Source: Blepharisma japonicum (taxonomy: Eukaryota; Ciliophora; Heterotrichea; Heterotrichida; Blepharismidae). From it: a stretch of 64,000 bases of DNA. Shown one piece after another: positions 1-64,000 of this stretch; the stretch's first letter is position 1; every line of letters begins with the position of its first letter. The notes below the pieces were generated by a model. The model was not told where the DNA came from. It made no database searches and worked only from the letters and a program-made list of their open reading frames with translations. The stretch lies in contig CATKHK010000006.1 of the NCBI GenBank assembly GCA_949751835.1, forward strand, positions 558,001 through 622,000, read 5' to 3'. Position numbers and translations under genes: made by a program.

Positions 1-59
1 TCATCAATTACAATTACCGAAAAATAAGCTAAGCTTGAATGGATTCAATTTAGATATTT

Positions 60-749
60 CTAATTAATTAAATAATCAAACTCCTTTTGCTGCTTTAAAT
101 TCTGAGCAGTAATTTTTTCTATTTCAGTTTCTAGGTTGCTTTCATACCCCGCTGCAGCCGTCTCAAAGCTTTCATTAATTTCCTTAATCATCTCTTCTCC
201 TCTGACTATTGTTTCATCACTTTCACTTACTTTTTGGTTTCAATGGTTAATAAGATTTTCAAAAGGTTTTTTTGTTTTTATCGAGTTTATTTTCGTTTTG
301 ATATCATTTTCATGTGTTTCAGTAAGCTTATTCACCTCATCAAGCTCAAAATCTCGTGAAGAAAGTGGGTTTATTAAATATTTGTTAGTTCTTTCTATAA
401 GTAATGATTTCATTTCTCTTAAAACGCTGGCTCTTGATTGGGCCATCATTTTATAATCTGAGATCTTTCTCAGTAACTCTTTGGTTAGTTCATGCAGCTG
501 TTTATTCATTGAATCTTGAAGCTTCAGGAGCTTTACGCTTGATTCTGTCCTCTCTATTTTGAGCTTGTGGAGATTTGTGGTTAACTCATGAATAGTTTTG
601 CTGTGGGCCATAGAATCCTCAAGGATTCTTCGTCTTAAGCTTTCGATATTAGTAAGGAGGTCATCAACTATAAATTCGATCTTCCCAGATACATTTTTGA
701 GGCTTGTGACTCTTTCTTTGCGTGCACTTTGAGACTCGCTTAAATCCAT
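60..749 (-). CDS. Coiled-coil protein, unknown function (229 aa)
   Basis: One open frame runs from an ATG at 749 to a TAG at 60-62. It crosses one TGA at 240-242, read as Trp. The protein is almost entirely heptad-rich and charged, with Leu, Ile, Lys and Glu at regular spacing, so a long coiled coil is expected. There is no signal peptide and no membrane segment. The layout (short head, long rod with segments such as RRRILEDS) recalls SF-assemblin-type fibre proteins, but no diagnostic motif is visible and I do not assign it. An in-frame ATG at 797 would add 16 residues; 749 is chosen because the upstream residues look like leader sequence. TAG is a rare stop in this window. Confidence 0.7.
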
Positions 750-1047
750 AATTTGAAATGAAAGTAAATTAATATAATGATTTCTGGGTAAATGCAATTA
801 AAATAATTTTTTGGCAATTTTTGGTTTTAGGTATGAATTTAAGTAAGAAATATTTAAAAATAATTATAGGCTTGTAGCGACTGTCCTTATCTTATAGAGA
901 TTTTTCATTATAGGAAAGCAAAAATAATACTGCAAGATTTATTCTTAAATACTTGAAATCCAGAAATTAGTTTAAAAAACTTTTTAAGGTATTTTGAAAT
1001 CAAATTTAGTTAAATAATATCAATTTAATGCCTATTGAAAATGAAAT

Positions 1048-2103
1048 ATGAAATTTAATACTCAGAATCTACCCAATTTGCTTAATTTTCAATTCAATTC
1101 CGCTGAAGAAGACCATAATAAAGAAAGTCAGCACAGTAAAAATTGTTTTTCTCAACTGCTAACTTATGAAGAACAAAAAGCTAAAAGATCCAAGATTTTA
1201 GTAAGCCCCAATAATCCAGAAAAAGAAGACGGTTTCAGGAAAACTTGCTCATTGATCGAAAGCAATACTCTTACTTTAGATCCAACAATCTGCCAAGAGT
1301 ATCAAGAATTTATCAGCACTTATCATCATATCACTTCTCTTTATCTTTTCTAATGATAATCACCAAACTAAATATTTCTTCACAACACCGAGTGTGAAAG
1401 CGAAAAAATAAAGATATTAGAGACTCCAAGCCATTAGATTGAGGCACCTGTATTGTCCAGCTTCCTAATGGTGAGCTATTCTGTTTTGGCAAAAATTATT
1501 TAACATCTGGGATTACATTAATAATTGACACAAAGTATAAAGCTCAATTGCAACCGTCCGGAAAGCCTTGCGGATTATCATCTGTTATATATTTCAATAG
1601 GTCTGTATATTGCTTTGGAGGATGAGATGAAAATCGCAAATCTTCAAGTCTATCAGAGAGATTTGATTTGGATGAGAGCAGATGAATTAAATTAACTTCA
1701 ATGCCACAAGCTGATTGTTATTGCCATAGTATAATCTTTGATAGGAGTATTTTGATTTGGATTCCTAAAGAATAAATAGAAATCTTCTTTTATATTCAAC
1801 TGATATTGACTCTTTCTCACAAATTCCTTATTACTTTGCAAAGGTAAAAGAAAGATACTGATAAATGGAGAGAGAATATATTTAATTCAGCTTAGGGGAT
1901 GAATTTATGAAAGCGAAATTGGAGATGCTTATGAGTGGGAAAAAATCGGAAAATCAATAATTTATTTTTATGCTCAAGTTTATTTGGTATATAATAAAGG
2001 ATGCATATACCTTGGGTGAAAAGGTGCCGATACAAATTATTATAAATTTAGTTTAGATAAAAAAGCGATTACTAAGCTCCAAGATAGTCTTTCTTTAATA
2101 TAA
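1048..2103 (+). pseudogene. Kelch-repeat protein pseudogene
   Basis: Three reading frames have to be combined to recover one kelch-type propeller. The first frame is open from 1048 to a TAA at 1351. Another frame from about 1395 gives the segment starting PLDWGTCIVQLPNGE, then a clear kelch signature near 1610 (VYCFGGWDENR, with TGA as Trp) and RFDLDESRWIKL, and ends at a TAA at 1771-1773. The C-terminal blades continue to about 1870 and then, after another frame change, to a TAA at 2101-2103. The shifts cannot be explained by 15- or 16-nt introns and in-frame TAA codons occur, so the gene appears dead. The family is known to be abundant in ciliates; the function of the ancestor is unknown. 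Confidence 0.75.
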
Positions 2104-2660
2104 ATAAAAAAAAAGATTATTGACATTGGCAATGATACATCTTAAATGAAAATTTTAGTATTTATTTTAAGGATTTAATTGCTCGACATGCATTCTTTAA
2201 ATATGGATAGATTATCGTGTAAATATGGAAAGCGAAACTGTTTTTAGATAAACCCTTTCATTTACTTATTGTAATGCTATATATTACCGATAAAGGCATA
2301 TAATCTTTTTTTAACTTCGCTATGATGCCTTGTTATCGATTCTATGTGATCTCAAAAATTAACAATTTGCTGTCCAAACATTTGTTGCATAAGCCAAAAT
2401 ATCACATCAAAATCCAAAATAAATATTAATGTTTACAATTTCACTTTATTTGTCTTTCATCTCTATTAGTTTTTTAAAATTCTCACAAATATTAACCTAT
2501 CTTTATACACAAATTTATTCTAATCCTAAATCCTTCAACACTCTAAAAACTCCAATTTCCCCTCAATCTTCCTCTTAATCCTAACAATTCTTCCTTATCA
2601 TTCATTTTTCGCCATCAGTTTCTATTTCTATTCACATCTGTCACACACGTAATAAAAATA
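2104..2660. other. Intergenic, no gene seen
   Basis: These 557 bases are AT-rich with stops in all frames. The last 150 bases are pyrimidine-rich and presumably include the promoter and leader of the downstream VWA gene. I see no RNA gene or repeat. Confidence 0.6.
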
Positions 2661-5600
2661 ATGGAATCACATTCTAAAATCCAAGCTGAACTTATCCATC
2701 TGATCGGCGAATATGTAGCCCTACGCTTCACAGTTCCCGAAGTTACTTCCTCCACCGAGGTAGAAGGAGATGAGCTTTATGCAATGTTCGCAGTTGACAA
2801 AAGTGGCTCAATGAGTGGGTCTCCAATGAACGACGCCAAAGGTGCAGCTGAAAGCTTGACTACTAAATTCAGGAAAATGGACATCCCAGTCGCTATTTAT
2901 CCTTTTGATAGTCGAGCCAAAGAATTCTGCTCAGACGTAGTTGGATATGACACTATCGTTGAGAATCTCCAGAAGCTAAAAGCAGGTGGTGGGACAATCT
3001 TCCAAAACGTGATGGAAATGATGGTTAAGAAAATCAGAGAACAACATTTAAAAAATATTTTTGTTGTTTGGCTTACAGACGGCCAAGATAACAATGGACT
3101 TGAATCGTTGATTCCGATAATGGATGCTCACAAGAAAGAATATGAAGACCAAGGCGTTTCTATTTCAATCCAATGCATTGGGTTTTCTTCTGAGCATGAC
3201 GCTACACTCTTAACGAAACTCTCCACAAGTGGAACGAGACCTGGAACTTTTCAATATGTCCCTGAAGGAGGAAGAATTCCAGTGGCAGTTAATAATGTGT
3301 ATAATTTAGCTTTTGAGTCAACTACTTGGGCAAGATTCATAGCTAGCGAAGGGAAAAACTATAAAGTGTCAGTAGAAAAAGTGGAAGGAAAAGACGAATT
3401 GAGAGCATTGGTATATGTTTCAGAAAATGACCTTGAAGATTGTAAGGTAGAGCTGCATAAAGGATCAGCAGTATCTGAATTTGAAGTGGAGCTAAACAGA
3501 TCAGAAAGCAAAGGACTTGAAGACCTTGTATTTTTAGCCACTGCATTTATTTCTTCAAAAGTTATGCAAGCCTTAGAAAAAGGAATTGAAGGCGCTGGAC
3601 AGAGGCTTGCAGAAATGGCTCCACTTATTGAAGAAACTGATAGAAGGGTCGAAAATTTGTTGGAGCAGTCAAGAAGGTTGAGGCCTTATAAGCAAAAACA
3701 GCTGCAGCCTTATTTTAACGCTGCTAAAGACTTGACAGCTTTCTTTTTCCAAATTACCAAAACTTTAGGCGGCGGAGAAATTTCCAATGAAGATTTCGCT
3801 AAAATAAACGGTTTAGCAAATGCATTATTCCTTAAAAGAAATCTTGAAAGAAAAATCGCTAAAGAGTCTGGAGAAGGGTTATCAGCGCTTCAACTTGGAG
3901 AAGAAGAAATTGATAGATTATCGCAAGACCTTAAAATTGAAGAAATAAGAAGCGCACATGAAAGCCAAGCCCAAGAGCTTGGAGTTTGTTCTATTTCTCA
4001 TAAAAATTGAATTGATTGCATATCCACTGGAGACTGCTTGTGCATCACTTTCCAAGTAGAAAGGCCTCAAAATTTAATGGGTAATCCTTACGAAACTAAA
4101 GTTACAAAAATAAATGCGACCATGCTTTCGCATGACAGTTTCTTAAACTCCAACCTTTTTGAAACTAAAGCAGGACAAATCATCCAAGGCCCAAGAAATT
4201 ATCAGCATGGAAAAGAGCCAGTTTTGGCTTCACAGCTTGTAGATGGGCTTTTTGATGAATATATTACTGGCTTGATGCCAATTTTCCTCACAAAAGAGCA
4301 CTGGCAGTTCGCAAGACTCAGACTTAAACAGATGCTTGCATATGCAATCAGTGTCGATGTCCTAGACTGCAATGAAAACCAAATCAAAGTTTTCCCATTC
4401 TTAATCATGGCTAGAGCTCTTTCTGAGTCCGACAAGTATTCCCAATTAATTTGCAACCATATAGTTGATACTTGTCAACAAGTTTATTTAGAAAATAAAG
4501 ACTCAATAATTCCAGATATCCATGCTAAGATTTTGGAATATATCACAAACCCTAGCCTTCGCTTAGCGAATTCTATTGTTGATAATAGCGTCATTTTATG
4601 CCAGCTACACTTCGCGAACTTAGCGGGAGACCTTCAAGAATACAGAGGAGTAGTCCCATATATCTTTGAAGAAGAAGTTAGACGCTCATTTAAACATCAT
4701 GAAGACTTGAAATTCAATGATCTTTGTCTCAAAGTTCTAGGGATAGACATGCAACCTTATTTTGAGCCGATTAGAACTGCACTTATGAGCGGCGAAGCCT
4801 CATACGCAGATAAGTTCAGAGTCGTGAAACAAGGTGGCAAGCCAGAAGATGTCAAAAAAGAAGAGAAAGGAGCCGTTGAAATAACTGAGCAGCAAATTGA
4901 AACTCCCCAAGGAATCCAAACATTAGGAGAATATGCAACTAACACATATAATTCCATATTAGAAGCATTCACTCCAGGTGAAAGTTTAGGAAAACTTGGT
5001 AGGATTCTTAAGCTGTTCGGCTATGAACCAAACTTGGAAAGTTTAGGCCTTCTTACAAATGAGCAAAAATTAGCTTTCATGATTCAATGCATTGGCCATA
5101 AGAAAGATACTGACCGAACTGAAGCTATTCAATCTGGAAAATTCTGCGATCCATTTAATGCTCAAGCTGCTCGCGATTGGGTGCTCCAAACTTACAAATC
5201 CACCATTGAAAAAGAAGTCCTAGCTTATAAGTCTCAGCTTATGAACCAAATCCAAGGCAAAGAGTCAGAAAAAAGAGCAGCTATTTTCGCAATGAGTGAA
5301 GACCTAGAAGATGCTGCAGGCTGCGTATATGGAATGACACAAGGAAGCTCAGGATTCCCAATGTTCATTAAAGCACTTAAGCAGCCAAACATCCCTCATA
5401 TCATTGAAAAAGTAAAAATGATCACTTTGGGACATTTTGAAGGAGTCAAGCTCATTTTGGACGAAATTCCTGGCACAATCGATTTTGTGCAATGGAAACC
5501 GACTAAGAAAACTGTTCATGAGATTTGGAAAGTGCACAAAGATGCAGGGACGAAAGAGCAGTGGCAAGAAGCATTCCCTCATAAGTTTGACTATTTTGAT

Positions 5601-5858
5601 CATATTTACTTGAGAATGCAAGGAGTTTTTGTACCTTATAGCAAGCCAAAGAAAAACGTAACTGATCAGAGGCATTGGGAAGGAAAAGACAGGACTAAGA
5701 GATCTCCAAGGCCAGCTGGAAGCGGCAGAGGTGCTAGAGGCGGCAGAGGTGCTAGAGGCGGTAGAGGTGGTAGAGGAGGCAGAGGTGGTAGAGCTGCACC
5801 TAGAGGAGGAAGAGGTGGCAGAGGTGGAAGAGGAAGAGGCTTTAGAGGAAGCCCTTAA
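2661..5858 (+). CDS. VWA-domain protein with C-terminal RGG tail (1065 aa)
   Basis: A single frame from the ATG at 2661 to the TAA at 5856-5858, crossing one TGA (4008-4010) as Trp. Residues about 37-225 form a von Willebrand factor A domain with the metal-binding DKSGS motif starting at D46 and a later LTDGQD strand. The middle (about 450-1010) is largely helical and not recognised. Residues about 1020-1063 are a run of RGG/RG repeats, which in other proteins bind RNA and are arginine-methylated. There is no signal peptide or membrane span, so it is probably intracellular. Inference: an RNA- or RNP-associated scaffold using a MIDAS-type protein contact. The VWA plus RGG pairing is unusual. 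No introns. Confidence 0.8.
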
Positions 5859-5951
5859 ATAAATTAATCGGCTCTTCACAATCTTTTTTCATCATTTTTT
5901 AAATTATTATCTAAACTAATCATATTAACGATATTATCCTATTACGCTAAT

Positions 5952-7699
5952 TTATTTTGCAGGCGGTGGAGGAAAGTAGATTGGCTGCATGGCTTCTTTA
6001 GAGTTCGGAAGATTCTTCAAGCGTTCCTCATTGGTAATTTTCCACTGCTCAAAATTTGGAATTGGTCTGCCTTGGAATTGAAAATCGTGAATAAAATGGC
6101 AATTATCGCCTCTCGCACATCCAATTGTTGAATGGAAATTTCTGCAAGGTAAAGTTTTGAACCCTGGAGGCTTATTTGTAAGCGGATTTATGAGGAATGG
6201 CTTTTTCATTGCTGGATTAGTGGTAAGAGGATTTGGAGGATACCCTGGCATTGGCTGGTAGACAGGATTCATAGGAGGAGGATAATATCCTGGGTTTATA
6301 ACTGGAGACGCATATGAGTTAGGCATCATTTGCATCGGCATCATAGGATTTGGAGCCATTGGCATCATATATGGGTTATATGGATTCATAGGGTTTGGCA
6401 TAGGAGAAGGTGTATACATCGGCATAGTAGGCTGTGGGGGCATTGCCTTAACTTCTGACTCTTTTAAGCTATGGAATTGGAAGTTCATTGGAGGGCTATA
6501 GCTTTCAATTGGAATTTGGTTATTTTGAATTGGCAAATCTTGAAGAGCTTCTTTTATACTGATTGACTGAATATGGCACCCTTGCTGAATATATATTACT
6601 CTATATGGAGGAATTTTCATAACACTTATATTTAAAGATGAACTTGCTCCAGTATCTCTAGGCATTTTTGGAATTTCGCTTTCTCTTTGATAGACACATT
6701 TCATGTTTTCTGATTCTCTTCTTGTTTCTTCTATATTTTCCAAACTTTCAGCTTTTTTTCTTAGGCAATTTTTTATTAAAGGTTCTATGTTATTATTACT
6801 CTTATCAATGTTATATTCAACTTTCGGGATCATATTTTCTAAAACACGCTGTATAGAAGCTTCTTTTTCTTTTTCCTACATGATATTTACCTTTATATTA
6901 AATTCTTTTTCGGACTGTAATTCATGCTTCCTTAGGTCAGTGATGCTATGGATTTCATGCTCCTCAGCTTCAGGAACATATTGAGGGCGTTTTGTAGCAC
7001 AGTCAGCATTGGGTTCATCACTTCGCCAAAAATACTTTACCCGCTCTAGGCGGTCTTCATCAAATCTATTATAATTAGTTTAAGTTCCTTATTATATATA
7101 ACATACCTCACATGTCTTTTAGGAGAATAATCTTCATCATTATCATTTTTAATTTCCATAATTTCAGTTTCTTCCAAAGTTTCTTCTCTAGGATGCTTAG
7201 CTGGCAGCTCAGCGACCACATCACTAGGTATTTGGGTTGGCTTAGCTTCAATAGGCTGTTTCATTTCTTTTCATTTTTTTCTCAAAGCTCCCGCTTTAGT
7301 TTGTAAATTAATATCAGAATGTTTACATATACTTTTTACTGCTTTATATATTTTAGTTCTTTCAAGGATATCTAAATTTACGACAATTTTGTTTAAGCAA
7401 GATAAAATCCGATGCAGTGCTGAAATTTCTTCGGAGTTAGAGCTTTGAATGAGTTCATTGATTCATTTGCCGAGAGTTTCAATGCCACCTACACTGAAGA
7501 ATCTGTTGTATACAGCTTTCGAGTTTTCTTTTGTTTCTAGGAGACTTTGAATGAGGATAGATTTTTCTTCGGTTGAAGAAGCAGATTCCATAAGTTGGAC
7601 GAATTGGCTCACAAGCCTAGGGTCTTGAAGGCCTCCATCTGGTCCTGAGATGTCATTCAGTTTGTTTTGAAGTTCAGTGAACGAGTTGCTTCTGATCAT
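5952..7699 (-). CDS. PNUTS-like PP1 regulatory subunit (TFIIS-N/LW domain, RVxF-type site, CCCH finger)
   Basis: The spliced protein is 563 aa. The N-terminus (about 1-150) matches the helical TFIIS N-terminal/LW domain, ending in LRKKWKEM, with Trp encoded by TGA at 7271-7273 and another TGA at 7463-7465. A basic, acidic-flanked site KRHVRFDED follows, a typical RVxF PP1-docking motif, and is then followed by LERVKYF. The C-terminus has a Pro/Met-rich stretch and one CCCH zinc finger (LPCRNFHSTIGC...CHFIH). This domain order is that of PNUTS/PPP1R10, which targets PP1 to chromatin and RNA polymerase II termination. Introns: 6876-6890 (15 nt) and, by inference, 7066-7106 (41 nt), which joins HVR to FDED in frame; the total is an exact multiple of three. 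Confidence 0.75.
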
Positions 7700-8097
7700 C
7701 CTAGCAAATTATATTTACCATTTATTCTCTTTAGTTCAAATGAAGTAGAAGAAGAGAGCAGTCACAAAAGTGATGGCATAAAGAAGGAAACGAAATGAGG
7801 AGTTATCGGTAAGGAAAATTAAAAAAGTTACTGATAATTTTTTAATAGAGAGGATATTGAGAATTTTTGTTATATTATTTATAAAACTATTAAATGCTTT
7901 ATGCATGGTTTAGACAGTGCTAAACCTTTGTCTGAATAGAAAAAATTAATTTATCATTTATATGAGTAATAATTTAAATATTTATGGAGAAAAAGTTAGA
8001 TAGTTTAAAATTGCACCACAAAAATTTTATAGGTGAATGCCTAAATGAATTCAAAAAGCTGATTATAATAGTTTATTAAAGTATCATTATTATATAA
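7700..8097. other. Intergenic between PNUTS-like gene and HSF
   Basis: These 398 AT-rich bases hold the 5' flank of the PNUTS-like gene and the 3' flank of the HSF gene, both on the minus strand. No open frame, repeat or RNA gene is supported. Confidence 0.6.
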
Positions 8098-8940
8098 TTA
8101 TGAACTAGTATCTAACAGAAAATCTAAATTCTCCTCCCCAAACTCCTCCATGTCCTCGTAATTAAAAAATTCGTCAACTTCTAAATCGTCTCTTTTATAG
8201 CTTCCGTCATTTGAGCTGGTTTTACTATTTTTTCCTTCGTCCATGCTATGTGAGCCTAAGGAAAGATCCATACTTCCATCGCTAATTTTTTGTCTTTTTT
8301 CTGGACTTCCTGGGATGTGAGTTATAGGTAAATTATTGTCTCTCATAAAAAGCTGGCTTGGAAGCTCTTGGCCATTAGATTGTATATACGTGGCCATCAT
8401 CACTAGAACTTGCTCGATTCCTCTCATTTTTTCCTTAGTCTCCCAGAACTGTGACGCAAGCACACGATTCTGTTCAGTCAATTCAGAAACTTTTTCTTCA
8501 AGTCTCTGAATTTCAGTTTCTGACGTTTGAGATCTTCTGTGGAGCTGGTATAATTTTTGCAATAAAGGTGATATTTCGGCTTTACTGAACGTTGATCGCT
8601 GCTGCACAGGCCAATTTGTCTCAGAGTTTTTCCTATGGATTTCCTTGAGGAGATCAGGTCTTCCTCTCAAAAAGAGAGGGTGCTTGAAAGCATGGTCTTG
8701 TCCTGCAACTCGGCACTTGTGGAAGTCATACATATTCAGCTGACGTACAAAACTTGCAAGGTTGTTGTGTTTGAAGTACCTGGGGAGGACTTTCTCGCTG
8801 AACTCATTCACGTTTTTGATGGCGAAGGCTGTCCCATCCTCAGTTCAAGAGACTAGTTCGCCTGACTCTTCTTGCTCAAGCATGTCATATGTCTTTTTTA
8901 AGAAGGATGCGGGTATTGATGCTGAAGACTTCTTTTTCAT
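8098..8940 (-). CDS. HSF: Heat shock transcription factor (280 aa)
   Basis: ATG at 8940, TAA at 8098-8100, no intron. Residues about 10-100 are the HSF winged-helix DNA-binding domain, including SWTEDGTAF (the conserved Trp is a TGA at 8845-8847), the recognition-helix region LASFVRQLNMYDFHK and a FLRGRPDLL segment. Residues about 115-175 carry hydrophobic heptads expected to trimerise. The C-terminus is acidic with bulky residues (FFNYEDMEEF), like an activation region. Family knowledge: HSF trimers bind inverted nGAAn elements and switch on chaperone genes. It faces VPS26 across a 494-bp divergent intergenic region. Confidence 0.92.
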
Positions 8941-9434
8941 ATATTTTATAAACTTTGTTGTAAATTAAGAGAGATGGCATGAATTTATCTGCTAATTAAC
9001 TAGATTAATTTTATTAGTTGGGAGTAAAGAATGGGGTACAGTTTTTTTATAGCCATTACGTGTGCAATTATTAAAGGCGTGGAATGATTTATTTATCAAA
9101 TTTTTAAAAAAGCCTTAATGGCCAATTTAAAGTTGATTTTTTTGGAGATAATAGATATACTGATGATACAATATAAACAAAGTGTTCAAGCTTGCGGCTA
9201 AAATTTATTGCTATGACATGCTAACTTAATCATTTTAGATTTTAAAACTGAAGATATTTTTTCTATCTGACTCAATAAAATCTATAAACATTAATATTAT
9301 TAAAATTATGATCTCTATAAGAAATATGTCATCTATCATTACCCTAATAAAAGATTTCACTAAAATTGAAAAATGCTGCAGACTTATATTTCTAACTCAT
9401 CCATTTTGTTGATTAATATTTAAGACAAATAAGA
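8941..9434. other. Divergent intergenic region between HSF and VPS26
   Basis: 494 AT-rich bases separate the divergent HSF (-) and VPS26 (+) starts and should carry both promoters. I could not identify a convincing heat shock element cluster or other motif. Confidence 0.6.
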
Positions 9435-10365
9435 ATGGTAAGACCTAATTAGTTTGGGAAAAAGGCTGAAGTAGTTTTAGAGCTCGACAACCTAGAAGGT
9501 CGCAAAACAGCAACATTCAAAGAAAGCTCAGGAAAAGAAGTCTCACTTCCAGTCTATACCGTACCTTCCAATTAGGGCAACGAAGATATTTCAGGCCGTC
9601 TCGTCGTCAACATGAAAAGAGGAAAAAAAATCGAGCATCAAGGCATAAAAGTAGAACTTATCGGCCGCATAGGTATTTCTCTATATAGACATCACATACG
9701 AGCGTAACCAAACAAGCGACTTTGTCTCCATGTCCAGAGAGCTCGAACCACCAGGGACAATCAATGAATCTGCCACTATTCCTTTTTCCTTCAACAAAGT
9801 AGACAAACAATTCGAAACCTACCAAGGCCGCTTCTGCAAAGTCCGCTACATTATCAAAACAACTATCCTGCGTAAGAACTTCTCATCCAACATTGTGAAC
9901 GAACAAGAAATTTCAGTCTTGAACACTACAAATGAAGCTGAAGACAGCACCTCAATCAAAATGGAAGTGGGCATTGAGGAATGTCTGCATATTGAGTTCG
10001 AATACAATAAGCATAAATATCACCTTAAAGACTGCATATTAGGCAAAGTCAACTTTTTGCTTGTGAGAATTAGGATTAAGTATATGGAAATTGCGATCAT
10101 AAGAAGAGAAACGATTGGAGCTGGCGCTCAAGCTACCAATGAAAACGAAACTGTGGCAAAATATGAAGTGATGGACGGTGCTCCAGTCAGAGGAGAATTT
10201 ATTCCTATCAGAGTATTTTTAGGAGCTTTTGACTTAACTCCTACGTATTACAATGTCAACAATAAATTCTCAGTCAGACATTTCTTGAACCTTGTCCTGG
10301 TTGATGAAGAAGACCGTCGCTACTTCAAGCAACAAGAAATTGTGCTTTGGAGAAAAGACCTTTAA
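9435..10365 (+). CDS. VPS26: Retromer subunit VPS26 (294 aa)
   Basis: Three tiny introns must be removed: 9438-9452 (15 nt), 9561-9575 (15 nt) and 9673-9688 (16 nt). The joined frame is an exact multiple of three and reads through to a TAA at 10363-10365. Exon 1 is just the start codon. The protein has the arrestin-like VPS26 fold, with segments such as [30 protein letters not shown] and the C-terminal [25 protein letters not shown], all hallmarks of the family. VPS26 with VPS35 and VPS29 forms the retromer core that retrieves cargo receptors from endosomes. It is slightly shorter than animal homologues. The receptor-like gene immediately downstream is a plausible cargo, but that link is inference. 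Confidence 0.95.
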
Positions 10366-10406
10366 GTAATAGGAATTATTTAAATGGCTTATTTATAGTT
10401 TATCAG

Positions 10407-11126
10407 TTATTCTCTTCCTCTGACTCTTTCAACTATGTCTCTACCCTTACTTAGCGTATATTGCACTCCATCACCTACTAATGAAGGAAGTTCAGTCCAA
10501 AAAGCTTTGTGAGGTATGCTTTCTGAAATTGACAATTCTGGGTCGTTTTTTCTATTTATTACAGACCCGACAATACAATATACTGCAAATATAATCACAG
10601 TAGCTACAATTAATAAAGTGCCTGTGCTTAGTCCTGAAGATTTTTTAGTTACCCCACTTTTGCCTGGACATACATATTTGGTGTTGATTTCAAAGGTATA
10701 GACACATATAGAAAATTCTTCAATCATTGTTATGTGAGTTTTTTCTTTTGAGCAATGCAGATTGTATATGACTTGCCGAGGGCCACTGTAGCAATTATCG
10801 CCATTGTAGTAAGTCAACTGAATTCCAAGGTCTGGGTCGTCTGGGTTTATGTAGGTTGCTTTTGGGGGAGCGCCGCTTTGCCGAGCAAGCACTGCGACAC
10901 AGTTTCCATTATATTCCCATTGTGTAGCAATTCCTGGTTCAGCTCCACAAGTCTTATGGGTATCTCCACAGATATTAACGCGATAAACAAAATCCATGGC
11001 ATCCATTTCGTAGTCTGGGACTTCTGTGTATAAAGAGCTCAAGTCAATCACATTTCCGTCAGGCATTGTGAACTTACATGGGTATTGGCCTGCATTAGAT
11101 AAAGAGAATAATAATAAAATCCACAT
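10407..11126 (-). CDS. MRH-domain type I membrane receptor, M6PR/Atg27-like (239 aa)
   Basis: An N-terminal hydrophobic signal (MWILLLFSLSNA) precedes a cysteine-rich lumenal region (about 14-155). Its spacing of Cys pairs, QLTYYNGDNC and a late R..IYNLHC resemble the mannose-6-phosphate receptor homology fold shared with Atg27. One transmembrane helix (about 171-192, TGTLLIVATVIIFAVYCIVG) precedes a cytosolic tail of about 45 residues containing SIPHKAFW. Role by family: sorting receptor or Atg9-trafficking factor in the Golgi, endosome or autophagy route. It converges on VPS26 (41 bp between the stop codons) and shares a 137-bp divergent promoter region with the PB1-ZZ-UBA gene. M6PR versus Atg27 cannot be decided by eye. 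Confidence 0.75.
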   Translation of the reverse strand: MWILLLFSLSNAGQYPCKFTMPDGNVIDLSSLYTEVPDYEMDAMDFVYRVNICGDTHKTCGAEPGIATQWEYNGNCVAVLARQSGAPPKATYINPDDPDLGIQLTYYNGDNCYSGPRQVIYNLHCSKEKTHITMIEEFSICVYTFEINTKYVCPGKSGVTKKSSGLSTGTLLIVATVIIFAVYCIVGSVINRKNDPELSISESIPHKAFWTELPSLVGDGVQYTLSKGRDIVERVRGRE

Positions 11127-11263
11127 TTATAATTTGAAGGTTTAGATTTTACCTATAATTAAAAAAATTTAAATCATTTGGCTTTAAATCTCAATCAAAA
11201 TCACAAGCACATTAGCATAAATTTCTATAAGAAAAAATACATATATATTGCTCAATAATAAAT

Positions 11264-12559
11264 ATGACCTCAATCAAGCTCTTTTTTGCTGATGAATGCC
11301 GTAGAATCCCACATGCACCTCCTACGATCATCCAGCTTCGAGAAAAAATAAAAGAACTATTTGGCATTGAAAATCCACTTATCCAATATAAAGATGAAGA
11401 AGATGATCTAATTACAATTCAAACTCAAGAAGAATACGCAGAGTCGCTTACTGCAGCACATAGAGCACCATTGAAGCTATATATCGGCCAGGCCTTAAAC
11501 TTCGCATCAATCCTTGCAAGTGTTCCTTTATGCAGTTCTGATGCAGGCCACGAAAGTGAAGAGGACATTGAGCTGCTTGAATCTGGATCAGCAGAAGTTG
11601 AAAATGACGCAGCTGTATTAAATGCCGTCGAAAAATCTATAGAAACTGCAGAAATTGAGTATCAAGAAGCAGGGAACTCAGTTATTATTCCACAAACATC
11701 AGAACAAGCTAGCAATACAAGCTTAGTAACAGAAGAAAAAGGGATCATCACAACTGGGTTTCAAATGATTGATGAATCCTGCTGCTCAAAAGTCGAAACT
11801 GCTGAGAGCGGCTGTGATGCCAAAAAGTTCTCGTCGCAAAATATAGAAACTGTACCTTTTCAAATTGAAAGTGTGGAATCAGAAACAGTACAAATTCCTA
11901 TGATAGAAAATTCTTCTAATACTGCACTGCTACAAATGAAAGAGACAGGGGTTGGCCCTAAAAAGGGAGGGGAAATAGGAGTCCAAAGCATTGAAGCTAT
12001 GCCTGGGCTTCTTGAAAGTTTAAGAAGTATCATTAGAGAAGAAATCGGGAATCTGGATAAGCTAAAATTGTCGGGTATACAAGTTGTGCATCAAGTAGAA
12101 TGCAAGATATGCCATACGAAGCCTATAATTGGAATTAGATATAAATGCCAAGATTGTGGGTTTAGCCTTTGTGAAGTTTGTGAGGATTCTTTTGATCATG
12201 AACATCCAATGTATAAGATGAAAAAAGCTGAAGAAGCTGCAATAAAACCTCTTCCAGCCCCAATTTTGAATCTTCCTCATTTATTACCTAATATTGAAAA
12301 AGAGCCAGCTAAAAAAGCATTTGAACCTCCAAAACCTTTCCCTGTTATACCACCTCCTATGAAATACCCTGATATTGAGCCAATAAAACCACAAAATCCA
12401 CTCGAGGAAATCAACAAAGTCTCTAAAATGTCAGAAAGGTTCCAAAAAGCCAAACAATTGATGGATCTAGGCTTCAAAGACGAAAAGAAAAACCTAAGAG
12501 CGCTAGAAAAAGCTAATTATAATCTGGACCAAGCAGTTGAAATACTATTAGAAGAATAA
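11264..12559 (+). CDS. PB1-ZZ-UBA adaptor, p62/NBR1-like selective autophagy receptor (431 aa)
   Basis: Domain order is visible: an N-terminal PB1 domain (about 1-78, with a basic start and an acidic loop YKDEEDDLITI), a low-complexity acidic region, a ZZ zinc finger (about 274-320, CKICHTKPIIGIRYKCQDC then CEVCEDSFDHEHPM) and a C-terminal UBA domain (about 390-431, LMDLGF...ALEKANYNLDQAVEILLEE). This is the architecture of p62/SQSTM1 and NBR1, which link ubiquitinated cargo to Atg8. An Atg8-binding motif is not certain; FQMI near residue 165 after acidic residues is a weak candidate. There is no visible NBR1 four-Trp domain, so it is closer to p62. No introns or TGA codons. Confidence 0.82.
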   Translation: MTSIKLFFADECRRIPHAPPTIIQLREKIKELFGIENPLIQYKDEEDDLITIQTQEEYAESLTAAHRAPLKLYIGQALNFASILASVPLCSSDAGHESEEDIELLESGSAEVENDAAVLNAVEKSIETAEIEYQEAGNSVIIPQTSEQASNTSLVTEEKGIITTGFQMIDESCCSKVETAESGCDAKKFSSQNIETVPFQIESVESETVQIPMIENSSNTALLQMKETGVGPKKGGEIGVQSIEAMPGLLESLRSIIREEIGNLDKLKLSGIQVVHQVECKICHTKPIIGIRYKCQDCGFSLCEVCEDSFDHEHPMYKMKKAEEAAIKPLPAPILNLPHLLPNIEKEPAKKAFEPPKPFPVIPPPMKYPDIEPIKPQNPLEEINKVSKMSERFQKAKQLMDLGFKDEKKNLRALEKANYNLDQAVEILLEE

Positions 12560-12866
12560 GTAATATTATCAGATTAATTTCTTCAATAAATCATTATGAT
12601 TAATCAGTGTCCATTTCTATAATACAGTATCCATTCTGTGATGGAACTAGAAAGAATTAGCTTTTCTAATACAAGATTGTGCACGCTAAGGCTATAAGAA
12701 ATTCTCTTGAAGAATTTTATATGTACTTGAAATCAATCTACATGAAACAACTATTGTTATCTTTTCTTTTAAGAAAGCTTGGACGATCAAAAAATGCAAA
12801 AAGAAAAGAGAAGAAAGTTGATTAATATTGATCATTATTTATAATATTGGTCCAGTTTTTTACTGT
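12560..12866. other. Convergent intergenic region
   Basis: About 300 bases between the 3' ends of the PB1-ZZ-UBA gene and the DYRK gene. No open frame or RNA structure that I can support. Confidence 0.6.
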
Positions 12867-14522
<1,656 letters not shown>

Positions 14523-14996
14523 GATATATATTAAAGTAATGCAGAATTATAAATTTCTATGGAAGAAGTTTGATAATAATTACTTTAAGAGTTAATAAAT
14601 GGAAAAAAAAGAAGAAATGAGATTAAAATTTCTGAAATTTAAAATCATGAAATTTGAGTGAGCAATTTTTAAAGATCATTTAATTAAAAGTGAATGGAGA
14701 TAAGAAAATTTTGAAGTACAATGAAGAAAGATTCATTTGAAAAATACTAGCAGTTATGGCTTTATAATCTTGCTATAAATCTGAAGCTTAACATATGTGG
14801 CTAGAAATGATTTTTTGAAATTTCCATTGTGATGATTTTTAATTTATTTATTAACTGATAAAATAACAATAACTATTTTCTTAAAATTATTTTTATTCTT
14901 ATTTAATTCAAACTCATATAATCAAGATTTTTATCAGTCGCTCTCTTAATAAAAATTAAGCAATTAAAATTAAATTTGAATTATTATATACCGACA
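14523..14996. other. Intergenic, AT-rich
   Basis: 474 bases between the DYRK start and the CFAP20DC stop, both on the minus strand. Very AT-rich with no supported gene, repeat or RNA. Confidence 0.6.
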
Positions 14997-16379
14997 CTAA
15001 CGAACATTATAATATTCCTGTGTCGTAGGGCTATAAAAGCACTTTAAAACACTATCATATACTAATTCTTTCAATTCTTCTGATTTTCTATCAGAATTAT
15101 CTTCCTCCACTAAAGGTGGAGAAAACTGCCTATGTTGCAGTGCATCCCACATTCCTTTCTCAAAATAAAAGGGTTTCGGCAAATTGATTTCTTTAGTTTC
15201 CGTTTCCGACTTCCCATTAAACGATAGCGGTATTTTATTCGGTGTTTTCGTCAAAGACCCATCTTCTTTTCCATCATATTCAATGCTTTCAGTTAAAATT
15301 TCTTCTTCAACCTCTTCGCCTTCTTCATTCTTTTTACCATGGCTTTGGAATTTAGAATAAAGGTTCATTTCGACAGGTTTTTCTATTGGCTTGGATGGCT
15401 TTAGCTCTAATGGTGGTGGCTTTCTCGGAGTATTCCCACCGCTTGATATAAGCGATTTTGGCTTAGGAGGAGTAACAGTTTTTCCTGTTCGGATCCTTAT
15501 TTGCGATTTTAAGCTGTTGTCTGGCAATTCGAATTCTCCTACGGATAGTTTTTTCGCTCTTGGTGTAACTCCGCAAGTTCCTAATTTTTGTGGTCTTGGC
15601 GGAAGGTTGATATTCTTTCGGCTTAAAGGCGCTGATTTGTGAGGTCTCACTAGAGGTGTTACGATTGAGCTTCGATTTCAAGGCGACGCAGTCCTATTTC
15701 CAAGCTTCCCCATACTGGTGTTTCCTGATATAAAAGGATCAGTAGTTGTAATAGTTTTTTCATCTATTTTTTTTGGAATTCTTTCAGGAGTCAGCAATAA
15801 ATTATGAAAGCTCACATTCGTCATAAATTCTAAATGTTTTGGAAGCGGCTCACAGCCTGCAGTCTTGCTTTCAGCATCAAAAATAGGGCTTCTTATCGTA
15901 AATACATTCCTTAATTTGCAATACGCAAAAATAGTTAGCCCATCTAAGGATCTATGCCCTGCATTCCCAAAACATAAATTTACAATACTTTCAATATCAA
16001 CACATAGGTTTATTCATGTATTTTTTTGAACGTCAGTTGGGATTCTTGCATTCAATGGATTTACTGTAAGGTCTTTGCAGGCTGTTGTGAACAGAATTCT
16101 ACGTTTTACATTGGCTCTATCAGTTATGCGCAGCTCGAATGAAAAGTTGTGAGATCCAGGAATAAAAACTTGTATCACAAGATATGGCTGCAGCAATCCG
16201 AGCTTGTCTATATCATTTGAAGGGATTGCAATTTTTGATAGATGAGTTTCTAAACTAAAAATGTAAGACTTCGCAGATTGATCGTAAAAGGGCTGATATG
16301 ATTTGCTGAGCTTCAGATTTTTGTCTTTAGGATTCAAAATTTCAACAGCTCTGCCACTTTGGAAAGTCTCTTTAAACAT
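14997..16379 (-). CDS. CFAP20DC: CFAP20 domain-containing protein, CFAP20DC-like (460 aa)
   Basis: ATG at 16379, TAG at 14997-14999, two TGA codons as Trp. Residues 1 to about 175 form a CFAP20/DUF667 domain: MFKETFQSGRAVEI at the start, SYIFSLE, LGLLQPYLVIQVFIP, ELRITD.ANVKRRI and KNTWINLCVDI. The Trp of the last segment is the TGA at 16014-16016, at a position that is Trp in animal homologues. The remainder is Pro/Ser-rich and disordered. Starting with this domain and ending in a long disordered tail matches vertebrate CFAP20DC (C3orf67) rather than CFAP20 itself. CFAP20 proteins associate with axonemal doublet microtubules; the role of the DC form is poorly known. Confidence 0.85.
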
Positions 16380-16750
16380 AATATTGCATTTTTTTAATTT
16401 CTTAGATTTTGCTATCTGTTGGATTCAGTTTTTAATCAGAGTGAAACGAAAAACCCCAGAATTTATTAATTTTAGAGTGTAAAAACATAACTGAAGACAA
16501 AGATTTGGGAAATTTAAAAATCTGGGGTTAAGGAAATAGTTGAATAGTTTTTAGTTTTAAATAAAGAGAAAATAGCATTCCATATGATTTTATAGAATAT
16601 CAGTTAGACACTCCTTATTTTTAATTTAAATTTCAAGATCAGAAAATAATTAAGGATAATATTTTAACACTTAAATAAATATTTTTAGAAAATTAAAGTA
16701 ATGAAAATTATGTGTCTATCCAAACTTATTAGATTAGAATAACTTTACGT
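16380..16750. other. Intergenic, AT-rich
   Basis: 371 bases between two minus-strand genes (CFAP20DC upstream flank, acyltransferase 3' flank). Nothing beyond AT-rich sequence is supported. Confidence 0.6.
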
Positions 16751-18664
16751 TTACTTCTTTCTTCCTCCTCTTAGTAAGCTCTTCTCCAAAGTAAGAATTG
16801 GGCTCTCTACCATAAGTGATAATATAGTTCCTGCAATTGCTGAAAACAATAGAGTCCCAACCGCATGATAGCAAATATCTAAATCATCATAATATAGTGC
16901 TTGATCTCTTGAAAAAACGTACCAGTAAATAAACAATGGGTGAACGACATAAAATGCAAAGCTAACTTTCGCAAGTGGAGATAAAATGCGAAGTGTTAAA
17001 ACATATAAAAGACACCTGCAGTACCCAAATAGCATAGGGATTATGAAAAATAGAAGTCCAAAGCAAAAGCCAAAGTGGTCAAATGTCATAAATGCAGCTT
17101 TATGAGGAGTTGACCAATAATCAAGCCCATGTTCATTAAGTTGATAAGGGGAAAAGTTTATGATTACCATCAATGTAAATCCAAAAATATAGCCAATATA
17201 TCGGAATGCTGGGACATGCACCCATTTGAAAGCTTTGATTTCATAATATGAAATAATGTCTCTTTCTGTACGAATGACTGGCTTTTCTTCTTGAATAAGA
17301 TTGTAATTAGGGTTCAATTCAACGTTAAGGCTTTGCTTAGAAGCAGCTTTTTCTGCCTTTGCATCTACTGAAGCGCGATACATAAATCCAATGATCATTC
17401 CTAATAGATAAGGAGACATTCTTGCATAAGGCTTTACATAATTGGCTAGAAATTGGTCTTTATTCCCAAGACCATTTAACAGCGTAGGATTCCAATCATT
17501 AATGTTTGCCTCAATCCCAACTACAAGCCAATTGACTCCTATAAGACCTATACAAGTCAGATATCCCCATAGTTTTTTTTTGTAGTACAGAATAAGTATA
17601 ATTGGGGAAAATACATAAAATTGAACATCATTTGCAATATACCAGCCCCATCCCATGCATGAAAATTGTCCTACTGGGAAAAAGTTATTAACAAATAGCA
17701 AATTTGACCACCAGTAATTTTGGCAAGCATCAGGAGTAACTTCAACGAAAAGCGGCCATTGTGGGCCACTACCTACATATCTAAGTAGGAATGCATATGT
17801 GAAAAAGCACATATAGTATATAGGGATTAGTCTTATAAATCTATGCATCTCAAATACACCCCAATTCATTCTTCCTTTCGATGCTTTTAAATGGGCTGTT
17901 GTCAGAAATGCCAGCAAAAACCCAGCCATCAAAAAGAAAACGTCCACTACATAGATAATCATAAACAAGTGCTGGAAGTCCATTCACAAATCCACAAGCC
18001 TAGCTGGATTTGAAAATGCTCCAGATAATTGATAAATGTAAGAGTGACCGAAAACGACCATAACCATTGAAAATACTCTTATGCCATTGAATATTTGTAA
18101 TGTGTCAAATTCAGTGGGAAGAGTTGTCAGCTTTTTCCAATTTGTCACTAGAGAAAACGCCATAGTTGTCTGTGAAACCGGCCCAAATCTTTTATGAGGA
18201 TTTTTTTGAGCCATAAGGTCGAAAATAGTACCAGCAATTACAGTACCAATTAATAAAATTCATAAAATAAGGGTGAAAATTGCTTTTCCATCCATGCCTT
18301 CACTGTTGAACTCTGTAGGAAAATGAGCCTTGTAACCTTTAATTTGATCATATTGGCTTAGGTTTAATTTCTCATAAATTTCTGCTCCAACCTTTCTATA
18401 ATCATCAAGAGTACAGTTAATTGGACCACAAAAACCAAGCATTATTCTGAAATCGTTTAGTTTGGCCTCAAGAAGTGCATATTTAGCTGTTGTTAAATTA
18501 TTACATTCAGCATACAAGCCTAGGTCATCGAAGCCTTTACCAGAATAATAAATCATTTTTTGGCCTCCTGGGTATTTGTAAGGCATTTCCATTATATCAT
18601 TTCTGCACTTTTCAAGCTCTGCAAGAGCTCCTAAGAGTATTGCAATAAAGATGCAACACTTCAT
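16751..18664 (-). CDS. NRF-6-like membrane acyltransferase (acyltransferase-3 family, 637 aa)
   Basis: Continuous frame from ATG 18664 to TAA 16751, with TGA codons as Trp. A cleavable-looking signal (MKCCIFIAILLGALAELEKC) leads an extracellular or lumenal N-terminal domain with several cysteines (about 20-125), the NRF domain layout. A first membrane span follows near 135, then a Lys-rich loop and an acyltransferase-3 domain with about ten membrane spans. The start of that domain shows GIRVFSMVMVVFGHSY, the conserved N-x-x-R...GH-type entry of the family, and VDVFFLMAGFLLAF. Family proteins move acyl groups to or from lipids or other membrane substrates; C. elegans NRF-6 works in lipid transport. 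Substrate unknown. No introns. Confidence 0.85.
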
Positions 18665-19312
18665 AGTTTAATGTATATAAATGACTGATGAAACAAAATA
18701 TGAGGACAACTTTTTGAAATTGAGAGATTCTCAAGTTTTTTAGTTCTTAAATCTCTGGCTTCTTATCAAATTTTATAAATTTATATATTTAAATAAGTAA
18801 AAACTAACAAATAAGAAAATATCAAATTAAAAGTCTTTAAGATGTTGCTCTTGTTTATGATTGCAAGAGAAAAATAATTTCCAATTCAATATAATACGAC
18901 TACTGTTATAATAATAAATATGTTTCTATAAGCTCTTGTCTACTTTTTAAAGGACTTAAAATTATATCACTTTTGTTTTTAATGTCTTTATAAATTTACC
19001 ATAACCTCTCATATTTCATATTGGAAAGCAACTTTTATTCTTTTATCAAAACATTATGTGTCAAATCTAAATATAAAAAATTAAATTCAAGGCAAATTTT
19101 GATTAAATATCAAGCCTATGGCATATTTAATAATAGAGAACAAGAAGAATTTTATTATCAAAAAACAATTACTTATTAGAGATGTTAATTTATCTTCTTG
19201 AGAGAAAAATTTCAGCTGTTCTTAGGTTTAATTCTTATTTAATATTCAATAATCTCTAATTCTTATACAAATCCAACAACATTCTTAATTCTTTTATAAT
19301 ATTGCTAATTTA
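18665..19312. other. Divergent intergenic region
   Basis: 648 very AT-rich bases separate the divergent acyltransferase (-) and methionine synthase reductase (+) genes. No supported ORF or RNA gene. Confidence 0.6.
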
Positions 19313-20881
19313 ATGGCAGCAAAAATTCTCTGGGCTTCTCAAACCGGCAATTGTGAAGAGATTTCTCGGATAATCTACGAAGAAAGTGCTGAAAAAAGAA
19401 TTCCCTGCGAAAGATACTGCCTCCAAGAGCTCGGGACCTCTTTTAACATTTCCCAAAAAGATGTAATAGTTATAGTTGTCTCAAGCACTGGCGATGGTGA
19501 GCTTCCAGACAACGGTTTAAAATTCTATCGCTGGATCAAGCAACAAGAAGGTACTATTTTTTCTCACGTAAAATATACACTTCTAGGCCTTGGGGATTCA
19601 AATTACAGCACTTTCCAAGGAGGACCTAATACAATTGAACATCATATGAAAAAGCTTGGAGCGACTGAGTTTTATGAAAGAGGAGTGGTAGACGAACAAT
19701 TAGGGATAGAACAGACTGTTGATGCTTGGATTGATGGTCTTTGGGAACCCTTAAAAAAACAAGTAGAAGAGTTATCGAAAGCAGGAAGCGGAGAACAAGT
19801 CAGCCAAGCTATTGAAGATATGCCAAGCATATGGGGAAGAATTTTGGAATATCGAGTACTGACTGAAGAAAATGCTGCGAAAAAAGTCATTGAGATTAGG
19901 ATTACTACTGAAGGGAAAAACTATATACCAGGAACAGCTTTATTTATGTATCCTCAAAATCCTGATGAAAAAGTGACTGAAATGATTACAAAATTAGGAT
20001 TAGAACCGACTCAGTCTATTCTTGATAAATCCCACATATCAAAATCAGTGAGTCATAGATTCCAAACCCCTATATCTATTTTTGATTTTTTTAAGAGGTT
20101 TGTAGATTTTCAATCAGCAATTAAAACACGATGTGCAGTTTATTTAACTTCAATACTTTATAATCCAACAGAGAAAGAAGGATTAACCCATCACATTGAC
20201 CAGTCAAAAATTACGATGCCAGATGAGTTCACTTTTGAAAATATTATAAATAAGTATCATTCTTGGGATGTCCAATCTTTAGATTCATTATTGGATGTCA
20301 TTCCAATACTGAGCCCAAGGAATTATTCAATATCATCGTCACCTACTACATCTCCAGGCTCAATTACGATTGCATTTTCGGTTATGGGGTTATGCACTAG
20401 GTACTTAGAACATGCAGCTTTGAATGATATCAATGTAGAGTATTCTCTTCCAAATGAGCCTGGAGTGTTTTGGGAAGGTATAAAAGCATCACCAAGACCT
20501 ATTATGATCTGTACTGGAACAGGAATTTCTCCTTTCAGAGGAATCCTGGAACATTTGATTTTAAATAACCCAAAGCCTGTTTGGCTTATATATGGTTGCA
20601 GAAATTCACAAAAAAATACTCCACAGAAGAACTTTGACCATGTTTACCAAGAAGACATTAACGGAGCAATTAGAGTACTCGGAGGAAAACTGAGCGTTGC
20701 TAATTCCAGAGCTGGAAATGGACCAAAATACATTCAAGATATCATAAGAAATGAAGCCAACCAAATTCGAGAGTGGGGAAACTCAGCTGTTTTATGTGGA
20801 AATTTTGATTCAAAAGATCTAAAAACAAAACTTCAAGCAATAAATGAAGATTTCCAAGTCTTCTCCGAAATATGGGAATAG
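19313..20881 (+). CDS. MTRR: Methionine synthase reductase-like diflavin reductase (522 aa)
   Basis: Uninterrupted frame without introns. Residues 1 to about 155 are a flavodoxin (FMN) domain: WASQTGNCEEI phosphate loop, SSTGDGELPDN, and LLGLGDSNYSTF followed by a GG...LGATEFY segment and WIDGLWEPL. These resemble methionine synthase reductase more than NDOR1 or cytochrome P450 reductase. An FAD-binding module follows with the PRNYSISSSP motif (near 335-345), then the NADPH domain with CTGTGISPFRG and the C-terminal FSEIWE, whose Trp would stack on FAD. It is shorter than the human enzyme (698 aa), mostly through a reduced linker. Role by family: NADPH to FAD to FMN electron transfer that reactivates cobalamin-dependent methionine synthase. 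Its 3' end lies in a tandem duplication. Confidence 0.82.
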   Translation: MAAKILWASQTGNCEEISRIIYEESAEKRIPCERYCLQELGTSFNISQKDVIVIVVSSTGDGELPDNGLKFYRWIKQQEGTIFSHVKYTLLGLGDSNYSTFQGGPNTIEHHMKKLGATEFYERGVVDEQLGIEQTVDAWIDGLWEPLKKQVEELSKAGSGEQVSQAIEDMPSIWGRILEYRVLTEENAAKKVIEIRITTEGKNYIPGTALFMYPQNPDEKVTEMITKLGLEPTQSILDKSHISKSVSHRFQTPISIFDFFKRFVDFQSAIKTRCAVYLTSILYNPTEKEGLTHHIDQSKITMPDEFTFENIINKYHSWDVQSLDSLLDVIPILSPRNYSISSSPTTSPGSITIAFSVMGLCTRYLEHAALNDINVEYSLPNEPGVFWEGIKASPRPIMICTGTGISPFRGILEHLILNNPKPVWLIYGCRNSQKNTPQKNFDHVYQEDINGAIRVLGGKLSVANSRAGNGPKYIQDIIRNEANQIREWGNSAVLCGNFDSKDLKTKLQAINEDFQVFSEIWE

Positions 20882-20883
20882 CA

Positions 20884-21011
20884 TAATAATTTATTAATTA
20901 AGATATTGGTGTATTATAAGACCCACATTTTGGGCATTTCATTCCAATTATATAATTATGACTTCGTTTTTTCTTACTAAAGCTTACTTCAAGCAATCAT
21001 TGCACAGAATA
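20884..21011 (-). pseudogene. Decayed 3' end of RCHY1 (duplication remnant)
   Basis: The reverse strand closely matches the last exon, the 15-nt intron and the preceding codons of the intact RCHY1 gene at 21707-21830: the CCCAAAATGTGGG zinc-ribbon segment, the intron-like GTAAGCTTTAGTAAG and CAATGATTGCTTGAAG. The intron 3' splice site has changed from CAG to AAG, and upstream coding sequence is absent. It lies directly after the MTRR stop, where the original convergent RCHY1 end would have been. Confidence 0.8.
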
Positions 21012-21022
21012 ATTATATCACT

Positions 21023-21215
21023 TCCTGCAATTTTTGACAATGAATTTTACTTTTTTTATCACTTTAATATTTTTAGCAGAAATTATTAATTTTTCTTTAA
21101 ATTCTTTCTATGATTGAATCTGCTAAACACTTTGCAATTTGAAGCCTATTCAATTAAGACTATTTCTAATATTGGTTTGCTCAATTCTCTTCCTACAATT
21201 TTTGACAATAAATTT
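21023..21215. repeat. Short direct repeat in duplication spacer
   Basis: A block of about 28 bases beginning CTTCCTGCAATTTTTGACAA near 21023 recurs as CTTCCTACAATTTTTGACAA near 21189. It lies in the AT-rich spacer between the two copies of the MTRR/RCHY1 duplication and may mark an earlier duplication step. Confidence 0.6.
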
Positions 21216-21245
21216 TTTTGTTTTATGACTTTATATTTTATAAAC

Positions 21246-21630
21246 TAAAAGCATCGCCAAGACCTATTATGATCTGTACTGGAACAGGAATTTCTCCTTT
21301 CAGAGGAATCCTGGAACATTTGATTTTAAATGACCATAACCTGATTGGCTTATATATGGTTGCAGAAATACCCCACAGAAGAGCTTTGAAAATGTTTACC
21401 AAGAAGACATTAACGGAGCAATTAGAGTACTCGGAGGAAAACTGAGCGTTGCTAATTCCAGAGTTGGAAATGAACCAAATACATTAAAGATATCATAAAA
21501 AATGAAGCCAATCAAATTCGAGAGTGGGGAAACTCAGCTGTTTTATGTGGAAATTTCGTTTAAAGACCTAAAAATAAAACTCCAAGCGATAAATGAAGAT
21601 TTTCAAGTCTTTTCCGAGATATGGGAATAG
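21246..21630 (+). pseudogene. Decayed 3' end of MTRR (duplication remnant)
   Basis: Near-identical to 20482-20881 of the intact MTRR gene, from the ASPRPIMICTGTG codons to the final EIWE and stop. Small deletions (for example where the intact gene reads TTCACAAAAAAATAC) shift the frame. There is no 5' part, so it cannot encode a reductase. Confidence 0.85.
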
Positions 21631-21725
21631 CATGATAATTTATTAATTTAAGATCTTTATGTATTATAAGACCCGAGATATGGGAATAGCATGATAATTT
21701 ATTAATTTAAGATCTTGATGTATTA
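21625..21725. repeat. Tandem repeat of about 50 bp
   Basis: Two adjacent copies of a unit containing GAGATATGGGAATAGCATGA, TTTATTAATTTAAGATCTT and GTATTATAAGACCC. It duplicates the junction between the MTRR pseudogene end and the RCHY1 stop. It accounts for the length difference between the two copies of the larger duplication. Confidence 0.8.
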
Positions 21726-22465
21726 TAAGACCCACAGTTTGGGCATTTCATCCCAATTATATGAAACTTGACTTCGTTTTTTCTGACTAAAGCTTACTTC
21801 AAGCAATCATTGCACAGAATAGTACACCAAACGTTTTCGTATTCTGGTGGCATTGGAGTCGAAGCGACTTCTTGGTCTAATTCTTGATAAAAATCTGAAA
21901 AATCAGCTATAGACTTACAGCATATTGGGCACGTATATCGATGATGCTCCATCATGTCCCTCAAACAAGAATTATGTATAAAATGTCCACACCTAATGGG
22001 AATAACTGATTCCCTACTAGTAAACATGTCTTCTTGGCATACAGCACAATTAGATTTCAAAACACCTGGTATACAGACGTGAGAATCTCGCAAAGCAATG
22101 CTAAGGCACGCTTCACAAGTGTCACAGTGGAAAAAATTTTCTCTAGGACCTACACGGCATATTCCGCATTTATCACAGTGATAAATTTGTTTTGACAAAT
22201 CGTGGTCAAATAAGTGGCAGATCCCACAGAAGTAGTTGCCTAAACAGTTCCCGCAGACTTCGCAGTACTGAGCAATGCCTTGTATATGTTGGCATTGACG
22301 ACATCTAACTGTATTCACATCAGCCCTGACCATTTTGTGCCTTTTTGTCAAATCTTTTTCTTCTTCAAACTTAACCCGATCATGACAATATCTGCATGCG
22401 AAAAACTCTTCACAGCATAAGGATAAAAGGTCGCATCCTCTGTCGTAGTGGGTGCAAGGCTCCAT
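21707..22465 (-). CDS. RCHY1: RCHY1/Pirh2 CHY-zinc-finger RING E3 ubiquitin ligase (247 aa)
   Basis: ATG at 22465. A 15-nt intron (21783-21797) has to be spliced to reach the C-terminal zinc ribbon (HIIGMKCPNCGSYNT) and the TAA at 21707-21709; without splicing a stop falls right after CNDCLK. The N-terminus is a CHY zinc finger (CTHYDRGC, CCEEFFACRYCHD), followed by a CTCHY-type zinc region and a RING finger (CAVCQEDMF...CGHFIHNSCLRDMM...CPICCK). Length and order match Pirh2 (human 261 aa), which ubiquitinates p53 and other proteins; ciliate targets are unknown. It converges on MTRR across duplicated remnants and is divergent from eIF5A, 294 bp away. Confidence 0.93.
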
Positions 22466-22759
22466 ATTTTATTAAGTTTTAGAGCAAATCCATAAGATAG
22501 GCGAAAAAACGCCAGTTGTTAAATCCTTACTGGAAAAAATTAAGTAATGAGTTGGGATAAGGTTGAATTTGTGTATAAGTAAGATAATTAAAGCGAACAA
22601 AATAAAGAAATCTAATAGGAATTTTTATCCTCGATTTTACTGGATTTGTTAATTTTTAGATTTATTAGCTTTTAAGGACAAGAAAATCAGAAGCAGGGAA
22701 AAGTTTTCAGCCTAAAAAATCAACACATCAATAGGTAATAAAGCTCCATATATAAATTA

Positions 22760-23221
22760 ATGGAACACGAAGAAACAGTTGACGTTGTAGTTTCAGGAGC
22801 ATCAGAAACATACCCAAGCCAAGTCGGATCACTTAAGAAGGGTGGGTATTGCGTCCTCAGAGGTCATCCAGTCAAAATCATGGAAATTGCCACAGCCAAA
22901 GTCGGCAAGCATGGCTCAGCCAAAGCCAAAATTACAGGAATCGATGTTTTCACAGCAAATAAATATGAGGAAATCCACCCAACTGCCCACAATATCGACG
23001 TTCCTAACATTTCAAGACTTGACTATACCTTGGTCGATATTGCAAGAGATGGGTTTGTTTCCTTGATGGATGACGCCGGAAATACAAAAGAAGACTTAAA
23101 GCTTCCTGAAGACGAAGAAGGAGCCAAAATCCGTGACTTGTTCGATAATGGAGCCACAGTTTCAGTGACTGTTATGAAAGCTATGGGTCAAGAGAGAATT
23201 ATGGCTGGTAAAGAAATCTAA
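22760..23221 (+). CDS. EIF5A: Translation initiation factor 5A (153 aa)
   Basis: ATG at 22760, TAA at 23219-23221, no intron. The SH3-like N domain carries the hypusination loop AKVGKHGSAKA, placing the modifiable lysine at K50, the same number as in human eIF5A. The C-terminal OB domain (about 85-153) is intact. eIF5A with hypusine relieves ribosome stalling at proline-rich stretches and helps termination. The residue three after the hypusine lysine is Ser instead of the usual His, and Val replaces Thr two before it. Codons are enriched in C/G third positions compared with neighbours, as expected for a highly expressed gene. Confidence 0.97.
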   Translation: MEHEETVDVVVSGASETYPSQVGSLKKGGYCVLRGHPVKIMEIATAKVGKHGSAKAKITGIDVFTANKYEEIHPTAHNIDVPNISRLDYTLVDIARDGFVSLMDDAGNTKEDLKLPEDEEGAKIRDLFDNGATVSVTVMKAMGQERIMAGKEI

Positions 23222-23581
23222 GCAGCTAATACATATGATCTCTTTTAGATAAGTCTTAGTCTTAGAAATAACGTAGAAATATTGGATTTTTTGGGTATTT
23301 AAACTTCTTGTTATAAGTATAGGTTTTTGTGGGAGTTGTGTCAGAACTTAATGGATGGAAAAATACTGTAGAGACAAAAGTGGTATTGCTGATTTCTGTT
23401 TGTGAAATTTAATGCCAGAAAAGAAAATTACTCCAAAAAATTGATAAAACTAAAAAAATTAAACTCTGTGAAGCATTGCTCGTAAAACTGATGAAGATAT
23501 AAAAATAATATAAAGTATGAGGGGAGAACACTTCAAAATTCCATTTTTTAATATTTAATAAAAGTAGTAAATAGAAGTGCC
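23222..23581. other. Intergenic between eIF5A and FIT-like gene
   Basis: 360 bases holding the eIF5A 3' flank and the upstream region of the next plus-strand gene. No other supported feature. Confidence 0.6.
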
Positions 23582-24199
23582 ATGTCAAAACAGAAAACAC
23601 ACAAGCCCAATGAAGCAATTATTTGAGACACTTTCTTTATTTTCTTTACAATCATTTCTACAGGATCTTTTCTCGGATTTTTAGTCAATATTTATTATAT
23701 GAGCCCAAAGATTTTAATGAAAGAATTAGATATGAGTAATTTGACTGGTCCAAAGTGATATATGCAGAATTGCCTCGGATTTGCATGGATCTTTAAAATA
23801 TTATCTGTTACCCATCTAATGTTAAACAAATCAGAGCTCAGAAGAGAATTTTATCCAATAGTTAAAGATATTGGAGTGACTATTGCATTCTGACTGGAAT
23901 ATAATTTTTCATTATGAATTTTTTCACTTTCAGATTATACTTTTAAGCTTTCTGGCCACACTTTAATATTAAGTTCTATTACCTGCATGATATTAGTTGA
24001 AGCCCACAGAAATTTTTTAATTGCAGGGAATGTTAAAGTAAAGAGGATTGGCAATTTAATGCTATTATTTCATAGCTATATATTATTTTGGACCAGTTTT
24101 GCATATCATAGCTATTTTGAGCTTTTATCTGCATTAATCACTGGAATATTTACCGCTTGTGGATTCCATTTATACATTAAAGAGTACTTAAAGATATAA
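23582..24199 (+). CDS. FIT-like multi-span membrane protein (205 aa)
   Basis: The frame from ATG 23582 to TAA 24197-24199 contains four TGA codons read as Trp, so it is invisible under the standard code. About six membrane spans are predicted by eye. The sequence SGH (124-126) in DYTFKLSGHTLILSS and a second His in FAYHSYFELLSALITG (H176) match the two-histidine pattern of fat storage-inducing transmembrane proteins, ER acyl-CoA diphosphatases that affect lipid droplet budding. A broader PAP2-like phosphatase is the alternative. Its stop lies only 2 bases from the stop of the convergent coiled-coil gene. Confidence 0.6.
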
Positions 24200-24201
24200 A
24201 T

Positions 24202-25857
24202 TTAAATAATAGTGTTTAAATCATTTTGTTTTATATCAAAAGATGAAGGTTTTGAAGGAAAGCATGCAGTAACAATACTAAGATGCCTAGCTTCATTATT
24301 GTATCTTTCCAGAATTGCAGTTTGATCTAAATCTGGGGATTTTGGTCTGGATTCAACAGAGCTTTCTTGTAAAATTATTGATGATTCTTTAGTAAAATCA
24401 AATTGTTTTATACCTTTAGGAGTTTGAAAACTTCTTGTAAATGTCAAATAAGACGACTTAGGTGTTTTAGAAGTTCTTCATGAATCAATACTGCACACTC
24501 CTCCAGGAGAAATTGTTTTTCTTATAATTTGTGAATTTCGAGTTTTAGATCTATGAGCCATTGGAGTTGAGCATTTGGGACGGCTCCCTGCACCTTTAAT
24601 TTGAGGTTTATGATCGATCTTCATACTTAATATTTCTAATTAAAATTTACCTTGATGTATTTTTTCTCTCTCTGAAATTCGGTTGTTTTCTTCTGTTCTC
24701 AATCTAGTTTCTAATACATATAATCGGGCTTCCACTGAATTGAAATCTTTGATTTCTGAAAAATCCATTGGAAGCCATTCAAGCTTCTTCTTAATAAATA
24801 TAAGCTCATCATCCAGGTATCCACGAAGGTTTTCTTTAACATCCAATAGTTTTTTATCATGAGATTCAGCTAATTGTATTGCTTTGTGCTCTAAATAATC
24901 ATTAATTTTCTCTTTAAATGCTTTCTGCTCTTCTATTAAGCCATTTCTAGATTTTTCTGCTTGAATTATTATATCATCAATCATATTTACTTTATATAGC
25001 GCTTTATTCACAATTCCATCCAATTTATTTGTGGCCTCTTTTTCTTTCTTATCAATTTTATGAAAAGTTTGTACCATTTTTGAGTCCAAGTCTTTTATAG
25101 CGTCACAAATTTTCATATTAAATGCTCATGAATTTTGGGTTAATTCATCAATTTTTGCAGTAATCAGTTTTAATGTATTTTCATTCCCTTTATCAGAGGA
25201 GCTTTTAAGTAGTCTAACTTCCGCTTTCATCTCTAATGTGGTTTTTGCTAAAAGATTATGGGTTTCGTTTTCTATTAAAAGCATTGAATTCTTCATTGCC
25301 TTTTCAAACCTATCCATATAATCTGAAATATCTTTGATTTCTGCTGAAAGTGAATTTGTCGCCTCTTTTAATTTTTTACAAAAATCATTAGTGAGTTCAT
25401 CTTTCCAAGAAATTATAGCTGCGGAAAAGTTTTCTTCATTTTTATGACAAGTTCGAGTTATCGCAGCTATTTTTTGAGATATTTCTTTGATTTGTTTATT
25501 GTTTTCTTCAATGGAGTCATTTGTAAGTTTTTCAAGTCTTTTGATTTGGCTATGCATAAACATTTCATTATCAGCAAGGCCACTTTTTAGTTTATTTTCA
25601 ATAAACATGAACGCTTCATCATTTCTTCTTGATTGGTTTAAACTTGAATATGAACTTGAAACTGAAGGCGAGGCTAAATTTTCTAAAGCTTCTTGAGGCT
25701 TAGCTTTTAATGCTACTAAATATTCGTGATCATACTTGAAGAGTTTAACTAAAGAGGATATTGCAGATACAATTGGGCTAGGAATATTAGATCAGCTTGA
25801 TGGAGAAATTTCTGAAAGTTCCTTTAATATTTCTTCTTCGCTAATTTGGAAGTCCAT
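24202..25857 (-). CDS. Coiled-coil protein, unknown function (546 aa)
   Basis: ATG at 25857; TGA codons are read as Trp; a 15-nt intron (24636-24650) joins KIHQ to the last exon; TAA at 24202-24204. After a short Ser-rich head, residues about 90-410 are a near-continuous Lys/Glu/Leu coiled coil. The tail after the intron is basic and Ser/Thr/Pro-rich (for example RSKTRNSQ, TSKTPKSS), resembling phosphorylatable cytoskeletal tails. No family is recognised. The 3' end abuts the FIT-like gene, so the two transcripts must overlap at their 3' ends. Confidence 0.82.
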
Positions 25858-26205
25858 TAAAAGATTAGACAATCATGAATAATTTGTTTATTTAACAAAA
25901 TATGAATTTAAAGCCCAATGTTTATCTAGGAAATATATACGAAAATATAGTCTAAAATCAGCAGTAGTTGAGATTGTTTTGTAAGCCGAAGAATTCTACT
26001 TTCGGTTTTCATATTGACTCCTTGCTGTACTTAACACACTAAAACAACTTTTCTTAGTAAATTTCTAACTTTGTTTCCTATTTAGAAAGTTTTACTGAAG
26101 TGAAGATATATATAATTTATAAAAATAATTTAAATATTGAAAACATATACAGCACATATGCTCAATTTATTATGAATAATTTAATTCATTCTACAGCTAA
26201 TTAAC
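25858..26205. other. Intergenic, AT-rich
   Basis: 348 bases between two minus-strand genes. No supported feature. Confidence 0.6.
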
Positions 26206-29200
26206 TTATCCAATATATCTTAACGTATGGAAAAACCTCATCAAAGCACTAATATTAGCTTCTCTGATTGAGAACCCACCCGACCACAGCAAGCTACTGA
26301 AAAATCCAACTTTTTCTTCATTTATCTGAGGTAGAACAGCATTCACAGTCAGTGTCACTTTTTCCGCTTTAGTTGATACTTCTTCCTGATTCGCTCTTTC
26401 TATTTCTGGGCAGAAAATAGCAGCAAACCCAATATAAATCACTTTTAATTCCTCCGCATATAATCTTAAGTCTCTCTCACATTTTTCTTTTGAGAAAGTC
26501 AAGGATTTTTTGATTTTATCTTTTAAGTCTCTTAAGCTTTGCGCCATATTTGAGATCTTGAACTCGTCAACTCTAATTTCTCCATATAAAAATAAGTCTT
26601 TTTTAGAGAATTCTAAATAGTCAAAATCAACTTGATCAGGTGGCAAAGGTTGTTTTACTATATGTTCAATATCATGAGGAGACGTAATATAGCATAAATA
26701 CTGCATTTCTTCACCTGTCTCAGTTCTTCTTTTTTCCCAAAACCCAAGAATAGTCCCTGTTGGAACAATTTCTTCATTAGGATTTACTATAGGAGGGCTT
26801 GGGTCTAGTTGGAATTTGCATTTCATCATATAAGGCTGGCATATTAAATTTAAAATCCTATGAAGCTTGTATAATCGTGTCATTCTGAATTCCCTTCCGA
26901 AATGGAATAGAGATAAATCTGCGTTTTGTTTTATTAAATAAGTTATCAAATCTATCGCAGTAACTGCAATTTTTTTCTTATTTTCTTCAAAAAGTCCTGC
27001 TGGATATTGTTTTTTCTGCAAATAGTCAGACTCAAGAATTTCTTGAGAAATAGTTTTCGGTATTTTATTGACGTCAGAAATAGGACTTGTCGCAAATTGG
27101 CTGAATTGGTGTCTTAAACTGTCTCTTGCATTATATAAATCATTCCCAATTTGAAGTGCTTTTATTGCATCTTTAGTGATTTTATGGACTTTTAGCTGTT
27201 CAGCTTTCAGCAGTTCTTCATATGAATTTTCTTTATTTTCTTCGCCAGGGTTTGGCAAATATTTAAACCCAATTCTTGGCCTATATTCTCTTTGCAAAAT
27301 CAAAACATGGTAAAGTTCATAAAATAGTAAATGAGGAGAAATAAGGAGAAATTCTTTCATCGCTAGCTGTATGCCTGATTCTATAATTAATTTCGATTGA
27401 TCTAATAATGGAAGCCAGTCTTCTATTAATTTTCTTGAGAAATTAGGAAGATGCAGTAGTGTTCTACCTGATCCAAGGCCATAATCTGGGAACCGATGGG
27501 CGATTTTCTTATATTTATGCCTTTCATTTGCTCTTCCTCTATAGATGTTTTGGAAGTCATCAATACCTTTCACAAATTGAAGCCTTAATAGCAGGGCTTT
27601 AAGGTATTTAAGTGTAATTAAATGAGGAGGCGTTAAATGTAGTACTCTTGCTGCAATAACTTCAGCTTGGTCAATAATCTCATACTGCTCTTTTAGCTTT
27701 TCTTTTTTATAATCTTCTTGCATTCATGCTTTTACATATGAAATTTCTAATTTCAAAAACTGCTCAAGATTGAGAAGGTATAAATTTGGAGGAACTGTCC
27801 CATTGATTGTGTCAGCTTCTACTTGAACGCTTACTAAATCTTCTTTTGGAGGGGCTTTTTCTAAAGGCTGTGCCGCTTTATTTTTATCTTTTGGGTCTGG
27901 AGCTTTTGCAGCTTCTTCTTTTCCTGTTTTTATAATTAAAACTCCAATATTAGCAGCATCCCTATTAACGTCTGGAGATTTCAAGACAAAACCATTTTTA
28001 TCCATCAATTTTCATATTTTTTGTCTCGCAAGTGCTATGGCTTCAAAAGCATCAATAAAGTTCCCTCTTTCTAACAGCAATTCTGAATAATTAGCTAAGG
28101 CAAATATAAACTGTGGGTCAGAATGAACTGATTTTTCTCCTTCGCTTCGCATTTTTTCAAAAAATTCTATGCATTTATCCATATTTCCTTGCCTTAAAGA
28201 AATATAAGCTTCAATTTCATAAGAAAATCTTAAGAAATAAGGCTCAGAAACAGCTTGTGCTTCTTCTCTTAATGATAAAGTATTATTCATAGTTTCATTA
28301 TATCTGCTTTGCAAATATAATAGAGTGCACAATTTTTCTTTCATTTTAAGCCAAAATAATGGCCCAGGTGTATTTCTAAACTCCCAGCTTTCTAGAAACT
28401 CTTGTAAAGCCTTTTGTTTTTGTTCTCTATTAGCATCAATAATTGGTGTAGCTTCTCTTCCTCCTTTTTTAACAGGCTCTTTTTTCTCTTCAACTTTTTC
28501 AATTGGGGCAAAAGCTTGTTCAGCTCCTAATTCCACTAATAATTTCCCTTGTGAAAATCCTTGCATATTTATCAAGCTTTGCCTGACAACTCTTATAGCA
28601 GCTGTTAAATCGCCTTGAGCTTGCTTTATTTCTACTAGACTTAGCCTGATTCTTCCAATTAATTCCAGTCTTTTCACCTTTCTTTCTCCATCACTCAGAC
28701 TTTCATCATTTTTAAAGAAATTCTGTATAACTTGTTCTTTCATAGGAACATCATTTATTTCAATGCCTCCAGCACGTGCTTTAATAAATTCTTCAATATT
28801 TCCCATTTCCTCCTCAAATTGTGATTTTATTCTTGCAACCTCATCTTCAAATGATAAATTTTTCAATAAATATCTCAACGACTTTTCAATTTCAGTAAAA
28901 ATCCCATTTCTCAGCCCTTCTGAAGCAGGGTTATCGATATTTTCAGATTTAGCTAAAGACAGAAGTAAAAGACTTTTAGCGTAAACTGTCAAATTGTAGA
29001 CAAATAAAGACGATTCATTTATAAGGGTTGGAGGAACATCTAATTTCATGAGAGCTTGGATTATTTCTTGATTCTGCTGAGCTTCTGGTGGTAAATTCAT
29101 ATTGTATTTCATTTTTGGCTTATAGTAATGGTGCTCTTTGTCTCTAAGCAGATGCTTTCTTATTCCAGGTTTTGGAAGGTCTTTCATAGCAATAATTTTT

Positions 29201-32200
29201 TGCAGAATATTAAGCGAGTATTCAGGATATCCTAATTGGGCAAGTGCAACTACTTTCCAAGATCGGGATTTTAAGGCTAAGGCTGAATTCCACAGATAAT
29301 CAACACTTACATATTCTAAAAATGATAACAAAGGTAACGCATCTGCAAAAAATCCTCTATCAATTAAAGCTACTGATATATAATCCAAAGCTAAACCAAG
29401 CTCGCCTAAGCTGATTTCTTGGCTTACCTCGAATAAATTAAGGTTTGGCGCAAGATCTCGCATACGGTAAAGTGAATGCTGAATAGGGTGCTGCGGATGT
29501 GGCAAGCTAAGCCTATATATTGAAGAAAATAGCAATCTTGCTAATAGCACACAATCTAGCTGCATTTTCATATTTTTACTTTCATACTGAGTGCTTGCAA
29601 GTTTCCACAGGACAATTCCTGCCAATAAGCATTCTTTTACACCATATTTGTCAGCTAGATTTTCTTCAGTTCTCCATTCATTGTCATCTGATAAAGAAAA
29701 GACTTTTCTGAAGTTTTGGACTATATAGAGGCTTTGGAATACAGTATCTACAGAGTCATTTCATGAACTTTCAGCTTCTTCTAAAATCCCTTCACTAAAG
29801 CATAAGTTTCCTAACTCATTTAATGCTTGGGCTAATAGTCATTTTTCTTGCCTTTTACGAAGGAGCTCTGCAGTCTTTCGATAACTGCTTAAAACCATAT
29901 TAGCAAATACTTTATGAGCTCTTTTTTTTACTTTTAATGCAGGATCACTTGAATCTTGCTGTAGATTTCTCGCTTCATTTCCATATTGTTCTAGTAATTT
30001 TCTGCTCTGCATCAAGCTTTCTTCAGCATTACTAGCTCCTTTTTTAAGTTGCTCCAGTTCTGCTTCACTTTCATTTAGTTTTCCTTGCAAAATTATTTCT
30101 TTTGCTCTTTCACTTTCAATTTTTTCAGTAATTTCTTTGCAATCTCTTTCGAATTCAATCTGCTCCTGTGGGATTTCTCCAGTAATTAGTGCTTGCCTTG
30201 ATTTTCTCCTTTTACTTGTAAGTCTCCAATTTTCGTATTTTTCTTTTCTTTCTTCTAGCTCTTTTTCTCTTTTTTCTCTCCCTTGTTTAGCTCTTTCATA
30301 TAAAGCTCTTTCTGCATATATTTTGAATGGTAAAACAGGTCCAGCAAAATAATGCTGAGTTATGAAATTCATAGAAAAACAAATATATTGGAGATATTCC
30401 CATTTTTCTGCAACCAATAGACATTGTATAGCAAATCCGACGATGTTTGAGTATAAATGAATGTCAACGTCTTGGCGGGTTAAAAACCAAGCCACTTCAC
30501 TTTCTTCTTCAAATGCAGAAAAGTTAGTAAGAGAGCCAGTTTGCTGTGGAGGTTTGGTTTCTGCTGCAAAACTCACAACTCTTGGCTTTTCGCTTTCTGG
30601 CTGCTTTTCTTTTTTTGATGCTAAAAGTAGTAATAAATCTTCAGCGATGCAAGCTATATATTTCCATGATTGATTTTGTGCCATACTTTCTGGAGTTGTT
30701 AATGAGCTATTTAATACATTTCAAAGTGCTTTTGCGATATTTTCTAATTGTTTCCATGCTTTACAATTCGCTGCACAGTTAGAAGCTTTCATTAACGTCA
30801 ATAAAACAGGCTCAATATTTTCGCCTTCTCTTGAGTCTTCTTTTATAAGACTTCCTACATCCATAAATTTGATAAAAAATGATCCTTTAGATTCTTCGAA
30901 TTTTCTGGAATTTTTCTTGATAAATTGTAAAGAGCTTTGTAATAGAAACCATTCAGAAGCCCACAAGGCCAGTTCTAGATTGGTAAAAGCATGCTCAGGC
31001 ATTGGTGACAAATATTCATTATCTGATCCAGCTGTCTCTTGTGAGCGGTTCGGGGGACAATCATGCTCTAAATTTGATAAAGAAATTGCTATTTTTTCTT
31101 CTAGTGGAGGTAAAGCTGGGACAACAACTTGTGAGGAATTTAAAATGATGGTATCGATTGCTGCACCTTTATCAATCATTGACCATAAGCATTTGCACAT
31201 AAATTCAAGATAACGAGGGTTATCTTTCATTGTATTAAGCTTGACAAAGCCTGAGTCTGGGGTTGATTTAATTCCATTCCAAAGCTCACTTAAATCGTCT
31301 ATGATTTTTCGTTGGGCTTGCTTTGCTTCTTCAGGTGCTGTGATCGCGAGCAATGATTCTTTCATTTTGTCGTTAAACCCTTTACTTATTTCTTGAAGCT
31401 CGATGTGCTGAAGCGTTATTTCGTATAATGACATAAATTCTTTTTCTTTAAGGGAAATCAACTGAGGCTGGTCTGGCTGCTGTTGCTCATATTTAAATAC
31501 AGGAAGTTTTGTATTCAATGTAAGTGTCAATTTTGGTTCATTTGAGCTTAAAAATGATTTTATATATAAGTTGGAAAATACACAGGAAATTTTTCTGAAA
31601 GATGAGTCCCATAGGTCGTTAGGGACTTGTTGCAGACTCATGTAGATTTTTGATAGTAGATGAAGCATTGTGCTTGCTGATCCTTCTAAGAAAAACTGTT
31701 GGTTAATTGTATTCAGAATTTCATGAAGAGTTTTCTTGATGTTCAGAGGTTGGTGGGTAATTATTGATAGATCTAACGCAAGTATCAATAAATTCGCTAA
31801 TTTATGCTCTCGCTGCTGTCTATCTAGAATCATGATAGGCTTATATGCAGGATTTCTCAGCAATTTATTTCTTTCTTTTTGTTGATCTGATCTAATTAAA
31901 CATTCCACATATATCAAAATCGCCTTGCTTAGATGTCTTAGCTCAGGATAAGACGAAGAATAAATTTTCTTCATATTCAGCCTTGACTGTAATAAATTAA
32001 TAGCAAAATTTGGTTCTAAATAATGAGAAAGCACTTTTTCAATGGCTTGAAAAGCAATATACAAGTGTCCAAGCTCAAAAGCAGTTTCAGCTAAATAACT
32101 CCACAATAAAGGTATTGGTAACGGAAACAGAGTAACCACAGATTCACAAGTTTCTCCTATTCCTCCTATACATTCTCCTTCTTCTGTATATGCAGCTGCA

Positions 32201-35200
32201 GCAAAATGATAAGCCTCAAATGGTATAAGCCCAGAAATGACCAAAACATTGTCAAATTCTTGTTTTACATTTAACCCTTCATAATCATAATTTGTTAACG
32301 AGACATTTGTCCCTGTTTTGGCTTCCTTTCCGAATAATGCCAAACTATTAACTGTTTTTACATTAAATTTATCCACAATTTTTGGCTTGAAAAATGGCAG
32401 TTTTACTGCAATAGATGTTGAAGTGCGGGCAATTACTGTAGGCTTAGGTGGGGCTAATAAAGGTTTTGCTAAAGAATTATCAGCTAGATGTTTAAATGGA
32501 TAATAATTCAAATGGTTGTCCCCAGTTTGACTGTTAAAAAGCCTAGCTGCTTCTAATTGTGGAGCATTTTCAGTGGCGATTTTTCACATGTCTTTTTCCA
32601 TTTTTTCACAATTTTCGAGAAATTCCATTGCGTCTTTTAGGATAGACTTTTGTTCTTGGGAGTTTGTGCGGAATTTTGACATGTTGAGGTATAGTAAGGC
32701 TTGTTGGTATGGATTTTTGGCATTATCAGAAATTAAAATCTTTTCTGTATGTGAAGGAGTCGCTTTCTTTGGAGGGAGTTTTCCTGATTCTTGTAAAGCT
32801 TGCTGGAGCTCTTGTGTGTCTTTTCTTATTTTAGTAGCTGTTTTTCCTTTGCTTAAACTTAATTTCGCTGTAATTCCTGCACTCAGCCCTTTTGTTGATA
32901 AAGGTTTTAAGCTTTTTGATGTAAAAGTTTGGCTCACAACTGTAAGATCAGAAGTTTTGCTTTTATCAAGCTGAAGTTCACATCTATAAAGACTTGCCAA
33001 AGCTTCAGTATGCAAATTAAACAAAATTATTTCGTTTTCAGGGATCTGCACCATTTTATTAAACTGGTTGTTTTCCTCAGCATTTTTTTCATTTTCTTTT
33101 ATTTTTGTGAGAACTTCCCATTCCTCTTCTGCATATTCTTCTTCGTCTAATTCACGTTTCCTTACAGCACTTCTTAAAGATCCTGCTACCCAGTGTTCCC
33201 ATTGGATACAGCTGCTTTTCACATCCATTCTGATATTTTTAACAGTTTCCAAGTCACAAGATATGCAAGAAGCTAAATCTTTGTCAATAGCTGCTTTTAC
33301 ACCTCTTTTCATTATATGTTCTCTTGCATCTGAAGCTTGTGAGACTACAATTCTCAATGTTTGAACGCCATACCGTAAATTTCCTGATTCTTCTTGCAGC
33401 TGAGCTAGATTCAGCCCAATATTTAGCAAAGTTACTGGGTCTTGAAGATTTACACGAGATATGAAAACTCTAAATAATACTTCTAAAGCCTGCTCAAAAG
33501 CTGGCCTCACTTCATTTCATCTTTGCATTACTGGATCTTCTATTTCTCCTTGTCTATATCTTTCAAAAGCAATCTCTTTTGCTTTTAATACAGGATTAAC
33601 AAAATTATCCCAAATTTTAAGGCAGACATCTAACAAAATATCAGGTGAGCATTTGGAAAAATAATCCCCAGATGGACCAATAATGACTTCTCCCATCTCT
33701 CTAGAAAAATAATCTAGTAAATTAATATCCCAGTTCAAGTTTAGATGTTTATCTACAAGAGGAATTCGATCAGGCTCAATTGTGTCTTTATTTTGTTCTA
33801 ATGCTCTAAGGGCATGTAAAACTCTATAATCTCTTTGTAAAGAGTGGACTTTTTCTTCAGTCCTGTAACAAAGGTAAACATAAGTGTTATTTGGGATTCT
33901 TTCTTGGTCTTCAGGAGTTTGCCTTAAATCAATAGGAATTTTGGTATAGCCTTCTGGAGGAGTTACGTCTGGGTGCTTAGAAATTATGGCTTGGACGTCG
34001 ATAATTCTCTTTAAAACCATTTCTTCATTTTCTGGCTTAAACTTGCTGACGACCATATATGGCACTTTTATAGTTGACTTGTTGTATTGCTCTATAGGGA
34101 TAGACACAGCTTTGTCACCTGGGTTTATATTCGGCCCTGATCTTTCGTCAGCCATTTTGATTTCTATAGAAACTAGCGCATCGTCTTCTGTTTCCTGTTT
34201 TTTCTGGACTAAATACACATAAGAATGATCAATTTTCACATTTGGCAGCTCTGGAGGCGGCTCAATCACGTTTTTTTGCTGAGGGGCAGCTGCTCCTTTA
34301 CCTCTTGATTTTGGCGGCTCTTGTTTTTTCTCTTCCTTTTTATTTTCTTCCTTTCTGTTTTCTACTTGCTCTCTGACCCCCAATCTAACCATTTCTTGCT
34401 TTAAATGAGCAATATTAAGGTCAACATCAATTTTTTCAAAAGTTTTAGGTATTTTGCTGTCTGGCAATGCTGAATAGATTACATCTAAATCTTTTACTAA
34501 CGGTGCTTCTATTCTTCTATGTAAAAGCCTTATATCAGCCCATTCAGATAAATTATAAAACCAATCCCAAAGTCTGCAGTCATAAGCATGCTTTAATAAT
34601 TCTATATGAACTTCTAATGGAGCTGCTTGTGAAGCTTTTTTCCATACAGTTTCTTTTATCATTAATGCATCAGCTTGTCTATTAGTAGCAAGCAAAGACT
34701 CCCTTGTATTTTCAAGCGCAGGGTTTGCAGTGGTTTCTAATAGTCTGGTATCTCTTCCTCTTTTTTCTGAAATTTCTTTTAAAGCTTTTACCACAACTTG
34801 TATATCTTGCTGCACTAAATCAATTGCATAAGTAGTTATCAATGATTTCCAAGCAATTTTTTGCCCAGATTGTAAGGCAACTCTTGACTGGTCTGGTTTT
34901 ACTAAATTTAAGCATTTTAATGCACATGCGATTTTTGATGGCTTTGCAGGAAACTCTTCTAGTCGCTTTTTCCATTGATCTGGAGTTAAAGTTCCTAATA
35001 ACAGCCCATATTTCATATCAAGTGATTTTATATGTTCCACTGCTGATAACAGCGCTTGTCTTATGACGTCTGGGACTGGGCTTTCTACTTCTTCGATTTC
35101 TTTTAGCTGCTGGACTTGCTTGGTTGCGTGAATTATAACTTTGCTGGCTGCTTTAAAAGCTCCAAGCTGTTCATATACTTCTGCAAGCTCTGTATATAAA

Positions 35201-35568
35201 GTGATTCTCCATGGAAGGTGCTTAATTGAAGTAAGAATGATGTTACTTTCCATTGTAACCATGCAGAATGCTAAATATTTCGTCGTATCCCGGGCATATT
35301 GGCTTTTACGAAGAAGCCTGCACCATTTAAAGATCTGCTGAGTCCCATTTAGCATTGCCCAGTAGGAAGTTTCTTTGGTGTTTTCTGGCATTTTCAAGAT
35401 TTTTTCAATTGAGATTTTGATTTGGTCCATTGCTTGAATCACTGCAGACGCTGTGTCTGGCCTTTCCACGAATTTATCTTTTTTTAATAAATTTTCAAGC
35501 CAAGCAGAACTTTTAGAAATTTCTTGATCAAGCTCGGTTGATGCGGGAACATATACTTCACTCTCCAT
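26206..35568 (-). CDS. CFAP54: Central-apparatus protein CFAP54 homologue (3120 aa)
   Basis: A single intronless frame of 9363 bases from ATG 35568 to TAA 26206, interrupted under the standard code only by TGA codons, all read as Trp. The protein is mostly helical and TPR-like. Near residues 1030-1150 a fibronectin-III-like segment appears (ending YHFAAAAYTEEGECIGGIGET), as in animal CFAP54. The N-terminal stretch with VYEQLGAFKAASKVI and QQLKEIEEVE also resembles the animal protein, and the length (human about 3100 aa) agrees. A Lys/Glu/Pro-rich linker lies near 395-440 and a charged coiled coil near 1760-1830. CFAP54 is a C1d projection component of the motile-cilium central pair in Chlamydomonas and mouse. 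Confidence 0.82.
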
Positions 35569-35795
35569 TTAAAACTATATAACTGTTGGGAAATTATATA
35601 TAAATATAATAAATTAATTACGTGTAATAGAAAACTTGTAAATTTATTTGAAATTTTCTCCTAATGAAATTTAATTTTTGTCAAATAATTAATGAAACAT
35701 CACCATAAAATGACTCATGTTCATGAGAAAAATTTAAAAATTCTACTAAGTTTCATATGATTTTTTAAATAGTGAATTTTTATTATATTTTTATT

Positions 35796-37646
35796 ATGAC
35801 TGATACTTGGCGAGTGAAGCTCACTCAATGTAATCAAGCTATGCCTCAATGCCTTATCTCCTGTTTTCTAGGATGCATAGGGATCGCTATTGTGCAAGTT
35901 CAGGCCTTCAACAAAATAGATAAGCCCACTATGATGCCATGCATATGTGCATTGACTTGCTGTTGCTTTGGGACAGGCTACAACCGTAAAAAGCTCAGGC
36001 ATCACTATAAGATCAAAGGAAGCTATTTTATAGACTGTATTCTCTATGCTCTGCCTATTTATTCTTGTTTAGCTGCCCAGGAATACGCTGAAATTATTAA
36101 GCGAAAAGAAATTAAAATAGAGTCAGATCCAGTAGTAAAATTTATAAACCCGCCGATGATTTCTCCTGATCCTCAGCCTAATCCTCCTCATGAGATAAAG
36201 TCAGAAGAATCTTCTGAAGAAAAATCGTCAGTTTCTGTAAGTGATATTAGTTTGTCAGGAAATGCTAATGAAGAGGTCGAAGTCCAAGTTATTTCTCCCA
36301 AAGAACCATCTTTTGTTGATAATAATCCTCACACTTATATTGAAATGTATCCTTTGCACTATATGCAAAAAGAAACGGAAACTTCGATTGAGATAGAAAA
36401 TTCTATGGAAACCTATGTGGATTTAATTAAACCAGAAATAGGAATTTTGCCATTGGATGGGGAAAATCCGAATGTTTATTCTTTTAAAATAGGTTATGGG
36501 CCGTTTTCTTTTCTGAAAGGTGATCCCTACTATGATGCTGGACCACCCCCGACATATTTGACTCTTGAATATTTAAAAACCCCAAAAGCTACGGCTACTA
36601 AAGAAATTTTATATGGTCTTGAAGTACACAAAAATGGAGGACTAATTTGTGTAGACCAAGAAGCTATCAGCAAGCAAAAAGGAATTATAAAAGAAGTCAT
36701 TGGAAGCATCATAAAAAATATCGCAAGTGGCCTTGGAGCAGTCTCGATTTCATTGCCAGTCAGAATTTTTGAGCCTAGAACAGCTGGAGAACGATTAATA
36801 GACAAGTTTTCGTTTGCTACGATTTTTTTGAACCAAGCAGCGTTATTAGATAATCCTGTAGATCGCTTCAAAAGAGTTATGGCTTTTGCGGTCAGCGGCT
36901 TATATCTAGGAGCTCGCCAAGAAAAGCCTTTTAATCCTTTGCTTGGAGAGACCGTCCAATGTTATTTTCCAGATGGTACCGAAGTATATGTAGAGCATAC
37001 TTCACATAATCCTCCAAGAGATCATTTTGATGTCATTGGCAAAGGATATAGGATGTGGGGGTATTTAGAATTAGATGGGACACTAAGCTTTAATACACTT
37101 ACTGGGGAATTTAGAGGAAACACATATGTTTATTTCAATAATAGTGGACAATTAGTCAAATTTACACAGCCAAAATTGAAATTAGGGGGAATGATGACTG
37201 GAGATAGGACGCTTAACTGGGAAGGAGAATTTGAATTTAAAGACCAAAAATCAGGGTTGTATGGAGCAATAAGAATTGGAGACGATAAGAATAAATGGGC
37301 TGTAAAAAAGAAAAAAATGAGAAAAGATGATTTTGTGGGGAAAATTTGGGAATTTAATTATGCAGAAAGTAAGCAGGGTAGAGCGCTAGCAACTGTGACT
37401 GGATCGTGGATGAAGAAGTTTGTAGCTTTGGGAGACAAAAAAGAAAAAATCTGGCAGATTGATAGAGATCTTCCTATTAGACACATACCAGTGGATATAC
37501 CATTGCCGAGCGATTGGAGATTTAGAGAAGATCTAATATGGCTCAGCAAAAAGAATTTAGATTATGCTTCGCATTGGAAAGGTAGAATTGAAGCTAGACA
37601 AAGAGCAGATCGTGGGCTGAGAACTGAGCATTTAAAAAAGAAATAA
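35796..37646 (+). CDS. PLAC8 domain fused to oxysterol-binding protein domain (616 aa)
   Basis: ATG at 35796 (MTDTWRVK), no introns or TGA codons. Residues about 10-115 form a Cys-rich PLAC8 domain: CLISCFLGCIGIAIVQ, CCCFGTGYNRKKLRHHYKI and LAAQEYAEI. After an acidic Ser-rich linker (about 115-230), residues about 240-600 form the OSBP/ORP lipid-transfer domain. NPLLGET is followed by EHTSHNPP at 400-407, the family signature that is EQxSHHPP elsewhere; one His is Asn and the Gln is His. ORPs exchange sterols or PI4P at membrane contacts. A hydrophobic PLAC8 module could act as the membrane anchor; that is inference. Confidence 0.88.
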   Translation: MTDTWRVKLTQCNQAMPQCLISCFLGCIGIAIVQVQAFNKIDKPTMMPCICALTCCCFGTGYNRKKLRHHYKIKGSYFIDCILYALPIYSCLAAQEYAEIIKRKEIKIESDPVVKFINPPMISPDPQPNPPHEIKSEESSEEKSSVSVSDISLSGNANEEVEVQVISPKEPSFVDNNPHTYIEMYPLHYMQKETETSIEIENSMETYVDLIKPEIGILPLDGENPNVYSFKIGYGPFSFLKGDPYYDAGPPPTYLTLEYLKTPKATATKEILYGLEVHKNGGLICVDQEAISKQKGIIKEVIGSIIKNIASGLGAVSISLPVRIFEPRTAGERLIDKFSFATIFLNQAALLDNPVDRFKRVMAFAVSGLYLGARQEKPFNPLLGETVQCYFPDGTEVYVEHTSHNPPRDHFDVIGKGYRMWGYLELDGTLSFNTLTGEFRGNTYVYFNNSGQLVKFTQPKLKLGGMMTGDRTLNWEGEFEFKDQKSGLYGAIRIGDDKNKWAVKKKKMRKDDFVGKIWEFNYAESKQGRALATVTGSWMKKFVALGDKKEKIWQIDRDLPIRHIPVDIPLPSDWRFREDLIWLSKKNLDYASHWKGRIEARQRADRGLRTEHLKKK

Positions 37647-37910
37647 TTTTTTTATATTTGAAGATGTCTTTAATTATGATCTTATTTTAAAATCGTATAT
37701 AAAATCATTTTGGAATTAAATTGTCATAATAATCCGAAATAAACCATTAATAAATATTTTTCATCAGGATATTGAAATGGGGCTACCAAAATTAATTCAC
37801 TCATTTTTAAAATAATTTAGTAAAAATTCATCGAATTGCTTTTCTTTACAAAGAAATAAAGAGAAACTTAAGATAAAGATCAAAAGATTTATAACAAAAT
37901 TTAACTAAAA

Positions 37911-39113
37911 ATGAAGAATATGATTTTAGAACCTCATGAGAGGAACTCTAGGCAGCAGCAAGCAGAAAGACTCCCATTATCTTTATCTCCATCACTCTCA
38001 AATACTTTTTTTAACACGATCTCAAAGGCTGCTTCTCATATCTGAAAATTTTTATTTCCAAAAGCAGAAATAAATTCAATAGATCGAGCATCATCATTTC
38101 CTCCAAAACTTAGATTAATTGAGCCTATATCTCAATTTATAATCAGAGAAGATACAAATAAATTATCAAATAGTTTTGATGCAGAAAATTATCATCAATT
38201 ATTACCTGATAACTCCATCCCTTTTCAATATGAGCCAAGCCCTAAAAGCCTTGGATGCAAAAGGAAAATACCAGAAAGCCAGCTAGGTGAAGGAATAAAA
38301 AAAGTCAAAGTTAAAACTGAAGATTTTGAGTCTCAAACAAATTTTTTAAAACCAGAATTGCCAAATATTTCAAAAGATAAAAAAAGAGCTCCAACACCTT
38401 TTAAACAAGTCCATTCAAGTAAATCTGATAGCAGATTGAATTCAAAAATAGTTGACATAAAAGTAAAGGAAAGCGAAATTTTTGCCAAAAGATATGAAGA
38501 ATATTTCAAAGACATCGATTTTAGGACTATAAATGAAATTGGAATTAAAGAAAACAGAAAATTAAAACCTGAAAACGATACGAAAGAGGAAGAAAAATGC
38601 AAATATAAAAATAAAGATTTTAATTTGAATGAAGAAGCATCAAAAGAACAAAATGAAATTATAAGCAGCAATTGCACAGAAACACAGTCTTTGGATAGTG
38701 AGAACAAAAGAAGTCTAGAAGATAGAAATATTGGCACTAACCCAAAATATAAATTTGAGAGATGCATACCTAAATTAGCAATAAATTCTGATTCTGTTAT
38801 CAGCATAAATCAAGAAAAAAGAAATGAAAACTTTTGGATTAGCCCAAGCAATCTGCACAAAGAAAAGACTATCATTTCAGAAATTTCTCAATTTGACGTA
38901 AAAGATGCAAACAAAAGATCAAGTGCATTAGAAAGACAAAACAATAATTTAATCTCTATTAATAAAGATAGAAAATCAATAGAGAATCCGTTTTGTGCTA
39001 GTGAAAAAAAGCAAGAAGCCCCAAATGGAGAGGAAGATTTATTCAAAACGAATTTGTATTTTAATTTTCGAAAGCATAACGAAGAAGGTTCTTTCACTCC
39101 TCGAAAGAAATAA
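37911..39113 (+). CDS. Lys/Glu/Ser-rich protein, unknown function (400 aa)
   Basis: ATG at 37911, TAA at 39111-39113, one TGA read as Trp near residue 45. Highly charged, Asn/Ser-rich and probably disordered, with a basic cluster near 135-150 (KRKIPESQ, KKVKVK) that could act as a nuclear signal. No domain is recognised. The continuous open frame and ordinary codon use support a real gene. Confidence 0.65.
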
Positions 39114-39347
39114 GAAAGCAAGAATTAAATAATTTAGATCGATTTTATATTGATTTATATAAATTTTATTAAAGGGTCTCTAAAATTAATTGGAATTATT
39201 TTAAATAATTTTGAATTTGAAAGTCTATAAATCATGAATATTAAGCATAGTATACTTAACGATAAGCTCACCAAATTTATAAATCAATTATAAAAAACAT
39301 AAAAATTATAAAAGTCCATAAATTCTCTTCCTTGATATTTAAACAAA

Positions 39348-40679
39348 ATGAAAACATCAACCGATGGATTTCATAATGAAAGCAAAATAATAAAAATTAA
39401 TTATTCTATCAAAATCATGGAATCCAAAAATTCAAGAAAATCAGAACAAAGCAGTCTCCATTTCTCTAAATCTTCAAATATACTAAACGTCAAAAGGAAA
39501 AGTTTAGGGGATCTTCCACAAAAAAATCCACAAAAAGCAGTTCTTGTGACTTCAGGCACCTCATCTCCTCAACCTAGTTTTTTTCTGCATGAAAAATCCC
39601 CAGAAAAATCAAAATTAAGAGCAATTCGGTCAAGTTCTGCATCTCGGCAAACAAAATTAAATGTTTCCAAAACTGAGTCCAAACGTTTAATATTAAAACC
39701 TAATATACCAAGTGGAATAACTTCTCCTCAAAATGATAGCATGACTGGCTTACTCAACTTAAGTAGTGCAATTTCAAGAAGTAATACAAATTCAAGGTTA
39801 AAAGTGCCAATATTTCCCAATTCTTTGGCAAGCGAAATAAATCCATCGAAATTAATGCAGAAATTTAAAATTCAAGATGCTAAATCTGATGCTGAAGCTT
39901 TTGATATAAAACTATCTCAGGATCTTGCAGCTTGCAAAGGCTCAGAAGATCTAAAGTTTATGGCTTATCAAAAATTATTTGATGAAATCATATTAAATGA
40001 TAAAGAATTCAGCAAATTGCTCATGAAAATTAAAAGTGCTTATGAAAAGATGATTTTCAAATGCGATTATGATAACTCAAAAGACATAAAACGAGAAAAT
40101 ATAGAGCTCACCTTAAAACTTGAAGAAAAAAACGCTTTAATTAGCAGTCTTGAAAGAGAAAAATCAGAAATTTGGCAGGAGTTGAAAAAACTCAAAAAAG
40201 AATTAAACGCATTAAAATATGAGGAAAGAGGACCTTCAAGATTAAGCCAAAATAAAGATATTTCTGCATTAGAAAAAGAAAATAGGGATCTACTAAAGCG
40301 AGAAAAAAAATTCCTCAAACTTTTTTCGATTTTAAAATCTAAAGGATATCCTATTGATGAAGGATTAGCCTTTCTGAACTCGAAAAGACATAAGCAGCTT
40401 TCAGATTTTCTTAATAAATCAAAAGAAAGCATTAATGAAACTGTATATAGCAATCGTCAAGAAGACTCAGAAGGAAGCAGCACAGCTTGTGAAAAGAAAT
40501 CAAACAGAATTAAGCCTCCACATTTAAAGCGTCCGAATCTAAGCTCCACAACTCCAGTTCCAAAACTTTCTTCATTTAACTCGACCCAAATGAGTTTTCA
40601 AGAAGAATTTATGTCAAATTATGATAATTTTTCCGAATCTTGGCGTGGACAAATTCCCAAAAAAGACATCCCTTTATAA
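39348..40679 (+). CDS. Coiled-coil protein, unknown function (443 aa)
   Basis: ATG at 39348, with later in-frame ATG codons possible. The first half is Ser/Pro/Lys-rich and disordered; residues about 230-330 form a coiled coil, ending in FLKLFSILKSKGYPIDE and a basic Ser-rich tail. No family recognised; cytoskeletal or centriolar proteins often look like this. Its 3' end (from about 40500) is present again as a decayed copy at about 42045-42195. Confidence 0.75.
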   Translation: MKTSTDGFHNESKIIKINYSIKIMESKNSRKSEQSSLHFSKSSNILNVKRKSLGDLPQKNPQKAVLVTSGTSSPQPSFFLHEKSPEKSKLRAIRSSSASRQTKLNVSKTESKRLILKPNIPSGITSPQNDSMTGLLNLSSAISRSNTNSRLKVPIFPNSLASEINPSKLMQKFKIQDAKSDAEAFDIKLSQDLAACKGSEDLKFMAYQKLFDEIILNDKEFSKLLMKIKSAYEKMIFKCDYDNSKDIKRENIELTLKLEEKNALISSLEREKSEIWQELKKLKKELNALKYEERGPSRLSQNKDISALEKENRDLLKREKKFLKLFSILKSKGYPIDEGLAFLNSKRHKQLSDFLNKSKESINETVYSNRQEDSEGSSTACEKKSNRIKPPHLKRPNLSSTTPVPKLSSFNSTQMSFQEEFMSNYDNFSESWRGQIPKKDIPL

Positions 40680-40711
40680 CTAATATAATTTTTCTAATAA
40701 ATTTTTAATAA

Positions 40712-41281
40712 ATGCCTCGAGACTCCAAAGGCAAGAACAAAAAATGGTCAAAACATAAAGGAAAGGACTACGGAAGATCAAAACTTGAAAAGCTCCAAGA
40801 ACTTGCTGCTAAAAAAGGAGTAGAAGTCTGGGAAATCGACCCTAATGAAATTTCTTCTGGTGATGAGTCAGAAGAAGAGGAAGGGATAAACGAGGTTGAA
40901 GAGCACGAAGAAGAGGAAGAAACCAAAACTCCTCAAGAAGAAAATAAAAAAGAAGAACAAGAAGACAGTGATGAAGAAGAAGAAAAATATGAAGGAGAAG
41001 TTGTGGTTGGGCATCAAGGATTAATGGAAATATCAAACCCGAACAGAGCAAGAGGAATTCCGAAATCTTGGGACCCGCCACAAGAAAGCGGAAATAGAAG
41101 AGGAGGGTACAAAGGACAAGAAGAAGGTAAAAGTAAGGGACCAAAAGTTAGTAAATCTGATAAAGAAAGGCTTGAAGAAATAAGAGCAAGAAGGGACGCA
41201 GCATCAAGACAAAGAGAAGAAAATAAGAAAAAGCAAGAAAAACTTAAAGAAGAAGCTGCGAACAAGTTTAAGAAAAAATAA
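40712..41281 (+). CDS. PDAP1: PDAP1 (28-kDa acid/heat-stable phosphoprotein) homologue (189 aa)
   Basis: Starts 32 bases after the preceding stop. A basic N-terminus rich in Lys is followed by an acidic stretch (about 48-95), then GLMEISNPNRARG, the most conserved PDAP1 motif, and a charged helical C-terminus (ERLEEIRARRDAASRQREE). The overall layout equals PDAP1/HASPP28. In animals PDAP1 binds PDGF-A and acts as an RNA-binding or translation-related phosphoprotein; the role in ciliates is unknown. A truncated duplicate lies at 42341-42634. Confidence 0.85.
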   Translation: MPRDSKGKNKKWSKHKGKDYGRSKLEKLQELAAKKGVEVWEIDPNEISSGDESEEEEGINEVEEHEEEEETKTPQEENKKEEQEDSDEEEEKYEGEVVVGHQGLMEISNPNRARGIPKSWDPPQESGNRRGGYKGQEEGKSKGPKVSKSDKERLEEIRARRDAASRQREENKKKQEKLKEEAANKFKKK

Positions 41282-41339
41282 ATAACCAGAGATAATTGGT
41301 GTTTAAGAGAAAGATAATAAGGGTTTTGGCTATAAATAA

Positions 41340-41648
41340 ATGGCTAGCTCAATAGGTAAAGCTTTTGCTGCCGACCCCAAGATTGAAAAAGATGATTTAA
41401 TGGACTACTTGCACTGGGTTAAACAAATCCTAGGCCTAGTTTTCGGGATTATTGCTGGAAGCATGAAATATACAGGATTCCCAGTAATCATCATATTTGC
41501 AATTGCACTTAGTGCTGTATCCCTATTCTATGCATGGAAAATCATCAAAACCGAAGAAATTGAAGCATGGGACATTGTTTCTGAAGCATTTGGACCAGCA
41601 TTTTTCAGCTTTGTGCTTGCATGGATATTATCATACACATTCCTATAA
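41340..41648 (+). CDS. RAB5IF: RAB5IF-like ER membrane protein (102 aa)
   Basis: Short frame beginning 58 bases after PDAP1. It has LHWVKQILGLVFGIIAG and a central hydrophobic pair of helices, then ...AWDIVSEAFGPAFFSFVLAWILSYT. This is the Rab5-interacting/EMC6-related fold of RAB5IF (C20orf24/OPTI), a small three-span protein connected with respirasome assembly and multipass membrane protein insertion in animals. No TGA or intron. Confidence 0.8.
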   Translation: MASSIGKAFAADPKIEKDDLMDYLHWVKQILGLVFGIIAGSMKYTGFPVIIIFAIALSAVSLFYAWKIIKTEEIEAWDIVSEAFGPAFFSFVLAWILSYTFL

Positions 41649-41679
41649 TAATTTAGTTTATGCAATTCTTAGTAATTTA

Positions 41680-41745
41680 ATTCTGAAAATAGCTTTAGTC
41701 GTTCATAGTTACATTTAATATGCTATTTGGGTTACTTAAGAAAAT
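41680..41745 (-). pseudogene. Decayed 3' tip of calpain gene (duplication remnant)
   Basis: The stretch with TAGCTTTAGTCGTTCATAG and ACATTTAATATGCTATTTG aligns with 42885-42930 at the intact calpain 3' end. It sits just after RAB5IF, where the convergent calpain end would originally have lain. Confidence 0.6.
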
Positions 41746-42044
41746 TTCTTTTTCAGAAAAAGTATTGGCAAAAGCAATTTAAGACAAATTTAAAACAGAG
41801 AAATAACGAATAAATTGGCTTGCTGCAGAAAAAACAAAGTTTTGTAGGAGTTGCCAGGAAAAGTGAAATTTTGACACTAGAAAACAGAAAATTTATGAAA
41901 TTTGAAGTAAAGCAAAAAAGATGATTCAAATTTATTTTATGTGAATGTCACTAAAGAATATTCTAAAGTACTCTAACTCAAATGTCTGATTACTGATTAA
42001 TATAACCATAATTATAAATGAAATCCAAGCACATTTAAAACTTA

Positions 42045-42195
42045 AGTTTCAAAATTAAAGCCCCCAAATCTAACTTCAAACTCCGGTCCTAACTTTTTTG
42101 ATTTAACTCTATCCAAACTAGTTTCATGAAGAATTATAAAAAGTTTGCAAGTCTTGGTGTTTTCAAATTCCCAAAAAAGACTATATTTCAATTAA
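42045..42195 (+). pseudogene. Decayed 3' end of the coiled-coil gene
   Basis: Recognisable copy of 40505-40680 (AAAGCCCCCAAATCTAACTT, CAAATTCCCAAAAAAGAC), with many substitutions and small deletions that destroy the frame. Confidence 0.75.
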
Positions 42196-42289
42196 AATGA
42201 TCATGCCCAATTTTAAGCTACCGTTCCTCATTTTTCAAAAATCATTAGAATAAAGTTTAATATTAGTCTCCATGTATTTTATATAAATT

Positions 42290-42640
42290 TTCTAATAAAT
42301 TTTAATAAATCCCTCAAGAAAGAAAAGGAAAGAGCAAAAAATGGCTAAACATAAAGAAAAAATTCTCGAAATATCAAAACTTGAAAAACTTCAAGAGCTT
42401 GCGGCTAAGCAAGGTGTAGAAGGCTGGGAAATAGACCTTAATGAAATTTCTTCAGAAGATGAGTTAGAAGAAGAGGAAGGGATAAATGAGATTAAAGAGC
42501 ATGAAGGACAAGAAACCATAATTTTACAGGAGGAAAATAAAAATGAAGAGCTTGAAATTTTGAAAAGAAGAAGAGAAGAACTAAGTGCAATGCTAAAAGA
42601 TGTCGAAGAACAAGAAAAATACAAACCTTATTAATACGTT
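42290..42640 (+). pseudogene. Truncated PDAP1 duplicate
   Basis: The first 60 codons (from ATG 42341, KLEKLQELAAKQGVEGWEIDLNEIS) closely follow PDAP1, including its 5' flank. The start codon of the parent has become CTC-like sequence and the conserved GLMEISNPNR core is deleted. A 97-aa open frame remains (42341-42634) and could still be translated, but it lacks the PDAP1 motif. Confidence 0.75.
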
Positions 42641-42855
42641 TAATTAAAATATTAGTGCTTAAGAGAAAGATAATAAGAACTTTACCTACCCCATCCTTGA
42701 TGGAATTAAAAATAATTTCTGAAAAGTATATATTTAGAAAATATCCTAGACACTAGCATTGAAGCATATTGTAAACATTTCTGAAGCATTTTTGGCCAGT
42801 CTGCTTGAGCATGCGTAATTACATATTCCTATGACACTTAAATTTATGAAATTCT
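42640..42855 (+). pseudogene. Decayed RAB5IF duplicate
   Basis: The parental 5' flank (CTTAAGAGAAAGATAATAAG) and the C-terminal codons (ACATTTCTGAAGCATTTTTG, TTACATATTCCTATGA) are recognisable. The start codon and the central coding region are lost. Confidence 0.7.
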
Positions 42856-42867
42856 TATTAGTCTAAT

Positions 42868-45800
42868 TTAAGGTAATTCGCTAATAGTAGCTTTTGGATC
42901 ATCCACTGTCACATTTAATATATAGTTTCCATACCCTCTTTCTCCTTTATACATACTTGCACATACAATTGTAAAAGAATTTCCTTTATCAAGCGGGACC
43001 TCAGCGCTTACAACTTTTAAGTCAGTAGGGCATCCTGATGTTTTTAAAATATTTTTGCTAGGATCTTTTACTCGTTGATTTCCATAGAAAATCATAAATA
43101 TTATAGGGAGTTTTCCTTTAAACATATCAACGGCTTCTTTTTGAGTTAAGACTATAAATGCAGTGCATGGCTTAGAGACTTTTATGAGATATTGTGGATT
43201 ATCAGAAAATTCTACTTGTGGATTATCTTTGCAAGGAAGCCCTGCAGCTCTTTTTCCACTCCATGATCCTTCAATTTCGTTTAATTTGTTCCATTTCTTA
43301 TCATCAAAAATTCTGCAGATGTATAATGATTTATATTCCCACACAAAATCGTCTAAGCACATTCAGAAAATCCCATCATCTTTTTCTTCAAATTTAAGCT
43401 TGTCTTTGAATTTTTTGGTCCATTTAAAGCTGCTATCACTCCAGTCTCCACGCCATTCTGTGCCGAATTGTCCATGAGGGTTTTTTAAGTTGATAAGCCT
43501 TTCTCCATCGAGCTCAATTATATTTAATATTGCATAAGCATGACCCTGAACTATTCCATTTTCAGAAACAGCTAAATCGCCTTGAGGATTTTCTGGCGAC
43601 CCTGCGCCCATTAAATACCCATTTTCATAAAAGTTAAGCATTTTGCTCCACAAGGCGTCTGAGTTATTTTGGGCTGACTCTAAACGAATTTCTTCAGGTG
43701 CTCCTTTAGTGAGGTCTTCAAGAGCATAGTGAACCTTTCCAGCAGCAATGGAATCATAGGTGCCATATAATTTTGCATAAGCCTTTTCTAGCAGCATTGG
43801 CCATAGTTCAGTTCCAGAAACTGTTCTTGAAAAGGCTCATTCGCCTTGATCGTTAACTGGAAATATATCGTCAACAATAATATAAACTTCGTCACCGTTT
43901 CTATAAAATTTCATTATATATGCTCCACATTTTGGATCAGGCTTTTCTCCTTTAAAAATGTTTTCAACCCTATTTAGGCTTTCTTGTGAGGCATCTTTAG
44001 GTTTTTCACTCAAATTTACCCCTAAAACACAGAGAGCGCTTAAAAAGTAACAATCTCCTAAAGCACCTTGCTTAATGTCTTCTGGCGATACTCCACCTTC
44101 GTATAAAACGCATTCATCGCCAGCTCTTTTCCAGCCTGACACAAAATGGCTGCTTTTTTCTCCAAGCGATTTTTTATCTGCTGGGAATTGTTTATCAGTG
44201 AATTTTTCATGAGTCGCTCTAAATCTTTCAACGATTTTTTGATATTTTTCAGGGCTATCAACCATCTCATCAATAGGAATGTCTTGTCGATTTTGCTGTT
44301 CTTGCTTAGCTTTTTGTCGTTGTTCATGGATTTTTTTAGCTGTTTCCATACGTTTTAGCATAGCTTTTTTTTCGATTGATTCTCTTTTTTTGATTATTTT
44401 TCTTTCTTCAGCGAGCTCTACTTTATATTGCTCCTTTATGCTTTCAAATCTGATTCTTTGTATTGGGTTAAGTTTTTCAAGCTGCTCTTTGGCTCTTTGA
44501 TATTTTTCAAATATTGATCCTTTTGGTCCTAAGTTAACTTGAATCCCAAAGGCTTTAAGCTCTACAGCTTTTGCAGTAAACAAGCTATTTAAAAACATAA
44601 TCTCATTGCTTTTTGATGATATTGCTCCAGATAAAATTAATAATTGGAAATTGATCATTAACTCTATTTCCTGTAAATACTGCTTTTTAGCTCTTTTTTC
44701 TTCTTGATGAATTTCAGCATAAATATCTCTTAAATTTCCTAGTTCTCTTGAAGATGATCTCCATGCTTTATTTTCATCTTTTTTAGGAACTTCAAAAATC
44801 GTCCTTTGTCTTAAGGCTTGAGCCATATGGTTTAGGTGGTTTATTTTGTCTTTACTCTCGGCATAGGTGGCAAAATCTTCTATTCTGGAGACTCCTTTTT
44901 TCATTAAATAGTTTTCTTTAGCTTCAAGCCAAGCTTTTTTCATTGCTTTAGGATGGGTGGAAGGGTTCACATATTTATAAGCAGTCCCAAGTTGTACTGG
45001 AGAAATTCCAGTAATAAAAATAAATACTAATGCTATTAAAACTTCAGCCAAAGAGCCAATAGCTATGCCAGCGGAAACCGGATCAACCCAAATTATACAG
45101 ATAACTCCATATATCATGATAAGTCCAATAGTTCCACACATCATAAGTCCAAGCTCGTTATATTTGATTAATCTATCATTTTTAGTTTCATATTTGTATA
45201 TAGGGAAAATCCATGGTGAAAAAAATATCGGCTCTGTCCTCATACGACGAATTGAGGTAAATAGAGAAATTGATGAACAAATAAAAATAAAAGCTACACA
45301 AGTATAGTAAGATATTGTAAATCCTGCATAAATTCCAAGTCTTTCTGTGAGGTAAAGACCAACAGCTAAGCCAGTCCAAGATGCTAAAAATATAAAAATA
45401 ATTGATAAATATTTAATAATAGAGGTTTTCCACCAATTCTTGTATAAAAATTTGAAGAATCTGTAAATATGGTCTAGAAGGAGATGAAGGATGGTGAGAC
45501 CAAAAAATGCTATAGAAAATGAAGCCCCATATTTATATGTTCCATCAACAGCATATATAATCCCTGCTTGAAGTCCTAAAAATATAAGCATATTCAAATA
45601 TGAAAGTATTGCTCCGTAATCACCTTTATGCAATTTGCCTGTGAAAAATGCTTTGAAAAAATTGGTTTCTTTTTTTCATTCCCTCAGCATCTTTGGAGTT
45701 GATTCTCTTAATGTTTCGATATTGATCATTCCTGATTTAAGTTTCATTTCATCTCTTTTATCTAATGCCACTATATATGTTTTTTCAAGACTTTTTTCTT

Positions 45801-47625
45801 CCTTCAGCTTTGATTCAGCTTCAGCAAGTTTCATTTCTTGCAATTGCTTATTTGTGAGCGTCATACCAACCATTTGTGCCATTGATGGCTTTCCTTCTTG
45901 ATCTTGGTTCACCATCATATTCAGCAAATTTTCTTGGTATTCACTAATTCTATTTATTAGTTCATTATCTTGGTCGATTTTTTTCTTAATCTTATTATTA
46001 TATTCAGCCACATCCAACACTATAGAATGGTCATTCTTCAAGTAATGATAATAAAAATTCATATAAGACGCTACAATAACTGGCATGAAAAAGAACAACA
46101 TCATAATAGTAGGCTTATAAGTAGCTAAATAAATAGCAATTCCTGATACAAAAATAACCCCGCTTGTGAGAATTATCGTTATCCAGTATAAATCGATTTC
46201 TTTAAAGAACATAAAATATTCAACTCTATCTTGTACCCCTTTCATTTTCCTTATAAAAAGCCTTAGAGATACCAAAATCCCAAGAAGAATAAAAGTAAAA
46301 GTAATTGAAGTAATCCCAATCAGCCAAAGTGGATAGTCATATCCTGAAATTGTTAGACTTGTAAATGGGATATCTGATGGGTCAACCAAGCTATCAATGA
46401 CAATTATAATACAATAAGTAATTGTCATGAATAAATACACAAATTCTCCTGATTTTGACATATCTTTTTGCTGAATTTTAGTTAAATCCTGCTTAATTGC
46501 TGTGGATGCTAATGGGAAGCGTACGTCAATTAAATTTAAAAATATCTCTGCACTGAATAAAATATAGGCTAATGAATAGCCAAGAAACCATCATTCCCCA
46601 GTCCATATAAAAATGCAGAATCTGCAGGTTACTGCTATTAGTGTAGGCTCAAAAGAGCCTTCAGAAAGTCCTGACTTCATAAATAAATATAACCCAATAT
46701 CTGTTGTTCCTATTAAGAAAAAGTTCAAAAATCCTAAGGCCTCATATTCTGTATAGAACCAAGCCAAAATTCCATAAACAGCTAAAATTATGAGGGAAAA
46801 TAAATATAATAAGGACTGAGCTAATCTTTTGTGATTATTAAATCATGTGCTGTCAAAAAGTGCATGAATTCCTCCAGACAAAGGCGAATAACTAAACTTC
46901 TCATCCGCTTTATTAATTGTAAAAAATTCATAAATTTCCACTTTAGTAACCAACACAGAATCTTTTTTCTGGTTTTCTAAAATTTCTTTAATTGACCCCT
47001 CAGCCACATTATTTGGGTCGCCATCAGGCAAATCATTTATAAAAGTGTTTATAGTAACTCCTCCTTTAGATCTCACTATATAAATAAGCATAACTATCAC
47101 AATACAATTTGAAGCAATGAAAATGCTCGAAAGTCCGTAGAACCATACTTGGTCTTGCAAAAATAGAATTTCAATTTGAAAGGCCATGTAAAGAGCAGCT
47201 CCAAAAAGAATTGATAATATAGAAAACCAGCTGATTTTATAGCCTTGTCATTTAATTCTAAGCGCACCTGATAAGAAAAACATAGCTGAAAAGCATATAA
47301 GAAATACAGAAATCCCAAGTACATAATCGTATTTTCCGCCAAATTGAATTTCTCTATAAAGAAGAGAGCCAGTTCAGCACAGCAGCGTAATTATAGGCCA
47401 TGCTAAAATAGTGAGAATTATGAATTTCAGGAATGAGATGCTTCGATTAAGAGCTGATGGGTCTTTTAAAAATTCTCATAATCTTGATGCAATGTAAACA
47501 TCGATAAAGTGGTGATCACCTTTGATTTTTTTCATAAACCCAAAGAAGATCGCTAGTGAAAAAATAAAGAATACACCCATTTCTGGAGCGATGCTGGGGA
47601 CGTCTATAAAGCGAGTTGTAACCAT
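42868..47625 (-). CDS. Multi-span membrane calpain protease, DEK1-like layout (1585 aa)
   Basis: One frame from ATG 47625 to TAA 42868, TGA codons as Trp, no introns. Residues 1 to about 890 hold about 18-20 membrane spans with a short loop after the fifth. A Lys/Glu-rich cytosolic linker follows, then a calpain protease core. The catalytic triad is complete: C1192 in GALGDCYFLSAL, H1362 in GHAYAIL and N1382 in LKNPHG. A C-terminal C2-like calpain domain ends the protein. Plant DEK1 has the same order (many spans, linker, CysPc, C2L). Calpains are Ca2+-dependent regulatory proteases; the membrane part suggests a channel or sensor at the cell surface, which is inference. The 3' end was part of a tandem duplication. 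Confidence 0.9.
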
Positions 47626-48139
47626 TTTATAACTGCTAAAGGTTAGGTTCTAATAATGCAAATGTGAAATAAGTTTATTTAGCTGTATCTTTGAAACCGT
47701 TTTTAAGTAATGTTAAAAACTTAAAAATAGGACTTAAATGCTTTTTCTTTCAATTGGATATCAGAAATAAGATAATGTATTCGCTCAAAGAAAATGAATA
47801 TATTGAAAATTTCACAGATATTAAATTATAAAACATAAATGTTTATTTAAGTAATCCTAACTGAATCCTTCGAGTTCTGCTATAATAATTTATATTTTAA
47901 AAAATAGTTTTAAGCATAATAAAAACACCTGACTTTTGAAAATAATTTTCGTTAAGAGATTTAAAGTTTATAAAAAAGAGATCTTTATATGTTATATTGT
48001 AAATTCGAAGCAATGACTGCACAGAAAATGTGCAATTTAATCTAATAAGTGAGCAATTATATGCTCTTTCTTGAACGCAGAAAATAAGGATTATATCTAT
48101 TGTTGAATGCATTTTCATTTGATATAAAAAGATAAATTT
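47626..48139. other. Intergenic, AT-rich
   Basis: About 500 bases upstream of the calpain gene. A 73-codon minus-strand frame (47897-48118) exists but shows no family signal and is compatible with chance. Confidence 0.55.
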
Positions 48140-48880
48140 TTGTTGCGAAAGATAAATGGGGCTAAACTAATAGATTGAGATTAAGAAAGGAGAGGTATTT
48201 TTAGTCCCTAGTCTTAATGGTATCATTCTGAAGTGGAAAATTGTGGGAATTGAGGCAAATTGGTGGCTTCTATCTTATAATAAGCCCAACTGAAACCCTA
48301 TTAATGTGGTAATGCAAATTATTGTAAGTAAGTTCAATTTCAATTCGTGACTGTGCCCAATTGCAACATCCTTTGTAAATATCTGGCTATATTGTTTCTT
48401 ATACAGGGACACTTTTTTAGACTGATAGACTCAGACTTGAGAGATCTTTTAAGCCTTGATTTCCCTATTGCTTTAATTATCGTAAAGGAAAATACACCAT
48501 CCATAATTTGATCATGGTCGCAAAGCTACTTAGACACGTAATTGCCCTGCCTTTATTGAACCTGTCCAGGACTGAATGTTACTAACAAAAAATAGCAAAA
48601 GACTCCCACTTGAATCAGGTTATGACCAGCAGAAATAGTGTTGTCTCTCGTCTAAGTCTAAAATCAACCCTTAGGCAACTTCTTACACTAAACATCCTTG
48701 TCTTGATATACATAAGGAGCATTGAAGCCATTTGATAATACTTTTTCTCTCTTGGAAAAAATTCGAACAAAAATCCTGGGGAAATGTCAAACGGGAAAGA
48801 TTCCGACTAAATAGCACATAGTCCATAAACACGCTGCCATTGGGAGGATAGTTCGCTTGCCTGCCAATTTTATTTATATC
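48140..48880. other. Unexplained GC-richer island
   Basis: About 740 bases are visibly richer in G+C than both AT-rich flanks. Stops occur in every frame, although one plus-strand frame (about 48175-48426) is open for about 85 codons if TGA is Trp. No protein family, tRNA or known ncRNA signature could be recognised. It could be a decayed gene or an RNA gene. Confidence 0.5.
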
Positions 48881-49727
48881 GTAATAATAGATAATATAAG
48901 AAAATAATAATTTTGATCAATTTGGCTGCTCAAGTATTAATCTTTAAAAGTATAACCGTTTTTTTATGTTTTTGGGTTATTTTATAGTTGCTCATCAATT
49001 TCAAAAAATTTACAAATGTGTTAAGCACAAATTGAATAGCTTTCCAATAAATAAAGTAGATCCAGCATGCTAGTAATATTCTAGAGCTTAAATAAGATTT
49101 GGTTTATTTTTCTCAAAATTATATTTCGTCATCCATTTATGTTTCTAATAATTTAAATTCATACGTAGACAAAATCTGACATCCTCATCAAAATCTTTTT
49201 TTAATAATTTGCTTATTCTCTTCTTCACTTAAATATAATTTTGAAAGCCATATTCCTAGATATAATATTATAGCTTTACTTAAATACTCAAAATTTTAAA
49301 TTGCTTGAAATTTTGCATTATGTGATCGTCTTTTAATCATCCCAAAGATTTGAAACTTTTAAATTAACTGAAATTTAATTTTTATAATAACTTAGCTTTA
49401 TAAAACTGCATTTTGAAAAACACTTTTTCCTTGAATTTCCATATTTCAACCAGTAATGAGTAAATTAAATAAAATATAAATAAAAGTTGATGAAATCTAG
49501 CAACCTGAAGCATAATATTGAAAATAAACTAAGATAATATAATAATAGGATCCTATCTATTTCTGGTCCCTTTTTTGAAATATATTACTAATTTAAAAAT
49601 TCAGACCTTTTTATCAATTAAGCAGACACTATTGCTTCCCTTTTGGGCTTAAGATTATCGAATTTTCTTTTTAGCCATTTCTTTTAAGAAATTTGGGACA
49701 AATATCGATTCCATATATAAATATATA
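48881..49727. other. Intergenic, very AT-rich
   Basis: About 850 bases with no supported gene, presumably including the promoter of the downstream zinc-repeat gene. Confidence 0.55.
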
Positions 49728-50168
49728 ATGAAAAGTGAATGCAATCCAGTACAAAATGAGCCTGAAAGGATTTCAAGTATTTTTTCAGGAATGTTTTCTC
49801 TCCTTCACGAAAGAAAAGAGACCAACTCAGAATCTCTGTGTTTTAAACTCCCCAATATTTTTGAGGAGCTTCACACACCTCAACCTATATATACTCCACT
49901 CCTTCCTAGTGTAATAATGCCGACCCCACAGAGAGCCACTAAAGAAAACACAGCTTGCCCACACAAAAACAGAAAGCATTATGCTAAGAACATGTGTAAT
50001 AACTGCTACCACAGGCTTGGCAGAGTCAAAGCAGCTTGGGCTTGCCCACATTCAGATAGAAGGCATTATGCCAAAGGGAAATGCCAATTTTGCTATATAC
50101 AAAGCTATCATAGAGACAGAGTTTTACGGGAGGATAGTGAGCTTAAATTTGAAAGTTTGAACTCATAA
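49728..50168 (+). CDS. Protein with two tandem Cys/His zinc-binding repeats (146 aa)
   Basis: ATG at 49728, TAA at 50166-50168. The C-terminal half holds two near-identical modules: CPHKNRKHYAKNMCNNCYH and CPHSDRRHYAKGKCQFCY, each with the pattern C-x2-H-x5-HYAK-x2-C-x2-C-Y. That is a zinc-binding signature seen in many ciliate and other protist proteins of unknown role. The N-terminus is acidic and low in structure. Basic residues around the modules would allow nucleic acid binding; that is inference. Confidence 0.75.
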   Translation: MKSECNPVQNEPERISSIFSGMFSLLHERKETNSESLCFKLPNIFEELHTPQPIYTPLLPSVIMPTPQRATKENTACPHKNRKHYAKNMCNNCYHRLGRVKAAWACPHSDRRHYAKGKCQFCYIQSYHRDRVLREDSELKFESLNS

Positions 50169-51135
50169 AATCTCCCTGAGACCCTAAAGTTAAATAACTA
50201 ATAGATCAAATTATAATTAAAGATTTTCTTTAGATCAGATTTATTATGAAATAATATATTCTAAACTTAAAAATCCCATAAAAAATTAAGAATTGGTTCA
50301 GCAAAAAAAAAAAATTAAATGCCATATCTAAAAATTATATGATAAATATCGATATTAAATGCTGAAGCATCAGCTTTTTGAGTCTTCAAGTCAATTCCAT
50401 TAGAGTTAAGAAAAATTATTATTTATTTTTAGCATAGTGCAATAAAGAAAATCTTCAAATTTTTTAAATTTTAAATTTCTAATTGGTTTTAAGTAGTTTA
50501 ATTTATGTGCCTAGAGCTAAATAAAGTTCAAGACTGTTTATTTTCTCTATATTTGGCACTTCCAGAATGATCTAAATTAATATTATTTTAACGTAATAGA
50601 TTTAAATATTTAGAGATAAAACTAAAAGAGATTTAAAATAGGCGTCATGAATTAGATCATAAATTTAAGAGATTAATCCATTGAAATGCGAAAGTGAATT
50701 GATTTTTTATTTTAAATTTACTCAAAGTCAATTGAAAATTTTCCTTATATTTCAGTAAAATAAAACAGGCTAAGAGGCATGCACTATTTGTATGCAAATA
50801 ATTTGCATTAAATCTATTAAAATTTTTCTTTAATGCATGATAAAATTTATAATTAAAAATTCTTCTAAACATGTGAATCAAAATAATAATTTCGTTCAAG
50901 AAAATTAAAAAATTATGAAAATATGCTTTCTAAGTCAGCCAGCATTGTTTTCTAATATTCTTGTAATTCATTTTAATTAAGAGATTTAAGAAAAATTTTT
51001 CAACATTAATTAGCTAGCCACACCAAACTTGGAATTACTAATTTTATCTCTCTTTTACCTTCCCTCCTTATATCTATTATATTAACTTCTCCACTCACAT
51101 AACTTAAAACCCATATTATTGGTGAAATAATTATA
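50169..51135. other. Intergenic, very AT-rich
   Basis: 967 bases with stops in all frames and no RNA gene seen. The last 150 bases are pyrimidine-rich and precede the protease start. Confidence 0.6.
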
Positions 51136-52251
51136 ATGAAAGCATTTCTTTGCTTTGGTTTAATTGGGCTTGTGCTCTCACAGGTCTCACTCCCAATTTT
51201 CTCAATCTACGACACTCCTGATGCTGCATATGCTCACTTCAAGAGACTTAAAGTCCGCGAGCAATTGCTTAAGAACTCCAATGTTCCTTTAACAAATTAT
51301 CTGGACGCCCAATATTATGGACCAGTTACAATTGGAACCCCACCTCAGAACTTTTTACTGACCTTCGATACAGGGTCCTCTGACATCTGGGTTCCTTCAA
51401 GTTCCTGCTATTCAACTACTTGCCATCTCCACAACCAATACAACCACAGCAAATCGACCACCTATGTAGCTAATGGCAAAAAAGTCGCTTTTGACTACGG
51501 ACAAGGGGAAGTTTCAGGATTCCTCTCAATGGATACTCTAACTTGGGGTGGCTACTCAGTTCCAAATGTCACTTTTGGAGAAATCACTTATATGCCTGGC
51601 TCTGAATGGGGTTCAGATAAAAATGACGGACTTCTTGGAATGGCTTGGCCTTCACTTGCCTGTGCTGAATGTACCCTTGGATTTTCAAAATTGTTTGGAA
51701 CAGGTGTTTTAGGGACTAATAACACTTTTGCGTTTTATTTGACCTCTGGAGACTTGCAAACTGGGAGTGTTTTGACATTAGGAGGATATGACTCAACCTT
51801 ATCAAAGAACGATTGGCATTGGCATGATTTAATATCAGAAACCTATTGGCTTATTAACCTTGACTACATCACTGTCGGGACATCAAAAATTGCAGTTTCA
51901 GGAATGAAAGGAATTTTGGACACCGGCACAACCCTTCTTGTAGGAGACCAAACCGTTGTGAACCAGATTCTTGCTAAAATTCCTACAGTAAAAGAAAACT
52001 GCTCAAATCTCAGCAAGCTTCCTAACGTGACCGTCACTATTGATGGAATTAATTACCTTTTGACTCCTCAAAATTACGTTTGGAAAGTCACTTCTGAAGG
52101 CCAAACTCAGTGCATTAATGGATGGCAAGCTGAAGATTTCTCTGGCAGCCCACTTGCTAACACCATCATTTTGGGAGACCTTTTCATCAGCACTTACTAT
52201 ACTCAGTTCGATATGGGAAATAAAAGACTAGGCTTTGCAACTGCAGTTTAA
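51136..52251 (+). CDS. Pepsin-like aspartyl protease, copy 1 (371 aa)
   Basis: Signal peptide (MKAFLCFGLIGLVLSQ), a propeptide of about 40 residues and a two-lobed A1 protease. Catalytic D78 is in FDTGSSDIWVPS and D262 in ILDTGTTLLVG; the flap Tyr is in DYGQGEVSG. Cys pairs and the C-terminal GNKRLGFATAV complete the fold, at the usual length for cathepsin D/E. It is likely secreted or delivered to food vacuoles or lysosomes. All Trp codons are TGG, and codon use is C-richer than in neighbouring genes, suggesting high expression. A tandem paralogue follows after 142 bases. Confidence 0.95.
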   Translation: MKAFLCFGLIGLVLSQVSLPIFSIYDTPDAAYAHFKRLKVREQLLKNSNVPLTNYLDAQYYGPVTIGTPPQNFLLTFDTGSSDIWVPSSSCYSTTCHLHNQYNHSKSTTYVANGKKVAFDYGQGEVSGFLSMDTLTWGGYSVPNVTFGEITYMPGSEWGSDKNDGLLGMAWPSLACAECTLGFSKLFGTGVLGTNNTFAFYLTSGDLQTGSVLTLGGYDSTLSKNDWHWHDLISETYWLINLDYITVGTSKIAVSGMKGILDTGTTLLVGDQTVVNQILAKIPTVKENCSNLSKLPNVTVTIDGINYLLTPQNYVWKVTSEGQTQCINGWQAEDFSGSPLANTIILGDLFISTYYTQFDMGNKRLGFATAV

Positions 52252-52393
52252 GATAAAAAGGTTTCGCTTAACGTGTCTTACTTTTTTAAAATTTAATTAA
52301 ATAAAAGCAAAAAGAGAGAGAAATGCATTATTTTGCTTGCAGTAAATAGAAAGAAGTTTTTCATATTGATTTTCCTGTGGTGAAATAAATAAG

Positions 52394-53524
52394 ATGAAAG
52401 CATTTCTCGCCTTCATTGTTATTGGAGCTGTTTTATCAGCTATAACGATTCCAGTTTACTCAGTCTATGATACTCCAGAGCTGGCATATTCCCACTTCAA
52501 AAAGATTCAAAGTTACAGCAAAAAATTCCTCCAAATGTCAGATGTTGCCCTTACCAATTTTGAAGATGCTCAATACTATGGATCACTCTTAATAGGAACT
52601 CCACCACAGAACTTCACTGTCCTTTTTGACTCAGGATCTTCAGATCTTTGGGTTCCTTCCATCTACTGCTATTCTTCTACCTGCCGCCTTCATCATACCT
52701 ATAATCATCAAAAATCAAGTAGCTATGTTGCCAATGGAAAAAAGGTTACTTTTGATTATGGCCAAGGCGGTGTTTCAGGATATCTTTCACAGGATACAGT
52801 GACTTGGGGAGGATATAAAATTCCAAACGTTACCTTTGCAGAATTAACCAATATGCCTGGATCTGAATGGGGTTCAGATAAGTTTGATGGGCTCTTAGGA
52901 ATGGCTTGGCAAAGTCTTGCTTGTAATGGCTGCTCTGTTGTTTTCCAAAACCTTTATGCTACTGGTGCTTTAGGGACAAATAACAGTTTTGCTTTCTATT
53001 TAACCAATGTTGACAATAAGGCTGGAAGCACTTTAACCTTGGGTGGATATGAGCCTAGCCTATCTCAAAATGATTGGGTTTGGCACAATTTGTTATCACA
53101 AACCTATTGGCAAATAAAACTCACAGGAATTTCAGTTAATGGAAAAGCTATCACTGGAACCAACATGAAAGCAATTGTTGACACAGGAACTTCCATTCTT
53201 GTAGGAGCTACTAATATTGTGGATCAAATCACTAAGGAAATCCCAGAAATTAAGACTGACTGTTCTAACATTAAATCACTTCCAAATGTCACAATTACAA
53301 TTGACTCTACCAACTATGTGCTTACACCCCAAAACTATGTCTGGAAAATCTTCCAAGACGGGATCTATGAATGCACTAGTGGATGGCAGGCTGCTGACTT
53401 CCCAAGCGAACTTGCTAATACTTTGATTTTAGGAGACCTCTTCATCAGCACTTATTATACTCAGTTCGATATGGGAAATAAAAGAGTAGGCTTTGCAACT
53501 GCAATTCAAAGCTCAAGCACTTAA
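52394..53524 (+). CDS. Pepsin-like aspartyl protease, copy 2 (376 aa)
   Basis: Tandem paralogue of the preceding gene, with the same signal peptide style (MKAFLAFIVIGAVLS) and clearly similar throughout. The first active-site motif is FDSGSSDLWVPS (D79), with Ser replacing Thr of the common DTG triplet; the second is IVDTGTSILVG (D263). DSG occurs in some active aspartyl proteases, so loss of activity is not implied. The C-terminus GNKRVGFATAIQSSST is extended by several residues. All Trp codons are TGG. Confidence 0.95.
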   Translation: MKAFLAFIVIGAVLSAITIPVYSVYDTPELAYSHFKKIQSYSKKFLQMSDVALTNFEDAQYYGSLLIGTPPQNFTVLFDSGSSDLWVPSIYCYSSTCRLHHTYNHQKSSSYVANGKKVTFDYGQGGVSGYLSQDTVTWGGYKIPNVTFAELTNMPGSEWGSDKFDGLLGMAWQSLACNGCSVVFQNLYATGALGTNNSFAFYLTNVDNKAGSTLTLGGYEPSLSQNDWVWHNLLSQTYWQIKLTGISVNGKAITGTNMKAIVDTGTSILVGATNIVDQITKEIPEIKTDCSNIKSLPNVTITIDSTNYVLTPQNYVWKIFQDGIYECTSGWQAADFPSELANTLILGDLFISTYYTQFDMGNKRVGFATAIQSSST

Positions 53525-53796
53525 TTATTAAGTAAGCGTTATTTCTATGAATTATTTTCTAATAATTGGATAAAAGATTAGAAAATTTATGAACTTAAAT
53601 AGCACTCGAAGTAATTTTCTTTCTGATTATGTCAGATAATTTATAGCTAAAGAGTTAATATTAAAAATAAACCTATAAAGATCAATTCTTTATAGTCTAA
53701 TCTATCTTCTGACATTTAAAATAATTATAATGGCACTGCTCTTATTAAACAAGTTTCGAGATCCTTATTTTTTTATTTTTAAATCAATATTTAACT

Positions 53797-54375
53797 ATGG
53801 AAACTCAAATTAAAGCTAATTACCCAGATTTCTTGCTTAATAAGCAAGATAACCCTACAAGATCCAACTTACCTAGCCCAAATAGGTTAAAATTAAGCTC
53901 TCCGAAATATTCAGTTTGAAAACCTTCCATAATTACGATCCTAAATCATGAACTCCTTCCTCCCTGGCTTCAAGATATTGAACTAAAGCCAATCGGATAT
54001 CGTGGAAACGGAGTAAATATAGCTGATTTTTGATCATTGAAACAACGGCACGACGTCATGAAAACTATTTGCCATTCATCTGTCAGAAGTAAGATAGGAA
54101 GAGTTTTTCATGAAGCTGACGGTATAGATAGAAAAAAACATCTTGAAGAAAAATTTTCTAAAAGAGATATAAATTCTTGGAGACATAGATCATCATCAAT
54201 ACCGAAAGGAATTAAAGCGTCTGGATCATTATCTCCACAATCAGTTCCACATAGCTCGCTTCATAAAAGCCAAAAAATGACATTTGCCGCTTTAAGCAGC
54301 AAAGTTTTGCCTTCTCATATGAAGACAGCTGACAGTAGACTTCAGCATAAAGTCACCTCTCCTACAAGACCATAA
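53797..54375 (+). CDS. Small basic protein, unknown function (192 aa)
   Basis: ATG at 53797, TAA at 54373-54375, two TGA codons read as Trp (in SVWKPS and DFWSLK). Ser/His/Lys-rich and probably disordered; LNHELLPPWLQDIELKPIG is the most structured-looking part. No family recognised. Conserved-looking codon use and a clean frame support it as a gene. Confidence 0.65.
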
Positions 54376-54544
54376 TATATATGAAAATAATATAAATAAT
54401 TATACATACTTTATAAATTGATGTGCTGTAAAATATGAATATCCTTAATTTATTTAAATATTCCTACTTGAAATTTTAGATAATTTTTGTGATATAATTT
54501 TTCCTTTGGTTTTCTTTTAATTGTCGAAATTCAATAAATTAAAT

Positions 54545-57500
54545 ATGATATTGTTCCTCTTTCTATTTCACTATTCATTTAGCTCAACAATCACGACTTT
54601 TACAGTTACTCCAGCTTCTTATATAGTGCGAGACTCAACGAGCTATCAAATTTCGTTTAAGCCAGGATCAACAATGCAGTCAGGTGGGAAAATTTTACTT
54701 ACTTTTCCATCTCAGCTTAGCATTGCATCATCAACTTGTACTTTTGTGAGTGGATTCAATGGCTCTCCGTCATGCTCAATATCATCAAACACAATTACTA
54801 TATCTAATGGATTCTCAAGTTCAGTTAGCTCATCAAAATATATTATGTTTACAATCTCAAGCGTCACAAATCCACAATTTGCAGTTTCCTTATCCAATTT
54901 TCAATTAATTACTCAAGATAGCTCAGGAAATACTGTAGATAGCGTCACTTCTCTAAGTTCATCGATAACATTCTCCCCAAAAGTACTTTCAAGTGTAACA
55001 ATAACCCCACAATCCACAGTAAACGGCGACTCGACAACATGAACCATTGCAACTATACTTGACTATACCTTAACATCTGGAGGGTATATTTCACTAACAT
55101 TTCCTTATTGAAATGTCAATTTAAATCCCCCATCAAATCAATTGAAAAGCTTTATCAGCTCAAGTGTGACATGCACAGGGATTTTAAACATGGAGACAAG
55201 CCCTCAATGCTCGTTTTCCTCCAATGTTTTATTACTAACAGTCTCTCAAGATACATCTGGGAGTATACAATTTACTATTAATCCAGTTAAAAATCCACCT
55301 AACACTAAACCTGTTAGTGGTTTTTATATGTCAATAGGACAATCTGGAGGGCTTATTGAAGATTCCACATCTCTTACTGTTAGCGTCTCCACATCAACCC
55401 CAGGCGCTTTGACAACAGCCACAGTTAATTTTTATGACGGGAACAACAAGGTAAACTCTCAGTCCAACTACGCTTTCGATTTTTTAAAGACAAATCCTGT
55501 TCCATCTGGAAGTAATATTATAGTCACTTTCCCATCAGATATCAGCATTAATGGCTTTATTCAAACAATTTATGGCGTTTTTGGGTTCGACAACATCTAC
55601 CCAAGTTTTTCTTTAAATGGGCAAATTCTTACGATAACCTCACCGATTTCTCAATACCAAACTGAAGACAAAGAAATTAATTTTCAGGTCCAGTCATGTA
55701 AAAACCCTCCATCAAATAAGCCAACTGCGTCAATACAAATTCTAATTCAAACATCGGATGGCTATTGAATTGATCAAATTACTACTGGACTGTCAATTAC
55801 AGCTGTAGCGGGTACAGCGAAGATAAGTTCAATTGTACCTACAAATACTCAAATTAATGCAGTTACAACATATACGTTTACGTTTAATTCAAATGAAGCT
55901 ATTCTAGCTGGGTGCGGAATTTTAATTACTGCGCCGAGTGGAATTTCTATAGAAAACAGATTAGCGGGATCTTGCACAAGTATTATATCTGGCCTTAGTA
56001 GCTCAGCTCAATGCTCTGTGACAGATAATAAAAATATTTATATCACCAGTGGATTTCCAGCGGATTTTGGCACTGGGAATGTTAGTTTTTCTCTAAATAA
56101 AATAACAAACCCATCAACAATAAGCACAACTGGGACTTTTACTTTGCAAATTTATATAGATTCAGGTTTCCAGTATTTAATATCACAAATAAGCCAAATT
56201 TCTATTACAGCTACTGCTGGAACATTGAGCTCAGTTAACATTTCTCCTTCTTCTTCTACAACAGGGGATATAGCAGCATATACATTTACAATAGTAACTT
56301 CTAACACAATCCCTTCTGGTGGAATTCTACTTGTGTATCTCCCTTCTGATATTTCTATTAGTGATACCACAAGTACGTGCACTTTTATTTCAGGATTCGA
56401 ATCTACTGCAAAATGTACATTGACGTCATCCTCCATAACCATTACGAATTGTTTTGTATTAAATAGTCTTTCACCTGGAACATTGAAATTTTCATTAGGA
56501 AGTATCCAAAACCCAGTCTCCACAAAGCCAACAGCAAGTTTTAATATAAGAACGCAGACTTCTAATAATCTTGATATTGATTATTTAGACTCAGGAGTAA
56601 CCTTAACTATGTCTACAGCTCATCAATTAAGCTCCGCTTCAGTATCATCCAGCTCTCTAGTTGTAGGAGGCACCTCGGACTATACTTTTAAAATAACCCC
56701 TTACAATCCTATGCCAAATAATGGGATTGTGGTCATAACTCCTCCGAGTGATATTACTATCACCCAAGTTTCTTGTGCAGTAGCTGGAACTGTAACCTCA
56801 AGTGTCAGCTGTAGCTCTTTAGGGACTGCAGTCAAACTGACACTCACTTTTTCTGCTACTCAAGTAACTACAGAGTTTTCTTTTGTATTAAAATCAATCA
56901 CAAACCCACTATCTACAAAAATGACCTCATCATTCCAGATCTCTACAAGACAAAGCACATATTTTTTAGATCAATTAACTACTGGGCTAACAGTTCAAAT
57001 GACGACAACAGGGGTAATGTCTCAGCTTAGTTTATCATTAGGAAATAGTGGGATAAATCAACAAACTCCATATACATTTACTTTTACAACCTCAAATACA
57101 GTTAAAGCTGGAGGATATTTAGCGATTCAGCTACCTTCTCAGATTTCAAGTGTAGCTTCTCCAACATGCAGCTTAAGCAGTGGAAGCTCAATTTCGTGTT
57201 CATACTTGTCAGGAATTGTTACTGTAAATATGTTTACAACAGATACTTCTCCAGGCCAATTTGTTTTAACTGTAAATTCACTTATAAATTCTGCAAGTAC
57301 TTTAACTACTGACAAATTCACATTGACAACCAAAACTTCAGATGGTTTTTTAATCGACAGTAATACATCTTTAACAGCTACAATAACCTGCACAAGTCCA
57401 TGTGCGACCTGCCAAACAACCCCCAGTACTTGCCTTTCCTGCATTTCTACTACATCAACTCCATACTACTGAAATGGAGTATGTAACAGTGCATGTCCAG

Positions 57501-60500
57501 ACGGTCAAATTGACGCAAACAACAATAAAATCTGTACAAATTGTAACAGTAACTGTAAGACTTGTCAATATCAAGCTACTCAATGTACTTCATGTGTGCA
57601 AAATTCCAAATATCCTTATTTGTATAACTCTGCTTGCGTTGACAATTGTCCATCAAATTCTTTAATCACAAGTGATTATAAATGTGTGCTATGTGACCCT
57701 ACTTGTTATACATGCAAAGATACCGCGACTGCATGCCAATCTTGTATTGATCCACGATATTTGTACCAAAATCAATGCATTTCTTCCTGCCCTGCCGATA
57801 TTACAGTTACAGTTGGCAATGTATGCGTAAGCTGCAATACAAATTGTGCTACTTGTTCAGGCACTGCTAATACATGTACAAGCTGCACTACTAATAAAAT
57901 TTTATTCCAAGGGGCTTGCTATAGTTCTTGTCCTGCTGATATATCAGTACCTTCTGGGTCATCTTGCTCAGCTTGTTCTAGTAACTGTAAAACTTGTAGT
58001 GGGACTGTGGGACATTGCACATCTTGTGATAGCAGTAAATATTTATATCAGAACTCCTGTGTAGCTATATGTCCTGATCATTATTTTATATCTGGAACGT
58101 CATGTCTTCAATGCTCAGATGAGTGCTTAAAATGTACTGGGAGCTCTAATTATTGTACAAGCTGCCAAGAAGGGCTTTTTAGTTATGTAGGAAGATGTGT
58201 AAGCGCTTGTCCATCTGGAGTTTCTATAGAAGTAGGCAATGAATGTATAAAATGTTTGGATTCTTGCTTAACCTGTTCTGTATCTTATGACAAATGCACA
58301 TCATGCCCTGCAAACTCATTTTTGTATAAAAGTCAATGCTTATCAACTTGTCCTATTAACACCTTTGAAAACAATGGAATTTGCATAGATTGTGACGTCT
58401 CTTGCAATCAATGCACATCTTCACCTACTGAATGCACGTCATGTGCTTCTTCATATTATAAATATGAGTCTGGGTGTATTTCTACTTGTCCAGATAAATA
58501 TGTAGGAATTTCTGGCGTTTGCTATGAGTGTGACAGTACTTGTGCTACTTGTTCAAGCACAAGAATAAACTGCACATCTTGTACTGGAGATTATAGTCTT
58601 TTTAATTACGTTTGTATGCTGACCTGTCCAGCAGGCTATATTTCAGTAAGCAACGTATGCACAAAAGAAAGTACAACTAACTGTGCTGATTTGTGCACAG
58701 AAGAACTGCTTGACAATAATGTTTGTGATAAAGTTTGCAATGTGACAGCTTGTGATTATGATAATAGGAAATGCTTAGGGCCAAATCAGACTGATATTGA
58801 TGACTATAATGATAAACCAACAAATTATTCTACAAGCTTATATGTAAGTGGAGACCCTTTTTCGATCTCTACAGTAGGTGGGATTCTGACAGCTTCTACA
58901 GGGGCTTCTAGCATATTTGCAGCTTCTGCATTTTTACCCTCTACTCTTGGCGTGCTTGGTCTTCTTGAGAGCACTTCTTGGCTTTCTCTAATAGGAGTTG
59001 TCAATAATGAAGAGTCCACAAAAGGTAGAGCTTTGCTTCTTATTGACGAGAGAGATGTAGGCGTAGTTTTTGGCTTTTTAATATCCATCGTCATTATCCA
59101 CTACGCCATGAATATTTTCTTCTTCATTACCTATATGCAGTCCATACGAAAAAGAGACATAATGCATATTAACTGGACAAAAAAGCATCCTTGGGCAACA
59201 ATTCTTGCATGCTTTTTCTCAATTATTTTATCATTCAAATTCATGAGAATTTTGATATCAAATTTTTGTAGAATTTCTGGCTGTAACGCGAAATTCGAAA
59301 GGATTAGCAGGTTTATTAACCCAATGATATTTTTGACCTATCTGCATATTGTAATAGTAACTTTACCGATTATTGGGATAGAAATTTATTTATTGACCCT
59401 ATTTTCAACTGGATGCTTGACTTTTATTGTAGCTATGGACAGCTTGATAATTACAATATTTGTGCTGATATTGTCGATTTTTGATATTTTTTATATGAAA
59501 AAAAGAGCTAATAATGAATCTGATGATAAGCTGAAATCAAAAGCGATAAATTTGCCAACCACAATAGGGGATAATACAATTGACAAAAATATAGATCTTG
59601 ATGCAACTGATCGTACAGCCACAATTCAGGATTATTTTGATAATTTAAAAGACACATCTCCAACCAAAAGAGAATTGTTAACATCTGGATCAAATGATTT
59701 AGTATTTGATATTAATGCACTTCCAGCTATAAATAGGACATCAATTTCTATGTCTGTAGATATAGAAATGCTAGAAGAGCATAATTCAAATATTGAAAAA
59801 AATATCGAAATTCGTAGCGAAAATGGTGATAAAGATTTTGAAATTCCTATTAAAATTATTGCTAAAAATCCTCTAGGAAACAAAATACCTAATAGAATAA
59901 ATCTTAAAGACCCATCATTTCAATCAGAAAACGATATAAGTGTCCAAATGATTGACCCACTTGAAATTTATGAAAATGATTTAGACCTAGACTATGCGAT
60001 CGTCAATGAATTCGATGAAGAAGCAATTGACGTCAAGCATAAGCCTACAAATGAAATGATTATAATAAAAAAGACTTTTATCGGAGGACAAATAGTTGAT
60101 GAAAATAGAAACCCTATAAACCCTCAGCCAGCAATTGATTTCAATGACTATGAGCTCCAAAAAGTAGATCTACTTGATTTAAGATTCGCTACTTTTGTTA
60201 ATAAAAATAATGGAAGCTTTATTAAGGTCAAAAGAAATTTTGATGGTGCCGTTTTGATGGATCCTTTTGAAAATAAGCATAAAATTGAAAGTGTCGAAAA
60301 AATTATTTTGTCGAAGACGAGCACTTGAAATTCAAAGAGGCAGCTTGGAATTTCAGAGGAAGAAAATAATGGAATTTTAAGCTGTGAAAGTAGTGAAAAA
60401 GTGATATTAAGTAAAGAGACTTCAAAAAATAGTACTAGCGAACAGAATTTGATAAAGAAAAGAGAAAATGCAGGGAAATTTGATGATACTGAAGATTTTG

Positions 60501-60757
60501 CGATAGGACAGAAATTTATAGAAAATAAAGGTGCAATAGTTCATGAAAATGCTGAACTTATTAAAAAGGAGCCATCAAAAAGTAGGCTTACTAAAATATC
60601 TAAAAAACAGCCTGATCCAAAGAAGTTTCAATTTGGATATGTCCCTAGCACAGAATCGCTATCTGCATACCCAGAAGATAGCAGCAGTATAAATATGGTT
60701 ATATTTGACAGCTCATGGGCTCCTCAATCCACAACTAGTAAAAAAAACCATAAATAA
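54545..60757 (+). CDS. Large Cys-rich surface membrane protein with repeats (2070 aa)
   Basis: One frame from ATG 54545 to TAA 60755-60757, four or more TGA codons as Trp. Signal peptide 1-18. Residues about 20-950 are some seven Ser/Thr-rich beta repeats of about 130 residues, each with a SGG-x-I-x-V-x-x-P block, a Cys pair and NP-(L/V)ST-KPT ending. Residues about 955-1375 are CxxC-rich furin/GCC-like repeats. A Notch/LNR-like module (CTEELLDNNVC...CDYDNRKC) follows near 1380-1410. Four membrane spans lie at about 1505-1650 and a charged cytosolic tail of about 420 residues ends the protein. It is likely a cell-surface receptor or adhesion protein; ligand unknown. No introns. Confidence 0.85.
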
Positions 60758-61364
60758 TGTTTATTTTATCTTTAAATAATGCAATATTACTTATAATTTC
60801 CAATAAATTAATAATTTAAATATAATTGATCAGCAACTCCCATATTCATGAATAATTTTTTCTTAAGCTTTCCTCAAATAAATTGATAATGGTTTTGGCA
60901 ACTTTCATTATATATAAATGTTATATTATATAGCTATATTAGACGTCAAGAACTGAATTGCATATAATATTAAAATAATTTCCATATAAAATTTTCTTAT
61001 TTAAAATTTTCATTTTGCTATATATTTTCCAAAGGCTCATAAATAAATTGTGCCGATTATTAATCTATATCAATTTAACTAATTTATTACTAATAATCTT
61101 TATTTGATTAGAAGAAAAGAAAGGAGAGCATAGCAGACTATAATCAAAAATTTACAACAAACATAAAGATAAAAATACTCAGATTGCAACAATAGAGTTT
61201 ATTATGAGCAAGAAGCTTTTGCTCAAAAATATTCTTTTGATTCGAAACAGATGGCACAAATTAAAAACCCATAAATTCATTATACTTATTTATTAATCCT
61301 TAATATATTTCAAGCCTCTATGTGTTTAATATATTTCAGAGAAAGTCAGCATATTTTTTGATAA
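60758..61364. other. Intergenic, very AT-rich
   Basis: About 600 bases between the surface-protein gene and the kinase gene. A 30-codon frame at 61204 has no recognisable content. No other feature supported. Confidence 0.6.
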
Positions 61365-62647
61365 ATGGAATACTTCAATTGTCTCTTGTAATTTATAAAA
61401 TTTTTAATATATTATCTAACGTGGTTGTTTCAAGAAAAAATAGCAAGTTTGATAACTTGAAAGAAAACAATAGTTTCTGGGAAAAAAATAATTGTATTGC
61501 GAAGCCCCAAGTTATATCTTCTTCAGAGGCAATATTTCAAGGATGATTAGAAGTCTATCACAAAAACTTTTCCAGAAAAAAAAGATTTTTCGTTCTGACC
61601 AAGAACTTTATCATCTACTACAAAAGCCGAACAGATAAAAGAATAAAGAAATGAGTTGCAATTACTTGGCTTCGACTTCAGCCGTTTTATATCCCTACAA
61701 AATCAGGAGATCAGTATGGCTTTAGACTAGAAGGAAATAAGAAATTTCAAGACTTTTTCGCAGAAAACCAGGAAAGTTTAGATATATGGCTTGATAAACT
61801 TTCTAGTCTGACAATTTTAGAAGATTTAGAAGATGATTTTGCAATTCAAAAAGAATTAGGAAGAGGGAAATTTGGGAAAATTTATTTAGCTAGCGAGTTT
61901 TATACAAGAAAGATTTATGCCGTAAAGTGTCTTCCGAAAGAAAAATCAGAATCTGAGGAGTCATTGAGCCAGCAATTTAAAAATGAAGTGGAGATAATGC
62001 GAAGGCTTAATCATCCAAGAATTTTAGGACTTCATTATTTATACGAATCTGATCATGACATTAAACTAGTTTGCGATTATGTAAAAGGTGGAGACTTGAC
62101 TCATAGAATTAGAAGCTTAAAGAAATACCCAGAAAACTTGACCATCATGTTTATGGTAAATTTGCTCGAAGCTGTAGATTACCTTCATTCCTGTGGCATT
62201 GTTCACCGCGACTTAAAGCCAGATAATATTCTCTTAGAAGATCATGAAGGCTTTAAAATTTGTGATTTTGGCCTTTCGGCTCAATTTGAAATCGATAATG
62301 AGCTTTGCTCAAAATGTGGAACCCCAGGCTATATCGCCCCAGAAGTTTTGCGGGACGAAAAGTATGGCACAAAAGCTGACATTTTTAGCGCCGGGATTAT
62401 TTGTTACCAGCTTCTAAGCGGGAAATTACCATTCGAAGGATTTGATGCATTAAGTGTTTTATCCAGAAATCGGGATTGTAATATAGCTTTTCGCGATGAA
62501 GATTGGTGGAATATTTCAGATTTGGCCAAAGGCTTTGTAATTCGTTTAACGAATCCCGATCCTCACAGAAGGCCATCTGCCATAGAAGCTTTAGAAGATC
62601 AATGATTAAGCGCTGTTTGGGGAAGGAAAAACAGAAAAAATTGATAA
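61365..62647 (+). CDS. PH domain-containing Ser/Thr protein kinase (411 aa)
   Basis: The long frame lacks an ATG before the PH domain. Splicing a 47-nt intron (61388-61434, GTAAT...TTCAAG) joins an ATG at 61365 (MEYFNCLL) to it in frame; this start is inferred. A PH domain follows (about 44-140, GWLEVYHKNFSRKKRFFVL, Trp by TGA), then a kinase domain (about 150-400): ELGRGKFGKIYLA, YAVKCL, IVHRDLKPDNILL, CDFGLS, GTPGYIAPEVL. After the TGA at 62603 the frame continues 13 codons to TAA 62645-62647. The kinase is CAMK/AGC-like; the PH domain suggests recruitment to phosphoinositide membranes. PH-then-kinase order is unlike Akt only in the short linker and missing C-tail. Confidence 0.8.
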
Positions 62648-62958
62648 AGGACTGTATGAGAGTACATTAACTTATTTTAAAAGTATAAATCACCCAATAC
62701 GGTAATGAAATGGACCAAAATTCAAGTGTGTTGTAGTATAAAGCGAAGTTTTAGTATAGTAAAATGGATTTGCCTTATTTAGAGAGTTCAGAGATGTAAT
62801 TTTGCATTAGAAACACATTAGAATTTCGGATTGAATTTTCCAGGCATTCTGAACTATGAATTTGGTAAATAGTATTATTTACTGAGTGTCTGTGTCCTTA
62901 GCGTAGAGGTTCAATTACTTAAATTCCATAAGTTTATTATAATGAAAATTAATTTATA
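62648..62958. other. Convergent intergenic region
   Basis: 311 AT-rich bases between the 3' ends of the kinase gene and the partial gene at the window edge. No supported feature. Confidence 0.6.
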
Positions 62959-64000
62959 CTAAGTGCTAACTATAGTTTCAATGCCTTCTATAATCTCTTT
63001 ATCAACATCAGCGCCTTCTTGAATTTCTTTTACATAGTCTAAGTTAATCGACTCTTTTGAGGTATCATGCTTCTCTTTTTTCAGTGTTAAACTCATTTTT
63101 GGTTGTAAAACTGTACTTTTTGATTTTACTAGTCTTTCAGGATTATTTATTTCACTGAATGACCCCGAATATTGGCTGATTAAAAATTTTTGCTTTTCCA
63201 GTCTAGCAATTCTTGAATTTCTTGTAGATGATAGTGAATATCCTGAAGATTCATAGTTTGTAGAATCCCTTGATCTCCTGGAACTTCTTGTTGACAGAAC
63301 AATTTGATTTGAGTTTTGATCAATAATCTTTCTTTTGCTATCAGGGTACAATGGTGCTTTTTCCATTATTTCTCTTGTTTCTGGATTTAGTGGCTTAGAA
63401 GTCGCTATTCCATTAACTTCTCTATAATATTTTTCTTCTAAAATATCTTCAGGGATATACAATTTCAATGATGTGATTTTTTTCTTTTTTTTCTTTTTAA
63501 TTTCTTTAATTGACTGCTTTTCTTCTTTTTCTTCAATAATCATTTTTTTATTTGAATTTTCATGTAAACTTCTAAAGCTCTTAGCACTAGAAATTCTCAT
63601 TATTTTCGCATGAGAATTATAAGGGCTAACAATATCTTCCATTTTCCTTAAATCTTCTTTACTCAAATGTGGAGTATATAAAACTTCATCTGCTAACTTG
63701 CCAGAATACACTGAGTTATCATTAATTCTTTCGTCTCCATACAGCTCCATCCATTCTTTTGGCAATGGATCTGCTGTTATAAAGCTGTCAACAGGAATAT
63801 AAATATTTTGATGCTTTGTCAATTTTACCTTGATTTTTTTGCTTGAAATTATTTTATCACAACTGAAACCTACAATTAATGCTAGGTTAAAAGTGGGATG
63901 ATTTGAATGGTTAAATAAAATAATTTGGTTTTGCTGATACATCGCACAATTTATAGGCAAATTAATAGGCATTTCTCCGAAAACATTACCTTTGCTGTGT
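62959..64000 (-). CDS. Partial protein, unknown function (C-terminal 346 aa; 5' end outside window)
   Basis: TAA at 62959-62961; the frame remains open through position 64000, so the gene starts beyond the window and the ATG at 63972 is probably internal. The first visible part (NLPINCAMYQQNQIILFNHSNHPTFN...) alternates hydrophobic and polar residues like beta strands, perhaps an ASH/MSP-type or C2-like domain, but I cannot decide. The rest is charged and disordered with a poly-Lys run (KKKKKK near 63480) and Ser/Arg-rich stretches. Possibly a ciliary or cytoskeletal protein; no function assigned. Confidence 0.65.
   Translation of the reverse strand, partial: HSKGNVFGEMPINLPINCAMYQQNQIILFNHSNHPTFNLALIVGFSCDKIISSKKIKVKLTKHQNIYIPVDSFITADPLPKEWMELYGDERINDNSVYSGKLADEVLYTPHLSKEDLRKMEDIVSPYNSHAKIMRISSAKSFRSLHENSNKKMIIEEKEEKQSIKEIKKKKKKKITSLKLYIPEDILEEKYYREVNGIATSKPLNPETREIMEKAPLYPDSKRKIIDQNSNQIVLSTRSSRRSRDSTNYESSGYSLSSTRNSRIARLEKQKFLISQYSGSFSEINNPERLVKSKSTVLQPKMSLTLKKEKHDTSKESINLDYVKEIQEGADVDKEIIEGIETIVST

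Follow-up and report, generated by a model that had tools for sequence, protein, structure and literature searches.

Spontaneous duplications in nematodes and flies often take in parts of genes, and becoming a pseudogene is the likelier fate of the copy, according to one study (PMC3857721). A partial duplicate can also be retained: HvARM1, derived from HvPUB15 in the Triticeae grasses, was kept as a new gene (PMC6092874). Among the matches listed in our literature search, none concerned such duplications in Blepharisma, a statement that applies to those matches and no wider. Here we describe a locus of Blepharisma japonicum within a window of 64,000 nucleotides (contig CATKHK010000006.1, positions 558,001 to 622,000; all positions below are counted within this window). 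An ordinary duplication appears to have left one unexpected and modestly interesting survivor there, a shortened copy of PDAP1 designated PDAP1b.

A four-part block present twice

The end of a coiled-coil gene, PDAP1, RAB5IF, and the antisense tip of a calpain gene occur twice in the window, collinear and on the same strand (Table 1). Self-BLAST of the window recovered three collinear pieces (E values of 6e-65, 1e-14, and 3e-8) with identities of 65 to 80%. Local alignment scores were compared with 200 dinucleotide shuffles per block, none of which (0/200) reached the score of the coiled-coil tail (z = 11.7), PDAP1 (z = 29.6), RAB5IF (z = 5.1 for the whole, 6.2 for the 3' part), or the calpain tip (z = 7.1 at the nucleotide level). 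Outside the block the flanks are unmatched, both upstream (z = 1.4, 21 of 200 shuffles equally good) and downstream (z = -0.5, 132 of 200). A sequence-only reading had placed the two copies at about 40500 to 41745 and 42045 to 42930; both sites were confirmed with refined limits, as was the similarity at the calpain tip and the RAB5IF remnant on which that reading turned.

Table 1. Features of the duplicated locus in window coordinates.
Feature	Position	Strand	Basis
Copy 1	~40487..41740	+	Local alignment with shuffles; self-BLAST
Copy 2	~42012..42940	+	Self-BLAST; local alignment with shuffles
Coiled-coil gene, intact, 443 aa	39348..40679	+	ORF under TGA=W
PDAP1a, intact, 189 aa	40712..41281	+	ORF
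RAB5IF (Pfam EMC6 / Rab5-interacting family), intact, 102 aa	41340..41648	+	Pfam EMC6 4.6e-14
Readable part of dead calpain tip, copy 1 (NSILNVTMND)	41698..41727	-	Nucleotide block z = 7.1
Spacer between copies	41746..42011	.	26% GC; genome search matches only itself
Dead coiled-coil gene tail, copy 2	42012..42181	+	7 frame-breaking gaps
PDAP1b, shortened paralog, 97 aa, probably functional	42341..42634	+	ORF; dN/dS; B. stoltei relative
Dead RAB5IF remnant, preceded by RAB5IF 5' flank (42651-42688)	42651..42834	+	15 frame-breaking gaps; z = 5.1; flank repeat D11
Membrane calpain gene, intact, 1585 aa	42868..47625	-	ORF; Pfam Peptidase_C2 1.2e-67

The block begins within the last ~190 bp of the coiled-coil gene, whose Pfam match to TSNAXIP1_N is weak and below the family cut-off, and ends within the last ~70 bp of the calpain gene; both genes crossing the breakpoints are open and intact once. 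Copy 1 keeps its three left genes and a dead calpain tip, as had been proposed. Its RAB5IF is 95% identical to Blepharisma stoltei P0012, and its calpain tip reads NSILNVTMND in antisense versus NYILNVTVDD in the intact calpain. As a protein alone this tip is weak (tblastn E of 0.45), so the case for it rests on the nucleotide block. Copy 2 had been described as a calpain end with decayed left genes, which is true of two of them: the coiled-coil tail and RAB5IF are broken, with differences by codon position of 9/11/13 and 19/19/13, respectively, but PDAP1b is open. With its frame broken and codon-position bias absent, the RAB5IF of copy 2 is a pseudogene.

The dead tips behind the proposed reciprocal decay are thus real, but the reciprocal pattern would need no special mechanism, because the breakpoints fall inside genes. 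The pattern is largely automatic: an in-place duplication ending inside two genes leaves each whole once, together with one dead tip, and in a gene-dense genome this is its expected trace.

The PDAP1 copies in two Blepharisma species

PDAP1a (P0001), for which a Pfam search reported no family, is 96% identical to B. stoltei P0005 and is named from the UniRef entry of that protein, which begins "Casein kinase substrate phosphoprotein PP2...". Two stretches mark the PDAP1/PP28 family, KGKxxKWSKH at the N terminus and GHQGLxEIxNPNR in the center. As read from the alignment, both are missing from PDAP1b, which lacks residues 1 to 11 of PDAP1 as well as its central GHQGL..NPNR stretch and keeps only a KHK/KYK remnant; its Pfam search yielded no family above the cut-off. 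The original start codon is gone, the open frame of 97 codons begins ~30 bp further downstream, and the alignment with PDAP1a contains three small gaps of 1 to 2 bases, including one close to the old start. From just past the coiled-coil stop to the end of the old PDAP1 start codon, 30 of 34 aligned bases are identical between the copies with one gap, a raw count in AT-rich sequence.

PDAP1b has a relative in B. stoltei, P0011, which is likewise 97 aa long and identical at 67 of 97 residues (69%) without a gap. Both begin with MAK, lack the middle part, and end in the same 15 residues, and PDAP1b does not show the broken frame of a pseudogene, its frame being open and equally long in B. stoltei. 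Under neutral drift to this level of identity, a stop arises in 90.4% of 1,000 simulations, indels not yet counted. The same-length, gap-free relative suggests that the duplication most likely predates the split from B. stoltei, where the entries for P0005, P0011, and P0012 all give 1,038,890 bp as the longest contig. A count of 19 shared changes is weakened as proof of this age, because 15 of the 19 sit in the tail, which aligns with PDAP1a only doubtfully. Over the first 72 residues, 4 changes are common to both species, 18 occur in one species only, and 6 positions have changed differently in both.

The dN/dS of PDAP1b versus PDAP1a is 0.152 (bootstrap, 0.05 to 0.38) over the best-kept 56 codons and 0.203 over 65 codons. 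In simulations with the omega of PDAP1a set at 0.1 and change split equally (12 synonymous changes simulated versus 14.5 observed), a neutral copy 2 gave a dN/dS of ≤0.152 in 18 of 1,000 runs and carried a stop in 741 of 1,000. With copy 2 at an omega of 0.5 or 0.3, the observed dN/dS was reached in 214 and 497 of 1,000 runs, so that only full neutrality of PDAP1b is disfavored. Dead blocks carry ~0.15 to 0.42 gaps per substitution, varying with gap cost, and the PDAP1 part 1 to 2 gaps per 26 to 27 substitutions. Codon-position bias was dropped as a sign of life: the third-position excess of PDAP1b is small (5/7/14), and a dead tail in a younger duplication (see below) is similarly skewed (4/7/12). 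Between species, PDAP1b differs at 30 of 97 residues versus 96% identity for PDAP1a, implying that constraint on PDAP1b is weak or that the protein is fast-changing.

The C-terminal tail of PDAP1b, AMLKDVEEQEKYKPY, is identical between the species at 15/15 residues versus 52/82 over the remainder (Fisher, 0.004, for a tail picked after looking; 0.07 when the longest run of identities was tested against shuffles). At the nucleotide level, the last ~30 residues are no more similar to the PDAP1a C terminus than shuffled sequence is (288 of 500 shuffles scored as well); at the protein level, 42 of 500 shuffles were as good in B. japonicum and 4 of 500 in B. stoltei. A genome search with PDAP1b gave four matches at E ≤10 among its best candidates, and none of the three nonself matches covers residues 80 to 97. 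Tentatively, PDAP1b might be a short paralog confined to Blepharisma whose role is new, joining the upstream region of PDAP1 and its N-terminal half, without the central motif, to an acquired tail.

Taken together, these results indicate that PDAP1b is probably alive, as a shortened paralog under weak constraint, and not a decayed copy. It seems unlikely that copy 2 retains no living left gene and that this frame stayed open by chance. The lost start and central motif, an identity low for close species, the lack of a Pfam family above the cut-off, and the few changes common to both species where PDAP1a is alignable would suit a dead gene, but frame and length are kept indel-free in two species though indels abound in the dead blocks, and the dN/dS of 0.15 to 0.20 and the shared 15-residue end argue the same way. 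It is more improbable still that the decayed parts are retained as a 3' untranslated region, terminator, or regulatory RNA of the adjoining genes: the coiled-coil and RAB5IF remnants are gap-rich without clear codon-position bias, and the near-identical run between the PDAP1 3' flanks (38 nt at 82%; 40/55 over the wider flank), which speaks for retention, would equally fit the end of a PDAP1b transcript.

The spacer and the origin of the second copy

The copies do not abut but are separated by ~266 bp matching neither of them, which is not expected for a simple abutting duplication. A genome search that skipped simple repeats and very common words found no second match to this spacer, and within the window there are only weak, AT-rich matches (best E of 1e-4 without the low-complexity filter). 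Its derivation as a decayed continuation of the calpain or coiled-coil gene is unsupported. A repeat or mobile element was likewise rejected, with no second match in that genome search and no exact inverted repeat of >9 bases. The sequence-only reading had also noted a second convergent-tip duplication nearby, and one indeed lies at 20481-21010/21246-21821. It is much younger, at 81.6% by BLAST including indels; its alignment rows mostly hold 84 to 94 identical positions per 100, with one row at 37 and an extra 60 bp in copy 2. Both convergent-tip duplications of the window carry a spacer (235 to 266 bp) for which the genome search gave no other match. Neither junction is clean, and the repair-associated origin put forward in the sequence-only reading is conjectural.

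These paired spacers would suit an origin of copy 2 by nearby duplicative insertion, for example by broken-end copying with filler, in place of an abutting tandem duplication, all the more as the younger pair is little diverged and its spacer is therefore unlikely to be a decayed copy. Such an origin is the less probable one: at L029 the copies of a duplication at 95.6% abut without a spacer, and the spacers here could be later insertions. It would also be compatible with what is proposed below for the subsequent fate of copy 2. The chance of an assembly artefact is negligible; nothing was found in its favor, the divergence of the copies makes it very unlikely, and the B. stoltei annotation holds the same-length relative of PDAP1b.

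We place a probability of about 0.72 on an in-place direct duplication before the species split that left dead tips, a dead RAB5IF, and a surviving PDAP1b. In a single event that preceded the B. stoltei split, a stretch of ~1.25 kb would have been copied in place without a change of direction, with the left breakpoint in the coiled-coil gene and the right one in the convergent calpain gene, so that each remained whole once and left one promoterless 3' tip, dead from the outset. The second RAB5IF, one of two genes fully enclosed, would then have decayed. The second PDAP1 would have lost its start codon and middle, restarted ~30 bp downstream, and survived as a 97-aa paralog, probably yielding a working protein under purifying selection weaker than that on PDAP1a.

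Local duplications in the genome and known parallels

A census of 15 hand-picked, nonrandom stretches (150 kb; contig ends and small contigs underrepresented; introns ignored and frames of <60 aa not called) yielded seven between-gene pairs in the same direction versus one short inverted pair (in L039; 105 columns, 65.7%, E of 6e-6). The seven do not include pairs confined to a single ORF, of which L032 had one and L034 five, or a pair in L042 whose members overlap. Self-matching inverted stretches numbered four: L033 had two, and L037 and L042 had one apiece. The window itself holds a small inverted pair at 21018-21073/21186-21239. Local same-direction duplication is thus common in this genome. 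The recurrence suggested earlier is borne out to that extent, but the convergent-tip architecture was seen in none of the seven pairs. With local duplications of many ages, the genome would allow their rate, size, and fate to be measured in a ciliate, and the locus illustrates how a gene that is probably alive may be misfiled when decay is judged by sequence only.

As in the nematode and fly duplications, parts of genes were duplicated here; that source gives rates, and none can be derived from the Blepharisma data (PMC3857721). Relative to the PDAP1/PP28 casein kinase substrate family (PMC7537392), PDAP1a is the likeness through its PP2...-named B. stoltei counterpart, and PDAP1b differs in the lost first residues and central motif and in a C-terminal tail of unsure origin. 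A further parallel is HvARM1 (PMC6092874). Its function was tested, whereas PDAP1b is known from its sequence, and the shortening of PDAP1b seems to be later than the copying of a full gene; in both, a shortened copy of the sort usually filed as a pseudogene has been kept across species.

Structure and decay of the duplicated block

Self-BLAST of the window returned three collinear pairs of same-strand pieces, and all four gene blocks, when aligned separately, scored above every one of 200 shuffles; in the same alignment and shuffle test, the flanks immediately beyond the block did not rise above the shuffled level. The repeat of the coiled-coil end, PDAP1, RAB5IF, and the calpain tip proposed in the sequence-only reading is thus confirmed, including the similarity at the calpain tip and RAB5IF, the two places named beforehand as its test, and the antisense calpain tip is present in copy 1. 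The repeat arose by an ordinary local duplication, probably before the split from Blepharisma stoltei.

Coordinates of duplicated and related features (window positions; L, position within a sampled stretch of the same assembly)
Feature	First copy or extent	Second copy	Orientation	Content
Self-BLAST piece 1	40492-40667	42016-42181	same strand	
Self-BLAST piece 2	40683-40986	42281-42577	same strand	
Self-BLAST piece 3	41559-41721	42758-42921	same strand	
Block limits	about 40487-41740	about 42012-42940		
Younger duplication	20481-21010	21246-21821	direct	flavoprotein gene end and convergent CHY/RING tip
Protease pair	51136-52251	52394-53524	tandem	aspartyl protease
L042 (G000:C24), first	1-1373	3821-5192	direct	
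L042 (G000:C24), second	5279-5881	7785-8397	direct	
L029 (G000:C1)	2675-5357		abutting copies	whole 393-aa gene
L026 pseudogene	4697-5008 (G000:C24:21196-21507)		minus strand	RAB5IF
L026 array	3890-4656			repeat units

The reciprocal pattern would require no special mechanism. In an in-place duplication, the left flank would stay joined to copy 1 and the right flank to copy 2, so that a gene spanning the left breakpoint would be whole with copy 1 only and one spanning the right breakpoint with copy 2 only; for a convergent gene pair, both surplus pieces would be promoterless 3' tips. The copy 1 calpain tip and the copy 2 coiled-coil tail would therefore have been dead from birth, and only what became of the inner genes, PDAP1 and RAB5IF, is informative.

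Fates of PDAP1 and RAB5IF

TGA is read as tryptophan in the reading frames of the window, which lies at C6:558001-622000 in an assembly of 45.2 Mb in 224 contigs. The description of B. stoltei in PMC9942806 gives a compact somatic genome (41 Mb, 66% AT) in which intergenic regions are short and UGA encodes tryptophan. The intact PDAP1a and RAB5IF of copy 1 are 96% and 95% identical to B. stoltei proteins, which most likely places the window in a Blepharisma closely related to that species. The decay ascribed to the left genes of copy 2 holds for the coiled-coil tail and for RAB5IF, which is dead (15 frame-breaking gaps; 19/19/13 differences by codon position), but probably not for PDAP1. PDAP1b (42341-42634) is an open frame of 97 codons starting ~30 bp inside the old start, with three gaps of 1-2 bases each relative to PDAP1a, and its dN/dS against PDAP1a is 0.152 over 56 codons (bootstrap 0.05-0.38) or 0.203 over 65 codons. 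Simulated neutral copies reached 0.152 in 18 of 1,000 runs and copies at omega 0.5 in 214 of 1,000; full neutrality is disfavored, and weak constraint remains compatible with the simulations. The B. stoltei protein P0011, also 97 aa, matches PDAP1b at 67/97 residues without gaps, and neutral frames drifting to this identity contained a stop in 90.4% of 1,000 simulations. Dead blocks carry about 0.15-0.42 indels per substitution, varying with gap cost. The codon-position skew of PDAP1b is small (5/7/14; 4/7/12 in a dead tail of the younger duplication), and this and the loss of the central motif both argue that constraint is weak or that the role has changed. Judged from sequence, PDAP1b is a probable living survivor of the duplication.

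PDAP1b and P0011 have in common their start, missing middle, length, and an identical 15-residue end, which points to a single origin before the species split. The listing of an equal-sized longest contig for P0011, P0005 (relative of PDAP1a), and P0012 (relative of RAB5IF) suggests that the three are neighbors in B. stoltei. The two PDAP1a and two PDAP1b proteins share 97 alignment columns: 46 are invariant, 19 hold a change present in both PDAP1b proteins, 8 hold one confined to PDAP1b here and 11 one confined to B. stoltei, 9 changed differently in the two PDAP1b proteins, and 4 differ between the PDAP1a proteins. However, 15 of the 19 shared changes fall in the tail, whose alignment to PDAP1a is unreliable; the first 72 residues hold 4 shared changes versus 18 in one species only, indicating that much PDAP1b protein change followed the split.

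For B. stoltei, two Rab5-interacting proteins came up: P0012 and, listed on a contig of another size, P0013; hence, no living counterpart of copy 2 RAB5IF was seen among the five proteins found. Elsewhere in the assembly, L026 holds a dispersed RAB5IF pseudogene, interrupted by frame breaks and stops, nearer P0013 (70%) than the window RAB5IF (62%), apparently a paralog lost here and kept in B. stoltei. Adjoining it, outside called frames, is an array with units of roughly 170-180 bp.

Recurrence, spacers, and junctions

A second convergent-tip case in the window, also claimed from sequence, was borne out as a direct duplication of two gene ends, one belonging to a sulfite-reductase-like flavoprotein gene and the other to a convergent CHY/RING zinc-finger gene (81.6% BLAST identity, indels included); a tandem repeat of about 60 bp is nested in its copy 2. 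Fifteen hand-picked 10-kb stretches were scanned for same-strand pairs within 6 kb (E <= 1e-5), leaving out repeats inside one ORF (L032, L034) and one overlapping L042 pair. Seven pairs, 56 to 96% identical, occurred in 6 of the 15 (one each in L029, L030, L033, L036, and L038; two in L042). In L042, one side of each duplication lacks a long frame, and one pair begins at the edge of the stretch. The sample contained one inverted pair (L039, 105 columns, 65.7%) and four self-matching inverted stretches; in the window, inverted matches (E <= 1e-3) comprised three stretches, each matching itself. The window also has a tandem protease pair, both copies open, with 68% DNA identity. Together with the window cases, the seven pairs show that local direct duplication is common in this genome. 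The suggested recurrence stands to that extent, but none of the seven pairs joins two convergent tips, a form seen twice, both times within the window.

The copies are separated by about 266 bp (26% GC) in the PDAP1 block and 235 bp (22% GC) in the younger duplication. A genome search found no second place for either spacer; without the low-complexity filter, weak AT-rich matches appeared inside the window (E to about 1e-4), and the younger spacer has an internal repeat of 56 bases. That this spacer is a decayed continuation is unlikely, making filler or a later insertion its likelier source; repair with filler is a possible duplication mechanism. The L029 duplication, 95.6% identical, shares at most a few bases at its junction by eye. 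This young case is useful for junction study: its copies abut, whereas both convergent-tip duplications are separated by a spacer.
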